DNA of 64,000 nucleotides from Calothrix sp. HK-06 (GTDB lineage: Bacteria; Cyanobacteriota; Cyanobacteriia; Cyanobacteriales; Nostocaceae), in NCBI RefSeq assembly GCF_001904745.1, contig NZ_MRCD01000042.1, forward strand, positions 1 through 64,000, read 5' to 3'. A program made the position numbers and the translations under genes. Below are positions 1-64,000 of the stretch, piece after piece. Below the pieces are notes generated by a model, which did no database searches, had not been told where the DNA came from, and saw only the letters and a program-made list of their open reading frames with translations. Position 1 is the stretch's first letter, and each line of letters begins with the position of its first letter.

Positions 1-40
1 AATATTTAGCACAATCTTTTTATATTATTTACTGATTAGT

Positions 41-84
41 TCACAAAATATTCACTTAAATATTTTAAATTTACAATTATAGGA
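41..84. repeat. 44-bp AT-rich repeat, copy 1
   Basis: A stretch containing TTCACAAAATATTCACTTAA and the following TATTTTAAATT is nearly identical to 2823-2867, where only a few bases differ. It could be a duplicated upstream regulatory region, or debris of a duplication. Its function is unknown. Confidence 0.5.
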
Positions 85-283
85 CTAGTACATATAAAAG
101 CCAGAAACCTTACGCAATTGGCACATAAAAACCGCACCACTCTTGATTGTGACTTAAGGTTTAATTTTGATATTTAAATTAAGGTAAAGGCTATTAATAA
201 GAGCAATTAAGCGAATGCTGCTAATTTTATATTAACAAATATCCAGGACATACTGCTCGGTTAAAATTTTTATAACATAATCT

Positions 284-354
284 ATCCCCCCTAGCCCCGT
301 TAATAAGGGGGGAAAACAGTGCTTTAAGCCCATTGCACGAGGGGGTTGGGGGGA
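284..354. repeat. C-rich/G-rich inverted repeat
   Basis: The left part carries ATCCCCCCTAGCCCC and the right part GGGGGTTGGGGGGAT, about 40 bases apart, so the two ends can pair. This is the style of interspersed palindrome that is abundant in filamentous cyanobacterial intergenic DNA. It may act as a terminator for a gene lying left of the window. Confidence 0.5.
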
Positions 355-738
355 TTTAAATTCAAAACATACGCAATATTAATATCCAGGATATAAACTT
401 AATAATCATAATACTTTTAGAAAGTTAATCAACTTTAACCACTCATAAAACTTCTAACTAAAGGATGATTTTATTAAAAAATATTACTGATTTTATTGAA
501 AAATAATCTTCTTTTAGAAAGACGGTTATTTGATATAATTTTTGTAAACTAGATATATATGCTAACTAATAATAGGTAAGCGAAATATCAAAAACTTAAT
601 CTTAACTATCAAACTTACGCATTGCAACATCGAACTGACAATTTTCACCCTTATTGATTTACAGCAGGCAACTATAAGTATTAACCATGTTAGCTAACAC
701 AAATAAAACGTCTCAAATTATAACGATTGGTAATTGTA

Positions 739-2604
739 ATGCCAATTAAAGAACAACGAACTCCCACTCCTTCGCGCCTAATCGGTAACATTCTTCTGGC
801 TGTATCAGCCTTGTTCCTGATTACAAATTTTATATTGCCTTTTGTCGTAGGCCCTCAAATTCCCGGTGTTCCCTATAGCCTGTTTATCCATCAAGTTGAG
901 GCAGGCGAAGTTGAGCGGGTGCAAGTTGGTCAAAATCAGATTAAATTTGAATTGAAAACCGTTGATAACGAGCCTGGAACTGTGTTTTCTACTACACCCA
1001 TCTTTGATTTGGGATTACCCAAGTTGTTAGAAGAGAAGGGTGTTGAATTTGCCGCTGCTCCTCCACCTAAGAATGCATGGTTTAACAGTGTTTTGGGTTG
1101 GGTAATTCCACCTTTAATTTTTGTGGGAATCTGGCAGTTTTTTATCAGACGGGGTGGTGGTGGACCCCAAGGTGTTCTCTCCATTGGTAAGAGCAAAGCC
1201 AAAGTTTATGTAGAGGGAGAATCTGCTAAAACGACCTTTGCCGATGTGGCTGGGGTACAGGAAGCTAAGGCCGAGTTGGTTGAGATTGTAGATTTTCTCA
1301 AAACTCCAGGACGCTACACCGAGATTGGCGCCCGGATTCCCAAGGGAGTACTGCTAGTAGGACCACCAGGAACTGGTAAAACGTTGTTGGCTAAAGCGGT
1401 GGCAGGAGAAGCAGGTGTGCCGTTCTTTAGTATCTCTGGCTCTGAGTTTGTGGAACTTTTTGTCGGTGTAGGTTCTTCACGAGTTCGTGATTTGTTTGAG
1501 CAGGCAAAGAAACAAGCTCCCTGCATTGTGTTTATTGATGAATTGGACGCAATCGGCAAGTCTCGCAGCAGTGGTGGGTTTTACGGCGGCAATGATGAGC
1601 GCGAACAAACACTCAACCAGTTGTTAGCAGAAATGGATGGATTTAGTGCAGAAGGTGCAACAGTAATTGTGCTAGCAGCCACAAATCGCCCTGAAGTGTT
1701 AGACCCTGCTCTCTTGCGCCCTGGTCGATTTGACCGTCAAGTGTTAGTAGATCGCCCAGATTTGTCGGGACGAGAAGAAATTCTCAAAATCCATGCTCGG
1801 AAAGTAAAACTGGGTGAGGAAGTTAATCTTAAGGCGATTGCAACTCGCACTCCCGGTTTTGCTGGGGCAGACCTAGCAAACCTGGTAAATGAAGCGGCTT
1901 TATTAGCAGCCCGCAATCAACGTTCTAACGTTGCTCAAGAAGACTTTGCCGAAGCGATTGAACGGGTGGTGGCAGGTCTTGAAAAGAAAAGCCGTGTCCT
2001 CAACGACAAGGAAAAGAAAATTGTTGCTTACCACGAAGTCGGTCATGCCCTGGTCGCTTCTTTAATGCCTGGAAGTGGTCGAGTTGAGAAAATTTCTATC
2101 GTGCCTAGAGGTATGGCAGCACTCGGTTACACACTGCAACTGCCAACAGAAGATAGGTTCCTTATGGACGAGGCAGAACTCCGAGGTCAAATTGCCACCT
2201 TGCTTGGTGGACGTTCAGCCGAAGAGGTTGTGTTTAACAGTGTTACTACTGGTGCAACCAATGATTTGCAGCGAGCAACAGATTTGGCGGAGCGGATGGT
2301 GACTACCTACGGGATGAGCAAAATCTTGGGCCCGTTAGCTTACCAGCAGGGACAGCAGGCTATGTTTCTGGACAATGGGGCGCCCAATCCCCGTCGAATA
2401 GGAAGTGAAGAAACCGCACAGGCAATTGATCGTGAGGTGAAGGAAATTGTAGAAACGGCTCATCAGCAAGCTTTGGATACACTTAAGCTCAACCGAGACT
2501 TACTTGAAGAGATTACCACTCAACTTTTAGAGACAGAAGTGATTGAGGGTGAGAAACTGCAAAGTTTGCTTAAGCAGGTTCAGGCGATAATGCCACCAGT
2601 GTAG
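739..2604 (+). CDS. ftsH: ATP-dependent zinc metalloprotease FtsH
   Basis: This is a membrane-anchored AAA+ protease that degrades damaged membrane proteins; in cyanobacteria FtsH complexes turn over photodamaged photosystem II D1 in the thylakoid. Two N-terminal hydrophobic segments (about residues 15-35 and 115-135) flank a lumenal or periplasmic domain. Walker A GPPGTGKT is at about residue 208, Walker B FIDELDAI at about 265, and the zinc-binding HEVGH at 432-436, with the [11 protein letters not shown] region in between. The length of 621 residues is normal. I chose ATG 739 over an in-frame TTG at 727 because MPIKEQ is a typical FtsH beginning. Which of the several cyanobacterial FtsH paralogues this is cannot be told from sequence alone. 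Confidence 0.96.
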
Positions 2605-2646
2605 GTTAGTTTGATTTCACGTAAACCAACATAGCTAATATTTTTT

Positions 2647-2683
2647 ACGGCGCCTTTAATGGATTAGCACATCCAGGCGCCGT
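2647..2683 (+). terminator. Hairpin terminator after ftsH
   Basis: ACGGCGCC (2647-2654) pairs with GGCGCCGT (2676-2683), and an inner TGGAT/ATCCA pair extends the stem. A short T-rich run follows. It lies 42 bases after the ftsH stop codon. Both stem arms are GGCGCC sites. Confidence 0.7.
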
Positions 2684-2822
2684 TTCTTCATTGTTGTAAC
2701 CTGAGTTCGCATCTATCTAAAGAAGTAGCTTTTAACTGAAACTAATGATAAAGAGAATAATTCTTATTATTTAATACCGTTAGCTCTATACTTTTTGTAT
2801 CATTTTTTTATAATCTACTCAT

Positions 2823-2867
2823 TTATTCACAAAATCTTCACTTAAATATTTTAAATTACCAATTAGA
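2823..2867. repeat. 44-bp AT-rich repeat, copy 2
   Basis: Near-identical to 41-84. It lies about 90 bases before the small coiled-coil gene at 2958. One possibility is a duplicated promoter region. Confidence 0.5.
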
Positions 2868-2957
2868 GCAAATAATTTTTTAATAATATTTTTTTGGAGC
2901 TAAACTTGCACCGGGTTTACTTAGCTACAGTTCAGTAATTAAATGAGGTTTGACAAA

Positions 2958-3299
2958 ATGTCTTACAAAATACGTCGTTCAAAGAGTCAGGTTAAAGCAT
3001 CTAGAGATATTGAAACTAATCAAAGCAGACAACATCAAAATGTAGTAGAAATTTTGAAGTTGGAAATTCAAAATTTAAATATAGAATTACACTACAAAAC
3101 TCAACAACTGGAATATATAAAGTTTTCGAGAGTTATAGAGCAAGAGGTATATTCTATAGTTATATCAGCGTTGCTAAATAGTGATGATGATCAGGAATTA
3201 TCTAAAAGGTTGGGAGAGTTAGATAAGCTGCTCAATAATCTAATCAATGATTTACTAGATGTCTTTTATATCTCTAACTATTCAGCAAGACAACAGTAA
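2958..3299 (+). CDS. Small coiled-coil protein of unknown function
   Basis: I do not recognise this 113-residue protein. It begins with a basic stretch (MSYKIRRSKSQVKASRD), followed by a long heptad-like helix around residues 25-55 (EILKLEIQNLNIELHYKTQQL). A second, more acidic and leucine-rich helix around 70-100 carries LGELDKLLNNLINDLLDVF. There is no membrane segment and no catalytic motif. An in-frame ATG at 2943 would add five residues; I chose ATG 2958. Two further small genes follow in the same direction. The adjacent 3573 gene has a similar KELELQQLRQEL helix, so the two could be related dimerising proteins. Confidence is moderate that it is a real gene. Confidence 0.55.
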   Translation: MSYKIRRSKSQVKASRDIETNQSRQHQNVVEILKLEIQNLNIELHYKTQQLEYIKFSRVIEQEVYSIVISALLNSDDDQELSKRLGELDKLLNNLINDLLDVFYISNYSARQQ

Positions 3300-3377
3300 G
3301 GTAGCGTGAGCGTACAATAAATAATACGCAAATCAAAAGATTATAACCAATATTTACAATCATAATTTATTAAAATC

Positions 3378-3530
3378 ATGCATAACAGTCAACTTGAAGC
3401 TTTAATTACAAATTTTTCATTATCTAGTATTGAAGGTTTAAAGCTATTGCTATCTAATAGCAAAACTGAGAGAAATTGTGAGACAACCAAATTGTTCAAT
3501 GGTATAAAAATTATCAAAAATATTTTATAA
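3378..3530 (+). CDS. Possible 50-residue peptide, unknown
   Basis: A short open frame starts MHNSQLEALITNFSLSSIEG and ends IKNIL. It sits between two small coiled-coil genes on the same strand and has a helical, leucine-rich start resembling a small regulatory protein. No family was recognised and no clear ribosome binding site is visible. It could be the remnant of a longer gene. Confidence 0.3.
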   Translation: MHNSQLEALITNFSLSSIEGLKLLLSNSKTERNCETTKLFNGIKIIKNIL

Positions 3531-3572
3531 ATTCTCGAAATAAGTTTTCATTAAATTAGTCACAGTGAGCAA

Positions 3573-3806
3573 ATGGTAGATCAACTAGAAAATACGACAA
3601 AAAAAGATAACTTAGTTATAGAATCATTTGAGCTTAATGGTGAAAGACCAGAAATTGAAGATACAGTAGAGCTTTTGTACGAGCAAATAGAAACTCTAAA
3701 GCAAATGCTGTATTATAAAGAGTTAGAATTACAACAACTAAGACAAGAATTGGATAATGTAAATGAGAGTTTGTATACGACACTTAATTCTCCGCAATCC
3801 TTCTAG
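3573..3806 (+). CDS. Small coiled-coil protein overlapping a kinase gene tail to tail
   Basis: This is a 77-residue acidic protein. After a polar N terminus, residues about 30-68 form one strong coiled coil (VELLYEQIETLKQMLYYKEL, then ELQQLRQELDNV). Its last 23 bases overlap the 3' end of the large kinase gene read from the other strand, so the two stop codons cross. No family was recognised. The helix resembles that of the protein at 2958, which suggests a small set of related dimerisation proteins. Function unknown. Confidence 0.5.
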   Translation: MVDQLENTTKKDNLVIESFELNGERPEIEDTVELLYEQIETLKQMLYYKELELQQLRQELDNVNESLYTTLNSPQSF

Positions 3807-6800
3807 CTAAATTTGCAACTGCAAATGCTAATCGATCAGGAGGTACAGGTTTGGTCAAATGCATTTGAAAACCCGCTGTAATTGCAGCCACAGAATCTTC
3901 GCTACGGGCATTCGCCGTTAGTGCTGCGGCAGGTATTTGTCCCCCTAATTCGGCGCCTAGTTGTCGAACTCGGCGAATAAATGTATAACCGTCTTCTCCT
4001 GGCATACTGATATCAGATAGTAACACATCATACCCGTTGGGGTTGGCAATTAAAGATTCTATAGCATTTTCAGGTGTGGCAACTGTTGTAACTACGGCGC
4101 CATATCCTTCGAGTACCACTGTAAATAACTCACGCACATCAGGAGCATCATCCAAAATTAAGACTCGCACACCCGCTAAAGATGTAATATCTTCAACTGG
4201 CATAGATATGTTAACGGCGGCTAATAATGGTGTCGCAGGTTCTGAAATTCGAGTTTGCTTAGGCAGTCTAACAGTAAATGTCGCTCCCTGTCCTTCACCC
4301 AAACTATGAGCGCTAACCGTACCACCATGAAGTTCGACTAAGTGACTGACAATCGCTAACCCAAGCCCAATTCCAGGATTAGATCGACTCAAAGAACTAT
4401 CAGCTTGGCGAAAGCGGTCGAAAACATAAGGCAAAAAGTCCGCGTTGATGCCTTGACCACTGTCGCTGACTTGAATTTGGGCTGTAGAGCCAACATATTC
4501 TAATTTAATTTCCACTCGTCCACTTGGAGGAGTAAATTTAATCGCGTTAGTAAGTAAATTCCAGACGATTTGCTGTAAGCGAACTGAGTCGCCAAGTATT
4601 TGTTCAGGAGCAGCATCAAGTGTTGAGATAATTTGAATTTGTTTCGCATCCGCACTAACTCTAACTACCTCAATCGCTGCTTTTATTATTGGGGTAAGTT
4701 GAATTAAACGGGCATTCAAACGCATTTTTCCAGAGCTAATGCGGGAAATGTCCAATAAATCCTCAATTAGTTGAGTTTGGATTTTAGCACTGTTCTCGAT
4801 TGCCTCAAGCCCAAGAGCAAACTTGCTTGGTGAGACTTTGTTCCTACGGAGCAACTGCGCCCATCCGACTAGAGAATTAAGCGGGTTCCTCAGTTCGTGC
4901 GAGAGAATGGATAAAAACTCATCTTTACTGCGATTAGCTGCCTCAGCTATAGAACGAGAGGACTGTTCAAGCTCCAAAAGTTGGGTACGCTCACGCTGTA
5001 ACTGTTCTTGCTGCGTAATGTCATCAATTGCCAAAAGAATCATTTCCTGATGGTTTGGTTGAGACATTCTACGAGCATTTAGCATCATGATTTTATATCC
5101 AATTTGCTCAAACTCATGCTCAACCACTAAGTTTTGAAACTCAGATAGCTGGCTATTGCTGGGAATAATTTGTTCTAAAAGCTCGCGCAAATGGGGAATA
5201 TCCCATTGCCCATTCCCTAATTCAAAAATATGGCGCCCTTCAACTTGAGTTGCTGTAACCTCAAAAGTCTCATAAAAAGCCCGATTTGCGGTGATGACTA
5301 GTAAGCTGGCATCTAGTACCACCAAAGGTTCCCGCATTGTCTCCACAATCGCTTGAGCATAATTTCGCGATTCTGTCAATTGCTCGGCGCTGCGTTTAAG
5401 CGCGTCAATATCCACCAACATGATTACCGCACCATCGATTTTATTATCAGTTGTTCGGTAGGGACGAATTCGCAAGTCATACCAATGCCCTTGTTGATCT
5501 TGCACTTCCTGCTCTTTAGCACTAAAGCTATTAATCACCGACAAAATTTGTTGCTCTAAGTCTGGCACATTGAGATTATGACTAATATCACCTAATGGGC
5601 GCCCAACATCGGTGGGAATCAAGTTGAGAATTTGTCGTGCTTGGGGTGTAAAGCGACGAATTCGGATGTCGGCGCCTAACATGACAATTGGAATATTAGT
5701 ACTACTAAGTAAATTCTCTAAATCGTTGCTGAGTTGGTTTAATTCATAATTGCGTCGAAACAGTTCTTCGTTAACGGTATTTAATTCTTCATTTGTCGCT
5801 TGAATTTCTTCTTTGGCGGTTTCAAGTTCCTCATTCGTACTTTGCAATTCTTCATTGCTGGAGAGAATTTCCTCATTGGCAGCTCTCAAATCCTGATAAG
5901 AGGCTTCCTGTTCCTCAATAACCGATTGCAAATGCTCTTTGGTAGCTCGAAGTTCTTGTTGGAGCCGAGTAACTTCTTTATCAGTTGTTTCCTTTCTGCC
6001 TCCAGTCCCACTAATAGTTTCTGCTTTCTGAGTTGATACATCCTCAAACAAAATTAAAAAGTAGCGTTCTTCTAACGTGCGCGCTTTGAAGGGAATAATA
6101 TTAATAGTCACCAACCGCACCCGCTCGTTTTCCCAGATTTGCAACCCCTCTTTTATAATTGGCACGTCCTGCTTCTTTGCTAGCCCAATTGCTGTGCGGA
6201 CTTCTAGCCGCAAATCTTCTCGAACCATTTTGAGCAAATTTAAACTAGCCCTTCCCGGAGCTGGTTCAAGATAGCGACTCGTCTGCCCCCGAAATTGCAA
6301 AATCTCCAAATCAAAGTTTGTTACCACGCCAGCTGGAGCATAGCGATTTAAGACGATTCGATCTGCTTCTTTCTGCAAATCAAGGTCGGTAAAAGTCTCT
6401 TTGTTAATTTCGGAATTATATTTTACTAAGTTTAAAGGATAGTTGTTGCTAACTACATCTAGAGGTAGCCTTGCTGGTGTCAACTTGCGGGCATAAATTT
6501 TGTACTTTTTATCAACCAGCGAAAACAAGTCTAAAAATTCCCCTACGGTTTCCGAGGTTCCTAACATCAAAAATCCGGTTGCTTTCAAACCATAGTGGAA
6601 AGTAGGCAAGATTTTCTTCTGCAAAATCGCCCCAAAATAAATCATTACATTCCGACACGTAATCAAGTCGAGCTTAGAAAATGGGGGATCGACGCACAAA
6701 TTTTGCTTGGCAAACACGCACATTTCGCGCACAGGCTTACAGATTTGATATCCATCGTCTACCTGGACAAAAAACCGTCGTATACGTTCTGGCGAGACAT

Positions 6801-7980
6801 CTTGCATCTGGCTGTGTTTATAAATACCAATCCTTGCTTTTTCAATGGCATTTTCACTAATATCTGTGGCATAAATCTGAATCGGCGGCGCCAGGGGTTT
6901 TGTCTCTAAAAATTCTAATAAGCAAATCGCAATTGAATAAGCTTCTTCCCCAGTTGAACAACCCGCTACCCAGATGCGGATGGGTATACTAGGCGATTTA
7001 TCTTTTGTAATTATGGGAAATACTTTACTTTTTAAAGCTTCAAAAGCTTCGGAGTCACGCATAAAACTGGTGACATTAATCAAAACATCTTCGTACAGCG
7101 CCTGCACTTCTGCGGGATGATTTTGGAGAAATGTCACGTAATCCTCCAATTGGTGTATCTGGTACAGCATCATCCGCCGGAAAATTCGCCGTTGAATCGT
7201 AGTGTGTTTGTAATGGGTAAAATCAACTCCCGTAGCAACCCGCAGCAATGCAAAAATACTTTGTAAGCTATTTTTGCTTTCTATTAATTCTTCTGCCTCA
7301 ACGACATCTACCACAGTAGTATCGGCGACGTAGGGATGACGGCTGATTTTTCCTAATTCAGCAGCAATTTCACGTGGTGTTAAAATGAAGTCTACATGCC
7401 CAGTAGCTACGGCAGTATTCGGCATACTACTAACTTGTGCCGTGTCTTGACATTGAGCAAAAGTAATCCCTCCTGCAGCCTTAATAGCCTTTGCTCCCAG
7501 TGCGCCATCACTATCACCCCCAGATAATACGACTGCGAGCGCTTTGTTACCTCGATCTGACGCTAGCGAAAAAAAGAAAGTATCAACGGTCATCGCGACT
7601 CCGCGAGTCTTCTCACGAGGCATCAGTTTTAGCACCCCGTCAGATATAATCATCTGCTTACCAGGGGAAATCACATACAGATGGTTTGGTTCCACGGTAG
7701 TATCATCAACCACTTCATGCACTGGCATCTCAGTTGCACGCGAAAGAATTTCCCTCAACAAACTTTTATGATCTGGTGATAAATGTTGCACCAGCACAAA
7801 TCCCATGCCAGTATCACTAGGCAAATGCTGTAACAATTGTGTAAATGCTTCTAATCCACCCGCAGACGCTCCAATCCCAACAATGGGGAATATATTCGAG
7901 TTATTTTGCTGCTCTCCATTAGACGGCGATTTTTCAGTACGCTGGGGTTGAGATTTTTTCTTAGCTGGTCGCTTGTTCAT
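3784..7980 (-). CDS. CheB-CheR-PAS hybrid histidine kinase
   Basis: This giant soluble signalling protein (1398 residues) fuses a chemotaxis methylesterase to a methyltransferase and a hybrid kinase. A CheB-type domain (about 33-215) begins PIVGIGASAGGLEAF. A CheR methyltransferase (about 235-505) carries the SAM-binding VAGCSTGEEAYSIA near 342. A long coiled coil (about 660-760) contains repeated SNEELQSTNEEL motifs. At least two PAS regions follow, then HisKA with SILSHELRNPLNSL (phosphorylatable His near 1028), an HATPase with [18 protein letters not shown], and a C-terminal receiver with DISMP near 1321. No other chemotaxis genes lie nearby, so it looks like an orphan two-component sensor. 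The first 30 residues are basic and disordered. Confidence 0.93.
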   Translation of the reverse strand: MNKRPAKKKSQPQRTEKSPSNGEQQNNSNIFPIVGIGASAGGLEAFTQLLQHLPSDTGMGFVLVQHLSPDHKSLLREILSRATEMPVHEVVDDTTVEPNHLYVISPGKQMIISDGVLKLMPREKTRGVAMTVDTFFFSLASDRGNKALAVVLSGGDSDGALGAKAIKAAGGITFAQCQDTAQVSSMPNTAVATGHVDFILTPREIAAELGKISRHPYVADTTVVDVVEAEELIESKNSLQSIFALLRVATGVDFTHYKHTTIQRRIFRRMMLYQIHQLEDYVTFLQNHPAEVQALYEDVLINVTSFMRDSEAFEALKSKVFPIITKDKSPSIPIRIWVAGCSTGEEAYSIAICLLEFLETKPLAPPIQIYATDISENAIEKARIGIYKHSQMQDVSPERIRRFFVQVDDGYQICKPVREMCVFAKQNLCVDPPFSKLDLITCRNVMIYFGAILQKKILPTFHYGLKATGFLMLGTSETVGEFLDLFSLVDKKYKIYARKLTPARLPLDVVSNNYPLNLVKYNSEINKETFTDLDLQKEADRIVLNRYAPAGVVTNFDLEILQFRGQTSRYLEPAPGRASLNLLKMVREDLRLEVRTAIGLAKKQDVPIIKEGLQIWENERVRLVTINIIPFKARTLEERYFLILFEDVSTQKAETISGTGGRKETTDKEVTRLQQELRATKEHLQSVIEEQEASYQDLRAANEEILSSNEELQSTNEELETAKEEIQATNEELNTVNEELFRRNYELNQLSNDLENLLSSTNIPIVMLGADIRIRRFTPQARQILNLIPTDVGRPLGDISHNLNVPDLEQQILSVINSFSAKEQEVQDQQGHWYDLRIRPYRTTDNKIDGAVIMLVDIDALKRSAEQLTESRNYAQAIVETMREPLVVLDASLLVITANRAFYETFEVTATQVEGRHIFELGNGQWDIPHLRELLEQIIPSNSQLSEFQNLVVEHEFEQIGYKIMMLNARRMSQPNHQEMILLAIDDITQQEQLQRERTQLLELEQSSRSIAEAANRSKDEFLSILSHELRNPLNSLVGWAQLLRRNKVSPSKFALGLEAIENSAKIQTQLIEDLLDISRISSGKMRLNARLIQLTPIIKAAIEVVRVSADAKQIQIISTLDAAPEQILGDSVRLQQIVWNLLTNAIKFTPPSGRVEIKLEYVGSTAQIQVSDSGQGINADFLPYVFDRFRQADSSLSRSNPGIGLGLAIVSHLVELHGGTVSAHSLGEGQGATFTVRLPKQTRISEPATPLLAAVNISMPVEDITSLAGVRVLILDDAPDVRELFTVVLEGYGAVVTTVATPENAIESLIANPNGYDVLLSDISMPGEDGYTFIRRVRQLGAELGGQIPAAALTANARSEDSVAAITAGFQMHLTKPVPPDRLAFAVANLARRIAEN

Positions 7981-8336
7981 TAATGAGTGTAGCTCTCGAA
8001 AAAGGTAAAAAATCTAACCCTGGCTTAGAGGTTGTTTTAAAAGTCTAAAAATATACATCAAACCCCTCTCCAAACCTCTCCCCGTATCGGGGAGAGGCTT
8101 TAAAAACCTTATATTATCGTTCCCCTTCCCTCGTAGGGAAGGGGTTAGGGGTTAGGTTTTGGTAAATATTAATACTTTTCAAACATCCTCTTAGAGCTTT
8201 CCGTTTCACCCTATTAAAAAATGAATCTATATTAATCTATGAAGGTGAAACATAATTATGTCTCTATATCTATCTTACTACTAACATAATTTTTAAGTAA
8301 AAATAAGTTTTTATACTTATATGTTTAGGTATATAT
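7981..8336. other. Intergenic region with two perfect hairpins
   Basis: No gene is visible. Two perfect hairpins stand side by side: CCTCTCCCCG/CGGGGAGAGG (8075-8097) and CCCCTTCCCT/AGGGAAGGGG (8122-8144), each with a 3-base loop. This combination is a widespread interspersed element of filamentous cyanobacteria. Confidence 0.7.
8075..8144. repeat. Double hairpin repeat element
   Basis: Two adjacent perfect inverted repeats with 10-bp arms and 3-base loops, at 8075-8097 and 8122-8144. It lies between the 5' end of the kinase gene and the 3' end of the protease gene, both on the minus strand, so it may terminate neither strongly. Confidence 0.7.
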
Positions 8337-9023
8337 TTAACGATTACGCCAAACTGCATGACTACGTGCGGTTAAAAAAGTATTGATAGGAATCGCAAAC
8401 CTTAAAATTTCTAAACGCTTGCCTTGTTTTTCAATTTCTCTGGCAATACCGTTAATACCGATTAAATTTCCTTGTTCATCTAATACTGCACCTCCACTCA
8501 TACCAGGTACGGCTCGATTATCGTACACTAAGGTATAACCCTTTTCACCAGTTTCCAAACGACTACGAATATTACCTTGAGTAAATTGGTAATTACGTTC
8601 TTCCGTAACTCCTGGTATACTTGAACCCCATCCAGCAACATAAACAGGCATCCCTTCGTATGCTTTATCAGAATTTCCTACGATAGCGACATTATAATTT
8701 TTAACACTGCTAAATTCTAATATTGCTAAATCTAACCCTGATAATTCTCTAATACGCTTTACTGAATAAATGGCGCCGTCATATGTTTTAATTTCATAAT
8801 TACCATCATCCGCGACTACATGCTGATTAGTCAAAACGTAATAAGTATTTCCTTTGCGCTCAATAATAACTCCAGAACCGGCACCATCTCCACCAACAAC
8901 AACCGTAAACCCTTTAGCAATAGCATTAATTTGTAACGGTGACAACCCGAAAGCCATTTGCGGTTGAATTACAACAACCGTAGCACCGAACAGCAATGCT
9001 GGGAGATTATCTATAAATTTCAT
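8337..9023 (-). CDS. Secreted trypsin-like serine protease (second of pair)
   Basis: A 228-residue exported protease of the S1 trypsin-like fold. A signal peptide covers about residues 1-26 (LLFGATVVVIQPQMAFG). The catalytic triad is readable: His68 in TNQHVV, Asp98 in GLDLAI, and Ser176 in PGMSGGAV. There is no PDZ domain, unlike Deg/HtrA proteases, so it is a minimal protease. It is the third gene of a tight minus-strand group (COP23 protein, protease, protease), 35 bases after the previous one. The substrate is unknown. It probably acts in the periplasm or outside the cell. Confidence 0.85.
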   Translation of the reverse strand: MKFIDNLPALLFGATVVVIQPQMAFGLSPLQINAIAKGFTVVVGGDGAGSGVIIERKGNTYYVLTNQHVVADDGNYEIKTYDGAIYSVKRIRELSGLDLAILEFSSVKNYNVAIVGNSDKAYEGMPVYVAGWGSSIPGVTEERNYQFTQGNIRSRLETGEKGYTLVYDNRAVPGMSGGAVLDEQGNLIGINGIAREIEKQGKRLEILRFAIPINTFLTARSHAVWRNR

Positions 9024-9058
9024 ACATACCGTCGATTTTTGCTCTGCAGGAAGTCAAT

Positions 9059-9844
9059 TTATGGAAATAACAACTTGAGATAATTTTCTAATGGTATTCC
9101 CCAGCTATACTGCTGCATTTGTTTTTGCATAACAGGTGCAGGTTCAGTTCCATCTTGATATACATAAGGATTACCCCAAAGTGGTTCAGCGTGCATACCG
9201 TTAATTGCGATAACCTCACCTGCATGATTTAATACAGGTCCACCACTCATACCTTTTTGGATATCGTTAGTGTAAGCAATTTGATACCCACCTTCTAATG
9301 CTTTATTTAAAACAAGGGAAACTCGACCACTTTTGATTACAAATCCTTTGTCTGTATTTGCTTGTGTATCTCCTGGAAACCCTGCTGCATATACTTCGTT
9401 ACCTTGTTTAAGCTTTGACGTCGAACCAAGCTTCGCTTGAGGGTAACTTTGATCAACGCTTTGAAATTGCAATAACGCTAAATCAGCTTTTTGTAGAGAT
9501 GTTGAATGTGGAGATACTACATTTAACTTCTCTACTGGTGTTGCTGAATATAATCGACCGTTGTTAGTTTGAATTTGATAAGGTGGTTTACCTGCCCGAA
9601 GAACGTGGGCATTAGTTACCACAGTATAAACTTGTCCCTGATTTTTAATTAATATCCCTGACCCCAAAAAATCACCTGCCAGGATTTTAACTGTAATTGA
9701 CGAGGCAATGTGCTGGAGTTGCGGCTGTGATTTTATAGATGGTTGCTCAAGCGCAACCATATAATGCGGCACTTTGGGCACCGGCAATAATGATAAACCG
9801 CTCAAACTGCCAATAATGATAATAAGACGTTGGCGCCAATTCAT
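9059..9844 (-). CDS. Secreted trypsin-like serine protease (first of pair)
   Basis: A 261-residue protease with an N-terminal hydrophobic export segment (about residues 7-22). The triad is His80 (TNAHVL), Asp121 (KADLALLQF) and Ser200 (KGMSGGPV). It lacks a PDZ domain and is clearly a paralogue of the next gene. It lies 24 bases after the COP23-type gene, so the three are probably one transcript. The C terminus (SWGIPLENYLKLLFP) matches the end of the partner (RFAIPINTFL), as expected for duplicated genes. Confidence 0.85.
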   Translation of the reverse strand: MNWRQRLIIIIGSLSGLSLLPVPKVPHYMVALEQPSIKSQPQLQHIASSITVKILAGDFLGSGILIKNQGQVYTVVTNAHVLRAGKPPYQIQTNNGRLYSATPVEKLNVVSPHSTSLQKADLALLQFQSVDQSYPQAKLGSTSKLKQGNEVYAAGFPGDTQANTDKGFVIKSGRVSLVLNKALEGGYQIAYTNDIQKGMSGGPVLNHAGEVIAINGMHAEPLWGNPYVYQDGTEPAPVMQKQMQQYSWGIPLENYLKLLFP

Positions 9845-9868
9845 CGATTACACTTCAAAATTAGTCAA

Positions 9869-10447
9869 CTACTCTTGATTCGTAACACTACCAGCTTGCT
9901 CAGACTCACTACTTTTATGATCAATGATTTTCTGAATATCAAAGTAATCAGCATCATCGATAGTTAAATAATCTAAGCTCTTATTTCCCTCACTAAGTAA
10001 TATAGAGCCATCGCTGCTACTTCCAGCACGATTATCGAGTAGTTTTTGCATAACTTGGCGAGGGTTTGCATTATTTTTGAGAGTAACTAACACCCCACTT
10101 GGTAAACAAGGACCTCCCTTATAACTGGCAACACACAATACAGGTTGCCCATTAAACTTGCCAGCACGTAAAAAGTTAAGCGTACCATTACTAAAAAACC
10201 TTTGGAAACGCGCGGATATATCCTCACAGCGTCGTACCGGAGTCCAAGGAGCAGGAAAAGCAGAGTCAACCCAGCGAATCATTGGTTTATTACCCCGTGG
10301 TGTACGAACTAGGGTAGCTGGTACACCTCTACTAACCCCGCAATAAAACTTATTAATTTGGGCATTGCTAGGTTCGCTAGTAGCACTGGTTATAGTGAGT
10401 GCAATCGCCGTTACACTACTGAGTTGAAAACATGCACCAAGCTTCAT
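9869..10447 (-). CDS. COP23-domain exported protein
   Basis: A 192-residue protein with a weak signal peptide (residues 1-29, ending near SNAQ). The rest resembles the cyanobacterial COP23 domain: CGVSRGVPATLVRTPRG, then IRWVDSAFPAPWTPVRRCE, then CLPSGVLVTLK. Four cysteines in the mature part could form two disulfides. COP23 was first described as a membrane-associated circadian-oscillating protein; its molecular role is unknown. Here it heads a three-gene group with two exported proteases, which suggests it is their partner or substrate. The domain call is by eye. Confidence 0.75.
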   Translation of the reverse strand: MKLGACFQLSSVTAIALTITSATSEPSNAQINKFYCGVSRGVPATLVRTPRGNKPMIRWVDSAFPAPWTPVRRCEDISARFQRFFSNGTLNFLRAGKFNGQPVLCVASYKGGPCLPSGVLVTLKNNANPRQVMQKLLDNRAGSSSDGSILLSEGNKSLDYLTIDDADYFDIQKIIDHKSSESEQAGSVTNQE

Positions 10448-10763
10448 AATATCGAATAAGCCATTTACAAAATGAACCTTTTAGATTTACTAGTAGCCTA
10501 AAAAGGCGCCTATAATCCAAAAAGAATACCGATAACCTGATTTTTGCGTTCTTAAGCGAATCGCTCCACAAAATATTCAATTCAACTTCAGTTTATCGAA
10601 TTCTCCACAAATTACAATACGAATCCCAAATTAAAATTATGCAAACCTTGTAATACTTAGTAGAACTAATTGTATTTAAGAGCGTCAATCACACCTAAGA
10701 GATAAAATTAGCACCAATACTTTCGCGTATATTACATGTTTAATTTATTACTTGCCATTAACT
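10448..10763. other. Intergenic region, divergent promoters
   Basis: About 315 AT-rich bases between the divergent COP23 and GNAT genes. It must carry both promoters. I see one GGCGCC site near 10506 and no strong hairpin, and I could not assign boxes with confidence. Confidence 0.5.
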
Positions 10764-11240
10764 ATGATCAGAAAATACCAGTCTCAAGACCGAGACGCAA
10801 TAATAAAAATGATTGATTCTATATATCACGAGTATGGCGACAAAATTTACTTAGAAGGTGCCGATAGTGATTTACTCGATATAGAAGCTAACTATTTACA
10901 AAATGGAGAATTTTGGGTAGAACAAGACGACACAGGAAAAATAATTGCTTGCATCGCTATAAAACGCTCTATAAATAGTTTATCAGAACCCACAGCATCA
11001 TTAAAACGATTTTATATACTGCTAGAATATCGCGGCTTAGGACTCGCACAGCAAATGCACAACACAGCTATCGAATGGTGCAAACAAAATAATATTAGTC
11101 AAATATACCTTTGGTCAGACACAAGATTTACACGCGCGCATTCCTTTTATAATAAGCACGGTTATAAACAACAAGGTATTCGTGACATGAACGACGGCGC
11201 CATGCCTTATCAAGAATATTATTTTGTGAAAACCCTGTAA
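10764..11240 (+). CDS. GNAT-family N-acetyltransferase
   Basis: A 158-residue single-domain acetyltransferase. The acetyl-CoA binding loop is seen as LLEYRGLGLAQQMHNTAIEW near residue 90, preceded by the strand LKRFYIL. The end WSDTRFTRAHSFYNKHGYKQ matches the typical GNAT motif B, where the Tyr-rich segment precedes the last strand. I chose ATG 10764 rather than the in-frame TTG at 10752. The substrate cannot be read from sequence. It stands alone. Confidence 0.85.
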   Translation: MIRKYQSQDRDAIIKMIDSIYHEYGDKIYLEGADSDLLDIEANYLQNGEFWVEQDDTGKIIACIAIKRSINSLSEPTASLKRFYILLEYRGLGLAQQMHNTAIEWCKQNNISQIYLWSDTRFTRAHSFYNKHGYKQQGIRDMNDGAMPYQEYYFVKTL

Positions 11241-11353
11241 AATAAGACTATACTCGATTAGTAATCATTGTAATATAGTCATCTTGTGAATCACATGCAA
11301 CTTTAATATAAGCCAATATTAACCATCTTCTCTGATTACGGGGAATAAGAAGC

Positions 11354-11734
11354 TTACTTAAATAAGTTTGCTAACCAAACAACAGCTAAAATTCCTAATA
11401 GTAGCCAAATCAATACAATTATACTTGCAGCTATAAAATTAGTAGGTTTCCTTTGAGACTGCATTGCTTCTGCTCTCTCTCGACACTCATCTAGAATATT
11501 TTTGGGAATCATTTTTATAACAAACCAAATTCCCAACGGTACTATAATTAGGTCGTCGAGATAACCTAAAATCGGAACAAAATCTGGAATTAAGTCGATA
11601 GGGCTAAAAGCATAGGCTACGATTATTATAGATAAAAGCCTTGCATACCACGGAGTTCTTGAGTCTTTGCTTGCGAGATAAATAGCATAAGTCTCTTTTT
11701 TAAGTTTTTTCGTTAGTTGCTTCAATGAATGCAT
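11354..11734 (-). CDS. DUF1232 (YkvA-like) membrane protein
   Basis: A 126-residue protein with the DUF1232 signature AYAFSPIDLIPDFVPILGYL followed by DDLIIVPLGIWF at about residues 40-75, and a C-terminal transmembrane helix (ASIIVLIWLLLGILAVVWL). The family is widespread and of unknown function. The N terminus is lysine-rich. It is monocistronic, with its promoter in the 460-base gap to chlB. Confidence 0.85.
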   Translation of the reverse strand: MHSLKQLTKKLKKETYAIYLASKDSRTPWYARLLSIIIVAYAFSPIDLIPDFVPILGYLDDLIIVPLGIWFVIKMIPKNILDECRERAEAMQSQRKPTNFIAASIIVLIWLLLGILAVVWLANLFK

Positions 11735-12065
11735 TGATTAATATCGGCGCCGAAGTGTTGGTTACTATCAATGTCTCATAAAGAGGCGCCTGCAAGTCAA
11801 ATAAAAATTAAGCCGACTGTAACTCAGCTAAATTTGATACAATTTTACGTAATCTGTTGCTAAAGTACACAATCTCATAATCAGGCGCCAGTTCTATTTA
11901 TAATTGCTTCCATTTTCACACATGATATGTGTCTCATGGCACTGGTAAAAAGCTTAGATAAAAACAACTTTGACTCTTTACTGCCAAGCACAAAACTTGT
12001 ATGAACATTGCTTTAGCGGAGCGTGGGAAATTACAAGCATTAACTCCTTAGTTGTAGGGAAATAA

Positions 12066-12085
12066 ATGGGGCTGATAAGCCCCAT
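12066..12085 (-). terminator. Likely chlB terminator hairpin
   Basis: ATGGGGCT and AGCCCCAT form a perfect 8-bp stem with a 4-base loop. Read on the minus strand it is followed by TTTATTT. It lies 110 bases after the chlB stop codon. Confidence 0.6.
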
Positions 12086-12132
12086 CTAGCCTAAGTTTTA
12101 ATCTAATACGATTCAGTTAAGGTTTATTTGAT

Positions 12133-12166
12133 TTGTAGAGATGCGAAAAACATTGCGTTTCTACAA
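12133..12166. repeat. Imperfect inverted repeat of the GTAGAGA...TCTCTAC type
   Basis: TTGTAGAGATGCG pairs imperfectly with TGCGTTTCTACAA across a short AT loop. It belongs with the palindromes at 51758 (inside ureD) and 56927 (overlapping a kinase stop codon). These look like members of one mobile palindrome class. Confidence 0.55.
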
Positions 12167-12195
12167 AAGCTTTTTAATGAATTCGCGACAAATAA

Positions 12196-13722
12196 TTAAG
12201 CGCCTACTGCTTCTTTCGCTGCGTATAGAACTTCTGCGTTAATGTTGCCAATACCGCGTTCGCGAGCGAATTTTTCTGTATTGCGTTTCACCTTACCGCG
12301 TACAAAACCAGGTATTTTGTTGAGTTCCGCTAAACCATCTTTTGTCCAGCTTAAATCAGATTCTGCGGAGATACCTTTGGTAATAACTTCTTTAGTATCG
12401 TGTCCACCAAATATTTCTAATAGGTGGTCTTCCATTCCCAAGGTAAACGAGTTATATACTAAGTCAGCTACTTGGTTTGTTCCTTCGTAACCCATGAATG
12501 GTTTGTAACCAATGGGGAAATTTTGAATATGGATAGGCGCCGCTATTACACCGCAAGGAATATCTAACCGTTTACCAACGTGACGTTCCATTTGTGTACC
12601 GAAAATAGCTGAAGGTTCAACGCGCGCTATCGCATCTCCAATGGCGCCGTGGTCTTCGGTTATTATTACTTCGTCGCAATATTCACTAACTTGTTCACGG
12701 AACCAGTCAGCATCATATTTACAATAAGTACCTGCCCAAACAACGTGAATGCCCATTTCACGCGATAAAATCTTGGTCATTGCTGCTGCGTGGGTAGAGT
12801 CTCCAAACACTACAGCTTTTTTACCAGTTAAGTTTTGACAGTCGATGGAACGTGAGAACCAGGCAGCTTGTGATACATACAATGTTTGATTATTAATAAA
12901 TTCTTCATAATCAACATTGGCGCCACTCGCGTTGATAACTTGCTGAATTTTTCGGATACAACGCGCTGTTTCTACTACACCCATCGGCGTAATATCTACA
13001 TATGGCGTTCCAAACTGTGCTTCGAGGTATCTTGCTGTTTCTAAACCAAGTTCGCGGTATGGACACAAGTTAAACCATGCGCGCGATAAATTCTTCAATT
13101 CGTGAACTGAGGCGCCTTCTGGTATTACAGCATTAACTTCGATACCTAAGTCAGCCATTAACCGCTTTAACTCGGTGCAGTCGTGCTGGTTATGGAAACC
13201 TAAAGTGGAAATACCAATGATGTTAACTGAGGGTTTTTCGGTTTTACCTTCTGGTAACTCACCTTTTTTGCGCGCTTTTTCAATGTAAAACTGGACGATT
13301 TGTTGTAATGTTCGGTCTGCTGCTTGTAACTCGTTGACACGGTAGTGGTTAACATCCGCTAGCATCACGTCACCTTTTGCATCGAGTTGCGCGCGTTCTA
13401 CAAAGTTTTGTAAATCTTCTTGCAAAATGCTCGATGTGCAGGTAGGAGTCAAAATAATTAAGTCGGGGTGTTCTTCTTGGTCTTTACGAGTAATGTTATC
13501 TACTACCTTTTCTTGTGAACCGCGTGCTAATACATGACGGTCTACAACACTCGCTGTGACTGGGGTAAAATTTCGCTCTCTCTCTAGCATCGAGCGCATT
13601 ACGTTAAAATAATCATCTCCTAAAGGAGCGTGCATTATTGCATGAACGTTTTTAAAAGAACTGGCTATTCGTAGCGTACCAATATGAGCAGGGCCTGCGT
13701 ACATCCAATAAGCCAACTTCAT
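12196..13722 (-). CDS. chlB: Light-independent protochlorophyllide reductase subunit B
   Basis: ChlB pairs with ChlN to form the catalytic component of dark-operative protochlorophyllide reductase, a nitrogenase-like enzyme that makes chlorophyllide without light; ChlL donates electrons. The sequence of 508 residues is full length and begins [20 protein letters not shown]. It shows the nitrogenase-like [16 protein letters not shown] (Fe-S ligand Cys region near residue 95) and [16 protein letters not shown]. chlL and chlN are not in the window, so chlB stands alone here. The enzyme is oxygen-sensitive. Confidence 0.97.
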
Positions 13723-13820
13723 ATATGTTCTCCCTTAGCGTTTCTTTTTTATTAACGTTTTTGATTGTCGCAAAACTTTTGGCGCCTTTATGCCTTAGAG
13801 AAATGAAAGTTATTATTTGG

Positions 13821-13920
13821 GGCAACGGATGTAACGGATGTAGCGGATGTAGCTTGAAGTTATCAACAAAGACTTGTTTAATAAAAGAAATTATCCGTTA
13901 CATCCGTTTTTATCCGTTGC
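13821..13920. repeat. AACGGAT repeats arranged as a long inverted repeat
   Basis: The left arm (13821-13850) contains three direct units, AACGGATGT, AACGGATGT and GCGGATGT. The right arm (13890-13920) carries the same units on the opposite strand (ATCCGTT, ATCCGTT, ATCCGTT). The arms are about 40 bases apart and can pair. It lies in the chlB upstream region. Other members are at 26550, 28252, 43440 and, inside ureC, at 55025. Confidence 0.75.
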
Positions 13921-14000
13921 AAAAGCTGTCCGAAATGCGTTGACCCCTATGTGTAGCTATTTTTAGAATTCAACCACGTTATAAATACGTATATAAATCA

Positions 14001-14672
14001 ATGCCCCTCAATTCTAAATTCGCCGTTGCTACACTGTGTTTACTTCTTGGTTCCAGCGTTTCAGAGTTTACAGCCAACGCGACATTACCTCAACAAAAAC
14101 AGCCTGTAGCCACAGCCCAAGGAAGCATTGTAATAAATAAGACTATTATTCCTGGTAAGCAGGTAGGCGCCATTACTAGAAAAACGAAGCGTGCGGATTT
14201 GGTAAAGTTGTTCGGCGCCTCTAAACTTAAGGATGAGCAAACGTTATTTTTTGGTGGAGAAGCAGAGTTTCCCGGTACGGTAATAAATTTGGGTAAAGAT
14301 AGAGGGTTGACTGTTCTTTGGAAAGATAAAACCCGTACCCAAGTTACAGGTGTAATGGTATATGACTCACAATGGAAGACTTCTGAAGGTATTGGAGTTG
14401 GAACAACTGTGAGTCAGTTGCAGCAAAAAATAGGCAAATTTAAAATGAGTGGCTTGGGGTGGGATTACGGTGGTATTCCTGACCTTGAGGGAACTAAATT
14501 AGCGAGTTATAAGGGTAGACTCGTTTTGCGGATGAGTGTAGATGAAAAACTTGCTCAAAAGTATGAGAAGGAGTCCTTAGCAATTTCAGGTGACGGTGTT
14601 ACATTGTCTTCGAGTAATCCTAGTTTAAAGCGTTTGGGTGTCAACGTTAGGCAAATGATTGTTTTCTTTTAA
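14001..14672 (+). CDS. Exported protein of unknown function
   Basis: A 223-residue protein with a clear signal peptide (VATLCLLLGSSVSEFTANA, about residues 9-28). The mature part alternates strands and loops, with the repeated theme of VGAITRKTKRADLVKLFGAS and GIGVGTTVSQLQQKIGKFKM, that is, two copies of a 'G-T-x(4)-L-x(2)-x-G' type unit. This recalls periplasmic repeat proteins that bind surfaces. No cysteine or catalytic motif is visible. The family was not recognised. It is monocistronic and faces the M50 protease gene tail to tail. Confidence 0.7.
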   Translation: MPLNSKFAVATLCLLLGSSVSEFTANATLPQQKQPVATAQGSIVINKTIIPGKQVGAITRKTKRADLVKLFGASKLKDEQTLFFGGEAEFPGTVINLGKDRGLTVLWKDKTRTQVTGVMVYDSQWKTSEGIGVGTTVSQLQQKIGKFKMSGLGWDYGGIPDLEGTKLASYKGRLVLRMSVDEKLAQKYEKESLAISGDGVTLSSSNPSLKRLGVNVRQMIVFF

Positions 14673-14688
14673 TTTTGTTTGTAGGGGG

Positions 14689-14706
14689 ACAGGCAGGGAT
14701 GCCTGT
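14689..14706. terminator. Bidirectional hairpin between convergent genes
   Basis: ACAGGCA/TGCCTGT with a 4-base loop, extended by GG/CC on the outside. It lies 16 bases after the stop of the exported protein and 18 before the end of the M50 gene, so it can serve both. The surrounding words (GGGATGCCTGTTCCAC) are a common repeat in this group; a relative is at 52640. Confidence 0.6.
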
Positions 14707-14724
14707 TCCACAAGATAAGAGTTA

Positions 14725-15465
14725 TTATGTGCGGTAGGCAACACGCAGGCTTTGTACCAAAATAATTAATGATGCAACTGCCATTCCGGCGCCCCAAACC
14801 CAGTATGGTAACAGTAATTGTTGTTGAATTTGGGCGGTATCAGAAAGTCCTAATTCTCCAGCTTTGTAACTAAATAAATAATCTAATTGGTGATAAGTAC
14901 TTATACAGGCTTGGACTCCAAGAAATTGCACGGCAAAACCTTGTACCCAACGACTAGCTTTGAGTCCAACAGCCAGAATTGCTACACCAAGTAAGGGTAT
15001 TAATACAAATCCAAAGGGTGAACGTACCCATATTAAGGTTGATATTAATAAACTTATTCCTAATATTTTTAAACTTAATGATGCTGTTTTAAAGCTGCGT
15101 GATGCGATAATTAAAGCGGCGCCTGCAATTGGTGGTCCCATTGGTCCTGCGGCAGCAACTAACGAGCGACGTATAGGGTCCCAAGATGAAGGAAATGCAA
15201 ACGTTGCAAACCCAGAACCGTTAGAGAATATTTGTAACTGTTCAAAATTTCCTCCTAGTAGCGCTGCTGTTAAACCATGCGCCATTTCGTGAAACCAAGT
15301 TGCCAAAATTGTAAACGGATAAAGAATATAGTCACCACCAGGAATTTGCCATAGCACCGCAGTTGCAATGGCTGCTGCTACCAACCATTTAAGCCCCATG
15401 CGGTCTATAACCGCTGGGGCTTCTTTTGTGAGCAAAGGTTCGTTATATTTCCACTGTTCGCTCAT
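14725..15465 (-). CDS. M50-type membrane zinc metalloprotease
   Basis: A 246-residue integral membrane protein with five or six hydrophobic segments. The zinc motif HEMAH is at residues 59-63 (WFHEMAHGLTAALLGG), as in the M50B-like family. The second metal-ligand region would be in the later helix, where no classic NPDG is obvious, so activity is likely but not certain. It ends a three-gene group with two FHA-domain proteins (34 and 14 bases apart). Site-2 proteases usually cut membrane-bound regulators, which fits an adjacent phosphopeptide-binding pair, but that is inference. Confidence 0.8.
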   Translation of the reverse strand: MSEQWKYNEPLLTKEAPAVIDRMGLKWLVAAAIATAVLWQIPGGDYILYPFTILATWFHEMAHGLTAALLGGNFEQLQIFSNGSGFATFAFPSSWDPIRRSLVAAAGPMGPPIAGAALIIASRSFKTASLSLKILGISLLISTLIWVRSPFGFVLIPLLGVAILAVGLKASRWVQGFAVQFLGVQACISTYHQLDYLFSYKAGELGLSDTAQIQQQLLLPYWVWGAGMAVASLIILVQSLRVAYRT

Positions 15466-15499
15466 ACTACATCCACTTATACACTTGACTCTATCGTAA

Positions 15500-15862
15500 C
15501 TAGACTGAACTGGGTTTGTGGGATGTTGCCCAAATATCTAGTTCGCTTGGCGCCAGTGTATTTGTTTCCAAATGAATCTGAATTTGCGGACCAGAGCGTG
15601 CTAAACGAAAAATAACTCCATCGCTGACTCCGGATTGCAAAATTTTCTCGCCATTTATATATGTTCCATTTGCTCCCAGACTTACGATTTCCCAACCGGG
15701 AGTTACACGTCGTACTTCTACGTGGTGGCGAGAAACCACGGCACTATAAAGAACAACATGATTATCGCTTGCTCGTCCGATGCGGATTATAGATTCGCCC
15801 TCAAAAGTCCAAATTTGAGGTGGAAGAGATTCTAGTGGGTGTACGAGGGTAAGTGTTATCAC
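15500..15862 (-). CDS. Small FHA-domain protein
   Basis: A 120-residue protein that is nearly all FHA domain, the phosphothreonine-binding module. Readable landmarks are IIRIGRASDNHVVL (GR loop), SAVVSRHHVEVRR (S-R-H-H loop) and SLGANGTYINGEKI (NGT/N loop), all at expected spacing. There is no output domain. It sits between a zinc-ribbon FHA protein and an M50 protease in one direction, so the three are probably co-transcribed. Its partner would be a Ser/Thr kinase substrate; no kinase is in the window. Confidence 0.9.
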   Translation of the reverse strand: MITLTLVHPLESLPPQIWTFEGESIIRIGRASDNHVVLYSAVVSRHHVEVRRVTPGWEIVSLGANGTYINGEKILQSGVSDGVIFRLARSGPQIQIHLETNTLAPSELDIWATSHKPSSV

Positions 15863-15876
15863 GCGCCGAAGCTGTA

Positions 15877-16791
15877 TTAAATTTCTACTGTTTGAAACAG
15901 AAATGTTACCAAATCACCCTTGCCTAAACCAATGCGGTCGCCTGGTCGAAGCCTATGTCTATTGCCGGGTAGCAATGGTAAGTTGTTAATGTAAGTGCCG
16001 TTTGAACTACCTACATCTTCTATATAGTATGCGTCAGCTTCGACGCGAATATCGGCGTGAATCCGCGAGACAATTTCCGAGTTAGAGAAACCCGATACAT
16101 CTATATCTGGCGGGATACGGTCATTCGGTTTACCAATATGAATTACCGGAATATTTTGCGGTAGTTCTATGGTTTGTTCCGACTGTACGTGAACAAGCCG
16201 TGAGGTTATTTGCTGTAGCTGGGTTCTAGCTGGCGATGGTGCAGGCGCCGATACTGGTTCCGCTTGTGTAACAGGTTCAGGAATAAATGCAACAGGCTCT
16301 GGTTCCGGTGGTGCAACAGGCTCAGGTTCCGGCACTATAGTTGGGGGTGGTACAACAATTGGTGGCGAAGTTGCAATTGGCGGAGCAGTTACGGTAGGTG
16401 CAGGAAAATTTGCAGGAGCAGGTGTATATTGTGGCCTTTCATTCACAACCACAGCTGTTGGTGGAAGAGGTTCTGGGTCTGGAACCAAAAGCGGAGCAGG
16501 AGGCGCCGTCACCACAATTGGTTGTGGTACTACTGTTTCAGGTGGTGGAACTTCTTGTGGCACTTCTTGTGGTGTTTCAGGGGCAACTGTAGGTGGTGCT
16601 ACCGTGGGATAAGGAGTACCAACAGCAGCAGCCCGCAAATTAAAGCCGCACTGACCGCAGAACGATGCATCTGCCTGCACGGTTGCCCCACAGCTTGGAC
16701 AGCTAACTGTAGCTGGTAATGGGGTGTAGCAAGCTTCACACTGAACGGCACCGTCTGGGTTGGGGTGATTACAGTTAGGGCAGACGATCAT
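15877..16791 (-). CDS. Zinc-ribbon, proline-rich linker, FHA-domain protein
   Basis: 304 residues in three parts. Two N-terminal zinc ribbons: CPNCNHPNPDGAVQCEAC (residues 4-21) and CPSCGATVQADASFCGQC (31-48). A linker of about 130 residues rich in Pro, Val, Glu and Ala (about 60-190). A C-terminal FHA domain with VIHIGKPNDRIPPDIDVSGF, SEIVSRIHADIRVE and VGSSNGTYIN. It looks like a scaffold that links metal-stabilised contacts to phosphothreonine recognition. It is the first gene of the FHA-FHA-M50 group. The biased linker produces long false frames on the other strand. Confidence 0.9.
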   Translation of the reverse strand: MIVCPNCNHPNPDGAVQCEACYTPLPATVSCPSCGATVQADASFCGQCGFNLRAAAVGTPYPTVAPPTVAPETPQEVPQEVPPPETVVPQPIVVTAPPAPLLVPDPEPLPPTAVVVNERPQYTPAPANFPAPTVTAPPIATSPPIVVPPPTIVPEPEPVAPPEPEPVAFIPEPVTQAEPVSAPAPSPARTQLQQITSRLVHVQSEQTIELPQNIPVIHIGKPNDRIPPDIDVSGFSNSEIVSRIHADIRVEADAYYIEDVGSSNGTYINNLPLLPGNRHRLRPGDRIGLGKGDLVTFLFQTVEI

Positions 16792-16969
16792 GGAGATAAG
16801 CCTTTGTTCTAGGTCATCTAATGGTTATTGTAAAAAGCAAAGAATTTGCTCTCACTTTTAATTATTTACTTTGGCGCAAGACAAGTTAGTTGCTAGCAGC
16901 ACAAAAGAATAAGCGTGTTTCAGTTTTGGGTTTTTAGATATACTGAAAGTATACCCATACCTTTATCTG

Positions 16970-17701
16970 TTATACAGACGCATCTGCTAACTCGTCACCC
17001 GCAGCCGCATCTAACAGCCACAAAAGCTCTCCTTGCGGTTTAATCAAGCGAGATGGATAAGTAAAGTTGTCAGCAGCAGGTGCAAACACTTGCGCTAAAG
17101 ATGGTTTTTTATTAGCACCAGCCACTACAAACATAACGCACCGAGCCGCGTTAATAAATGGGTATGTGAAAGTTATGCGCTGACTATCTCCTTTATTACC
17201 AACGGTAACAAGCTTATCAGTGACTTTTAAAGCATCGGTATGAGGGAACAATGAAGCCGTATGAGCATCGTCACCCATACCAAGTAAAATTACATCCAAT
17301 GCAGGGAATTCACCGGCTTTAACTTGAAAGAATTCTTGGAGTTCTTCTTCGTGCTTTGCTGCTGAAACTGCTGGGTCGCCATCAAGAGTTGGCATCGCGT
17401 GAATATTTTGTGGGGGAATATTAACTTTGTTCAACCACGCTTGACGTGCCATCAGTTCATTACTATCTGGATGGTTAGGTGGAACGTAACGTTCATCACC
17501 CCAAAACACGTGTATTTTCTCCCAAGGTAGATTTTGGGCGGCAATCGCCTCATATAATGGTTTAGGCGTACTACCTCCTGATAAAGCAATTGTAAACTGA
17601 CCGCGCGCTTCAATAGCAAGAGAGAGCTTCGCCAAAATAATAGAGAGCGAGCGTTCAATTAGTGCAGGCAAATCAGGCAAAACTTCTACTTTTCGATTCA
17701 T
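16970..17701 (-). CDS. pgl: 6-phosphogluconolactonase
   Basis: This enzyme hydrolyses 6-phosphogluconolactone in the oxidative pentose phosphate pathway, the main NADPH source for nitrogen fixation and dark metabolism in cyanobacteria. The DevB/SOL family pattern is clear: TIALSGGSTPKPLYEAI near residue 35, VFWGDERYVPPNHPDSN near 65, and LLGMGDDAHTASLFP near 140. The length of 243 residues is normal. I chose ATG 17701; an in-frame TTG at 17731 would add ten residues. zwf and gnd are not nearby. Confidence 0.95.
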   Translation of the reverse strand: MNRKVEVLPDLPALIERSLSIILAKLSLAIEARGQFTIALSGGSTPKPLYEAIAAQNLPWEKIHVFWGDERYVPPNHPDSNELMARQAWLNKVNIPPQNIHAMPTLDGDPAVSAAKHEEELQEFFQVKAGEFPALDVILLGMGDDAHTASLFPHTDALKVTDKLVTVGNKGDSQRITFTYPFINAARCVMFVVAGANKKPSLAQVFAPAADNFTYPSRLIKPQGELLWLLDAAAGDELADASV

Positions 17702-17775
17702 GTCATCACCATGTTGCTGACTTATCAGCAATTACAATAGCGAAAATATTCGCTTTCCTTTGTGATCACTTATAT

Positions 17776-18495
17776 TTAATTAACGAGAATTGCATCCCGT
17801 TGTGCTGTTAATAGCTGTGTAATACCCTTTTCGGCAAAATCCATTAACTGATTTAACTGAGTTCGGCTAAAACTTCCTTCTTCAGCAGTTCCCTGAACTT
17901 CGATAATTCCAAGATTTTGATTCATCACCACATTAAAGTCTACTGTTGCCGCTACATCTTCAACGTAGTTCAAATCTAAAAAAGGTTCGCCTTCTAACAA
18001 TCCCACTGATACTGCCGCAACTTGCCCTACTAACGCAGAGCGTTCTAACACACCTTGTTTCAGTAATTTATTTAAGGCGCCAGCAACAGCTATAAAACCA
18101 CCAGTTATGGCTGTTGTTCGCGTTCCTGCATCAGCTTGTAAAACATCAGCATCAACAGTTATCGTCCGTTCGCCCAAAGCCTCAAAATCAATTGTCGCAC
18201 GTAGCGAACGACCAATCAATCTTTGAATCTCTTGTGTACGTCCCGATAACTTTAAAAATTCGCGTTCATGCCGCTGTTGCGTAGCCGATGGTAGCATTCG
18301 GTACTCAGCAGTCAGCCAGCCTTTACCCGTTCCTTCAAGAAACCTAGGAACACCATTACTTATACTTGCCGTGCATAGAACCTTAGTTTCACCACAAGAT
18401 GCAAGTACAGAACCAGCTGCATAGCGAGTAAAGTTTTGCTGAAAGCTGACTCTCCGCAGTTCATAGGGTTGCCGACTATCGGGACGCTGCCACAT
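17776..18495 (-). CDS. rph: Ribonuclease PH
   Basis: A phosphorolytic 3'-5' exoribonuclease that trims tRNA 3' ends. The 239-residue protein begins [18 protein letters not shown] and shows the RNase PH core: [56 protein letters not shown] and [20 protein letters not shown]. It is full length and intact. It lies 74 bases before pgl and about 100 after the adenylate-kinase-like gene on the same strand. Confidence 0.97.
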
Positions 18496-18596
18496 ATGTA
18501 AATTGCCTCAAATTTATAATAAAAGACGATACATTCCCTTTATGCAATACTGTTAAATTAATCTAATTGATTTTATATAACTGACGTAACACCACA

Positions 18597-19145
18597 TCAA
18601 CCGATAAGTGAAATTATATCTTCAAGGACTTTATTGGGCGGCTGGTCGCCATTAACCGTAATTAAACGGCGCCTGCGGTCGTAATACTCCAAAATTGGAA
18701 TAGTCTGGTCATAGAACAACTCAACGCGACGCTGAACAATCTCTGGATGGTCATCGGGTAAAGAACGTCCTAGAGAACGACTTACCATTACAGCTTCAGA
18801 GACTTGTAAGTATACAGCAAACGACAGCTTTTGTCCTAATTCCGAGAGTAAAAAATCCAACTCCGAAGCTTGAAAAGCAGTACGAGGATAACCTTCTAAT
18901 ATCCAACCACGTTCGACATCGATATTTTTAAGACGTACACGAACAAACTCAATCATCAAATCGTCAGCGACAAGTTCACCAAGTTTTACATAAGGCATTG
19001 CAAGACAACCTAATTTTGATGAACTTGCGTCATGTTCGCGTAAAACCTCACAATAAGAAATCAGAGAAATATCAAAGTGCGTACAAAGACTTTGAGCTTG
19101 CGTACTCTTCCCTGAACCTGAACCTCCTAAAATCACTAATTTCAC
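18597..19145 (-). CDS. Adenylate-kinase-family nucleotide kinase (diverged paralogue)
   Basis: 182 residues. The P-loop is GGSGSGKST (residues 7-15) rather than the canonical GxPGxGKGT of Adk. The lid is of the short type, and the usual AMP-site GDMLR is replaced by CEVLREHD. The GWILEGYPRT (Adk: GFILDGFPRT) and RRVELFYDQTIPILEYY segments are typical of the family. It is probably a nucleoside monophosphate kinase paralogous to the housekeeping Adk, which in cyanobacteria usually sits in the ribosomal-protein cluster. Its substrate preference is uncertain. Confidence 0.8.
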   Translation of the reverse strand: MKLVILGGSGSGKSTQAQSLCTHFDISLISYCEVLREHDASSSKLGCLAMPYVKLGELVADDLMIEFVRVRLKNIDVERGWILEGYPRTAFQASELDFLLSELGQKLSFAVYLQVSEAVMVSRSLGRSLPDDHPEIVQRRVELFYDQTIPILEYYDRRRRLITVNGDQPPNKVLEDIISLIG

Positions 19146-19489
19146 AACAAAACACTCCTAATGTAGTCAAAAATAAAACTATGTAAATTTGTTGTGCCCA
19201 AACTTTCGGCAAATGTAACATAGATAGACTGCTCCCAAGGCTTTGATTTTTGAATCAATTTCTGTATCGTGAATGCTGGTTCTCATTTTTACGACATAGT
19301 ACGTGTGAGTAAGCGTGTAAATATAAATTTTAATTCCACTTGACTTAAAGGCAAACCAAATGATTGACTAGGAATGCCACTTACTTACCCACACTAAATT
19401 AAAAAAATCCTGGCTATAGAGAAAAAAAATTTCAAATTCACCATCCGCAAATTCTCTCAAACTCATTGTTCTTTTTTAAACATCAAATT
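19146..19489. other. Intergenic region between divergent genes
   Basis: About 340 AT-rich bases separate the adk-like gene (minus) and the CobA-like gene (plus). No hairpin or repeat family stands out. Promoters for both must be here but were not assigned. Confidence 0.5.
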
Positions 19490-20026
19490 ATGGTTGTTCA
19501 GTTAGAAACCTCAAGCACAAATCAGACTTTAAGATTACCATACACAGTTGAGGGTTTAATACAAGTTTTTACTACATCGCATCGTAACTTTTTTACCACA
19601 GTTATGGCAGAAGCACTTAGACTAGCAGGTCAAGGAACTCCTGTACTAGTAGTGCAATTTCTTAAAGGTGGTATTCATCAAGGGTGCGACAAACCAGTGA
19701 AGCTAGGGCAAAAACTAGATTGGATTCGCTGTGATTTACCGCGATGTATTGATACACCTCATCTTGAAGACAGCGAAAATGAATCGCTACAAAAATTGTG
19801 GCAACATACACAAAAAGTAGTATCTTCTCTTAAGTATTCTCTCGTTGTACTAGATGAGTTAAGCTTGGCAATAAATCTTGGCTTAATACCCGAAGCTGAT
19901 GTATTAAGCTTTTTAGCAAGGCGCCCTCCCAACATAGACATCATTCTCACAGGTCCAGAAATGCCCAAATCCATTTTGGACATAGCAGACCAGATAACAG
20001 AAATTCGCCGTAGTCAAAGACCGTAG
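19490..20026 (+). CDS. CobA/BtuR-like protein with a degenerate P-loop
   Basis: 178 residues collinear with cob(I)yrinic acid a,c-diamide adenosyltransferases (CobA/CobO/BtuR). PVLVVQFLKGG matches the family RVLVVQFLKGG, SLVVLDELSLAINLGLI matches the Walker B region LVVLDEINVALDYGLL, and IDIILTGPEMP matches the VVLTGRGAP segment. But the Walker A loop, normally GNGKGKTT, reads TTSHRNFFTT, so the lysine and glycines are gone. It therefore probably cannot bind ATP in the usual way. ATG 19490 was preferred to TTG 19466. Confidence 0.75.
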   Translation: MVVQLETSSTNQTLRLPYTVEGLIQVFTTSHRNFFTTVMAEALRLAGQGTPVLVVQFLKGGIHQGCDKPVKLGQKLDWIRCDLPRCIDTPHLEDSENESLQKLWQHTQKVVSSLKYSLVVLDELSLAINLGLIPEADVLSFLARRPPNIDIILTGPEMPKSILDIADQITEIRRSQRP

Positions 20027-20091
20027 GGGCGGGTTAACCAATATCTTAAAACAGTATTAATATCTCCTAAACCTGCCCACTCCTAAACCGC
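20023..20091. repeat. GGGGCGGGTT/AACCTGCCC repeat
   Basis: A GTAGGGGCGGGTTAACC word right after the CobA-like stop, followed about 45 bases later by AAACCTGCCC and AAACCGCCC words on the same strand that pair with it. The same family occurs between ureB and the cupin gene (52572-52627). It could fold as a terminator. Confidence 0.5.
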
Positions 20092-20101
20092 CCACACAAA
20101 A

Positions 20102-20310
20102 ATGTTTGACCATATTTCATTAGGCATCGCCAACCTGGAAAAAAGCATCGTGTTTTACGATGCCGCATTAAAATCATTGGGTATTAATCGCATGTTCGCT
20201 TCGCCTGATGCTGGAATTGTTGGTTACAGTGGCCTCGGTGGCGCCTGGTAAAGATGAAGGAAAACCCAGTCTACGTATCCAGTACCATCCAAATTATTCG
20301 ATAACTCTGC
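20102..20310 (+). pseudogene. Broken VOC-superfamily (glyoxalase-like) gene
   Basis: The first frame reads MFDHISLGIANLEKSIVFYD (the usual N-terminal betaalphabetabetabeta start of a VOC protein) and stops after 49 residues at 20251. Sequence in the next frame then reads PGKDEGKPSLRIQYHPNYS, which corresponds to the C-terminal QYHPNY segment of the same family, but the middle of the ~125-residue domain is missing. So the gene has an internal deletion and a frameshift located at a GGCGCC hexamer. It is not expected to make an active enzyme. Confidence 0.75.
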
Positions 20311-20325
20311 TCCCCCATTAACACC

Positions 20326-20925
20326 GTGATTAAAAACGACATTTGGATTCAACAAATGGCTCAACAGGGAATGATATCTCCTTTTGAACCAAGCTTAATT
20401 CGTCAGTTAAAAAACGATGATGCATCATCACCACGTCACGTTATTAGCTACGGACTATCTTCTTACGGTTACGATATCCGCTTATCTCCTGTAGAATTCC
20501 GCATTTTCCGTCATATTCCCGGTACCGTAATTGACCCCAAAAACTTTAACCCACAAAACCTAGAATCTACCCAACTCCATACAGATGAAACAGGAAGTTA
20601 CTTTATACTTCCTGCTCACTCATACGGTTTAGGTGTAGCCCTAGAAAAATTACAAGTTCCAGATTACATCACAGTAATTTGTATCGGTAAATCTACGTAT
20701 GCACGCTGTGGAATTATCGCCAACTTAACACCAGCAGAAGCCGCTTGGCGTGGTCATCTAACTTTGGAATTTTCTAACTCTTCAAGCGCTGACTGCCGTA
20801 TCTACGCATCCGAAGGTGTAGTACAGCTATTATTCCTAGAAGGAGAACCTTGTGCAATTAGTTACGACGCTCGACAAGGTAAATACCAAGACCAAGCCGA
20901 AAAAGTAACCTTAGCAAAAGTCTAA
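20326..20925 (+). CDS. dcd: dCTP deaminase
   Basis: Deaminates dCTP to dUTP, the feed for dUMP and so for thymidylate synthesis. 199 residues with GTG start. Family landmarks: SSYGYDIRLSPVEFRIF near residue 50, FILPAHSYGLGVALEKLQVP near 105, GKSTYARCGIIAN near 130 and AAWRGHLTLEFSNSS (catalytic Glu region) near 150. The gene is intact. Its neighbour on the opposite strand is a thymidylate-synthase-like fusion protein, so both may belong to pyrimidine deoxynucleotide synthesis. Confidence 0.95.
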   Translation: MIKNDIWIQQMAQQGMISPFEPSLIRQLKNDDASSPRHVISYGLSSYGYDIRLSPVEFRIFRHIPGTVIDPKNFNPQNLESTQLHTDETGSYFILPAHSYGLGVALEKLQVPDYITVICIGKSTYARCGIIANLTPAEAAWRGHLTLEFSNSSSADCRIYASEGVVQLLFLEGEPCAISYDARQGKYQDQAEKVTLAKV

Positions 20926-21418
20926 CCTTTTAAGTTAGGAGTTATGAGTTATGAGTTATGAGTTATAAGTTTATACTCTAAATGCGTAAAATGTGAACTT
21001 ATGTCATGCTGAGGAACGAAGCATCTAAAGATTTTGAAGCTTGTTTAGAAGTAAAGTTCTAACTCGTTTTGAGTATAATTTAACTCCTGACTACTAACTC
21101 ATTTTTGATTTTAGAGGATGTTTGGAAAATCGAATGAGGTATAAATTGTCATTCTGAGCGCAGCGAAGAATCTTATACTGAGATACTTCACTGCGGTACT
21201 TATGACGTTTAAAGACACTTTTGAAACATTCTTTTAGCTCGACTTTATCCAAAATTAAGAACTTGGTTTCCTTTATCCGGCAAAAACCTTAGCTTTTAGG
21301 CAAAAACTTTTTGCATGTCACTAATTATCGGTGAGAGATAAAAAGTAAAACAGCCGTCTCACAAGGGTTTCAGCCTCAGCTTTAACGCTTCGGAATCCAG
21401 GGATAAAGTCGAGCTGAG
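20926..21418. other. Intergenic region with short repeats
   Basis: It begins with a run of GAGTTATGAGTTATGAGTTAT (period 7, 20936-20968). It then contains a TGAGGAACGAAGCATC word and, near 21150, TCATTCTGAGCGCAGCG, a common short bacterial interspersed repeat related to it. The rest shows nothing gene-like. Confidence 0.6.
20936..20972. repeat. Period-7 tandem repeat (GAGTTAT)
   Basis: Four to five near-perfect units after dcd. The same words, in both orientations, flank the sulfite-oxidase-fold gene (58828-58905) and follow the caspase-like gene (61953-62027). Confidence 0.7.
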
Positions 21419-21544
21419 ATGACTGCTGATCAATTTGAAGCTCAATGCTACCCTGCGAGAAAAGCTACCATAAGTAGAAATGCTCTGGATTACACTTCAC
21501 GCCTTACAATTGATGAAAATGATGAATTTATTTTAAAATCGTAA
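21419..21544 (+). CDS. Possible 41-residue peptide
   Basis: A short frame begins MTADQFEAQCYPARKATISR and ends EFILKS, immediately before the 3' end of the ThyA-like gene on the other strand. It looks coding in composition but no family was recognised and no good ribosome binding site is seen. It may be a remnant. Confidence 0.2.
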   Translation: MTADQFEAQCYPARKATISRNALDYTSRLTIDENDEFILKS

Positions 21545-21552
21545 TCTGCTAA

Positions 21553-23103
21553 TTAGCTTTCGTTATTTATATTTTTTAAAGGTTTATCTTGTTCATATAT
21601 AAAATACTCTTGTTTTGACAAAGCAAGCTCTGCCTTTTGTAATTCTGTTCCCAAATACATTGCATGTTCAACATCTAAACCTGGACAATCCGCAGCTATT
21701 TGTTGATAAATTTGTTTTGCTATTTTACCTGTGTAGCAACCAACTATTTCTCCTGAACCAGCAGTCATATGTTCCACAATAATATTGCTACCTTCTAAGT
21801 AAATTACAAAACTGCCCACCGGGTCTGCATAGTTTCTTTGCTTACAAATATTTTTATATTGCGATTCAATTACTCGTTCTGCACTCTCCCAACAATCATC
21901 GTAAATATGAGCGCTTTGGCTAATAGTGATTAGTGGGCCCATTGCTAATTGATATTTAGTTCTTTGGTTAATTGTATCGCAAATAAATCTTTGTAAAGCT
22001 CTAAGCCCCATTGCATTTGCTGGCCAAGCCGAAAACATATCATTACTGCGAAATGTAGCGGTTAATGACAGTTCTTGAGCAACAACTCTTACCCAAATAT
22101 GGTTTAGACATGGTGGATTATTATTATTGTCTTTTGTAACATCCCATAAAGACATTACAGCTCGTGCGGAATCAATATCAGCTATTAATTTATCTATTAC
22201 CTGTGCAACTTGATTCACTCCAAAATGTGAATGCAGTCGTTGACCATACGTATATTTTACGCCTTCTTGCGGAGACTCAATATTTACATCATCTTTAATT
22301 TGAGATATATATTCTTGTAAAAAATTAGAATCAATTGGTAAGTAATTTGGTTCTGGAAAGTAAAATGTAGGAGGATCACCACTATACTCATCAGTGACAA
22401 TAGCCATTAGATTTATTAATTCTTGCCATTTACCATCATGGACTGTAGGTCTGATTGTTCCCGTTGTCTTAATCAGATGAATTATTTTAACCCAAGCTTC
22501 CGCAATTGTTTTGCCTTCAACCCTATGTCCATAACGTTGACCTGGTAAAATATTAGGCAAAACAGTAAGCATCTCAATATCTTCTATAGGGGAACCCCAA
22601 GGCTCTAAATGCGCTTTTTGATTGTAAAACCTGACAAGACTAACTGCATCTGAAATATTTTCTACACGACTACATTCTACGGAAGCTCGCAGCAAATTTA
22701 GGTGATCGGCCTTAACCTCTTTATCTACATATCCATCAATTCTTGATTTGATTTTCCAGCAAACTCGTCCAGTGTCACATTTTCCTTCTTCAAAACCATG
22801 TTCAAAGAAATCAACTAGGCATTGACATGCACCTGAGTTTCTATCCTCTTTAGTAGCATCAAGGACAACTAAATAGCGAACGTGAGGATTTGCCAAAAGA
22901 TTTCGTACTAGGTAGTTGATACCTCTTGTAGGGGAGTATAACTGTCCGATAACAGCATACTCATCATCATACAAGTGCTTTTTAACACTATCCTTCAGTG
23001 TCCATCCTGTAATCACAGCAATTTGACCGTGACCATAAAACAGTTGGTTCGGCTTATATTGTGCCTTGTACTTTAATTGGGTTATCTGTCTTTTTTCTGT
23101 CAT
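21553..23103 (-). CDS. MtrA-like / thymidylate-synthase-like / DUF4346 fusion protein
   Basis: 516 residues in three parts. Residues about 15-190 resemble the corrinoid-protein MtrA-like family (GQIAVITGWT, YAVIGQLYSPTRGINYLVRN, HVRYLVVLDATKEDRNSG). Residues about 190-430 resemble thymidylate synthase ThyA of the archaeal type: KYTYGQRLHSHFG near 285, then NPPCLNHIWVRV with the presumed catalytic Cys near 331, and LTATFRSNDMFSAWPANAMG with the Arg-Ser-x-Asp element that binds dUMP phosphate. The C-terminal part (VGSFVIYLEGSNIIVEHM onward) matches DUF4346. Most cyanobacteria make dTMP with ThyX or ThyA alone; this fused form is known from genome annotation but not, to my knowledge, characterised. 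It is read towards dcd. The substrate and folate used are inference. Confidence 0.75.
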   Translation of the reverse strand: MTEKRQITQLKYKAQYKPNQLFYGHGQIAVITGWTLKDSVKKHLYDDEYAVIGQLYSPTRGINYLVRNLLANPHVRYLVVLDATKEDRNSGACQCLVDFFEHGFEEGKCDTGRVCWKIKSRIDGYVDKEVKADHLNLLRASVECSRVENISDAVSLVRFYNQKAHLEPWGSPIEDIEMLTVLPNILPGQRYGHRVEGKTIAEAWVKIIHLIKTTGTIRPTVHDGKWQELINLMAIVTDEYSGDPPTFYFPEPNYLPIDSNFLQEYISQIKDDVNIESPQEGVKYTYGQRLHSHFGVNQVAQVIDKLIADIDSARAVMSLWDVTKDNNNNPPCLNHIWVRVVAQELSLTATFRSNDMFSAWPANAMGLRALQRFICDTINQRTKYQLAMGPLITISQSAHIYDDCWESAERVIESQYKNICKQRNYADPVGSFVIYLEGSNIIVEHMTAGSGEIVGCYTGKIAKQIYQQIAADCPGLDVEHAMYLGTELQKAELALSKQEYFIYEQDKPLKNINNES

Positions 23104-23427
23104 TTTTGCAAATATAGGAATCCTGTTTGATTCTTGAAAAATTTTGACATCAAACCCTTCTAAAGCAGGCTTTTTAGTCTAATATGTCTTCAAAAATAAT
23201 GAAGTTTTATAACCACGATCTTATACATTAACATAAAAATATTGGAATTATACATCTAATGCAATTTTATTTTCAAGCTTAATGACACGAAAACTACGTG
23301 CGAAGTTTTAATATCATAAACTAGAGATAAAGTCAAGACACAACAAATTTCTGATATTACTTTACAAAATTTAATATATTGTTTACAATTGTTTACAAAT
23401 CCAGCAATAAATTTTTAGGAAAATCCC
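23104..23427. other. Divergent promoter region of the ThyA-like gene and hliP
   Basis: 324 AT-rich bases. An HLR1 element is at 23383-23400, near hliP. The remainder shows no repeat. The ThyA-like gene's promoter must be in the left half, but I did not assign it. Confidence 0.6.
23383..23400 (+). promoter_or_regulatory. HLR1 (RpaB-binding) element before hliP
   Basis: TTTACAATTGTTTACAAA matches the published HLR1 consensus, two TTACA half-sites in direct repeat with the expected 5-base gap, at every position. It lies 27 bases before the hliP start codon. RpaB binds HLR1 sites and, under low light, represses high-light genes; this predicts RpaB control here. A single additional TTTACA half-site is at 23362. 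Confidence 0.75.
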
Positions 23428-23643
23428 ATGACATACAAAGGTGCTATCGTAGATGACCAGGGTAAGATGAACAATTTTGCTCTTGAGCCAAAGGTATATG
23501 TAGATGAACAAGGCGACCGTACTGGTTTTACTCCTTATGCTGAGTTACTAAATGGTCGTTTAGCAATGATTGGTTTTATTTCGTTGATTGCGTTAGAAGT
23601 ATTTACTGGACAAGGTATTTTCGGTTTCTTGCAAAATCTCTAA
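23428..23643 (+). CDS. hliP: High-light-inducible chlorophyll-binding protein
   Basis: A 71-residue one-helix thylakoid protein related to the light-harvesting chlorophyll a/b proteins. The helix carries the chlorophyll-binding signature ELLNGRLAMIGF (residues 43-54) followed by the hydrophobic SLIALEVFTGQGIFGFL. HLIPs bind pigments, protect photosystem assembly intermediates and are induced by excess light. Its promoter has an HLR1 site. It has its own terminator. Confidence 0.93.
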   Translation: MTYKGAIVDDQGKMNNFALEPKVYVDEQGDRTGFTPYAELLNGRLAMIGFISLIALEVFTGQGIFGFLQNL

Positions 23644-23701
23644 ATGTTTTAGTATTTAACTAAGTAAAAATAGTCGTAGTAATTGTGATTCGACGATATT
23701 T

Positions 23702-23745
23702 AATAAACCCGCTCTTACATGTTGATGTGTTGGGGCGGGTTTATT
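23702..23745 (+). terminator. hliP terminator
   Basis: AATAAACCCGC (23702-23712) pairs perfectly with GCGGGTTTATT (23735-23745) over 11 bp. It lies 58 bases after the hliP stop codon. The downstream gene starts at 23778, so transcripts are probably separated. Confidence 0.75.
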
Positions 23746-23777
23746 ATGGTTTTAGGCACTACACAAAAGGGTTATAT

Positions 23778-24347
23778 ATGGCTTTAACAGCATCTACAAT
23801 GGCAAATCTTGGTACACAGGCGCCTGAATTTTCACTACCAGATGTGGTATCAGGAAAAACTATCTCACTATCTGATTATGAAGGGAAGCCGTTGCTGGTA
23901 ATGTTTATATGTCAACATTGCCCATTTGTGAAGCATATCAAAGGCGAACTGGCGCTTTTAGGCAAAGATTATTTAAATACTGATTTGGGTATTGTAGCGA
24001 TTAGCGCTAATGATGCAGAAAAATATCCTAATGATGCGCCTGAATCTTTAAAAGCAATGGCAATAGAACTAGATTTAAAATATTCTGTTTGTTACGATGA
24101 AAGCCAAGAAGTGGCAAAAGCTTATACGGCTGCGTGTACACCAGATTTCTTTTTATTTGACGCAGAACATAAATTAATTTATCGTGGACAATTAGACAAC
24201 AGTCGTCCAAGTAATAGTGAACCAGTAACAGGAAAAGACTTGCGCGCGGCAATAGAATCAGTGTTAACAGGCAAAGAAATCATCGGGGATCAAAAACCAA
24301 GCATAGGATGCAATATAAAATGGAAACCGGGTAATGAGCCAAATTAA
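23778..24347 (+). CDS. Thioredoxin-fold peroxiredoxin-like protein
   Basis: 189 residues in the AhpC/TSA-like thioredoxin fold. GTQAPEFSLPDVVSGKTISL near the start is typical. The redox motif is CQHCPFVKHIKG (Cys-x-x-Cys) near residue 45, and the cis-Pro loop is ACTPDFFLFD near 120. The sequence GDQKPSIGCNIKWKPGN at the end is seen in a cyanobacterial subgroup of this family. It likely reduces disulfides or peroxides in the cytoplasm. I chose ATG 23778 over 23685, because the upstream 31 residues overlap the hliP terminator. Confidence 0.85.
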   Translation: MALTASTMANLGTQAPEFSLPDVVSGKTISLSDYEGKPLLVMFICQHCPFVKHIKGELALLGKDYLNTDLGIVAISANDAEKYPNDAPESLKAMAIELDLKYSVCYDESQEVAKAYTAACTPDFFLFDAEHKLIYRGQLDNSRPSNSEPVTGKDLRAAIESVLTGKEIIGDQKPSIGCNIKWKPGNEPN

Positions 24348-24481
24348 GTTGGTTAATGGGAAGAACGGAATAGTTAGTAGTACAGATATTTAATTTAAAT
24401 AATTCCTCACTCACAAAAAAACTACTAACCATTACGCTGAAGACCTTATCCATTAGTACAAGCGTAATTAAACGCTTGACA

Positions 24482-25090
24482 TTAGTGCTTAATCTCCAAA
24501 TTTAAAATATAAGTTCCTAATTGAACTTTCCCCGACCATAATTCATACTCAACTCGTAAATGTTCGGGTAACGGGTGTCCGTTAAGAATAAGACTACGAG
24601 TGTAATTACGGAGACGAATTGGTTCATGAGGTTGAAATGATTCGCTGGGTAGCCAATACCTACTTACACCACACACACCCTGTTCCCAGAAGTGGCGGTA
24701 ACTCAGCTGTGCATTTCCTTGCATTGTCATAGTGACACGATAAGGCGATATTTCCAGCCATATAATTCTAGGACTACCAGGGGTAGGAATGTTACAGCTT
24801 GGATACATCTCCTCGTGCGTTCGGCGGACAGATTCACTATTTTTTTGGTGCGGCGCCGTCAAGAGTAGATGGAATCTATCGCTGTCTTTTTGATACAATG
24901 TTGCCGCAGTTTCGACGACAGACCACACGGGAAGGTCTGTAGAAATGAGCGACAGGCATACGGGCTTGCGTTGGTGTGTCAGCATGGGAGCGATACCGGC
25001 AATTAAGTTCCAATTAAGAAAAAAAACAAAACACGGACTAGTGGTCAATTCCTGATAAGAGCGAGCATCCTGATAAAATGGGCAATGCAA
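24482..25090 (-). CDS. Conserved protein of unknown function next to aroA
   Basis: 202 residues, no signal peptide or membrane segment. A central region reads RIIWLEISPYRVTMTMQGNA and a C-terminal part reads IRLRNYTRSLILNGHPLPEH. No family was recognised and no catalytic motif is obvious. An alternative start at ATG 24985 (MLTHQRKPVCLSL) would remove 35 residues. It is divergent from aroA with 73 bases between, so the two may share a promoter region; any link to aromatic synthesis is a guess. Confidence 0.6.
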   Translation of the reverse strand: MHCPFYQDARSYQELTTSPCFVFFLNWNLIAGIAPMLTHQRKPVCLSLISTDLPVWSVVETAATLYQKDSDRFHLLLTAPHQKNSESVRRTHEEMYPSCNIPTPGSPRIIWLEISPYRVTMTMQGNAQLSYRHFWEQGVCGVSRYWLPSESFQPHEPIRLRNYTRSLILNGHPLPEHLRVEYELWSGKVQLGTYILNLEIKH

Positions 25091-25163
25091 AACAACCGTA
25101 AAACTAAAGCAAAAATAAATTCAAGCGAGATAGAGCAGCCCGACCATAGAAAGCGGTAGGATA

Positions 25164-26546
25164 ATGTTCGCAGTCACACGCCAGTTTATCCTAATGTCGC
25201 CTTCTGTTATAACCGTAGAAACAAAAGAAGACGTTTCGCTTTCTTTAGTTATTAACCAGATAAGTTCTGGTATCTCCTTACAGGGTCGCATACTCGTACC
25301 AGGTGATAAGTCTATATCTCATCGTGCCCTAATGTTGGGTGCTTTGGCACAAGGAGAAACGAAAATTCAAGGTTTACTTCTCGGAGAAGACCCTCGCAGC
25401 ACTGCGAGTTGCTTTCAAGCGATGGGGGCAAAAATTTCTCCGCTTAATAGTGAGATGGTAACAGTAACAGGTATTGGGCTTGGTAACTTGCTTGAACCCA
25501 TTGATATTCTCAATGCTGGCAACTCAGGTACGACGTTACGATTGATGCTGGGCATTCTAGCTTCGCACCCAGGTAGATTTTTTACTGTTACTGGCGATAG
25601 CTCACTACGTTCACGTCCCATGTCGCGCGTTGTTAAACCTTTGCAACAAATGGAAGCGCAAATTTGGGGGCGAAAAGATAATTCGCTTGCTCCCTTAGCT
25701 ATACAAGGCAAGGTACTCAAACCAATTCACTATCATTCACCAATTGCATCAGCGCAAGTCAAATCCTGCATTTTATTAGCTGCATTAATGACAGATGGCA
25801 AAACAACCGTTACTGAACCCGCAATCTCGCGTGACCACAGCGAACGGATGTTACGCGCATTTGGCGCCGACTTAGAAGTTGACCCTGATTCTAAAAGTGT
25901 AACTGTCACAGGCGGAAAATCGCTACATGGTCAAAACGTAATTGTACCTGGTGATATTAGTTCAGCAGCTTTTTGGCTCGTCGCTGGAGCTATTGTTCCT
26001 AATTCCGAATTGGTAATTGAAAACGTCGGTGTGAATCCAACTCGTACAGGAGTATTAGAAGCATTAGAAATGATGGGCGCCGACATTGAGTTACAAAACC
26101 AACGCGAAGTAGCAGGGGAACCAGTAGCCGATTTGCGCGTGCGTACTAGTAAATTAAAAAGTTGTACTATCTCAGGAGATATAATTCCTCGGTTGATTGA
26201 CGAAATTCCAATTTTAGCAGTAGCAGCCATATTTGCTGAAGGTACAACAATAATAAAAGACGCTGAAGAACTGCGAGTCAAAGAAAGCGACCGTATTGCT
26301 GTAATGGCAAAGCAATTAACTAAAATGGGCGCCAAAGTTACAGAACTTCCCGACGGGATGGAAATAACTGGTGGAACACCATTAACAGGGTCAGATGTGG
26401 ATAGTCATACAGACCACCGCATCGCCATGAGTTTAGCAATAGCTGCACTCAACGCTAAAGGAACTACAACAGTAAACCGTGCGGAAGCTGCAAGTATTTC
26501 GTACCCTGACTTTACGAATACTCTGCAAAAAATCATAGTCAGTTAA
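25164..26546 (+). CDS. aroA: 3-phosphoshikimate 1-carboxyvinyltransferase (EPSP synthase)
   Basis: Joins shikimate 3-phosphate and phosphoenolpyruvate in chorismate synthesis. 460 residues; motifs are in order: [20 protein letters not shown] near 44, [17 protein letters not shown] near 115, [14 protein letters not shown] near 150, [10 protein letters not shown] near 345 and [14 protein letters not shown] near 372. The pattern NAGNSGT (rather than NAGTA) is usual in bacteria. The first 30 residues extend beyond the family core; ATG 25194 is an alternative start, but ATG 25164 follows a plausible GGTAGG. The AACGGAT repeat follows the stop codon. Confidence 0.96.
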
Positions 26547-26549
26547 CTG

Positions 26550-26580
26550 GCAACGGATTATGAACGGATGTAAAGGATAA
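26550..26580. repeat. AACGGAT repeat copy after aroA
   Basis: GGCAACGGATTATGAACGGA, then TGTAAAGGATAA. The first 20 bases match the copy at 28252 exactly. It lies between aroA and the DUF2079 gene. Confidence 0.8.
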
Positions 26581-26624
26581 TTAACTTATCATTACAACTC
26601 GTTCTAACCCGTTTAGAGTATAAC

Positions 26625-28265
26625 GTGACAAATACAGTGATAAAAATGTTACCAAAATTACATAATAATCCTGGTTTACGTTTAGCCAGTGGTGCAGCAC
26701 TCACATTTTTCATAATTTGTTCAATATTAAACCTACACCGTTACTGGAGTTATTACGCTTCATTTGACCAAGGATTATTTAATCAATTATTTTGGAACAG
26801 CGTTCACGGGAATTTATTTGAAAGTTCACTATCATCAACACTTTCAACCAACGTCGTTCATGCAAAACAGGCGCCTGAAGTATTTTACAGTCATATAGGA
26901 CAACATTTTAATCCTATTTTTTTACTATGGATGCCAATTTATGCAGTATTTCCTTACAATGAAACCTTAATTATTTTACAAGTTTTATTTGTAACATTTG
27001 CGGGCTTAGTATTATACGCATTAGCGCGACATTACTTACAACCAATGCTCGCAGCAATGACAACAGTCAGCTTTTACTGTACATCCACTGTAAATGCTCC
27101 CACCTTAGCCAACTTTCATGATATCAGCGCGGCGCCGTTATTACTATTTGCCGTCTTATTGGCAATGGAAAAGCAGAAATGGTGGTTATTTTTTCTATGT
27201 GCAATTTTACTACTCGCAGTTCGCCAAGATGTAGGGATATCCTTATTTAGTATTGGCTTTTATATGCTTGTGAGCAGACGTTTTCCCCGTATGGGTTTAG
27301 TAGTATGTTTTCTTAGTCTTGGTTATATACTGCTAGTAACCCAATATATCATGCCAAAATTTTCTGCTGATGTTGCTCGAAGAATGACAATAGAAAGATT
27401 TGGGCAGTTTACCACAAATGCAGAAGCATCTACAGTAGATATAATTTTGGCTATTTTAACTAACCCAATGCAATTATTAGGAGAACTTTTTCGTGGTTTT
27501 CCAAGTAAATTAGGCTATATAGTTGTTCATAGTTTAGCTTTAGGCATAATACCAGTTTTATCAAGTGCTACTTGGACAACCGCAGGCTTTCCTTTGCTTT
27601 ACTTATTTTTGCAGCGAGCGAGTAATGCTTTAAAAATTTCGATTCGCTATGCTATGCCTGTTGTACCAGGCATATTCTACGGAGCAATTATTTGGTGGTC
27701 AACAAGGCAAAATTTATATAAAAAACCCAAAATACGTCGTTTTTGGAAAACTTGCATTATTTTATCATTATTAGTATCAATTCTTGGCAATCAGAACAGC
27801 GTTTTTTATTTTATAATCCCAGATTCAATCAGCCCATTAGTATACATATCAATTCCAGAACAATGGAATCACATTCATCAATTTCAATCTTTAATTAAGC
27901 AAATACCCGCAAACGCTAGTGTGTCAGCGACTACTGAACTTATCCCCAAACTATCTAATCGTCGAGAAATCGTGCGTATACCAGAATTACGATTAATCAA
28001 CGACACACGACAAAGCATTACAGTAGAGTACATTATTGCTGACATTTGGAGGCATCATAAATACCAAATAGCGAAAAAACGCCCATTATTAGAAGATTTT
28101 TTCCAATTCATCGACGAAGTTACTAATAATCAACAATATGGAATAATTGGTTTTGCTGACGGAGTAATTCTACTTAAAAAATCTGCTATCTCAAATTCTC
28201 AAGCTACGAGCGCTTGGTTGGGTTTTCGTAAGAAGTCGGAAGTGGGCAGTGGCAACGGATTATGA
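26625..28265 (+). CDS. DUF2079 polytopic membrane protein
   Basis: 546 residues with about ten predicted transmembrane segments. The DUF2079 family pattern is visible: YASFDQGLFNQLFWNSVHGN, SHIGQHFNPIFLLWMPIYAV and ANFHDISAAPLLLFAVLLAM. The family resembles glycosyltransferase-C type membrane proteins; its substrate is unknown. GTG start at 26625 (an ATG follows at 26646). The last residues, GSGNGL, and the stop codon lie inside an AACGGAT repeat copy, so the native C terminus may have been altered. Confidence 0.85.
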   Translation: MTNTVIKMLPKLHNNPGLRLASGAALTFFIICSILNLHRYWSYYASFDQGLFNQLFWNSVHGNLFESSLSSTLSTNVVHAKQAPEVFYSHIGQHFNPIFLLWMPIYAVFPYNETLIILQVLFVTFAGLVLYALARHYLQPMLAAMTTVSFYCTSTVNAPTLANFHDISAAPLLLFAVLLAMEKQKWWLFFLCAILLLAVRQDVGISLFSIGFYMLVSRRFPRMGLVVCFLSLGYILLVTQYIMPKFSADVARRMTIERFGQFTTNAEASTVDIILAILTNPMQLLGELFRGFPSKLGYIVVHSLALGIIPVLSSATWTTAGFPLLYLFLQRASNALKISIRYAMPVVPGIFYGAIIWWSTRQNLYKKPKIRRFWKTCIILSLLVSILGNQNSVFYFIIPDSISPLVYISIPEQWNHIHQFQSLIKQIPANASVSATTELIPKLSNRREIVRIPELRLINDTRQSITVEYIIADIWRHHKYQIAKKRPLLEDFFQFIDEVTNNQQYGIIGFADGVILLKKSAISNSQATSAWLGFRKKSEVGSGNGL

Positions 28266-28282
28266 ACGGATATAACGGATGG
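28252..28282. repeat. AACGGAT repeat copy overlapping a stop codon
   Basis: GGCAACGGATTATGAACGGA, then TATAACGGATGG. The TGA stop of the DUF2079 gene is inside the repeat (26-bp unit shared with 26550). The encoded end GSGNGL resembles the GSNGL that the same repeat gives inside ureC. Confidence 0.8.
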
Positions 28283-28392
28283 TTAATTTATTGTTACAAA
28301 ATTTTTCATCTTTCAAGGTGACGTGGCACTACCACAACCCACAATAACAAAAGCGATACAATATATATTATTTGAGATTATAGGAAAAATTA

Positions 28393-28794
28393 TGCAAGTC
28401 CGGTCTTGCTTCTTGCCAGCGAGAAACAAAACCAAAAGAGCCGATACACTGCGGCAAGAAAAAAGATGAGTGGTATAATGAAAAACTAACAGTTTCTCCT
28501 TTAATTGAAGACTGTGCTGAGTTTTTTAGATATACCGAAGACGGTCAAATTTTAGCAACAGAGGCTCCTAATAATAAAGAGAAAGCTAAAGTAACTATTG
28601 ATAAACTTAATTTAAATATAGACAAGCTTAAAGTTTTACGTAGCCAAGCGATAGAAGGTGCTTTAGAAGGTTTTGAAGAACTTTCTGATGTGGAAAAAGA
28701 AATATTACTCCAAGGGTTTGAGCAAACAAATGCCGATGGTGAGTACGAAGAGTTTTGCAGTACAATTGTATATATTATTAAACAATTCATTTAG
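28393..28794 (+). pseudogene. Open frame without a start codon (5'-truncated gene)
   Basis: One frame stays open from just after a TAG at about 28380 to the stop at 28792-28794. It reads about KSGLASCQRETKPKEPIHCG, then KKKDEWYNEKLTVSPLIEDC and a long acidic helical part ending STIVYIIKQFI. It contains no in-frame ATG, GTG or TTG in its first 100 codons. So either the 5' end was lost or a frameshift separates it from the ATG at 28392 in another frame. Its stop codon overlaps the stop of the minus-strand gene at 28791. The family is unknown. Confidence 0.5.
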
Positions 28795-29099
28795 ATTTGA
28801 TATCCTTGACTTTTGCCCCACTCTAGCCAAGTTTCTGCCATCTGTTTAACTTTTCCTCTTTGTTCTGGCTTTATTGGGTTTACACCAGTAATTTTATTTA
28901 ATGCTAATAACCAGTACAAAGGTTTCTTCTTAAGGTCTTGAAGTAACAAGGGTACAATTTTATTGCCCATGCTAATTATTTCTTGGTATGCAGGATGTTC
29001 AGACATGGTAGCAGTAGAGGAAATTCCTTCCACTTCAGCTTCCCACTGATTGGCAAGTATATAAAACCTATTTGATATCTCTGATGGAACTTTGCTCAT
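28791..29099 (-). CDS. Small conserved protein of unknown function
   Basis: 102 residues, predicted mostly helical: ISNRFYILANQWEAEVEGIS, then HPAYQEIISMGNKIVPLLLQ, and LLALNKITGVNPIKPEQRGK. I have the impression of a family common in cyanobacteria without assigned function, often beside poorly known small genes. The stop codon overlaps that of the open frame on the plus strand, and the start lies 2 bases downstream of the stop of the GDYxxLxY-type gene, so it is probably in that transcript. Confidence 0.7.
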   Translation of the reverse strand: MSKVPSEISNRFYILANQWEAEVEGISSTATMSEHPAYQEIISMGNKIVPLLLQDLKKKPLYWLLALNKITGVNPIKPEQRGKVKQMAETWLEWGKSQGYQI

Positions 29100-29101
29100 A
29101 G

Positions 29102-29707
29102 TTAAAAGCGGTAATTACGATTTTTTACCCACAAGCTAAGTGGAATTGCGTTACCTTGGGTATCAACTTTTGCTTCTACTACAAAAGGTTGTGGTTGTCC
29201 TGGTTTTACTTGTTGCGCTTGGGATATGTCTTTGTTGATTTTGTCTCGTTGGTCTTCGGGTAGGTAGTAGGTTTCTAGGTTGTAATTGACTGAGTTGTAT
29301 TGAGAAATGCCTTTGATGGCTACTTGGTTAGGCGCCAATGATGTGGGTTTTTCTATACTAATACGTACAGGTTTCCAAGGTGAAGGCACCGCTTTTTGTG
29401 ATGATTTCTGCTCTTGTAGTGTTATGTAAATAGTTGTGTTTTGGGCAATTGGAGCATATTTTTTGTCTTGACCAGGTGCTTTTTTAAGTACTTCATCCCA
29501 ACCTGGAAGTTTCTTTAAATTGTCTTGGCGAGAAATATCGTAACTAAGGGTTTGTGAATAACCGCGTAGTAAGTCATATGGGTCTACTGGTAAGGTTTGT
29601 AATACGACTGTTTTACCTGTTATGTGGGTGTATACTGCTTGTGCTGGGATGGAGAGAATAAAGGCTGTTTGGATAAAAAGGGGTAATGCGAATCGCCAAA
29701 TTTTCAT
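29102..29707 (-). CDS. GDYxxLxY-type exported protein
   Basis: 201 residues. An N-terminal signal or anchor helix (FALPLFIQTAFILSIPAQA) is followed by the family element TGKTVVLQTLPVDPYDLLRG and YSQTLSYDIS, the form that gives the GDYxxLxY family its name (here DPYDLLRGY). The family is usually paired with DUF2157/DUF4401 membrane proteins, and indeed a DUF2157 gene lies 86 bases upstream. I chose ATG 29707; the longer frame from 29758 starts in repeat-like sequence. Function unknown, probably at the cell envelope. Confidence 0.85.
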   Translation of the reverse strand: MKIWRFALPLFIQTAFILSIPAQAVYTHITGKTVVLQTLPVDPYDLLRGYSQTLSYDISRQDNLKKLPGWDEVLKKAPGQDKKYAPIAQNTTIYITLQEQKSSQKAVPSPWKPVRISIEKPTSLAPNQVAIKGISQYNSVNYNLETYYLPEDQRDKINKDISQAQQVKPGQPQPFVVEAKVDTQGNAIPLSLWVKNRNYRF

Positions 29708-29793
29708 AATGTTTCTTTGTGTACTTTGTGTCTTTGTGGTAAATAGTAAGGTGGGCATTGCCCACCATACAAATGCACATCTGTGACTTTGTG

Positions 29794-31215
29794 CTACGAG
29801 TTGGGGTTTGGGTTGGTTAGTCTGGTATTGCCTGTGCGACGTTCAAACCAAATTCCGGCGCCAATTACTGCGACACCACATAAAATAAATACAAATGATT
29901 TAAATAGTAATTGAGTATCGTACTCTAACATGCGGCTAATAATTTGCAATGTTAGTAATATAATTCCACCCCAATAGGCGCCTCTTTTTCCTAATTCCAG
30001 TGCTTCCTTGATTAAACAACAAGCTAATACAGCTAAAAGTAGATTGAAAGTAAAGATAGAAATTGCAGGAGCTATAACGCGAAAGTGATGTAAAACAATA
30101 ACGGCACTACTTAAAAGAATGAAGCACCCAACAAAAATGTTAGTAGCTTCAATTCGAGTATTTTGTCTAGGACGTAATAAGTTCCACCACTGCCATATTG
30201 CGATGAGTGTAAAAATAACTACATCTATTATAGGGAACCAAGCTTGTATAGAGTTCGAGGCATTAGCTTGATAATTGGACTCCCATTGCCAACGGAAGGA
30301 GTAGATATAGAAATTGATAGCAAAAAATACAAAAGTTAACGTGCGTGCGGTTGGTTGAAATCGTGGTGAGTTTGAATTTAAGAAAGAAAATGGTGAGTCG
30401 CTGTAACTCCACAATAATGCAGGTGGTAGGGCAAGTACAGTTAATCCAGCCCAAAACGGTGTATTTAAGTTGATTACATCAAAATAACGTAGATTAAATT
30501 GTAAGTTTATAACTATTGCAATTGCACTTAATCTAAAAATCCATCGTGAGCGGCATAAATAGGCCAAAGGTACAAATACCACAGCTAAAATCAGGGGCAT
30601 GTGTCGTATCATTACATGTCCCCAACTTTGATACTTCTCCCAATAATAGACTTCAGAAAGTCCTGTCCAGTAACCAATTTGTAATAGTATTAGGGCAAGT
30701 ACGGCAAGCGTTGTAATATGTAAGCTACAGGCCATCAGTACAACTGCTAAACCCCAAGCTAAATAAAGGTGATATGGAGAACCACCGATGTGGAACATTT
30801 GCGCTAATAGTCCCATATTGGCGCCTATCAGCAAGTTACCCAAAAGTATCAAACTTGTCCCGAATGTACGCTTGCGTCGTTGGGTTCTTCTTGCTGAAAT
30901 AGAAGTGGGCAACGGTTGGCGCCATAAATAGAAACCAGAAATATTAGTAGCTAAAAATAAAGTTAGTAATAATACTAATTTTATTTCGCGTGATAAAACT
31001 TGCCAATTAGCAGCTACAAACGTAATTACACCCAAAGCCAGTAATACGGCGCCTAAACCAATTAGTATAAAAACGAAACTGTCGCGTCCTTCAGCTTCGA
31101 GATTGTTAAATTCATACCTGGTAGCAAGTTGTTCGTATAAATGCTCGTCAATCAAACCTTCATCACGCCAAAGTTGCGCTTCAGTACACAACTTACGCTT
31201 AAAGTTATCACTCAT
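29794..31215 (-). CDS. DUF2157 polytopic membrane protein
   Basis: 473 residues. A soluble N-terminal domain (FKRKLCTEAQLWRDEGLIDE) with the DUF2157 helix pattern precedes about twelve hydrophobic segments, beginning with FVFILIGLGAVLLALGVITF. It heads a small minus-strand operon with the GDYxxLxY-type protein and the 102-residue protein. This pairing is frequent in bacteria and suggests one envelope complex, but no activity is known. Confidence 0.88.
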   Translation of the reverse strand: MSDNFKRKLCTEAQLWRDEGLIDEHLYEQLATRYEFNNLEAEGRDSFVFILIGLGAVLLALGVITFVAANWQVLSREIKLVLLLTLFLATNISGFYLWRQPLPTSISARRTQRRKRTFGTSLILLGNLLIGANMGLLAQMFHIGGSPYHLYLAWGLAVVLMACSLHITTLAVLALILLQIGYWTGLSEVYYWEKYQSWGHVMIRHMPLILAVVFVPLAYLCRSRWIFRLSAIAIVINLQFNLRYFDVINLNTPFWAGLTVLALPPALLWSYSDSPFSFLNSNSPRFQPTARTLTFVFFAINFYIYSFRWQWESNYQANASNSIQAWFPIIDVVIFTLIAIWQWWNLLRPRQNTRIEATNIFVGCFILLSSAVIVLHHFRVIAPAISIFTFNLLLAVLACCLIKEALELGKRGAYWGGIILLTLQIISRMLEYDTQLLFKSFVFILCGVAVIGAGIWFERRTGNTRLTNPNPNS

Positions 31216-31334
31216 GCTAGCTTCACTCCAACGCTGTTGAAAAATTTAACAGCTTATATTTGCCAGTATGAAGCCTGCTAGATTTTTAACCAAGCAGCAA
31301 TGTGACAGTTTAAATTGTTAGTTGAATTTATAAA

Positions 31335-33389
31335 TTAATTTGCTGCTGCTTCTTGATAGATAATTTCTTGGAATTGAATTACGTCTTTTTGTGGGTCAGA
31401 TAAGCTCACCTTGACAAGTAACTCTTCTCCCAACGTCACTGGACGCTTGAAGAACATTGGTAACTGTAGACCTAAATCTTCAATTAAAATCAGTGCTAAA
31501 CCGCTATCTTCGCGTAACCACATTAATACAGTAACTTCCCAAATTTCATCAGGGTTACGGCGTAAATACTCAAGTGCCCAGTAGCGATTGGTTTGCCGCT
31601 CTACCATTGTGACTTCTTGAGTAATTGTAGTCACCATTATCATTACTTCTCTAAGCTGGTCTGCGGTGAAAGGCAATACTTCTCCGCGTAAATGCGCTTT
31701 TAATTGGAAGTGGGTAAGTAAATCACTATAACGGCGAATTGGAGAAGTTGCTTGTGTGTAAGTATCTAAACCTAGACCAGCGTGACGAACTGGGGTAATA
31801 CTCATTTCACTTTTAGGCATACACCGTCGCATTGCACAAGCGCGTACAAAACCCGCAGGCAACAATATTAATTCTTCTTCTGGTGGTAATTCTGGCTGAG
31901 GCTGACCACGGAAAGGTAAAGGTATATTATTTTCTTTTCCATATCGAGCGGCTACTTCCCCGGCAACAATCATCATTTCAGCAACAAGCCGACGCGAGGG
32001 AGAATCATCTAATAAATCGATGCTAACTTCATCTCCTTTAACTTTAATCATCGCTTCGGGCATGTTAATACTAATTGCCCCTTGAGCATAACGCCATGCT
32101 TTGCGTTTCTCTGCCGCATCAGCTATGTCTTTAATTTCCGGTTCTGCTTGAACGCCTAATTGCAACATTTCGTCAACATCTTCGTAGGTCAGACGATATG
32201 TAGGTTTAATTAAGCTCGCGTGAATACAGTAATCTACAACGGCACCTGCTTCATCCAAAATAATACCAAAACTCAAAGCGCAACATTCTCTACCTTGAAC
32301 CAAACTCATTGGTCCAGTGGCTAATAATTCGGGGAACATTGGCACCATTCCCGTAGGTAAATATACGGTACTGCCGCGCCTGCGTGCTTCTAAATCTAAT
32401 TCATCTTCGGGCATCAGCCAGCGCGTTGGGTCAGCAATATGAACCCAAACACGTTCGCGTCCGTCTGGTAATCGTTCCCAACTCAAACCGTCATCAATCT
32501 CGGTGGTACTCTCATCATCGATAGTGTACACCTTGAGATGCGTTAAATTCAGACGGTCGGTGTCTTTGTCTGGTGGGATAAAATCCAAACGCTGCTGCGC
32601 CACTTCTATTACCTTTGTAGGGAACTGGATTGGAATTGACGAACGACGCAAAAATAGGTTCTCATGGGGACTCCATAAACCTAGGTCGATAAGAAGCTGA
32701 AAAGCTGCTTGGGGTGTAGCAGGGCGCCCCAATAAGTTCATCGTCTCTAGTACGGGCGCACTTGGAGGATAAGCACGCGCGACAGTTTCATAAGTTACGC
32801 CTGCTTTAGTAGTGTCAGCAAGTAGGGCTGCGTATTTTTCTAAAGCTTCAATACGGTGACGGTCATGTCGCTGCCACTCAACAGGTGTACCGTTAAGTGC
32901 TTTATCAACTCGGTCTAAAAATTCTTGCTGTCCTCTAACTTTAAGAGCTTCTACTTCCAATTGATGCTTACGCTCTGCGACCTGTGTCGTAGTTCGAGGT
33001 TCGTATGCATCTCCTTTCTGCTTAAAGTAAGTTTTGTCGTCAGACAATAACCAGTAAGCAGCATAACATTGAGAAGGTAAAGATTCTGAAAACAGTAGTT
33101 CCGCCATTTGCTTCGGGGTAACAACTTCGCCATCTTCAACGAGTAGTTCCCAAGCAACCTCCAGACTTGATGGGTCTAAGTAACCATTAACTTCTTGTAG
33201 AAACTTTGGTATCTGTGACGGTTGAAAAGTTTCCCCAGTCACTGTATAAGTAATTTGCCGAGGGGCAAGGCTGTGGGGTTGACCTCGTTCGTCGATTACA
33301 AAAACACGGGTTTTACCATCTGGTCGGTCAACTACTCCCAGACGTCGTTCTGTTCCAACCCGAAATTCTACTAGCGTCCCCTTCTCCAC
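31335..33389 (-). CDS. rnb: Ribonuclease II family exoribonuclease
   Basis: A 3'-5' hydrolytic exoribonuclease for mRNA decay. 684 residues with the RNB catalytic core: DDESTTEIDDGLSWE (metal-binding Asp cluster) near 295, VHIADPTRWLMPEDELDLEA near 315, LPTGMVPMFPELLATGPMSL, and ATSPIRRYSDLLTHFQL near 565. The N-terminal region carries a small beta domain (KGTLVEFRVGTERRLGVV). It follows rpmG and rpsR on the same strand, a neighbourhood conserved in cyanobacteria. Whether it is RNase II or RNase R by activity cannot be read; the length fits the cyanobacterial RNase II type. Confidence 0.93.
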   Translation of the reverse strand: MEKGTLVEFRVGTERRLGVVDRPDGKTRVFVIDERGQPHSLAPRQITYTVTGETFQPSQIPKFLQEVNGYLDPSSLEVAWELLVEDGEVVTPKQMAELLFSESLPSQCYAAYWLLSDDKTYFKQKGDAYEPRTTTQVAERKHQLEVEALKVRGQQEFLDRVDKALNGTPVEWQRHDRHRIEALEKYAALLADTTKAGVTYETVARAYPPSAPVLETMNLLGRPATPQAAFQLLIDLGLWSPHENLFLRRSSIPIQFPTKVIEVAQQRLDFIPPDKDTDRLNLTHLKVYTIDDESTTEIDDGLSWERLPDGRERVWVHIADPTRWLMPEDELDLEARRRGSTVYLPTGMVPMFPELLATGPMSLVQGRECCALSFGIILDEAGAVVDYCIHASLIKPTYRLTYEDVDEMLQLGVQAEPEIKDIADAAEKRKAWRYAQGAISINMPEAMIKVKGDEVSIDLLDDSPSRRLVAEMMIVAGEVAARYGKENNIPLPFRGQPQPELPPEEELILLPAGFVRACAMRRCMPKSEMSITPVRHAGLGLDTYTQATSPIRRYSDLLTHFQLKAHLRGEVLPFTADQLREVMIMVTTITQEVTMVERQTNRYWALEYLRRNPDEIWEVTVLMWLREDSGLALILIEDLGLQLPMFFKRPVTLGEELLVKVSLSDPQKDVIQFQEIIYQEAAAN

Positions 33390-33614
33390 AAGCCTTTAAG
33401 TTATAGATTTATCTTCGATAATGAATGGATTTTAAGATTTTAGATTTCAGCTTGGATTTCTGAATTATATAACTAGTATGTAATACAAAAATCCTATATC
33501 TTTTAGATTGTAGATTGTTAAACAAATAAGATTCTAGATTTTGGTAAAATTGGATACTTTGGCAAATCCATTCATTGTCAAAGACAAATCCAAACTCCAA
33601 AATCCAAAATCAGT
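33390..33614. other. Spacer between rpsR and rnb
   Basis: 225 AT-rich bases with repeated TTTAGAT/AGATTTT words (33430-33550) in both orientations that could fold, but no gene. It separates rnb from the ribosomal genes on the same strand. Confidence 0.5.
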
Positions 33615-33830
33615 TTAGCCTTCTGCGTTAATGAACGGCAATAAAGCCATAATTCGCGCGCGTTTGATTGATAACGTCAAATCACGCTGTTGCTTTGCAG
33701 TAAGTCCAGTTATACGACGTGGAAGAATTTTGCCACGCTCGGTAACAAACTTACGTAGCAAATCAACATCTTTATAATCGATTGGTTCACCGGGTTTAAT
33801 CGGTGACAGACGGCGACGATAGTAACTCAT
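33615..33830 (-). CDS. rpsR: 30S ribosomal protein S18
   Basis: 71 residues, intact: [20 protein letters not shown], then [20 protein letters not shown] and [20 protein letters not shown], the usual S18 core that binds the platform of the small subunit next to S6. It lies 16 bases after rpmG. Confidence 0.97.
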
Positions 33831-33846
33831 TCCTACAATATGTCCT

Positions 33847-34041
33847 CTACTTAATCTCTTTGTGAGTCGTGTGCTTGTTACAGTGCGTACAGAACTTACT
33901 TAGTTCTAGACGGTTGGTTGTATTGCGACGATTTTTAGTCGTAGTATAACGCGATACACCAGGGGAACGTTTGTCAGAATTTGACCTACATTCGGTACAT
34001 TCGAGTGTCACTATAATACGGACACCTTTGCTCTTAGCCAT
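33847..34041 (-). CDS. rpmG: 50S ribosomal protein L33
   Basis: 64 residues, with the zinc-binding version: CTECRS near residue 15 and CTHCNKHT near 52, so four cysteines are present. [20 protein letters not shown] is the family core. It begins the rpmG-rpsR pair. Confidence 0.97.
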
Positions 34042-34089
34042 AATTGTTCAAACCAACGGTAAAGCTTGAAGAGAATTTAACACAAACTC

Positions 34090-34650
34090 CTATAGTCGCA
34101 CATTGCGCCGCGTTTTTTCAACTAATCGCTTTAACTTTAGGTCAAGCGAATAGCCGCGACGCGACGAGACAACCATAGTACTAGCATAGCGGTCATGCAG
34201 TGCTTGTTGCCATTGAGTATCCGAAAACGCCGTACAGCAATCAATAGCCAGAGGAATTACTAGCAGTATAGCAGTCGGATTCCGAATAATATTACCCAAA
34301 GCAATCGACACTAAAAGGGCGCCCAAGCCAATAATAGCTTCGCGTTTAAATAAAGATAGTAAATCAGGAATAATGGGTTTTCCCAATTCGAGTACCTTCA
34401 AGTCAAAGCAGAAGCGCCCTAAACTTTGACCTTTATTGTTGTAAACTACAACGACCCGTAAAATCAACCAAGCGAGAATAAAAACCAATATTTGAACAAC
34501 TTGAACACCAATATCACCACTACCAAACACCGAACTAACCAGCCAAGCACCCAGAAAATCAACGCTCAAAGCCATCGCACGTCTAGCATAGCCAGCTTTA
34601 GGGAAATATGGCTCGTCGTCATTAGGCTTGGAATACTTTGTAATGGTCAT
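34090..34650 (-). CDS. RDD-family membrane protein
   Basis: 186 residues with three or four transmembrane helices. The RDD features are YARRAMALSVDFLGAWLVSS (Arg and Asp at the start of helix 1) and NNKGQSLGRFCFDLKVLE. Function in the family is mostly unknown; some are ion antiporters. It is divergent from moeA and the start codons are 72 bases apart. Confidence 0.85.
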   Translation of the reverse strand: MTITKYSKPNDDEPYFPKAGYARRAMALSVDFLGAWLVSSVFGSGDIGVQVVQILVFILAWLILRVVVVYNNKGQSLGRFCFDLKVLELGKPIIPDLLSLFKREAIIGLGALLVSIALGNIIRNPTAILLVIPLAIDCCTAFSDTQWQQALHDRYASTMVVSSRRGYSLDLKLKRLVEKTRRNVRL

Positions 34651-34722
34651 AATAAAGGGAAAGGTAAAAATAGTGAAATAGTTATAGTTAGCTTGTTTAT
34701 TTTTTTGATTAAATTAATCGCC

Positions 34723-35970
34723 ATGCAGTCAGTCAACGAAGCCGAAGCAATTATATACAGCTTAGTGCAACCTCTCGATAGTCAATTAGATACAGAAACT
34801 GTTGACTTACTTGAAGCAACTGGACGCATTCTAGCAAAACCCATCACCAGTGACCTCGACTTTCCCCATTGGGATAATTCGGCGATGGACGGTTACGCAG
34901 TACGCTACGAGGATGTTTCTGACTGTAATGCTGAAAATCCTGCCGTACTCTCCATTATCGAAGAAATACCTGCTGGCTATCAACCCAAATCAACACTACA
35001 ACCAGGACAAGCCGCGCGTATCTTTACAGGCGCCGTCATTCCAGCAGGCGCCGATACAATAGTTATGCAGGAAGTTACACAGCGTGAAGGCAACCAAGTT
35101 TTTATCTTTGCGGCGCCTAAACCTAAAGAATTCATTAGAAAAAAAGCATCATATTATCAAGCAGGGAATGAATTATTACCCGCAGGAATTATACTCAATG
35201 CTCCGGAAATAGCTGTATTAGCTGCCGCGCAATGCAACCAGCTATATGTTTACCGCAAAATAAAAGTAGCAATATTATCAACAGGAAATGAATTAGTCAC
35301 AGTAGATAAAACTTTACAACCAGGGCAAATAGTTGATTCCAATAACTACGCATTAATAGCTAACGTACAACAACTAGGCGCCGAACCAATATCATATGGC
35401 ATCGTGCCCGATGATGAAAAAATATTAAAAGCGACTATCGAAAAAGCTGTTAGCAAAAGTTCTGGGGGCGCCGATATTATAATTTCATCTGGTGGAGTAT
35501 CAGTAGGTGAATACGACTATGTAGACAAAATTTTAGAATCACTAGGTGGAAAACTTCACATTCGCAGCGTTGCCATGAAACCAGGTAAACCCCTAACAGT
35601 CGCAGCATTTCCTGACAATAAAATATACTTCGGTTTACCAGGAAACCCAGCATCAGCATTAGTCACATTTTGGCGATTTGTACAACCAACCATCAAAAAA
35701 CTATCTGGACTCGCATCCGGTTGGCAACCCGCAATTATAAAAGCAAAAGTATCAAACGAACTACGTTCCGACGGCAAACGCGAAACATATATTTGGGGAA
35801 AATTAAAACTTATAAATGGAGAATACGAATTTGAAATAGCAGGAGGCAATCAAGTCTCAGGAAACTTAATTAACCTAGCACAAACCAACGGCCTAGCAAT
35901 TTTACCAGAAGCAACCAAATCAATTTTGCCCGGACAACAAGTAAACGTATTAATCGTAGGAGCCGGTTAA
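34723..35970 (+). CDS. moeA: Molybdopterin molybdenumtransferase
   Basis: Inserts molybdate into adenylated molybdopterin, the last step of molybdenum cofactor synthesis. 415 residues: FPHWDNSAMDGYAVRYEDV near 45, IFTGAVIPAGADTIVMQE near 100, ILSTGNELVTVDKTLQPGQI near 185, ISSGGVSVGEYDYV near 262 and KPGKPLTVAAF near 290. The true start is ATG 34723; a longer frame from 34492 overlaps the RDD gene and adds nothing conserved. In the window the possible client is the sulfite-oxidase-fold protein at 58.2 kb. A small gene follows after 3 bases. Confidence 0.95.
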   Translation: MQSVNEAEAIIYSLVQPLDSQLDTETVDLLEATGRILAKPITSDLDFPHWDNSAMDGYAVRYEDVSDCNAENPAVLSIIEEIPAGYQPKSTLQPGQAARIFTGAVIPAGADTIVMQEVTQREGNQVFIFAAPKPKEFIRKKASYYQAGNELLPAGIILNAPEIAVLAAAQCNQLYVYRKIKVAILSTGNELVTVDKTLQPGQIVDSNNYALIANVQQLGAEPISYGIVPDDEKILKATIEKAVSKSSGGADIIISSGGVSVGEYDYVDKILESLGGKLHIRSVAMKPGKPLTVAAFPDNKIYFGLPGNPASALVTFWRFVQPTIKKLSGLASGWQPAIIKAKVSNELRSDGKRETYIWGKLKLINGEYEFEIAGGNQVSGNLINLAQTNGLAILPEATKSILPGQQVNVLIVGAG

Positions 35971-35973
35971 CTA

Positions 35974-36321
35974 ATGCATAAGGTTTCAGAGCAGACAGTA
36001 CAAATTACACAGAAACACGCCTTGCAATCACTTGAGCATGGTAAATTGGTAGAAGAAGTTGGTAAGCGACTGCAAAACGACAGTCAAATCGAGCCGAAAG
36101 TCGGTCAAAGCATTGAAGCATCTGGAAAAACTATTCAGGAAAACGCCCAAGAATTTTTGGAAAAGTCGCAGGAATTAGCATCCGATGCCTCAACACAGGT
36201 GTTTGTAGAATCTGTACAGGCGCATATAAACGCTAATCAAAGCCACATTGCTGCTGTTAAAGAGTTTCAAAAAGGATTACAGGCGCCGTATAATGAGGTA
36301 AAGAAATACTGTCAGTCATAA
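35974..36321 (+). CDS. Helical 115-residue protein, copy 1 of a duplicated pair
   Basis: I do not recognise the family. The sequence is a helix-rich, Gln- and Glu-rich protein (EHGKLVEEVGKRLQNDSQIE, then IEASGKTIQENAQEFLEKSQ). A second copy at 37394 is about 87% identical by eye. It lies 3 bases after moeA, so it is probably cotranscribed. No signal peptide, no membrane segment, one Cys at the end (KKYCQS). Its role is unknown. Confidence 0.7.
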   Translation: MHKVSEQTVQITQKHALQSLEHGKLVEEVGKRLQNDSQIEPKVGQSIEASGKTIQENAQEFLEKSQELASDASTQVFVESVQAHINANQSHIAAVKEFQKGLQAPYNEVKKYCQS

Positions 36322-36505
36322 GCAATTTTATCTGACTTGTGAGAATCATAAGCTTAGAATCCTTGTTTCTTCAATAAAGCGGAATTATATATGTTGGGTG
36401 GATAAACTCATTCTGAAGCGCTTCTTAATTTTTATAATTTATCCACACCTTTATAATTTGTTTCTCCTATGATATATATTATTGTTAAAATAAAGCTATA
36501 AACTT

Positions 36506-36781
36506 ATGTCTCGACAAGTGCAATACGTTACAAACCCAGCAGGAGAACGGGTAGGTGTATTGTTGGATTTAGAAACTTATCAAAATCTAACAAACTTCTC
36601 GCCGAATGATAAAGAAATTTTAACTGGTATGAGTGTTGAAGAGCTACAAGCATTAGCAGAAAGTGAGCTATCTCTAAAAGCACAAAATAAATTAAATGAT
36701 TTGCTCGCACGAAACAAGGAAAACGAGCTATCTCTAGAAGAAACTGCTAGTCTAGACAATTTGCTAGTACAGATTGACTAA
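36506..36781 (+). CDS. Antitoxin-like protein preceding an HNH gene
   Basis: 91 residues. An N-terminal strand-rich part (VQYVTNPAGERVGVLLDLET) resembles antitoxin-type dimerisation domains. The C-terminal part holds two direct repeats of about 18 residues, ELSLKAQNKLNDLLARNKEN and ELSLEETASLDNLL, which are also repeated in the DNA. It ends 65 bases before the HNH gene and probably shares its transcript. The pairing suggests a toxin-antitoxin-like or regulatory pair, not shown. Confidence 0.65.
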   Translation: MSRQVQYVTNPAGERVGVLLDLETYQNLTNFSPNDKEILTGMSVEELQALAESELSLKAQNKLNDLLARNKENELSLEETASLDNLLVQID

Positions 36782-36846
36782 CTTAATATTATCAAGACTA
36801 GAGCTAGGTATACCTTACATAAACTTCAAAATCAAATGAAATTATT

Positions 36847-37272
36847 GTGAGCGTATATATTCCATTTGAGTTACAAAAAGAAATTCGTGCTAAGTTTGGC
36901 GACTGTTGTGCTTATTGCCTGACTGCGGAATTTTTAATAGCTACGACATATGAGTTTGAACACATCAGACCTCGTTCTCCTGGTGGGGAAACAAATTTTA
37001 ACAATATTTGTTTGGCTTGTCCTTCTTGTAATCGCTATAAAGCTTCACGTCAAACAGGTTTTGATGAAGAACAAGGGCAAGAAGTTGCTTTATTTCATCC
37101 CCAACAACAATTATGGGAAGAACATTTTACTTGGAACGAAGATTGTACAGAAATTATAGGGATTACAGAGATTGGTCGAGCAACAATTACCGTATTAAAA
37201 ATGAACCGTCTACAATTAAAACGTATACGTAAAATGTGGGTAAAAATGGGAGAACATCCTCCAAATATCTAA
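36847..37272 (+). CDS. HNH endonuclease family protein
   Basis: 141 residues with GTG start. Zinc-binding Cys pairs CAYC (21-24) and CPSC (58-61) bracket the HNH core, where His39 (EFEHIRPRS) and Asn near 50 are the expected metal and catalytic positions. So the active site is complete. The remainder (LKMNRLQLKRIRKMWVKM) is basic and may bind DNA. It follows the antitoxin-like gene and lies between two nearly identical flanking genes. A 3' fragment of the same gene is present at 43641. Confidence 0.8.
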   Translation: MSVYIPFELQKEIRAKFGDCCAYCLTAEFLIATTYEFEHIRPRSPGGETNFNNICLACPSCNRYKASRQTGFDEEQGQEVALFHPQQQLWEEHFTWNEDCTEIIGITEIGRATITVLKMNRLQLKRIRKMWVKMGEHPPNI

Positions 37273-37393
37273 AGGTTCGTTTCTACAGTTAGCTGAAACT
37301 GGTATCTACTAAAATACGCACATAGTTAGATGAGGAAAAAAGTATAAAGAAGTTATCAACTTAATATGTGTTAGTTTTTGAGAGCATCGGGAA

Positions 37394-37738
37394 ATGCATA
37401 AAGTTTCAGAGCAAACAATACAAGCCGCACAGAAACACGCCTTGCAATCACTTGAGCATGGTAAATCAGTAGAAGAAGTAGGTAAGCGTCTCCAAAATCA
37501 CGGTCAAATTGAGCCGGAAGTCGGTCAAAGCATTGAAGCGTCTGGAAAAACTATTCAGGAAAACGCCCAAGAATTTTTAGACAAGTCACAAGAATTAGCA
37601 TCCGATGGCTCAACAGAAGTGTTTATCGAATCTGTACAGGCACATATAGACACTACTCAAGGCCATATTGCTGCTGTTAAAGAGTTTCAAAAAGGATTAC
37701 AGGCGCCGTATAATGAGGCGAAGAAGTACTCTCAATAA
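37394..37738 (+). CDS. Helical 114-residue protein, copy 2 of a duplicated pair
   Basis: A near copy of the protein at 35974: MHKVSEQT, GKRLQN, GQSIEASGKTIQENAQEFL and EFQKGLQAPYNEAKKYSQ all recur. The two genes also share downstream sequence (CTTAGAATC region), so the duplication included flanking DNA. Between the copies lies the antitoxin-like/HNH pair. A possible terminator hairpin (AATCTCGGT...ACCGGGATT) follows at about 37780. Confidence 0.7.
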   Translation: MHKVSEQTIQAAQKHALQSLEHGKSVEEVGKRLQNHGQIEPEVGQSIEASGKTIQENAQEFLDKSQELASDGSTEVFIESVQAHIDTTQGHIAAVKEFQKGLQAPYNEAKKYSQ

Positions 37739-37780
37739 TACAGCAATCTTATACGACTTGTAAGAATTGTAAAGCTTAGA

Positions 37781-37812
37781 ATCTCGGTAACTTCTACGAA
37801 ACCGGGATTTTA
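37781..37812 (+). terminator. Hairpin after the second duplicated gene
   Basis: AATCTCGGT and ACCGGGATT pair with one G-T mismatch around an 11-base loop, followed by TTT. The same place after the first copy has a decayed version. Confidence 0.5.
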
Positions 37813-37848
37813 AATGATACAAATCTTCTCTATTTTATATTTATTGCT

Positions 37849-37872
37849 TATAATGCAAGCAAGTACTTGCAT
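37849..37872 (+). promoter_or_regulatory. TATAAT box overlapped by a palindromic operator
   Basis: TATAAT at 37849-37854 fits a -10 box. Overlapping it, ATGCAAG (37853-37859) pairs with CTTGCAT (37866-37872) over a 6-base spacer, and the inner 12 bp GCAAGTACTTGC (37859-37870) is itself a perfect palindrome. This is the size and layout of TetR-family operators, so auto-regulation by the next gene is likely. It also argues that the real start codon is 37871 or 37880. Confidence 0.6.
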
Positions 37873-38512
37873 GAATATCATGGAGAATTTACCTTCAAAG
37901 ACATTACAAACTCGCACAAGGTTGATAAAAGCGGCAACCGAAGTGTTTGCTTCTTCAGGCTTGACAGGAGCGACAACCCGTGAGATAGCGCGCGTTGCTG
38001 GAGTGAATGAGGTAACTTTGTTTCGCCATTTTTCAAGCAAAGAGCAACTACTAGCTGCTGTTATCCAGCAAGTTATAAGTTTGCAGGCAGAAGCTTTAGC
38101 CCATCAAGATGAGTGGACTCAGGACTTATACATTGACCTTAAACATTATGCAGAACTTTACAACCAGATGTTGGAAGAACATGAAGCTCTAATTCGCACT
38201 TTTATTGGTGAGGCAAAGCGACATCCTGATGCTGCTCGTCAAATACTACATGATGCTTGTCAATCGCTCAACGAGCAACTGGTGCGGTACTTAAAGAAAG
38301 GTCAAGAGAACGGTACGGTGTCCCCAGAATTTGAGCTTAAACCAGCAGTAGACATGTTTACAGGTATGCTGCTCTCCGGTATGTTGCGTCGTACTGCTAC
38401 CCCAACCACGCTGGGTTATAGTAGCAAATATTACATCGATAATTGTGTCAAGTTGTTTGTGCGAGGTATTAGCATACCAATAGATACAGCTATTTTATCT
38501 TCAGCAGGATAA
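37871..38512 (+). CDS. TetR/AcrR-family transcriptional regulator
   Basis: The N-terminal helix-turn-helix is clear: TRLIKAATEVFASSGLTGAT, then TREIARVAGVNEVTLFRHFS. The C-terminal ligand domain has no recognised specificity. The gene lies upstream of a membrane fusion protein and an RND pump on the same strand, with a 119-base gap, so it very likely represses them. I chose ATG 37871 (or 37880) because upstream ATGs at 37814 and 37853 would lie before or inside the promoter and operator. Confidence 0.88.
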   Translation: MNIMENLPSKTLQTRTRLIKAATEVFASSGLTGATTREIARVAGVNEVTLFRHFSSKEQLLAAVIQQVISLQAEALAHQDEWTQDLYIDLKHYAELYNQMLEEHEALIRTFIGEAKRHPDAARQILHDACQSLNEQLVRYLKKGQENGTVSPEFELKPAVDMFTGMLLSGMLRRTATPTTLGYSSKYYIDNCVKLFVRGISIPIDTAILSSAG

Positions 38513-38631
38513 AGGCGCCTTGTGTTATTGGCTGTTTATCTAAATGTTATTACTTATTGCTATAGCTATAGAAATTACAATTCGTTTCAAGCAGCGCTAC
38601 CAAAATCTAACCCAAAGCAAAGAGAACAAAG

Positions 38632-40251
38632 ATGTCTCCTGAGTTACCCAAGTCTTCCTTTCCCATTGAAGCAGAACAGCCTGCTGTTAAAGATCATAAT
38701 CAAGCCCAACAAGAATTACATGAGTCACGAGGAGAGCAAGAGCAACCGTTGAAGCCGCGTCAAAAACCACGTTGGCCTTTAATATTGTTTATTATTCTTT
38801 CCATTGGAGGTGCGGGTTTAAGTTGGCGTTGGTGGCAAGCTAGCCATGCTAACCATACACCTAATGGTTCTTCTGGGACGGCAGCCAAGTTACCAATGGC
38901 AACGAGTGTCAAGCTAGCAGATGTAGAGATTGGAACCGTTCAGGAAACTTCGGTATTTATTGGTACTTTAGAGGCGCCACGTTCTGTAACAATCAAGCCA
39001 CAAATTGAAGGGCGAGTTAACCAAATTTTTTCCAAAGAGGGCGCGCGGGTTAAACAAGGGCAAGTAATTGTTAGCCTTCAAAGTGATGATGTCCAAGCCT
39101 TGTTATTACAAAGGAAAGCAGCGTTAGAACAAGCAACTGCAAATCTTGCTGAACTAAAAGCTGGTACTCGCCCTGAACAAATTGCCCAAGCCAAAGCTAC
39201 ATTAGCTCAAGCCCAAGCGAAACTTACAGATGCCCAAGCTGGAGCGCAGCCACAGGAAATAGCGCAAGCGGTCGCTCAAATTGAGGCTGCTAAATCTGAT
39301 TTGGACTTAGCAAAATCGCGAGCCAAGCGATACGAACAATTGAGCAAAGAGGGTGCAGTTTCTCAAGACCAGTTAGAAGGATATCTTAAGGAACAGCGCA
39401 GTTCTGAAGCAGCCCTTGTTGTAGCGCAAAAACGCTTAGAGCAACTTCGTAAGGGTAGAGGTTCTGATATTAGTGCCCTATCTGCGACTGTAGAACAGCA
39501 AAAACAAAACTTAAGGCAACAGGAAAATGGCCCCCGCATTGAAGAAATTGCCCAGGCACGCGCGCAAGTTGCTCAGGCAGCCGCACAACTTCGGGCAGCA
39601 CAAGTCCAACTGCAATATACAAAAGTAGTAGCTCCTTTTACTGGCGTTGTTGGTAATATCCCAGTAAAGGTTGGAGATTATGTAGGCAAAGGAGATCAAC
39701 TCACTACACTGACCAAAAACGACTCTTTTGATTTGAATATATTCATTCCTTTAAGCCGAGCAAAACAGTTGCGCGATAGATTACCAGTGCAGTTGTTGGA
39801 TGGTAAAGGCAAATCTATCGCAATGGGTAGGATAAGTTTCATCTCTCCAAATGCCACTTCTGATTCGCAAACTGTCTTAGCAAAAGCTACTTTCGCTAAT
39901 TCTAATGGTCAACTTCTCAACCGCGAGTCAGTACAAGCCAAAGTTATCTGGGATCAACGTCCGGGAATTTTAATTCCAGTTACGGCAGTATCTCGTCTGG
40001 GTGGGAAGACTTTTGTTTATGTGGCTCAAGCGGCTTCACAATCTAAACCCGGAACGCCTTCACTAACAGCTCAACAAAAGCCAGTAGAGTTGGGAGCAAT
40101 TCAAGGGAATAATTATCAGGTTCTTCAAGGATTGAAGCCTGGTGAAAAAATTATTGTTTCTGGACTTCTTAATTTAACCAATGGCGCCCCTATCATGCAG
40201 GCACCGGAAGAAGCTGGTAATCAGACTGATATTCAAAAGCCCCAATCTTAA
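38632..40251 (+). CDS. RND efflux membrane fusion protein
   Basis: Periplasmic adaptor (HlyD/AcrA family), 539 residues. A soluble acidic N terminus of about 45 residues precedes the single transmembrane helix (WPLILFIILSIGGAGLSW, about 49-66). The lipoyl-like part (TIKPQIEGRVNQIFSKEGAR) is followed by a long coiled-coil hairpin of AQAKATLAQAQAKL-type repeats (about 150-320) and the closing beta part VAPFTGVVGNIPVKVGDYVG. The hairpin is longer than in AcrA. It precedes the RND pump by 9 bases. Confidence 0.93.
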   Translation: MSPELPKSSFPIEAEQPAVKDHNQAQQELHESRGEQEQPLKPRQKPRWPLILFIILSIGGAGLSWRWWQASHANHTPNGSSGTAAKLPMATSVKLADVEIGTVQETSVFIGTLEAPRSVTIKPQIEGRVNQIFSKEGARVKQGQVIVSLQSDDVQALLLQRKAALEQATANLAELKAGTRPEQIAQAKATLAQAQAKLTDAQAGAQPQEIAQAVAQIEAAKSDLDLAKSRAKRYEQLSKEGAVSQDQLEGYLKEQRSSEAALVVAQKRLEQLRKGRGSDISALSATVEQQKQNLRQQENGPRIEEIAQARAQVAQAAAQLRAAQVQLQYTKVVAPFTGVVGNIPVKVGDYVGKGDQLTTLTKNDSFDLNIFIPLSRAKQLRDRLPVQLLDGKGKSIAMGRISFISPNATSDSQTVLAKATFANSNGQLLNRESVQAKVIWDQRPGILIPVTAVSRLGGKTFVYVAQAASQSKPGTPSLTAQQKPVELGAIQGNNYQVLQGLKPGEKIIVSGLLNLTNGAPIMQAPEEAGNQTDIQKPQS

Positions 40252-40260
40252 CCCTACTTT

Positions 40261-43200
40261 ATGTTTGTCAATACGTTTATTAAACGTCCAGTTCTGACAA
40301 CAGTCTGTACATTTATTATTTTGCTGTTGGGAAGTATCTGTATTCCAATTCTGCCTATTTCTCAACTACCAGACCTTGCTCCGGTTCAAATAAATGTTAC
40401 TTCTACTAATACTGGTGCGGATGCTCAAACAACGGAAAACACAGTTACTAATATTATTGAACGACAAATTAATGGCGTTAAAGATGTATCTTATATATCA
40501 TCCAATACGGGTAATGATGGTTCCAGTAATATAACTGTCTCCTTTCCAACTGGTGTAAATAGCGATATTGCCCAAGTTAACGTTCAAAATAAACAAGCCC
40601 TTGCTACACCTCAATTGCCAGATACTATTCAGCGAACAGGTGTTACTGTTGAAACAGCATCGAGCAGTCTTCTTTTGGTTTATGGCTTTTACTCAGATAA
40701 TACTGAATATGACAATATTTTTATTAGTAACTATATTGATTTATATGTTCTCGATCTAATTAAACGGGTTCCCGGTGTAGGAAGTGTCAGGATTTTTGGA
40801 GAGCGCAAATACGCAATGCGTCTCTGGCTCGACCCAAATAAACTTGCCCAAAATCAATTGACTGCCCAAGATGTAACAACTGCCCTTCAAGAACAAAATA
40901 TTCAGGTAGGTGCAGGCGCCCTTGGTAAGGAACCGGCGCCAGATAATCAAAGCTTTGAATTTGCTTTGCGGGCAACTAGTCGGCTCAAAGACGTATCTGA
41001 ATTTGAAAACTTGGTGCTAAAAGTAGGTCAAGCTGGCACTCTGGTTAAGCTTGCAGATGTGGGTAGAGTTGAATTAGGGGCAGAAAACTATCTTTCTGAT
41101 GCCAAATTCACTTTACAAGGAGGTAATCCCAAGTCCGCTGTGGGTTTAGGAGTATATCAACTTCCAGGTAGTAATGCTCTGCAAGTTGCCCATGCTGTGG
41201 AAACACAAATAGAAGAACTCGCAAAAAGTTTTCCACCGGGACTCAAGGCAGAAGTATCATTTGACACTACTCCATTTGTGGAAATTTCCTTAGAAGAGGT
41301 GTTGCATACCTTAGCTGAGGCAATTGTCCTGGTGGTCTTAGTTATTTTTGTGTTTTTGCAAGACTGGCGCACTACAATTATTCCTACTATTGCAATTCCC
41401 GTTTCCTTGGTTGGAACATGTGCGGCGCTTTTAGTTTTAGGATTTCAGATTAATACATTAACTTTGTTTGGATTTGTTCTAGCAATCGGTATAGTTGTCG
41501 ATGATGCCATTATTGTAGTGGAGGCAGTTGCAGTTAAACTCGACCAGGGTATGAAGCCCTTTGATGCAGCAGTTGAGGCAATGAAAGAGTTGACGGGCGC
41601 CGTCATTGCCACCTCACTCGTTCTAATGGCAGTGTTTATTCCCGTAGCATTTATTCCGGGTACTACTGGTATTGTTTACAAACAGTTTGCATTAACTATT
41701 GCTTGCTCGATAGCCATCTCAACCTTTAATGCTTTAACCTTCTCTCCAAGTATGGCTGCTATCCTCATGCGACCATCTGCACCTGCATGGGGTCCCTTTG
41801 GCTGGTTCTTTGGGCTGTTTAATCGAGGATTTGCCTGGTTTACGCGCCGATACGTTGGATTTGTTAGCTTCCTTACCCATGTTAAACCGATTGTTATTGG
41901 GGTATTTATAGCCGGGTTATTAGCAACTGGCTTTATGTATAAATTAGTACCTACTGGATTTATTCCAGAGGAAGACCAGGGGTACTTTTTTGTAATTGCC
42001 CAAGCACCCGATGGGGTTTCTTTGAAGTTCACAGAATCTATTATGGAGAGGGTTGCTAAGGAAACCTCAGCAATTCCAGAAACTAGAGCGACTTTTTTAA
42101 TTAGCGGCTTTGGTTTTGATGGAAGTGCTTCTAACGTGGGACTTGGGTTTGTTAGTCTTAAATCTTGGAAAGAAAGAACTAAAGAGTCTCAATCTGTCTA
42201 CGGTCTACTTAAGAACCTTAATAAAAAGCTTTCTGCAATTACAGAAGCGAGAGTACTTGCTGTTAATGCTCCTCCAGTTCGAGGATTAAGTACTACGGGT
42301 GGTTTTGAGTTTCTAGTGCAAGACCGAACCGGGACGGCGCCAATTGAAACGTTAGTAGAAAATGCTCAAAAAGTGATTGCAGCAGCAAACAAAAAGCCAG
42401 TTTTACAAAGAGTATTTACTCAATTCACTGCAAACACTCCTCAATTTGATATTCAGGTAAACCGCAACCAAGCAAAAGCTCTGAACGTAGATGTTAACCA
42501 AATCTTCGGAGCGTTACAAACTTACTTAGGGTCACAATATGTAAATAACTTTGTTCAAGGACAGCGACAGTATCGGGTATATGTCCAAGCAGATGGAATA
42601 TTCCGCTCTAACCCTGACGATATTGGTAAGCTTTATGTTCGCTCTAAAAGTGGAGCAATGGTTCCTTTAAGTAATTTGGTTGAAGTCACGCCCTTTGTTG
42701 GACCAAAAACTATTTCGCATTACAACTTGTACAGGTCAATTAAGATTCAAGGTAGTCCTGCTCCCGGCGCCAGTTCTGGACAGGCAATTCAAGCAATGGA
42801 GGAAGTAGCCAAAGAGGTCTTACCCCAAGGTTTTGGTTATGAATGGACGGGGACTTATCTCCAAGAAAAATCATCTGGAGGAGCTACAGGGTTGATTTTC
42901 CTTTTAGCAATCGTTATTGTTTTTCTAGTACTATCCGCTCAGTATGAAAGCTACGTTGACCCAATTATCATTTTGCTAACGGTTCCTCTAGCTATCTTAG
43001 GAGCAATGACAGCGATTTGGCTGCGCTCGAATATTTTTATGACAGATAGCCTCTTTCCAAAAGTGGTAGATGATATTTACTGTCAAGTAGGTTTGGTAAC
43101 TTTGATTGGTTTAGCTGCGAAGAATGCAATTTTAGTTGTGGAATTTGCCAATCAGCTACATGAGCAAGGAATGAGTTATACGCGCGCAGCAGTGAAAGCA

Positions 43201-43437
43201 GGGGAAGAACGTTTGCGACCGATTTTAATGACCTCGTTTGCAGCATTGTTAGGATTTTTACCCCTGGTTCTTTCTGAAGGCGCCGGAGCAAGCAGTCGTT
43301 GGTCTTTAGGAACAGCACTTTTTGGAGGACTACTGCTAGCTACATTCTTAAGTCTGTTTTTAGTCCCAATTCTTTATATATTGGTGAAAAGTCTGGCTCA
43401 GTATGCATTTAAAACATTGCATAAAAAGATGGGTTAA
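40261..43437 (+). CDS. RND-type multidrug efflux transporter
   Basis: An inner-membrane proton-driven pump of the HAE1/AcrB type, 1058 residues. It starts MFVNTFIKRPVLTTVCTFII. The proton relay is seen in GFVLAIGIVVDDAIIVVEAV (Asp-Asp, near 407). The two halves each have a periplasmic porter loop, and the second half carries AILGAMTAIWL. The downstream partner outer-membrane factor is missing from the window. Substrates are unknown; the local TetR repressor suggests drug- or metabolite-induced expression. Confidence 0.95.
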   Translation: MFVNTFIKRPVLTTVCTFIILLLGSICIPILPISQLPDLAPVQINVTSTNTGADAQTTENTVTNIIERQINGVKDVSYISSNTGNDGSSNITVSFPTGVNSDIAQVNVQNKQALATPQLPDTIQRTGVTVETASSSLLLVYGFYSDNTEYDNIFISNYIDLYVLDLIKRVPGVGSVRIFGERKYAMRLWLDPNKLAQNQLTAQDVTTALQEQNIQVGAGALGKEPAPDNQSFEFALRATSRLKDVSEFENLVLKVGQAGTLVKLADVGRVELGAENYLSDAKFTLQGGNPKSAVGLGVYQLPGSNALQVAHAVETQIEELAKSFPPGLKAEVSFDTTPFVEISLEEVLHTLAEAIVLVVLVIFVFLQDWRTTIIPTIAIPVSLVGTCAALLVLGFQINTLTLFGFVLAIGIVVDDAIIVVEAVAVKLDQGMKPFDAAVEAMKELTGAVIATSLVLMAVFIPVAFIPGTTGIVYKQFALTIACSIAISTFNALTFSPSMAAILMRPSAPAWGPFGWFFGLFNRGFAWFTRRYVGFVSFLTHVKPIVIGVFIAGLLATGFMYKLVPTGFIPEEDQGYFFVIAQAPDGVSLKFTESIMERVAKETSAIPETRATFLISGFGFDGSASNVGLGFVSLKSWKERTKESQSVYGLLKNLNKKLSAITEARVLAVNAPPVRGLSTTGGFEFLVQDRTGTAPIETLVENAQKVIAAANKKPVLQRVFTQFTANTPQFDIQVNRNQAKALNVDVNQIFGALQTYLGSQYVNNFVQGQRQYRVYVQADGIFRSNPDDIGKLYVRSKSGAMVPLSNLVEVTPFVGPKTISHYNLYRSIKIQGSPAPGASSGQAIQAMEEVAKEVLPQGFGYEWTGTYLQEKSSGGATGLIFLLAIVIVFLVLSAQYESYVDPIIILLTVPLAILGAMTAIWLRSNIFMTDSLFPKVVDDIYCQVGLVTLIGLAAKNAILVVEFANQLHEQGMSYTRAAVKAGEERLRPILMTSFAALLGFLPLVLSEGAGASSRWSLGTALFGGLLLATFLSLFLVPILYILVKSLAQYAFKTLHKKMG

Positions 43438-43439
43438 TT

Positions 43440-43470
43440 TGCAACGGATACAACGGATATAACGAATGAG
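43440..43470. repeat. AACGGAT repeat copy after the RND gene
   Basis: GCAACGGATACAACGGATAT then AACGAATG. Three units, the last one decayed. Confidence 0.75.
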
Positions 43471-43492
43471 TTATTGGTAATTGGTGACGTAG

Positions 43493-43551
43493 GGTGGGTG
43501 ACGCTACGAAAAAACTTCAACGTAGTTATAATACTTGTAGCGTCACCCACC
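43493..43551. repeat. Perfect inverted repeat after the RND operon
   Basis: GGTGGGTGACGCTAC (43493-43507) is the exact reverse complement of GTAGCGTCACCCACC (43537-43551), with a 29-base AT-rich loop. It lies 55 bases after the pump's stop codon. It could be a terminator or a small mobile palindrome; no U-tract follows. Confidence 0.7.
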
Positions 43552-43640
43552 AACTTTATTCGTCAAAATCTAAAGCCAGAATGCTTCCGCCCCCAAAGTA
43601 AACAGAACCATTTTCAAGCACATTACAATTTAAACACTGT

Positions 43641-43777
43641 TGCACAGAAATTATAGGGATTACAGAGATTGGTCGAGCAACAATTTCGGTATAAAAATGA
43701 ACCGTCCCTAATTGATACGTATACGTAGAATGTGAGTGGAAATGGGAGAACATCCTCCAAATATCTAAAGGCTCGTT
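43641..43777 (+). pseudogene. 3' fragment of the HNH gene, second copy
   Basis: About 137 bases nearly identical to 37145-37281, the 3' end of the HNH gene and a few bases after its stop (both end in CATCCTCCAAATATCTAAAG). It has small insertions and deletions and has lost the reading frame, and no 5' part is present. It abuts the truncated hemF gene and supplies the stop codon of that frame. Confidence 0.85.
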
Positions 43778-44453
43778 ATACCTTTGAAGATGTGTTAGAT
43801 GTCCAATTCGCCCAGTCTTGAGGCTTTAGAAAAGTTTCATATAACTCTGCTCCTGGTGTCTTGGGTTCTACCTGGTAGCCGTATTCCCACCTAACCAGTG
43901 GCGGCAAAGACATCAAAATTGATTCATTACGCCCATTAATTTGCAGCCCAAACAATGTTCCTCGATCATGAACTAAGTTGAATTCTACGTAACGTTCACG
44001 TCTATAGGTTTGAAAGTTCCGTTGATGTTCGCCATAAGCTATTGACTGGCGCCGTTCTACAATCGGTATATAAGCAGTTAAAAATGCTTCGCTACAGGAT
44101 TTAGAAAACGTAAAAATTTCATCCCAAGTTCGTTGTACTGGTAGAGATAGCTGATTGCTGCAAAGTGCAGAAGCGTCTTCCAAATTAGAACCACGGTATA
44201 GAGGGGCTTGACCATTTTGATAGTCAAAGAAAATTCCACCAATACCGCGCGTCTCTTGCCGATGCTCTAAATAAAAATACTCATCACACCATCGTTTGAA
44301 AACCGGATAATAAGCTGGATGGTGAGCATCGCAAGCTTGCTTAAGTACTGTGTGAAAATGGATAGCATCCTCGAAGAAAGGATAATAAGGCGTTAAATCA
44401 GCTCCACCCCTCGAACCGCGCAATAGTAACGCTTTTACTTTATTTGGCTGCAA
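43776..44453 (-). pseudogene. hemF: 5'-truncated coproporphyrinogen III oxidase (hemF) gene
   Basis: The readable 225 residues (TTG-started frame) begin [20 protein letters not shown] and continue through the HemF core [40 protein letters not shown] and [21 protein letters not shown] complete HemF has about 330-350 residues; here the first third, including the usual start and the first substrate-binding strands, is missing. The frame opens inside the 3' end of the upstream kinase gene with a 14-base overlap. So it is a decayed copy, and the active hemF should be elsewhere. Confidence 0.85.
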
Positions 44454-47400
44454 CGGTTAAATCAGCAATAACCTTCACCAGGTGCTCTGGCTCAACTGGT
44501 TTGGCAATATGTCTTTGAAACCCTGCTGCAAGCGCTTGCTGTTGATTGATTTCTCCGGCATAGGCAGTTAGCGCTATAGCTAAAACTTCTTTGCCTTGTA
44601 ATGATGCCATTGCCCGGATGTTTCGCATTAACGTATAGCCATCCATTTGAGGCATTCCAATGTCGCTTAGAAACACATCAAATTTGGTTTGCTCAAAGGC
44701 TTGCAAAGCTTCTAATGCGTTTGCTGCTGACGTAACGATGGCGCCGCTTTGCTCCAGTATAAAAGCTATTAAATCTCGTGTGTCTGTTTCGTCATCAACT
44801 AGCAAAATTCGCACATCCGCAAGGGGCAGGGATGAGGAACTCACATTGAAGGATGAAGAAGTTGACTCGTCCAAATTCCTCTTGCTTTCAGGGTTTAAAA
44901 GCGGCAAGTTAACAGTAAATGTAGCCCCCTGCTCAATTCCAGGGCTTTCTGCTTTCACGGTTCCCCCGTGCAGTTCTACCAAATGATGAACGATCGCCAA
45001 CCCTAACCCTAATCCGCCAAAGGTTCGAGTTGTTGTGCTATCGGCTTGACGGAAATATTCAAATACGTGGGGAAGGAAGTCTGGACTAATACCCTTGCCA
45101 TTATCTTTAACTTGAATTTGAGCTTCACAACCCACACGGTTAAGTTTAATTTCTACGCTTCCTGCTGAAGGCGTAAACTTAACGGCGTTAGAAATTAAGT
45201 TCCAGATAATTTGCTGTAAGCGAGCAGAATCTCCAAGGACTTGCCCTACCTCTGAGTCTAATACTGTATTAACTCGAATTGATTTGGCTTCTGCCGCTAA
45301 CTGTACAGTTTCCATTGCGGCTGTGATGATTGATGCCAGGTTAGTCGGCACCATATTGAGACTAAGTTTACCACGCAATATGCGGGAGACATCTAACAAA
45401 TCCTCAATTAGTTGCACCTGTAGCTTGGCGTTGCGCTCGATTGTTTCCAAACCATAAGCAGTTTTTGCGGCATCTAATTTACCGTTGCGAAGCAACTTGG
45501 ACCAACCCAAAATCGGATTGAGCGGCGAGCGTAACTCATGAGAAAGTACCGCCAAAAACTCATCTTTAATTCGATTTGCAGTTTCGGCAGCTTCACGCGC
45601 GGCTTGTTCTCGTTCCAGAACTTGTTCTCGTTCGGCTTCAATTTGCTTGCGCTCGCTGATATCTTTGAAGAGGACGGCGACTTTCCGGTTTTCTGGTTGT
45701 CCAATACGGCAGGCATAAACTTCGTACCAACGGTTCAGTGCTTCGGCACGATTTTCAAAACGAGCAGGTTCGCCCGTCAGGACAATTTTGCCATAAATTT
45801 CAAACCAATGCTTTTCATGCTTTGGAGCGAGTTGAAGCATCGTTTTGCCTTCGGCTTGCACGAGTCCTGTTTGTTTCTCAAATGCCGGATTGGTTTCCAA
45901 AAACAGGTAATTAATCGGCGTATTGTTTTTATCAAACAGCACTTCGATCACGCAGAAGCCATCGTCAATGGACTCAAACAGCGTTCGATAGCGTTCCTCC
46001 GAGCGCTGTAAGGCTTCTGAGGTATTTTTGAGTGAGGTAATATCTATTAAGGCGCCAGGTAACGAAACTGCGTTGCCAGCTGCATCATACTCGACTTGCC
46101 CCCGTGCCGACACCCATCGCTCCTCGCCACTGGCAGTCCGAACGCGATACTCGGCAATATATGGCTCACCTGATTGAATTGCTTGATCAATTGCCATCGA
46201 AACACGAGAGCGGTCTTCTGGGTGTATGGCATTAAGAAACAGATCGACGGGCAACCCGGATATACATGCGAGCGCAGGGTCTACAGCAAACAAGTGAGCA
46301 AAAGCGGTATTAGCGATGACGCGATTTGTAGAAATATTCCAACGCCAGGTGTAAACTGCTCCAGCCACCAAAGCAGACTCTAATTGTACATGTGCTTCTC
46401 GCAAAGCAATTTCAGCTTGTTGGCGTTCGGCTTCTATGTGCTTGACTTCGGTAATGTCCCGTGAAATAGCAAGTAGTTGTGCAACTTGTCCTGATGCATC
46501 TCGAATTGGGGTAATAATTATATCCCACCATTTCGACTTACCCAAAGCGGTGGGGAGATAGCCTTGAAATTGACCCGTGTTCCCCATTCTGGCGGCTGCG
46601 AGCGCTTTCGACGCTTTGTCAAGGTCTTCGCCCTGCCAGAGACAAGACCAGTCGGCACCATTGATAGACGCAGGGTCGTCGATTTCTAAGAGGCACAGTC
46701 CACCTTTACTGATGTAGAGAATTTCGTTGTTTAACGTTAAAACTTTGATGCAGTCAGTACTGCTGTCCAAAATGCGTTGCTTCAACTCTTCGCTTTCTCG
46801 CAAAGCTTCTGCTGCCTGCTTGGTCGCAGTAATATCAATAAGCAAACCATCCCAGGCATCTCCGTCTTCTGTTCGTAACGCACTCGACCTACCTTGAACC
46901 CACTTAAGTTTACCACTAGGCGTGATAATTCTGCCTTGCCAATCCCAAGGTAGAAAATTCTCAACTGCAGCGCCGACCGATGCGGTAAACGAAGGTAAAT
47001 CGTCGGGATGAATCAAGTTCCAAATTGAACCTGCATCCTGTAACGCTGTTTGGGCTTCTACTTCAAACAAATCACGACAACCAGAACTAACAAAGGTAAA
47101 GCGGTCTTTACCATCAGCGCAGGGTACATAGCGATAAACCATCCCTGGCATATTTGTGATCAGACTCTGCACTCGCGCTTGGCTCTGGTGTAGTGCGAAT
47201 TTCGCTAACTGGGCTGTTTGAAGAGCGCGACTACTTTGTAAAGCAGCGGCAGTAAAATCCGCAAGGCTGTTCATCACGCGCACATCTTCGCTATCGAACT
47301 GTCTTTGCTCATCGTGAGACAATATCCAAATCGTGCCTAGTGGATGCTCATCAATAACTAAAGGAATAACTAAGCCCTCAATTGTTGAGGGTTTGGCTTC

Positions 47401-47790
47401 TTGGAAGTAAGTAAAATACCGTTCGGGATACAAATAAAGAATCGGCGCCTGCCGTTCTAGGCACACCCCACAAGGGCTAAAATCGCCTGGAGTTGTCCTG
47501 CCCTCATATTGCTCCAACTCTCCAGCCAATGCCACCCAACGAAAAATTTCCTCTCCACTCTGGCTAGTTTCTAGTAAGCTAACTCCAGCAGTTCCAGCTT
47601 GACATAAGTCTATTGCAATATTGACAAGGGTTTTGAGCATGGTTTGACGCGAATTAGCCAGTTGCCGAGCTAGGGTATGCATAGCTTGGTTTTCAGCTTG
47701 CAAGTCAGGTATTTTAGGCAGGCGACGAGTTAATTCTTCGGTAATGAGAATATCTTCCAAATTAATCTGTTTTTGCTCATCACCTATCAT
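44440..47790 (-). CDS. GAF-PAS hybrid histidine kinase
   Basis: 1116 residues, soluble. Order: an N-terminal GAF domain (about 45-200) with [20 protein letters not shown], a chain of four PAS regions (about 215-700; each ends in a 'DITE' or 'DIT' like element such as [20 protein letters not shown]), HisKA with [20 protein letters not shown] (His near 755), an HATPase with [19 protein letters not shown], and a C-terminal receiver ([20 protein letters not shown], Asp in DIGMP). ATG 47790 was preferred over TTG 47796. It lacks a partner gene. Its stop overlaps the hemF remnant. Confidence 0.93.
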
Positions 47791-48362
47791 CGCCAATCTC
47801 CATCTCCTTAAAATACATATTTAATAATGCTTTTCCAGGTACACCGTAGTTTACGAACTAAATATGAGCTGGAGCTTGGATAATAATAAGACAAAAGGCA
47901 TATATTTATCTACTTTCTTAAGGATGAGTATTGTACTACCAATTTATATCCCCTTGATCTAGTAGTCTATGTCAAAAATTTTAACTGTATAAAAAAACTC
48001 GCAACTTAGGTATCTTGCCTGGCCGTAGCACAGGCATCTCTACCTGTGTAGTATTGTAATTATTTTTACTACAGAGACTATTAGGGGACAGAGGGAAGAG
48101 GAATGAACCATGCTCGTCACAAAGAAAGAGCAATTAAGATATAACCCACCGAAATTAATTATATGACCCAGTAGTGCTAATAGGTGGAAAGCTTAATATT
48201 TCATCTTTGTTGCGTAAGCCCTGATTAATTCCAAATTGGAATAAAATATATTTTAATTTACTGTCTTCTCAAACTTAAATGAATGAATCATGATGTTTAT
48301 ATAGAAGCGGACAGGAAACTACCGCAAAACAAACAAGTTTGATCATTATGAAGGACATTGGT
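47791..48362. other. Intergenic region
   Basis: About 570 AT-rich bases between a minus-strand kinase and the SDR remnant. A hairpin-like ACAGGCATCTCTACCTGT word is at about 48032. Nothing else gene-like was seen. Confidence 0.5.
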
Positions 48363-48790
48363 ATGAAAATTAACGAAACTGTCGCCCTTGTAAGTGGCGC
48401 CAATCGTGGTATCGGTAAAGCATTTGTCGAAGCATTGTACAGCGCAGGCGCCGAACGCATATATGCAACCGCGCGCAGTATCGATTCTCTTACAGATTTA
48501 GTTGCAATTGACCCACAGAGAATTATTCCAATCGCGCTTGATGTTACTAAACCTGACCAAATAGCTGCTGTTGTTCAACAAACACAAGGTGTGAATTTAC
48601 TGATTAACAATGCTGGTGTATTGGGGAGCGGTGGATTTTTGCAGATAATAGCGATGTAAGCGCGCATTGGGAAATGGAAACCAACTATTTCGGCACGCTT
48701 GTAAATTTACGATCTATACATTTTAATTTAATACCCAAATTCAGCAATGCAAGCGAATGCAAGATACTTGTAAGATGCGACATGCTGTAA
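48363..48790 (+). pseudogene. Broken short-chain dehydrogenase/reductase gene
   Basis: The first frame starts MKINETVALVSGANRGIGKA, the Rossmann-fold NAD(P) motif (GxxxGxG), and includes LLINNAGVLG before stopping at 48659. If one T is added in the run of five at 48634-48640, the reading continues FADNSDVSAHWEMETNYFGT, the expected next part of an SDR. This is a -1 frameshift. The catalytic Ser-Tyr-Lys region is then missing, because the reading decays after FGTL. So the gene is not functional. Confidence 0.8.
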
Positions 48791-48864
48791 AGTTTTGTAG
48801 CAAAAACAGAAAATACAGCCAATGTCCCACATGCGCGCTATGAACCTATAAAGCCAAATCGACC

Positions 48865-49899
48865 TCAACCCATTTGTTGTTGAATTTTGCTCTTGGCAGC
48901 TTTGAATTGAGTCGCCATTTGCTCTTTTTGCTGGTCGCTACAATTTTTGTCAATCGCTGGGAACATCGTAAATTCTTCTTGACGAATGTGATCTCCAATC
49001 GACTCCATCAACTGTTTAATTTTTGATTTGAACTCGTCGGTATTCTTAGGGCCAATAGACTTAATTTCATCAAGCATCTGCCTCCATTCGGCTTGCTCGC
49101 TGTACAACTCTTGAGTTTTGTCATCACCGTAAAACGAGCGAATTTGAGGGTAAACGACTTCTTCTTCAGCTTGAGCATGGGCTAATAAATCGTTGTAGAG
49201 TTGCCCGAAATATTCTTGGAGCTTTTGAGGTTCTTTGGTAGCTCCAATTTCGGTGAAGATGGTATTCACTTTGGCATGATCTAGCCAGATGAGGTGCTGG
49301 ATGTTCATATCCTGCTTATCAGTGTTTTGGGTGATTACGCTACCAGCGACACCCGATAAGGCTGCAATCCCATCTTGTACCCGTGCCCAGAGTCCTTGCG
49401 AAGCATCCTCGCCCGTCATTTCGCGAACACCTGCCTGTTCAAGCATCCCCTTGAGTTGTTCTTGGTGAGCGCGTCCCTCAAAGCTAAGGGTATTCAAAGG
49501 CGTAATTGCCACTTCAATATCTGCCCCTACCTTCTGAGCCGCTTTATGGATCATAAGTCCGCTCATGGCTTGACCATGCTTCATCAGTTCATGGTGAATG
49601 AGTTTTTGGTAGAACGTAAACTCCGAACCTGACATCATCTGTTCAAACTGCGGAATAAATATTTTGGTTGCTGCACTAGGTTCTACTTGAATGCCGTATT
49701 GAACGATTACAGTCTCTATGATGCCTAGGTTCTTCTGGTCATCCGACAGCATATTTTGGAGACGTTCGCGAATATCGGAATAAGGGCAAGCATCTATTAG
49801 TTTTTGCTCGTTCGAGATGATTAAGTTTTGAAATGCTCTTAGGTCTGCCAATCTTTCGCCGATAGCAAGCCGCTTTGTATCCAAAGGCATTGTAACCAC
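48865..49899 (-). CDS. Hemerythrin-like domain protein
   Basis: 344 residues. The C-terminal half has the hemerythrin fold signature: LIWLDHAKVNTIFTEIG, LLAHAQAEEEVVYPQIRSFY and IGDHIRQEEFTMFPAID, giving the His and Glu ligands expected for a di-iron site. The N-terminal half (RLADLRAFQNLIISNEQKLI) is a separate helical domain. I preferred GTG 49899, which follows an AGGAG with good spacing, over the longer frame from ATG 49941. Its role (oxygen, redox or iron sensing) is inference. Confidence 0.8.
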   Translation of the reverse strand: MVTMPLDTKRLAIGERLADLRAFQNLIISNEQKLIDACPYSDIRERLQNMLSDDQKNLGIIETVIVQYGIQVEPSAATKIFIPQFEQMMSGSEFTFYQKLIHHELMKHGQAMSGLMIHKAAQKVGADIEVAITPLNTLSFEGRAHQEQLKGMLEQAGVREMTGEDASQGLWARVQDGIAALSGVAGSVITQNTDKQDMNIQHLIWLDHAKVNTIFTEIGATKEPQKLQEYFGQLYNDLLAHAQAEEEVVYPQIRSFYGDDKTQELYSEQAEWRQMLDEIKSIGPKNTDEFKSKIKQLMESIGDHIRQEEFTMFPAIDKNCSDQQKEQMATQFKAAKSKIQQQMG

Positions 49900-50107
49900 G
49901 TTTAGTTCTCCTCTATAAAAATAATCTGGTTCATAAGGCAACTCCCGCGCGCATAAAGCAAGTGTTGTTCACTCTTAAGAGCCAGATTGGGTTATGTTTT
50001 CAACTGACAAAAAGCTTGAATACCCTAATTTTGAATGTGATTGAGCTTAAGTCCACCTAACCCTGGTTAGATGTTTTGGCGTATGCGCTCAAATAGTAAG
50101 AACAAGC

Positions 50108-50150
50108 ACCCGCCCCCACAACATCAAAAAAACGAAAAGTGGGGGCGGGT
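50108..50150. terminator. Strong hairpin between hemerythrin and GNAT genes
   Basis: ACCCGCCCCCAC (50108-50119) pairs perfectly with GTGGGGGCGGGT (50139-50150) over 12 bp and is followed by TTATTTTT on the plus strand. Both flanking genes are on the minus strand, so the orientation of the T-run is unexpected; it may instead be an interspersed repeat. Confidence 0.6.
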
Positions 50151-50183
50151 TTATTTTTACTACGGATGAGCGGATTGCTTGAA

Positions 50184-51047
50184 TTACCAAAAAATCGAAG
50201 GTAAAAAGGCGCCTTTTGGTTCGTTATATAATCCAAAAGTCATTAAATTCATTGGTGCCACCACACGCAAACCTTTCTCTAAACACCAGCGAAATAGCTC
50301 GCTGTTGCGCGTTGGTAAGATAAATCCTAGTCCAACAAAACTTGTTGCAGCACCGATAAGCGCTTTCAATTCTTCGTTACTTTTGCCAACAGCATATCCA
50401 TAGAATCCAGCCATACTCGAATATCCTGTTATTTGACCGTCATGAACAACAACATTTGCGGTGAGTCGTTTTACCGCTTCTATAAGTTCTTGTTGGCGGT
50501 CGCAACCGTGAACCTTAAAACAAAGCTGGTTACACGCATTGATATCATCTTGAGTGCAAGAGCGAACCTGATATCCTGAAATTTCTAAATTCAAAGCATT
50601 ACCTTGTATAACTACAAGTGGTTCTTGTATGTTGAATCCAAGCTTAGTATAGAGAGCCAAAGAGCGATTGTCATAACCAGCTTGCACGAGTCGAACACTT
50701 ACAGAACCTTTTTGTTGGGCATACTCCAATACATTTTCCATTAGTCGCCGACCAACCGAGTCATTCTGTACATTTGGAGCAACTGTAACAGGTCCAACAC
50801 CAGCAATATCTCCCCTTATCTTCAGAAAGTTACTTGCAACAATTTGTCCGTCTATTTCCGCAATTATCGAATAAACATTTTGATTTTTGAATTTACCTAT
50901 AAACCAATCTATAACCTCCTGTAAAGAAGTAAAATATCTTGGAAAGTTATGTTTATCAGCGATATTATTAAAAGCCTCATAGCAAATTAAAGCACAGAGA
51001 TGAGCATCAAGAGGTCTACCTTGCCGTAATGTTATTTTACTTTCCAT
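50184..51047 (-). CDS. Two-domain GNAT acetyltransferase
   Basis: 287 residues. The N-terminal half is a GNAT domain (GPVTVAPNVQNDSVGRRLME, then NRSLALYTKLGFNIQEPL). The C-terminal half (GYQVRSCTQDDINACNQLCF to LMTFGLYNEPKGAFLPSIFW) is a second, more diverged GNAT-like domain, as in several two-domain family members. The substrate is unknown. It is divergent from ureD with 29 bases between starts, so the two may share a promoter. Confidence 0.8.
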   Translation of the reverse strand: MESKITLRQGRPLDAHLCALICYEAFNNIADKHNFPRYFTSLQEVIDWFIGKFKNQNVYSIIAEIDGQIVASNFLKIRGDIAGVGPVTVAPNVQNDSVGRRLMENVLEYAQQKGSVSVRLVQAGYDNRSLALYTKLGFNIQEPLVVIQGNALNLEISGYQVRSCTQDDINACNQLCFKVHGCDRQQELIEAVKRLTANVVVHDGQITGYSSMAGFYGYAVGKSNEELKALIGAATSFVGLGFILPTRNSELFRWCLEKGLRVVAPMNLMTFGLYNEPKGAFLPSIFW

Positions 51048-51076
51048 GTATACTCAATTTATCTTATAAATAAAGA

Positions 51077-51940
51077 ATGATATCAAACATCACAGTAAAT
51101 CCTACATTAAATAGCTGGCATGGCAAACTAGATTTAGTATATGCACATCGCCAAGATGCAACGCAATTAATTCATGCTCATCATCAAGCACCCTTAAAAG
51201 TACAGCGTCCGTTTTACCCTGAAGGTAAATTAGTTTGCCATAGTGTAATTTTACATACTGCTGGGGGTGTTGTTGGGGGTGATAAATTATCTTGTAATTT
51301 CCAGCTTCAACCACAATCACAAGTATTGATTACAACAGCGGCAGCAAGTAAGATTTATCGTAGTAATGGGCGCCTAGCTACACAAAACATTAATATCGAA
51401 GTTAATGAGGGCGCCACTTTAGAATGGCTACCGCAAGAAACAATTGTTTTTGATGGCGCCATATATCGCCAAGACACACGTATAAATTTAGCTGAAAACG
51501 CGAACTTTATAGGTTGGGAAATTACGCGATTTGGACGTAGCGCGCGCGGAGAGAAGTTCTTACAGGGTAATTGGAAAAGTTATACAGAAGTTTGGCAGCA
51601 AGGTAAACCCTTATGGATAGACAGACAATGGTTGCCTGGTAGTGAAGAAGTATTTTATAGTCCCCATGCATTAAATGGACAACCCGTTGTAGGTACATTT
51701 ATATATATAGGTTCAACAGTCTCACCAGAATTTATCGAAAAAACTCGTACTTTGGAGGAGACGCGATATATCGCGTCTCTACATTGCTATGGGGTTACTC
51801 GGTTAGAACATGGATTTTTGTGTAGATATCGTGGTAGTTCTACCTCTGAGGTGAGAAACTGGTTTACGGCAGTGTGGCAGTTATTACGGCAATCATTATT
51901 AGAACGTTCCGACTGCATACCGCGTGTTTGGCAAATATAA
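51077..51940 (+). CDS. ureD: Urease accessory protein UreD
   Basis: UreD works with UreF and UreG to deliver nickel to apo-urease. 287 residues: HAHHQAPLKVQRPFYPEGKL, LHTAGGVVGGDKLSCNFQLQ, TTAAASKIYRSNGRLATQNI, FDGAIYRQDTRINL and GLLCRYRGSSTSEVRNWFTA (here FLCRYRGSST). A 22-bp perfect palindrome at 51758-51779 lies in the coding sequence near residue 228 and encodes ETRYIASL; this may be an insertion that kept the frame. It is the first gene of the urease cluster. Confidence 0.95.
   Translation: MISNITVNPTLNSWHGKLDLVYAHRQDATQLIHAHHQAPLKVQRPFYPEGKLVCHSVILHTAGGVVGGDKLSCNFQLQPQSQVLITTAAASKIYRSNGRLATQNINIEVNEGATLEWLPQETIVFDGAIYRQDTRINLAENANFIGWEITRFGRSARGEKFLQGNWKSYTEVWQQGKPLWIDRQWLPGSEEVFYSPHALNGQPVVGTFIYIGSTVSPEFIEKTRTLEETRYIASLHCYGVTRLEHGFLCRYRGSSTSEVRNWFTAVWQLLRQSLLERSDCIPRVWQI
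51758..51779. repeat. 22-bp perfect palindrome inside ureD
   Basis: The arm GAGACGCGATA is followed directly by its exact reverse complement TATCGCGTCTC. It is surrounded by GGAG and TACAT. It is of the same type as the palindromes at 12133 and 56927, and is in frame within ureD. Confidence 0.85.
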
Positions 51941-51951
51941 AGGGGTAGTAA

Positions 51952-52254
51952 ATGCAGCTAACGCCGCAGGAAAAAGATAAATTACTAATTTTTACTGCTG
52001 CTTTATTGGCAGAAAGACGTAAAGATCGAGGTTTGAAGTTAAATTACCCAGAAGCAGTTGCTTATATTTCTGCTGCAATATTAGAAGGCGCCAGAGATGG
52101 AAGGACAGTTGCTGAGTTAATGAGTTTTGGTACAACTTTATTAAAGCGGGACGATGTAATGGAAGGTGTACCAGAAATGGTGCATGAAGTACAGGTCGAA
52201 GCAACTTTCCCAGATGGTACTAAGCTTGTCACTGTACATAATCCTATTCAATAG
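51952..52254 (+). CDS. ureA: Urease gamma subunit
   Basis: 100 residues, the smallest structural subunit of urease: [54 protein letters not shown]-like [20 protein letters not shown] and [18 protein letters not shown]. Full length. It lies 11 bases after ureD and 12 before ureB. Confidence 0.97.
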
Positions 52255-52266
52255 ATTTTAAATTTT

Positions 52267-52572
52267 ATGATTCCAGGGGAAATTATTACGCCAGATGGCG
52301 AAATTGAATTGAATGCAGGACGTGAAACTGTAAGACTACAGGTTGCAAATACTGGAGATAGACCAATTCAAGTAGGTTCACATTTCCATTTTTTTGAAGT
52401 CAATACAGCATTACACTTTAATAGACAACAAGCGCGCGGAATGCGTCTCGATATTCCTGCTGGTACTGCTGTACGTTTTGAACCCGGTGATGAAAAAGAA
52501 ATTGTTTTAGTCCCGTTAACAGGAAGGCGCCAGGTATATGGTTTTAATGGATTGATTAATGGCGCCTTGTAG
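52267..52572 (+). CDS. ureB: Urease beta subunit
   Basis: 101 residues: [60 protein letters not shown] and [20 protein letters not shown]. Full length. A hairpin repeat (52572-52627) and then a cupin gene and a group II intron remnant follow, so ureC is 1.3 kb away instead of adjacent. Confidence 0.97.
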
Positions 52573-52627
52573 GGGCAGGTTAACCCATAAGCTTCATCAT
52601 CAACGCAAAATCTACTAAACCTGCCCC
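52572..52627 (+). terminator. GGGGCAGGTT/AACCTGCCCC hairpin between ureB and the cupin gene
   Basis: GGGGCAGGTT (52572-52581) pairs perfectly with AACCTGCCCC (52618-52627). It may end or attenuate ureDAB transcription. A related repeat (GGGCAAGGATGCCCATCCCA) follows at 52643 and supplies the first ATG of the longer cupin frame. Confidence 0.6.
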
Positions 52628-52687
52628 GGATAATTAGGACGGGCAAGGATGCCCATCCCACAAGAAGTTTACCAAACCCAATTCAAA

Positions 52688-53167
52688 ATGAGCGAAAACC
52701 AGAACCCACACCAATTAATCCGCGCGAAAGCAATTAAGCAACTGCAAGAACACAGCTTTTCTCACCCTTGGAACAGCAATTCTGAAATTAAAGGTGTATT
52801 CTTAGGTCAAGCTGTGGGTTTACAAAGGATTGGAATTACTTTGGCGCATATTCCACCTGGTAAAGAATCCTTCATTTACCACTCGCATCAATTTGAAGAA
52901 GAGTTTATATATATTCTTTCTGGACGGGGTATTGCAGAAATTGACGATGAAGAATTTGAAGTAGGTGCAGGTGACTTCATGGGTTTTCCAACTCCCTCAG
53001 TTGCACATCATCTTCGCAACCCCTTTGATGAAAACCTAGTATATATAGTTGGTGGAGAAAGGCGCCAGATAGACATAGCTGATTTTCCCCGCTTGCAAAA
53101 ACGAATGTTCCGTAACGGCGCCGAAGTACAGATAGCAGATTGGGACAACCTCAAACCAATGCAATAA
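52688..53167 (+). CDS. Cupin-domain protein inside the urease cluster
   Basis: 159 residues with one cupin: FIYHSHQFEEEFIYILSGRG (metal-binding HxH...E) near 70-90, EVGAGDFMGFPTPSVAHHLR near 105-125, and YIVGGERRQIDIADFP at the end. So the metal ligands are present. I chose ATG 52688 because the longer frame from 52649 begins inside an interspersed repeat. It is not a known urease component. It was probably placed here by rearrangement. Confidence 0.8.
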   Translation: MSENQNPHQLIRAKAIKQLQEHSFSHPWNSNSEIKGVFLGQAVGLQRIGITLAHIPPGKESFIYHSHQFEEEFIYILSGRGIAEIDDEEFEVGAGDFMGFPTPSVAHHLRNPFDENLVYIVGGERRQIDIADFPRLQKRMFRNGAEVQIADWDNLKPMQ

Positions 53168-53225
53168 AATTTAATCAAGTGCCCATAGTAAAAAATTTCA
53201 AGCAGAAAGCAATTTATAGTTTAAC

Positions 53226-53744
53226 TTGGGTCTTGCTTTCAACCACAGACACTATAGCGGGAAACTGCTTGTTAAACCTTCTAAAAAGAAAGTCCTAGAC
53301 TTTTGTAAAACAATTGGTGAGGTGAAAAAAGGTCTAAATGGAGCAAATCAAGAAACGGTCATTAGGAAACTAAATCCAATTCTCAGGGATTTTGCTAATT
53401 ACTACAAAGGTGTGGTTAGCAAAAAAACTTTCTTCTATATCAAATCACGAGTATGGGAGTATCTTTGGAGACGTTGTAAGCGTAGACACCCAAACAAAAA
53501 TACAAAATGGGTACGGAAACGATACTTCCAAACTATTAAAGGTAACAAATGGACGTTTGCCTGTAAAATTTATGACCGTAGGGGAAAAGAAATAACAATC
53601 ACACTATACCCCATAGCAGAAACTACCATTGAACGCCATATAAAGGTCAAAGGTAACGTATCCCCAAACGACCCCACCCTAAAAGAATATTGGGACAAAC
53701 GTCACCAAAAACATGGTAAATCTTACTGGGAGATTGATGAATAA
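53226..53744 (+). pseudogene. 3' remnant of a group II intron reverse transcriptase/maturase
   Basis: The frame encodes LGLAFNHRHYSGKLLVKPSK, KLNPILRDFANYYKGVVSKK, KRRHPNKNTKWVRKRYFQTI and SPNDPTLKEYWDKRHQKHGK. This is the C-terminal maturase domain (X) and the HNH-like tail of group II intron proteins. The reverse transcriptase part is missing, with a stop just upstream at about 53215, and no domain V-like sequence is seen downstream before ureC. So it is a dead intron remnant. Confidence 0.85.
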
Positions 53745-53860
53745 TTATTACCTTGCATGTGCTACCAGCTTACATTATAAAGTTATACAAAAGTTCTCGC
53801 TGTACCTGCTTCTATCCGCTTAATAATAATCGAGTCAAGACCATCCCAAGGAGTGCAATA

Positions 53861-55576
53861 ATGAGCTATCGAATGTCGCGCCGCGCGTATGCAGAAACTT
53901 TTGGCCCTACAGTTGGCGATAAAGTTCGTCTTGCTGACACAGAGTTATTTATCGAGGTTGAACGAGATTTAACTATATATGGCGATGAAGTAAAGTTTGG
54001 CGGTGGTAAAGTTATTCGCGATGGCATGGGACAGGCGCCTATCTCAAACCAAGACGGCGCCGTAGATGTTGTAATTACCAACGCTTTAATTCTTGACTGG
54101 TGGGGTATTGTTAAAGCTGATATTGGAATTAAAGACGGGAAGATATACAAAATTGGTAAAGCTGGCAATCCTTATATTCAAGACAATGTAGATATTATTA
54201 TTGGGCCAGGAACCGAAGCGATAGCAGGTGAGGGAATGATTCTCACTGCTGGTGGTATTGATACTCACATACATTTTATTTGCCCGCAGCAAATAGAAGT
54301 CGCTATAGCATCGGGTATTACAACGATGATAGGTGGTGGAACTGGGCCTGCTGCGGGTACAAATGCGACTACTTGCACGCCGGGACCTTGGAATATTTAC
54401 CGGATGCTACAAGCTGCTGATGCTTTTCCAATGAATTTGGGATTTATGGGGAAGGGCAATAGCAGCCAACCTCAAGGACTTGTTGAACAAATTGAAGCGG
54501 GTGCAATGGGGTTGAAGTTACACGAAGATTGGGGAACAACACCTGCTGCTATCGATACTTGTTTGAGCGTTGCTGATGAATATGATGTGCAGGTGGCAAT
54601 ACATACTGATACTCTCAACGAAGCTGGTTTTGTTGAAGATACTATTGCCGCTTTCAAGAACCGTGTTATCCATACTTACCATACCGAAGGCGCCGGAGGA
54701 GGACATGCACCCGACATTATTAAAGTATGTGGCGAGGCGAATGTTCTTCCATCTTCGACTAACCCAACTCGCCCCTATACTGTAAATACTCTTGATGAAC
54801 ACCTCGACATGTTAATGGTGTGTCATCACCTGGATGCGGGTATTCCTGAAGATGTGGCTTTTGCTGAGTCGCGTATTCGTCGCGAAACTATTGCCGCTGA
54901 GGATATTTTGCACGATTTAGGCGCCTTTAGTATGATTTCCTCTGACTCGCAGGCGATGGGACGAGTGGGTGAGGTGATTATTCGTACTTGGCAAACAGGG
55001 CATAAAATGAAAGTGCAGCGTGGTAGCAACGGATTACCAACGGATGTAGCGGATAATGATAATTTTCGGGCGAAGCGGTATGTGGCAAAGTATACGATTA
55101 ATCCAGCTATTACGCATGGAATTGCTCAGTATGTGGGTTCTGTGGAAGAAGGTAAAATTGCTGATTTATGTTTGTGGCGCCCTGCTTTTTTTGGTGTAAA
55201 ACCAGAGATGGTAATTAAAGGCGGAATGATTGCTTGGGCACAGATGGGTGATGCAAATGCTAGTATTCCTACACCTCAACCTGTGCATATGCGTCCAATG
55301 TTTGGCAGTTTTGGCGGCGCCTGTCATGCAACTTCATTAACTTTTGTTTCACAAGAAGCGTTAAAACGAGATATACCCAATCAATTAAAACTGCAAAAAC
55401 GAGTCGTTGCAGTTTCAGGTATTCGCAACTTAAGCAAGCGGGATATGAAATTAAACGACGCTATGCCACATATCGAAGTTGACCCAGAAACTTACGAAGT
55501 GCGTGCGGATGGTGAGTTACTTACATGTGAACCCGCAACGATTTTACCAATGGCACAACGATATTTCTTGTTTTAA
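53861..55576 (+). CDS. ureC: Urease alpha subunit
   Basis: Catalytic subunit that hydrolyses urea to ammonia and carbamate. 571 residues. Nickel ligands His136 and His138 (DTHIHF), carbamylated Lys219 (GLKLHED), the mobile flap Cys321-His322 (MVCHHLD) and Asp near 362 (SSDSQAMGR) are all in place. SD AAGGAG at 53848 supports ATG 53861; the frame upstream reaches 53753. Residues about 390-400 ([14 protein letters not shown]) are encoded by an AACGGAT repeat (55025-55057), making the protein two residues longer than usual there. ureEFG are not in the window. Confidence 0.97.
55025..55057. repeat. AACGGAT repeat copy within ureC
   Basis: AGCAACGGATTACCAACGGA, then TGTAGCGGATAAT: three units at 55028, 55039 and 55049. 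It closely matches the intergenic copies at 26550 and 28252 and stays in frame. Confidence 0.85.
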
Positions 55577-55834
55577 GGCACCCGTAACCAATAGACAAAA
55601 ACTTGTCCATTGGCTGAAATTTTGAAGAATAAGTTTACGTGCCATGATTTGATTGAATAAGTAATTATGTTGAGTTAACTAGGCACCAAATAGTATATAT
55701 AGTAACTTGATAATTGCTTTCTGAGAAAGAATCATTCTTAGGCATGAGGCAAAATCCAACAACTATACCAAAATAGGGATATAAATAAAACTTATTTCTA
55801 TCTTTTGGTTGTTAACTTCATAATTCCTTAATAT
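55577..55834. other. Intergenic region after ureC
   Basis: About 260 AT-rich bases with no repeat or gene recognised. ureEFG are not here, and the next gene is a kinase. Confidence 0.5.
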
Positions 55835-56929
55835 ATGACTTATTCTGCTGTTCGGCCAGACAAAATTCTTATTGTTGATGATTCTCCTGATAATGTATTT
55901 CTGATTGGAACGATTTTAGAAGAAGACGGTTATATCGTTAGTACGGCTGAAAATGGTTCTACTGCACTGGCAAAAATCGAGGAATCTAGTTTCGATTTGG
56001 TGTTACTTGATTTGATGATGCCGGGAATGGATGGTTACGAAGTTACACGTCGTATCCGTGCAAATAAGGAACTGAGGTTTATGCCGATTCTTTTAATTAC
56101 GGCACATGATTCTCCGAATGTAGCGCAGGGGCTTGATTTGGGAGCGGACGATTTTATCCGTAAGCCTGTAACGGTTGATGAGCTTCTTGCTCGCGTGCGT
56201 TCTTTGTTACGTCTTAAGCACAGTATAGATGAACGTGATGAAATCGCGCGGCAAAGAGAGGATTTTGTATCGCGTCTCACCCATGACTTACGAACACCGT
56301 TGGTTGCTGCTGAACGGATGCTTGAATTATTGTTGCAAGGTGCCGTAGGTGAACTATCACCACAAATGAACGAAATTATCACCATAATGGGACGCAGTAA
56401 TACTAACTTACTGGAGATGGTGAATACTTTACTCGAAGTTTATCGGTTTGAAGCAGGACGTAAAGCGCTGGCTTTTTTACCAGTTGATATTAATAAGTTA
56501 CTTAAAGAAATAGTCGGTGAGTTGGCGCCTATTGCACAACCGAAAGGACTAACTATAAATTTTGAGACAGAATTAAATCAAATTACTGTGATGGGTGACC
56601 GCTTGGAACTTCATCGGCTTTTTACCAATTTAGTAGGTAACGCGATTAAGTTTACCGATAAAGGTGGAGTCACTATTCGTTTGACAAAAGCAAGCGATAT
56701 AGGTGAAGGCATTATGGTGGAAGTTGTTGATAGTGGTATGGGTATTCCATCTGAAGAACAAGCAACTTTATTTGAAAGGTTTCGCCAAGGTAGTCACAAG
56801 CGTTCGGGTAGCGGTTTGGGTTTATATCTTTCACGTCGCATTGTTGAGGCACATCAAGGAATTATTCAGGTTAGTTCTCTTGTTGGTAATGGCAGTGTAT
56901 TTACCGTTTGTTTACCAATGAAACAGTAG
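55835..56929 (+). CDS. Response regulator-histidine kinase (REC-HisKA-HATPase)
   Basis: 364 residues. The N-terminal receiver (ILIVDDSPDNVFLIGTILEE, Asp in VLLDLMMPGMDGYE) is joined to HisKA (FVSRLTHDLRTPLVAAERML, His near 150) and HATPase (VVDSGMGIPSEEQATLFERF, SGSGLGLYLSRRIVEAHQG). The order, receiver first, fits a phosphorelay intermediate or a kinase controlled by another kinase. It stands alone. Its stop codon lies inside a 28-bp perfect palindrome. Confidence 0.92.
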   Translation: MTYSAVRPDKILIVDDSPDNVFLIGTILEEDGYIVSTAENGSTALAKIEESSFDLVLLDLMMPGMDGYEVTRRIRANKELRFMPILLITAHDSPNVAQGLDLGADDFIRKPVTVDELLARVRSLLRLKHSIDERDEIARQREDFVSRLTHDLRTPLVAAERMLELLLQGAVGELSPQMNEIITIMGRSNTNLLEMVNTLLEVYRFEAGRKALAFLPVDINKLLKEIVGELAPIAQPKGLTINFETELNQITVMGDRLELHRLFTNLVGNAIKFTDKGGVTIRLTKASDIGEGIMVEVVDSGMGIPSEEQATLFERFRQGSHKRSGSGLGLYLSRRIVEAHQGIIQVSSLVGNGSVFTVCLPMKQ

Positions 56930-56954
56930 AGACCGAATTAATTCGGTCTCTACG
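56927..56954. repeat. 28-bp perfect palindrome overlapping a kinase stop codon
   Basis: GTAGAGACCGAATT is followed directly by its reverse complement AATTCGGTCTCTAC. The TAG of the kinase gene is the first part. Same class as 51758 and 12133. Confidence 0.85.
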
Positions 56955-56995
56955 ACGATGTTGTAAAATTGGGATGCTGTTTGGGAATAGTTTAA

Positions 56996-57222
56996 TGACA
57001 GTTCAATTATCGCCAATGTCAATAAATACTCTTGTCAGCAAACAACGTCAATACTTTTTAAGTCATACGACTAAAAGTATTGATTTTCGACTGACTCAAC
57101 TTCAAAAACTAAAACAAGCAATAAGTGAAAGTGAATCCGCTATTTATGAGGCATTAAAAGCAGATTTAAGCAAACCTATAGTTGAAGCTTATACTTCGGA
57201 TAATTCAGTATTTATGGAGTGA
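56996..57222 (+). pseudogene. Aldehyde dehydrogenase N-terminal stub
   Basis: 75 residues starting at ATG 56996 that read SPMSINTLVSKQRQYFLSHT, then RLTQLQKLKQAISESESAIY and EALKADLSKPIVEAY. This is the beginning of a class-3-type aldehyde dehydrogenase (about 450-480 residues). The gene is cut after EAYTSDNSVFME, where the tandem repeat array begins (57205). So only about one sixth remains. Confidence 0.75.
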
Positions 57223-58222
57223 AATTCGGCTTTTAATTTTTACTAAAAGTATATATTTAAACTAAAATACTATCTAACAGTACTACTGGTTAACTTAACC
57301 AGTAGTACCAAATTGCGTTAATTATAGGGGTAGGCGCCGATTTACCTCTTCTCTGTGCCGTCTGCGCCTCTGCGGTAATAATATTTACCGTCAAAATTCA
57401 TGGTTTATGTTGAGTTGTGCCTACCCTACCATAAAGGAAAACTACCAGTAAAGGGAAAACTACGTTTACGTTAATGGGATATCCTACCAGTAAAGGGAAA
57501 ACTCCGTTTACGGATAACGGCATACTGCGTAAACGTAAACTCCACCCAACTTACAGTGATACGGATATTCTTTAATAAGTAAACAATTAAAATTCAGTAT
57601 ATATATGGAGTAAAGTTCGGCTTTTTATTTTTACCGAGAGTATATTTTTAAACTAAAATACTATTTAACAGTACTACTGGTTAAGTCAACCAGTAGTACC
57701 AAATTGCGTTAATTATAGGGGCAGGCGCCAATTAACCTCTTCTCTGTGCCCTCAGCGCTTCTGTGGTAATAATATTTACCGTCAAAATTCATGGTTTATG
57801 TTGAGTTGTGCCTACCAGTAAAGGGAAAACTCCGTTTACGGATAACGGCATACTGCGTAAACGTAAACTCCACCCAACTTACAGTGATACGGATATTCTT
57901 TAATAAGTAAACAATTAAAATTCAGTATATATATGGAGTAAAGTTCGGCTTTTTATTTTTACCGAGAGTATATTTTTAAACTAAAATACTATTTAACAGT
58001 ACTACTGGTTAAGTCAACCAGTAGTACCAAATTGCGTTAATTATAGGGGCAGGCGCCAATTAACCTCTTCTCTGTGCCCTCAGCGCTTCTGTGGTAATAA
58101 TATTTACCGTCAAAATTCATGGTTTATGTTGAGTTGTGCCTACCAGTAAAGGGAAAACTCCGTTTACGGATAACGGCATACTGCGTAAACGTAAACTCTA
58201 CCCAACCTACAGTAATACGAGT
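57205..58222. repeat. Three-copy tandem array of ~328-bp palindrome-rich units
   Basis: The anchor ATGGAGT(G/A)AA(A/G)TTCGGC occurs at 57214, 57605 and 57933. Units 2 and 3 are 328 bp apart and appear identical; unit 1 is 63 bp longer because it repeats an internal TACCAGTAAAGGGAAAACT block. Each unit carries a GTACTACTGGTT/AACCAGTAGTAC palindrome, a GGTAA/TTTACC pair and a GTTTACG/CGTAAAC pair. The array starts in the aldehyde dehydrogenase stub and reaches the stop codon of the sulfite-oxidase-fold gene. No coding frame is convincing. Confidence 0.85.
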
Positions 58223-58223
58223 A

Positions 58224-58814
58224 TTAATAACTATAACGTTCTTCAGCAAAGGGTTCGCCACGTTGGTGATAACCATTGCGTTCCCAAAAACCCAAGTCTT
58301 CCTTTTCAAGAAATTCTAAACCGTTTATCCACTTAGCGCTTTTCCAAGCATAAAGGTGAGGTACAACTAACCTCATGGGTCCCCCATGTTCTGCTGGTAA
58401 CGGTTCACCAAATAATTTAAACGCAAAGAAGTTTTCTTCGCGCACAAAGTCATCCATTGAAATGTTGGTTGTGTAACCACCATAACAATGTTCCATTATA
58501 TGCTTGGCTTTTGGCTCTACTTCGATGACCTTCATAAAGTCGGTGATTTTAATACCAGTCCATTTCACATCTAATTTTGACCAACGAGTAACACAATGAA
58601 AATCAGCAGTAAATTCACTTTGGGGTAACTGCATAAAGTCATCCCAAGTCAAAATTTTAGGCGCCACAGCACCCCATATACGAAATTCCCATTTTTTCAT
58701 ATCGACTGGAGGAGTCGAGCCATAAGTTAATACGGGGAACCCGTTCGTTAAATATTGACCTGGGGGTACTCGGTCGTTTGGTTCGGTTGGTTTTTGAAAA
58801 AATTTCCCTGGCAT
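58224..58814 (-). CDS. Sulfite-oxidase-fold molybdopterin protein
   Basis: 196 residues, one domain of the sulfite oxidase/YedY (MsrP) family. Cys74 (DFHCVTRWSKLDVKW) is the expected Mo ligand, and PAEHGGPMRLVVPHLYAWK is the family core. It has no Tat signal peptide, so it is probably cytoplasmic. It needs the molybdenum cofactor, for which moeA at 34.7 kb encodes a step. ATG 58814 was chosen over TTG 58820. Its reaction is unknown. Confidence 0.88.
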   Translation of the reverse strand: MPGKFFQKPTEPNDRVPPGQYLTNGFPVLTYGSTPPVDMKKWEFRIWGAVAPKILTWDDFMQLPQSEFTADFHCVTRWSKLDVKWTGIKITDFMKVIEVEPKAKHIMEHCYGGYTTNISMDDFVREENFFAFKLFGEPLPAEHGGPMRLVVPHLYAWKSAKWINGLEFLEKEDLGFWERNGYHQRGEPFAEERYSY

Positions 58815-58827
58815 CAGCAAAAATAGT

Positions 58828-58905
58828 TAGGAGTTAAGAGTTAGGAGTTAGAAGTTGCAAGTTCAGAGTATTAATAACTCATAACTCACAACTCATACTC
58901 ATAAC
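58828..58905. repeat. TTAGGAGTT/AACTCATAACTC repeats
   Basis: Direct words TTAGGAGTTA (about 58829-58850), then their complements ACTCATAACTCACAACTCAT (58878-58899). Arms can pair. The same words follow dcd and the caspase-like gene. Confidence 0.65.
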
Positions 58906-58913
58906 TTTTATTA

Positions 58914-59090
58914 TTACTCTTCGTCTTCGCTTTCTTCTTCATCTGTTGGATAGACGAAGGTTGAACGTCCACTCAATATTGATTTACCGAGGGAAATTGC
59001 TTTTTGTGCTTGGACTTCGGCTTTGCGTCTCCAGGTTGCACGTCGTGAGTCACGCTTAGATTTTGAGGTTTTCTTCTTTGGAACAGCCAT
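58914..59090 (-). CDS. rpmF: 50S ribosomal protein L32
   Basis: 58 residues: [20 protein letters not shown], then [20 protein letters not shown] and an acidic tail ending EEESEDEE. It is short enough to be missed by ORF finders with a 60-residue cut. The acidic tail is normal for cyanobacterial L32. Two stop codons end it in tandem. Confidence 0.95.
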
Positions 59091-59178
59091 GTGTTAGGAT
59101 ATCGCAATTTTTGACAACCTTTTAATTCTATGCCATTTACGAGAATTGGGAATAAACCAATTCAGAAGAGTGCATTGT

Positions 59179-59727
59179 TCACTGGTTCGGATTTCTTGGA
59201 CTTGCTGGTGCTGGTGCTGGTGCTGGCTGAGGAACTGGTTGTTGTTGACTTACTGAGGAGTCAAATTGTAATAAACTGCGTGCGGTTTTAAAATACTTTG
59301 CCCAAACTTTGGGGTCAGGACGGTTACGCCATTGTTGACGACTAACTCGTAATTCTAGTATTGGTGCAATTGCGCCATAATTTTGCCCAGATACTATAAC
59401 TGATACTTCTGTAATTAAAATATCTTGGTCGAAAGTTCGCTGTGCGGCCGCACGTGCTGCTGCTTCTGCTCTAGTTAGCATGTTTTGGTAAGTTTCTTCA
59501 GACAAGCGGTCAATGACAATATCGCCAGTTGCAGTATAAGCTCGCACTACTTGTGGTGCTATTCCTTCCGTAGCAACCCATACAGGTACGGCTATACCTA
59601 ACATTAATATGGCTTTAACTATCCGGATTTTTGCTTCCAACCTAGGCAAAGAGGGATTAAATAACTTTAAAATATTCTGAAACTGTAGTGTATTTATGCT
59701 TAAAGATTTATGAATACTATTTTTCAT
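59179..59727 (-). CDS. Exported protein of unknown function
   Basis: 182 residues. An N-terminal hydrophobic segment (IVKAILMLGIAVPVWVATEG, about residues 36-55) is probably a signal or anchor. The mature part is Ala-rich (MLTRAEAAARAAAQRTFDQD), then ILITEVSVIVSGQNYGAIAP, and ends in a Pro/Gln/Ala tail. It resembles a cyanobacterial family without assigned function. Divergent from the caspase-like gene with about 180 bases between. Confidence 0.65.
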   Translation of the reverse strand: MKNSIHKSLSINTLQFQNILKLFNPSLPRLEAKIRIVKAILMLGIAVPVWVATEGIAPQVVRAYTATGDIVIDRLSEETYQNMLTRAEAAARAAAQRTFDQDILITEVSVIVSGQNYGAIAPILELRVSRQQWRNRPDPKVWAKYFKTARSLLQFDSSVSQQQPVPQPAPAPAPASPRNPNQ

Positions 59728-59906
59728 ATGTTTTTCGCTCCTGAGAAACTCCTAATTGAGATTGCATTAAAAAGCAAGTAATAAATTTAACCTTAAATCT
59801 TACTGGTCGAAATAATCACTTAGACTATTAGACATAGGTTAGCCTTGTTTTTTAGCAGAAGCAAACCGCAATTCTTCGATAATGTAAACCAAGTGCAATC
59901 ACAGTG

Positions 59907-61952
59907 ATGGCAAATAACTGGGCGATAGCCATCGGTATCAATCAATATCAGTTCCTTCAACCTCTAGCTTGCGCCGAAGCTGATGCTATGGCACTCAGGG
60001 CTTTTTTGATTGAAGATGGCGCCTTCAAAGAGCAGCAATGCTTGTTGATGAGCGATACTTCGCCGCCAATTGGTGACCGACCGACTACTCCGACACATGA
60101 GAATATTTTATTACTACTTGAGGATTTAGCCGCCGCTTGTTGGCGCCCCCAAGACCGGGTGTGGTTTTTTTTCAGTGGATACGGAGTTAACCACAACGGT
60201 AGAGATTATTTAATGCCCGTTGATGGAACTCCTGAACGTATTGAAGAAACGGGCATTGAAGTTGCAGCCCTGATGCAAAGTCTACAGGTATCAGGCGTTA
60301 ACTTACTAATGTTGCTTGATATTAACCGTGCGTTTGGAACATTGAACGAGATATACGTTGGGCAAGAAATCATTGACCTCGCGCAGGAGTTACAACTCCC
60401 CTTGATTTTGTCGTGCCAACCCGAACAATTTTCCTACGAAAGCAACGAACTCGGACACGGTTTCTTTACAGCAGCACTTTTAGAGGCTTTACGTTCAGGA
60501 AATGGCAACACATTAGGCGAATTAGAAGCCTATTTAAGCATTCGGACACCAGAACTCTGTCAGCATTTCTGGCGCCCGACACAAAACCCTGTCACAGTTA
60601 TTACTTCAAGCAAGCAGGTTATTTTGGGAAACTTTGAATTAGAAAACGACGACGCACCAGCGATAGTAGTATCTGAAGAAATCTTCGCCTCAGCACTATC
60701 AGCTCCCCTATTAGAAAGCGCTACAAACAAAAACAACTCACATCCAGCACAGTCTCCATCCAATTACTATTCGCAGCTTCAAAATGCTCAAAATGCGACT
60801 AACACCAAAAATCAAGTTGCCACAACTAATTTTGGTGAATATGGGCAAGGATATATAAATTCTGGTGTACAGTCAGCAATTCCACAACCTAGTCAACGAA
60901 ACTTACCCCCTTCGCTTCCTCCAGCTAGACCTAGGGTTGAAACTCAACAACCAGTTAGCAGTATTCCCCTTCCAAACAAACATCCGGACGAGCATCAGGA
61001 ACAAGAACACGAAAATAGTGCAGGTATTCCATTTTGGCTACAAGTATTATTGTGGGGTGGTAGCATGACGTTACTGCTAGGGATGATAGTACTTTTATTA
61101 TTCCGTAATCAATCTGGAGTAGAGCAAAATAACTCAACATCACCTAATGTCTCCCCAGATGAAACATCACTCGTTAGAACTGCTCCAGAAAATTCAGTCG
61201 CTAGACCACCTCGTACATCTGAGCAAACGGCACCTGTTACACAACTAACTACACAACCAACTACACGCCCAACTATACAATCTACTGCATCACCCACTGC
61301 AAGTGCGACACCTGAAACTACGCCAAAACCTCAAATAGCAGCACCAATAGTAATAAACCCGCAAATTCGTAAACAAGCACTTGCCGAGTTAGATAGATTA
61401 TCGCTTACCCCTACACAAGCAAATGATTTGAAGATAGCCATCGCTGCCGCACGTAAAATCAAACCAGACGACCAGCAATACTCTCAAGCGCAGGCTAATA
61501 TTCAAGTTTGGAACAGTATGATATTTGATTTAGCACAGGAACGTGCTAAAAAACGCCAGTATTCTTCGGCTGTTGCTGCTGCTCAACTAATTGGTGAGAA
61601 TGAAGCGTTATACCCAAAAGCAGATTCAGCAGTTACACAATGGCGCCAACAGGCTAAACAATATGTAAGTAATAAAACAGTTGTTGAAGCAGCTACAGGT
61701 TTGGTTAAACCAGGACAAGCATCAAGCTATAACCGCGCTATAGAAGTTGCTAAAAAAGTACCAAAAGGTGAGCCAGGTTTCGACGCAGCGCAAAAATCTA
61801 TCGATAAATGGAGTAAAGAAATATTAAATCTAGCCAGAAAACGCGCAGCTAATGGTGACAGACAAGCGGCAGTTAGTACAGCCACTTTAGTTCCACAAGG
61901 AACACCCGCTTACAGCGCAGCACAAAGAGCCATTCAACAGTGGAAAAAATAA
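59907..61952 (+). CDS. Caspase-like (C14) protein with both catalytic residues replaced
   Basis: 681 residues. The p20-type domain (about 5-230) begins NWAIAIGINQYQFLQPLACA. The usual FSGHG is FSGYG (Tyr92), and the usual DACRS is DINRA (Asn140), so both the His and the Cys of the catalytic dyad are absent. A Pro/Gln/Ser-rich linker, one transmembrane helix (VLLWGGSMTLLLGMIVLLLF, about 375-396) and a C-terminal helical part with several AQ/WR repeats follow. It is likely a non-proteolytic member. ATG 59907 follows a GTG at 59904. Confidence 0.85.
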   Translation: MANNWAIAIGINQYQFLQPLACAEADAMALRAFLIEDGAFKEQQCLLMSDTSPPIGDRPTTPTHENILLLLEDLAAACWRPQDRVWFFFSGYGVNHNGRDYLMPVDGTPERIEETGIEVAALMQSLQVSGVNLLMLLDINRAFGTLNEIYVGQEIIDLAQELQLPLILSCQPEQFSYESNELGHGFFTAALLEALRSGNGNTLGELEAYLSIRTPELCQHFWRPTQNPVTVITSSKQVILGNFELENDDAPAIVVSEEIFASALSAPLLESATNKNNSHPAQSPSNYYSQLQNAQNATNTKNQVATTNFGEYGQGYINSGVQSAIPQPSQRNLPPSLPPARPRVETQQPVSSIPLPNKHPDEHQEQEHENSAGIPFWLQVLLWGGSMTLLLGMIVLLLFRNQSGVEQNNSTSPNVSPDETSLVRTAPENSVARPPRTSEQTAPVTQLTTQPTTRPTIQSTASPTASATPETTPKPQIAAPIVINPQIRKQALAELDRLSLTPTQANDLKIAIAAARKIKPDDQQYSQAQANIQVWNSMIFDLAQERAKKRQYSSAVAAAQLIGENEALYPKADSAVTQWRQQAKQYVSNKTVVEAATGLVKPGQASSYNRAIEVAKKVPKGEPGFDAAQKSIDKWSKEILNLARKRAANGDRQAAVSTATLVPQGTPAYSAAQRAIQQWKK

Positions 61953-62027
61953 CTAAGAGTTATGAGTTAGGAGTTAGGAGTTATGAGTAATACTCCTAAC
62001 TCATAACTCCTAACTCCTAACTTTTAA
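61953..62027. repeat. GAGTTA/TAACTC inverted repeats
   Basis: Words TAAGAGTTATGAGTTAGGAG then TAACTCATAACTCCTAACTC on the same strand, so the arms pair over about 30 bp. Between the caspase-like gene and the convergent Mo-nitro_C gene, so it may end both. Confidence 0.7.
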
Positions 62028-62401
62028 CAGTATTGCGAAACGTCTTCGCCACATTTATCAGCAAGGTAACACAGTGCCCGAAAGCGTAAGCCAACAACCT
62101 CGTCATATAAAGGATTGAGCTTACACATTGGCGGAATGTGGAATAAGGTTTTGCCGAATAACTTTATATCGCGCTCAAACGGACATTGGGATGGAATAAA
62201 TTTACAAAGACGATGCGCGATTTTGCTGTCGCTAACTTCAATGCTATCTACAAACGAACGCAACGGCTTCAAAAAATCAAAACCTGGCTTTTTAGGAAGA
62301 TGGTTCTGATGAATAATATTTTTGTCTTCAGTTTGCGCGTGGTTGAGAGATACCCAGCTTGCTAAAAAAATCTTTTGTGTGGTATTACCAAATACCTTCA
62401 T
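62024..62401 (-). CDS. Mo-nitrogenase C-terminal-domain protein
   Basis: 125 residues. The C-terminal part KIAHRLCKFIPSQCPFERDI, GKTLFHIPPMCKLNPLYDEV and FRALCYLADKCGEDVSQYC matches the domain called 'Mo-dependent nitrogenase C-terminus', with its conserved cysteines. The family is common in cyanobacteria, including some that do not fix nitrogen, and its role is unknown. I chose ATG 62401; the longer frame from 62458 adds a non-conserved stretch. No nif genes are in the window. Confidence 0.8.
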   Translation of the reverse strand: MKVFGNTTQKIFLASWVSLNHAQTEDKNIIHQNHLPKKPGFDFLKPLRSFVDSIEVSDSKIAHRLCKFIPSQCPFERDIKLFGKTLFHIPPMCKLNPLYDEVVGLRFRALCYLADKCGEDVSQYC

Positions 62402-62973
62402 GGTTCGCTCCTCTGTGTATTTGAGGCTATTTAACTGTAAACGAACGTTTAATATCAAAAGCTAATTATCTCTCCCGGAAGAAATTGGCTTTACGCCTTG
62501 ATGCAATCTGATGTACTGGTGACAACACAATTTCGGTTTTTTTGTTGTGCTGCACAGTCTAAGTGTTTTTGCGATCGCGACTTAAATTCAGAGTTCACTT
62601 ATTATCTACGTCTAGTTAACAGCAAATTCCTTATAATCGGTAGTGCGATGCTACTATCTTGTTGATAACTTGACACACTTAAAATTTTAATAAAGACATC
62701 TGTCTTTGGACAGATATAAACCTCATTTTATTCATTTTTTTTACAACATATTATCGGTATTATCATAGATAAAATTCTATATGTTGTATTCTGGCATAAG
62801 TGACTTATCGAAAAAACCACCCGTTAACATCAGAAGCAGGCTGGCATACATTAGTTCCCCAAGATTTAAATTTAATTTACCTAAGTAAATTCTATAGGGG
62901 CTTTTAATTTGAGAAAGTTCGCTTGGATACTAGTTTCAGGGTTTCTAACGTAAAAAATATTACACAAATTCTT
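62402..62973. other. Intergenic region with the only HIP1 octamer
   Basis: About 570 AT-rich bases. GCGATCGC, the usual cyanobacterial HIP1 octamer, is at 62571-62578 and I saw no other in the window. An interrupted palindromic AACACAA/TTGTTGTG word is near 62525. No gene. Confidence 0.6.
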
Positions 62974-64000
62974 GTGAGTTTCTACCAAATTGTTGTTTAC
63001 GGTGTATTAGGGCTAACTTATTTGGGTTTAGCGGTTGGATACGTACCTGGTTTACGTATGAACCGTCCCACGATAGCCTTTGTTGGTTCTAGTTTTCTGA
63101 TTTCTCTCGGCGCCATCAACTTAGACGAAGCATGGCAAGCTATTGACGCTAAGACCATCATATTTCTGTTAAGTATGATGGTGGTTAACGCTAATTTAAC
63201 TTATGGGGGATTTTTCGCGCGCGCTTTATATTTGCTGCTGCGCTTGACGCGAAGTCCGTTGGGACTATTGATAGCTTTGACTGTGGGGACTGGTGTTCTC
63301 TCTGCCTTTTTTCTCAATGACACACTGGCTTTGATTTTTACCCCATTTACTTTAAGTCTGACTCAAGCATTAAAACTGAATCCCATACCCTATTTATTAG
63401 CTTTAGCAGCTGCGACAAATATTGGGTCTGTCGCGACTCTTAGTGGCAACCCCCAAAATATATTGATTGGTTCTTTTTCGGGTATCCCCTACCTTGATTT
63501 TCTCGCTCATGGACTACCAATTGCTGTAGCAGGCATGGCAATTCAAATTATTTTGTTGTACCTCTTCTATCCAGAAGTACGTTCAACTGTTCCTTGCGAT
63601 AATTTCTCTCTAGATAACCAACGTATATATAAACCTTTATTCAATAAAACCCTTTTCATTGTCGCAGGACTGCTAATTGGCTTTGCTATCGGTTTACCAT
63701 TGGCACAAACAGCATTAATTGCCGCTAGCTTACTGTTAATAACACGGCGCCTCAAACCCGAACGCATTCTTAGCAAGTTAGATTGGAACTTAATATTAAT
63801 GTTTTCTGGATTATTTATTCTTAGTAAAGTTACACAAAAATTAAACCTGATTCAAGCTTTTACAGGCATAATTAATACATCAATTGGTTTAATTAGCGTT
63901 ACATCTATTTTATCTAATTTGATATCAAATGTACCTGCGGTCTTACTTCTAGAACCGTTGATCCCCAAAGATGATACTCAGTCGTGGTTATTACTTGCTT
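62974..64000 (+). CDS. Anion/sodium-dependent transporter (partial)
   Basis: The first 342 residues of a polytopic membrane protein cut by the window end. It has about ten hydrophobic segments, with RMNRPTIAFVGSSFLISLGA, FLNDTLALIFTPFTLSLTQA and NIGSVATLSGNPQNILIGSF, the typical IT superfamily (ArsB/NhaD/SLC13) substrate-binding hairpin region. GTG 62974 was chosen; TTG 62923 is also possible. The substrate is unknown. Confidence 0.8.
   Translation, partial: MSFYQIVVYGVLGLTYLGLAVGYVPGLRMNRPTIAFVGSSFLISLGAINLDEAWQAIDAKTIIFLLSMMVVNANLTYGGFFARALYLLLRLTRSPLGLLIALTVGTGVLSAFFLNDTLALIFTPFTLSLTQALKLNPIPYLLALAAATNIGSVATLSGNPQNILIGSFSGIPYLDFLAHGLPIAVAGMAIQIILLYLFYPEVRSTVPCDNFSLDNQRIYKPLFNKTLFIVAGLLIGFAIGLPLAQTALIAASLLLITRRLKPERILSKLDWNLILMFSGLFILSKVTQKLNLIQAFTGIINTSIGLISVTSILSNLISNVPAVLLLEPLIPKDDTQSWLLLA

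Follow-up and report, generated by a model that had tools for sequence, protein, structure and literature searches.

How does a short repeat that is scattered through a genome come to lie, in frame, inside the gene of a conserved enzyme? The question is raised by ureC in the window, the whole 64,000-nucleotide stretch of Calothrix sp. HK-06 DNA analyzed here, in which a preliminary description had placed three units of an AACGGAT repeat within the reading frame. The DNA bears this out in both position and frame: residues 389-399 of UreC are encoded by AGC AAC GGA TTA CCA ACG GAT GTA GCG GAT AAT (55025-55057), and codons 390-398 (55028-55054) consist of the sequence AACGGATTACCAACGGATGTAGCGGAT, which matches one arm of a dispersed repeat that we call E1. 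The features of the gene are as follows.

53861..55576, + strand: ureC, urease catalytic (alpha) subunit, 571 aa (ORF; TIGR01792, 1003 bits; PDB relatives)
55025..55057, + strand: loop codons 389-399, a coil between predicted helices 372-387 and 401-411
55028..55054, + strand: left arm of repeat E1, AACGGAT-TACC-AACGGAT-GTA-GCGGAT, codons 390-398

Compared with the 567-aa PDB urease alpha chains (1ejw and others), which we take to be those of Klebsiella, the numbering of the window UreC is shifted by +2 before the loop and by +4 after it. Alignment places the two additional residues within the loop, in agreement with the earlier proposal that a two-residue loop excess accounts for the change. 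Across the window, AACGGAT occurs 17 times, against 6.99 expected from 100 shuffles (sd 2.87, maximum 14). Directly upstream of ureC, at 53226-53744, lies a remnant of a group II intron maturase that matches the C-terminal part of TIGR04416 at 40.9 bits, far under the cut-off of 300. Antisense to ureC, at 54019-54302 on the minus strand, Rfam 5'_ureB_sRNA matches at 87.5 bits (gathering 40), which may reflect merely the conserved ureC coding sequence.

A search of the genome, as the preliminary description had suggested, shows that the repeat is abundant. The 9.99-Mb genome of the window (G000) matches the pattern AACGGATN4AACGGATN3RCGGAT exactly at 77 places and a reversed-pattern control at none; the shorter core ACGGATGTNACGGAT has 326 matches. 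From 29 of the 77 copies read with their flanks, and from position counts on all 77, E1 consists of TGGC-AACGGATKATRAACGGATGTAACGGAT and an inverted arm (ATCCGTTACATCCGTTGTATCCGTTGC or similar), separated by a spacer that differs in length between copies; a 30th locus, L017, stands outside the 29. The units start 9-11 nt apart in inverted arms. An inverted partner lies close by in 25 of the 29 copies, so E1 is a palindromic repeat; the other four (L004, L009, L019, L029) have no ATCCGT within 400 nt before or 500 nt after them, so single arms also exist. When five intergenic or gene-end elements were folded as DNA, four gave strong hairpins (z -7.6, -4.4, -7.4 and -9.3) and one, at 28248, a weak one (z -1.8). 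In ureC only the left arm is present, and DNA folding found no hairpin there (z +2.1).

By these properties E1 is REP/REPIN-like: its arm is short (27 nt, within the 20-40 nt of such repeats), its copy number is high, it is mostly extragenic, and it shows inverted pairing or hairpins. It lacks a terminal GTAG or CGTC tetranucleotide, the consensus before the arm being TGGC, then AACGGAT. Inverted arms were observed, where a place among the MITEs would call for terminal inverted repeats together with a target-site duplication. In ureC, E1 has the sequence hallmarks of a protein-coding palindromic repeat, namely a dispersed family found in frame in a conserved gene whose frame stays open.

Most copies (71/77) are not wholly within an ORF of at least 100 aa, and the one in ureC is the only copy inside the body of a conserved gene. 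Another five fall within the first codons (0 to 14) of ORFs of at least 100 aa, where the true start codon may be further downstream. E1 is frequent at gene ends. Counting open frames of at least 100 codons, with start codons not required, we found a frame that stops between 8 nt before the arm and the arm end at 31 of the 77 copies; at 21 of the 77, all in one orientation, the stop is inside the arm. The tails of these 21 frames read NG-stop (7), NGL-stop (5), ATDxxRM-stop (8) or otherwise (1). ureC is read in the NGL-stop frame, and one of those five copies is in the window. Besides ureC, the window holds these E1 features:

13824..13918, strand unassigned: E1 palindrome, both arms, the left arm with 9-nt spacing (hairpin z -7.6)
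26552..26578, + strand: E1 copy just past the stop of ORF 25164-26546, third unit AAGGAT (hairpin z -4.4)
28254..28280, + strand: E1 copy whose TTATGA linker gives the stop of ORF 26625-28265 (...GNGL-stop), in the frame used in ureC (weak hairpin, z -1.8)
43443..43466, + strand: partial E1 array (AACGGATACAACGGATATAACGAA)

The second and third of these had been described, near 26550 and 28252, as intergenic copies with the unit order and spacing of ureC. The spacing is indeed the same; the third unit at 26552 differs, and the copy at 28254 is not purely intergenic, since an ORF ends inside it.

To what extent could the match in ureC be fortuitous? In the family sample, 135 of 145 genomes have a UreC match and 133 enter the loop counts, G020 and G068 having been dropped for a broken ureC. 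(These two are both of the family-sample genomes of genus g15, and their ureC genes, L165 and L166, are broken by stops.) In the loop of thirteen of the 133 UreCs, that of the window among them, 19-25 of 27 bases agree with E1, and the best of 445,609 27-mers elsewhere in the ureC genes reaches 17 of 27. No stop lies inside the E1 match in any of the 13. As the loop peptide is itself common to the carriers, we applied a codon-conditional test, in which each peptide was recoded with synonymous codons 200,000 times under gene-weighted codon usage. Recoding reaches the observed match with P 5e-5 in the window, 3.5e-5 in G003, 5.7e-4 in G028, 1.6e-3 to 2.7e-3 in the four g47 genomes and 5.6e-4 in G126. 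Thus, in 12 of the 13 UreCs the codons are nearer to E1 than the peptide demands (P under 0.003, values within one genus not being independent). The exception is G055, with codons no nearer to E1 than its peptide predicts (P 0.27). The preliminary description had held that the same residues with unrelated codons in all relatives would point to chance; the relatives show the opposite, G055 excepted. The DNA of ureC resembles the left arm of E1 far beyond chance, and on the genome control, the in-gene background and the codon-conditional test together we rejected a chance resemblance.

Of 217 family genomes, 14 have the E1 loop type, and below the fourteenth the score drops from 43.1 to 32.9 bits. 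The carriers are six of the seven genomes of the window's genus (g1), G028, four g47 genomes, G055 and two g12 genomes, and they are spread over five genera: g1, g23, g47, g50 and g12. The seventh congener, G004, has a different repeat (E2, below) in the same loop. This distribution rules out a recent insertion missing from sister strains; the preliminary description had proposed testing whether closely related strains lack the insertion, and six of the seven congeners carry it. Dispersed E1 is distributed otherwise. The exact 27-nt pattern occurs in 8 of 145 family genomes, these being all seven congeners and G028. The core ACGGATGTNACGGAT occurs in 25 of 145; single core matches mean little, because the reversed control has one match each in 14 of 145. 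Three g47 genomes have one core match each, within their own ureC loop, and the fourth has none, so that with the exact core pattern no dispersed E1 was found in the four g47 genomes. By eye, the core matches include degenerate E1 palindromes in G018 (14 matches), G011 (4), G063, G093 and G037 (2 each), and also in G066 and G055, where the single match is noise by count alone and the call rests on the flanks. At L371 in G011, where an E1 copy looked as if it might be coding, there is no ORF of 100 aa, and we discarded it. Collectively, the E1 family appears older than g1, and ureC appears to carry a relic of E1 in genomes without detectable dispersed copies.

The carriers fall at separate places on a quick UreC tree computed with the loop left out, on which 36 of 130 inner branches are drawn open. 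A single clade of 13 E1-loop carriers plus G004 is mildly rejected (p-AU 0.029). With the E1 loops scattered in this way, vertical inheritance from one insertion would need several losses or replacements, or else gene conversion or transfer of the loop. Outside the loop the tree keeps many genera together. One departure is G126 (g12), whose UreC groups with G055 and g6, away from five other g12 genomes, which suggests that ureC can move or be replaced; G478, also of g12, has the same loop type as G126.

We also compared loops (counted from VQRG to AK) with other repeats, scoring each loop against repeat consensuses and using as thresholds the highest scores among 3,000 in-gene segments. The usual loop has 19 residues in most of the non-cyanobacterial UreCs read (71 of 80 loci parsed); in the family the loop ranges from 18 to 73 residues. 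A repeat is carried by 33 of 133 family loops: E1 in 13, E2 forward in 6, E2 reverse in 9 and E3 in 5. The 100 loops without one include G137, which scored 26 against an E1 threshold of 25 and was set aside. Weak E2 calls are G070 (33) and G097 (36) against a threshold of 28, and G025 (33) against 31.

E2 is a CCCTCTCCTNNNAGGAGAGGGG palindrome, present in 68 of 145 family genomes, and flanks such as GACCTCTCCCCCAA are common to the ureC inserts and the 12 dispersed copies that we retrieved. It runs one way in the ureC loop of some lineages and the other way in that of others, a sign of separate insertions (or of an inversion). Among the 15 genomes with an E2 loop, 10 have the exact E2 core outside ureC; the others are G036, G025, G070 and G097, with none at all, and G053, with the ureC copy alone. 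E3 is a CCCCCCTT-AAGGGGGG palindrome, present in 58 of 140 genomes; of the five genomes with an E3 loop, four have exact E3 (all but G095). Congeners differ: G115 carries E2 whereas G027, G075, G100 and G136 have an 18-aa loop, G103 contrasts with G128, and G004 with E2 contrasts with six congeners with E1. An apparent nested insert lies in frame within the E3-bearing loop of G063 (L163), and in G039 (L164) a tandem array makes, again in frame, a 73-aa loop. By parsimony, the loop changed class at least 16 times on the UreC tree.

Loops outside the family were sampled from the same order as the 22 genomes with the worst loop scores among those listed, a choice biased by design; G430 and G451 had no readable loop, leaving 20. 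In this sample 19 of the 20 loops are 35-73 aa long and 17 contain a recognizable repeat: E3 cores in nine, ACGGGCAAGATGCCCGT two to four times in four, E2 in three and a CTCCCTA heptamer array in one. The loops of G348, G360 and G379 match none of the repeat patterns. In the family, the 21-aa loops of g4 and other genera, for example LNPQGEEQRADNFR, share stretches like GGAGAGGxGCAAAGAGCAGA with E2-bearing loops, and on this likeness they may be decayed E2; the E2 scores of g4 loops are under the threshold of 28 (G111 27, G124 23, G141 19).

What sets this loop apart from the rest of the enzyme? Departures from the commonest length among the 133 UreCs fall at residues 391-393 (59) and 394-396 (74), against 8 at residue 39, 13 at residue 64, 2 at residue 108 and 2 at residue 1. 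No other UreC site is as variable in length. In a predicted structure (mean pLDDT 79.9, pTM 0.88), helices 372-387 and 401-411 are joined by a coil that corresponds to the loop. Block 391-400 has a pLDDT of 65, and since values go down to 43 in other blocks, pLDDT by itself is no distinguishing mark of the loop. Ten residues that bind the metal or act in catalysis, by their roles in Klebsiella urease, are identical in all 133 UreCs, repeat-bearing or not. To judge from this conservation, the enzyme with a repeat-derived loop probably still works. Tolerance, combined with repeated exposure to mobile or amplifying repeats, is the simplest reading; a landing preference or a benefit is possible.

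Our data are thus best described by a model in which residues 390-398 of UreC are a fossil of E1, a small dispersed palindromic element, and we hold this to be likely. E1, or one arm of it, probably entered the ureC loop in an ancestor of the carrier genera, because the loop is shared with g47, where dispersed E1 was not found. The loop seems to have been replaced long ago by a single palindrome arm, rather than lengthened by a young insertion. In the frame used in ureC, canonical E1 reads N-G-L and then stops (TTA TGA); this is the frame that closes five open frames in the window's genome, one of them inside the window. An insertion would therefore be tolerable only as a variant with the stop codon changed. 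At that codon G126 and G478 have GGA, which a single base change separates from TGA in the linker TTATGA, and the remaining carriers have GCA or CCA, the linker TTAGCA being common to G003, G028 and g47; these could be the variant codons that took the place of TGA. The preliminary description was largely right about the origin of the loop: the segment derives from a dispersed repeat, the gene is open and the catalytic residues are intact. A young two-residue insertion, however, does not describe the event. What lies in ureC is a single arm of a hairpin repeat, of greater age than had been assumed, and one case of a broader pattern.

That pattern is one in which a single UreC loop seems to have been rebuilt repeatedly, in frame, from short repeats of several unrelated families in cyanobacteria. 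Persistence would follow if this inter-helix loop takes almost any in-frame insert while inserts elsewhere in the gene are purged. Repeats may also tend to land in, or expand beside, existing repeats, as the arrays and the apparent nested insert would suggest, and the loop might turn over from one repeat family to another. Taken further, the loop could be a self-renewing landing site. At least four unrelated families (E1, E2 in both orientations, E3 and the ACGGGCAAGATGCCCGT palindrome), together with a heptamer array, would have entered it without breaking the frame, displaced each other and grown into arrays, and decayed repeat DNA would then account for much of the variety of loops seen in the family, possibly even for ordinary 21-aa loops such as LNPQGEEQRADNFR. 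On this extended form of the model our judgement is evenly divided.

Other histories could produce the same loops. E1 might have entered ureC once, in one lineage, with the loop then spreading by short-tract gene conversion or by horizontal transfer of ureC. The AU test against one clade, the unlike ureC of G126 among its g12 congeners as a sign that the gene can move, and the shared TTAGCA linker all speak for such a spread; it requires several transfers, however, and many genera hold together on the UreC tree outside the loop, quick as that tree is. We regard it as possible, while leaning against it. A reversed direction, with the ureC loop as the source of a piece that was copied out and amplified as E1 in g1 and its neighbors, would explain why g47 keeps the loop without dispersed E1 at the exact core pattern and why E1 is abundant only in g1. 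Yet dispersed E1 has two palindromic arms and carries TGGC ahead of the arm, whereas a single arm is all that ureC contains; degenerate E1-like palindromes occur in genera with other ureC loops (G018, g6, G037), and unrelated repeats enter the same loop elsewhere, so that we find this direction decidedly unlikely.

A native coding loop (KGLATDVTD) could by chance resemble the repeat and have been sharpened by drift in g1, and nearly the same peptide in relatives without detectable dispersed E1, together with the non-E1 codons of G055, is what one would then expect. Against it stand the 19-25 of 27 matching bases where the background maximum is 17 in 445,609, the codon-conditional P of 3.5e-5 to 2.7e-3 in 12 of 13 UreCs (not independent within a genus) and the restriction of the loop type to 14 of 217 family genomes, clearly set off by score; such a coincidence is very improbable. 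Positive selection for long repeat-made extensions, acting through partner binding, assembly or regulation and going beyond tolerance, would account for the repeated gain, from several families, of loops up to 73 aa long (VQRG to AK). The loop peptides, however, are unrelated to one another and differ even when one element is read in its two orientations; tolerance explains this better than function does, and we consider selection of this kind unlikely. The reading that we prefer remains the entry of an E1 arm into a permissive loop.

In-frame insertions of REPs and MITEs are already known. Rickettsia palindromic elements (RPE) are small palindromic repeats fused in frame within conserved genes, with a gmk product that is translated and active (PMC2229807), and in-frame MITE fusions are called not unusual in a 2024 review (PMC10969869); MITEs inside genes of Anabaena sp. 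90 are reported with disrupted ORFs (PMC3542288). RPE resemble E1 in ureC as a palindromic repeat in frame inside a conserved gene. They differ in being 105-146 bp long and in many genes, whereas here a 27-nt arm and other, unrelated short repeats occupy one loop of one gene in several cyanobacterial families. Among the open-licence papers listed for urease and repeats in cyanobacteria, and for intragenic repeats in cyanobacteria more broadly, there was no report of repeats in a cyanobacterial urease loop in the titles and the beginnings of abstracts, and several repeat families in one enzyme loop were likewise not found.

GTAG/CGTC REPs (PMC3733652) are short hairpin repeats that occur inside genes and supply stop codons to flanking ORFs; different REPs lie at about the same site in recB of X. 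campestris and X. oryzae, and GTAG REPs occur in cyanobacteria. Urease is not named in the main text of that paper. E2 is similar to a GTAG REP in that its palindrome can take the form GTAGGAGAGGGG, and it is unmatched to the numbered GTAG families; E1, unlike these REPs, has no GTAG/CGTC tag. TAACTGA direct repeats (PMC4679880) are heptamer sets in some cyanobacteria that in the main genome of that paper lie mostly just upstream of start codons. Their sequence is other than that of E1, and the word 'palindrome' is absent from the main text. STRRs (PMC2670836) are very small repeats of filamentous cyanobacteria, built of 7-bp tandem heptamers, with hairpin potential. The small dispersed repeats (SDR) of filamentous cyanobacteria were reportedly the subject of work by Elhai in 2008. 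E1 is like STRRs, and by their description like SDRs, in being a very small dispersed cyanobacterial repeat with 7-bp units and hairpin potential; it differs from STRRs in that its units start 9-11 nt apart in inverted arms where STRRs are tandem heptamers.

The ureC loops provide a natural series of repeat DNA becoming protein in one well-studied enzyme with solved structures. The series comprises near full-length elements, arrays, weak remnants, a shared old case and congeners lacking some inserts. It makes testable whether repeats target the site or are merely tolerated there, and how non-coding repeats turn into protein segments. Small repeats of cyanobacteria are not confined to intergenic DNA. 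The gene is used as an environmental marker, and indels in its loop are not clean phylogenetic characters.

E3 was also seen in other open frames. In G014 (L400, positions 2-229), an open frame (...YFYAAQDADSFTPPYQGGDKGGSEPEEGAFYVWT...) that resembles another gene contains an E3 palindrome; Pfam gives no family for L400, which is a short piece, or for L401. At L396 and L397 (G011 and G063), in-frame E3 arrays follow just after a P-loop ATPase-like motif, with AAA/STAND matches below the Pfam cut-offs.
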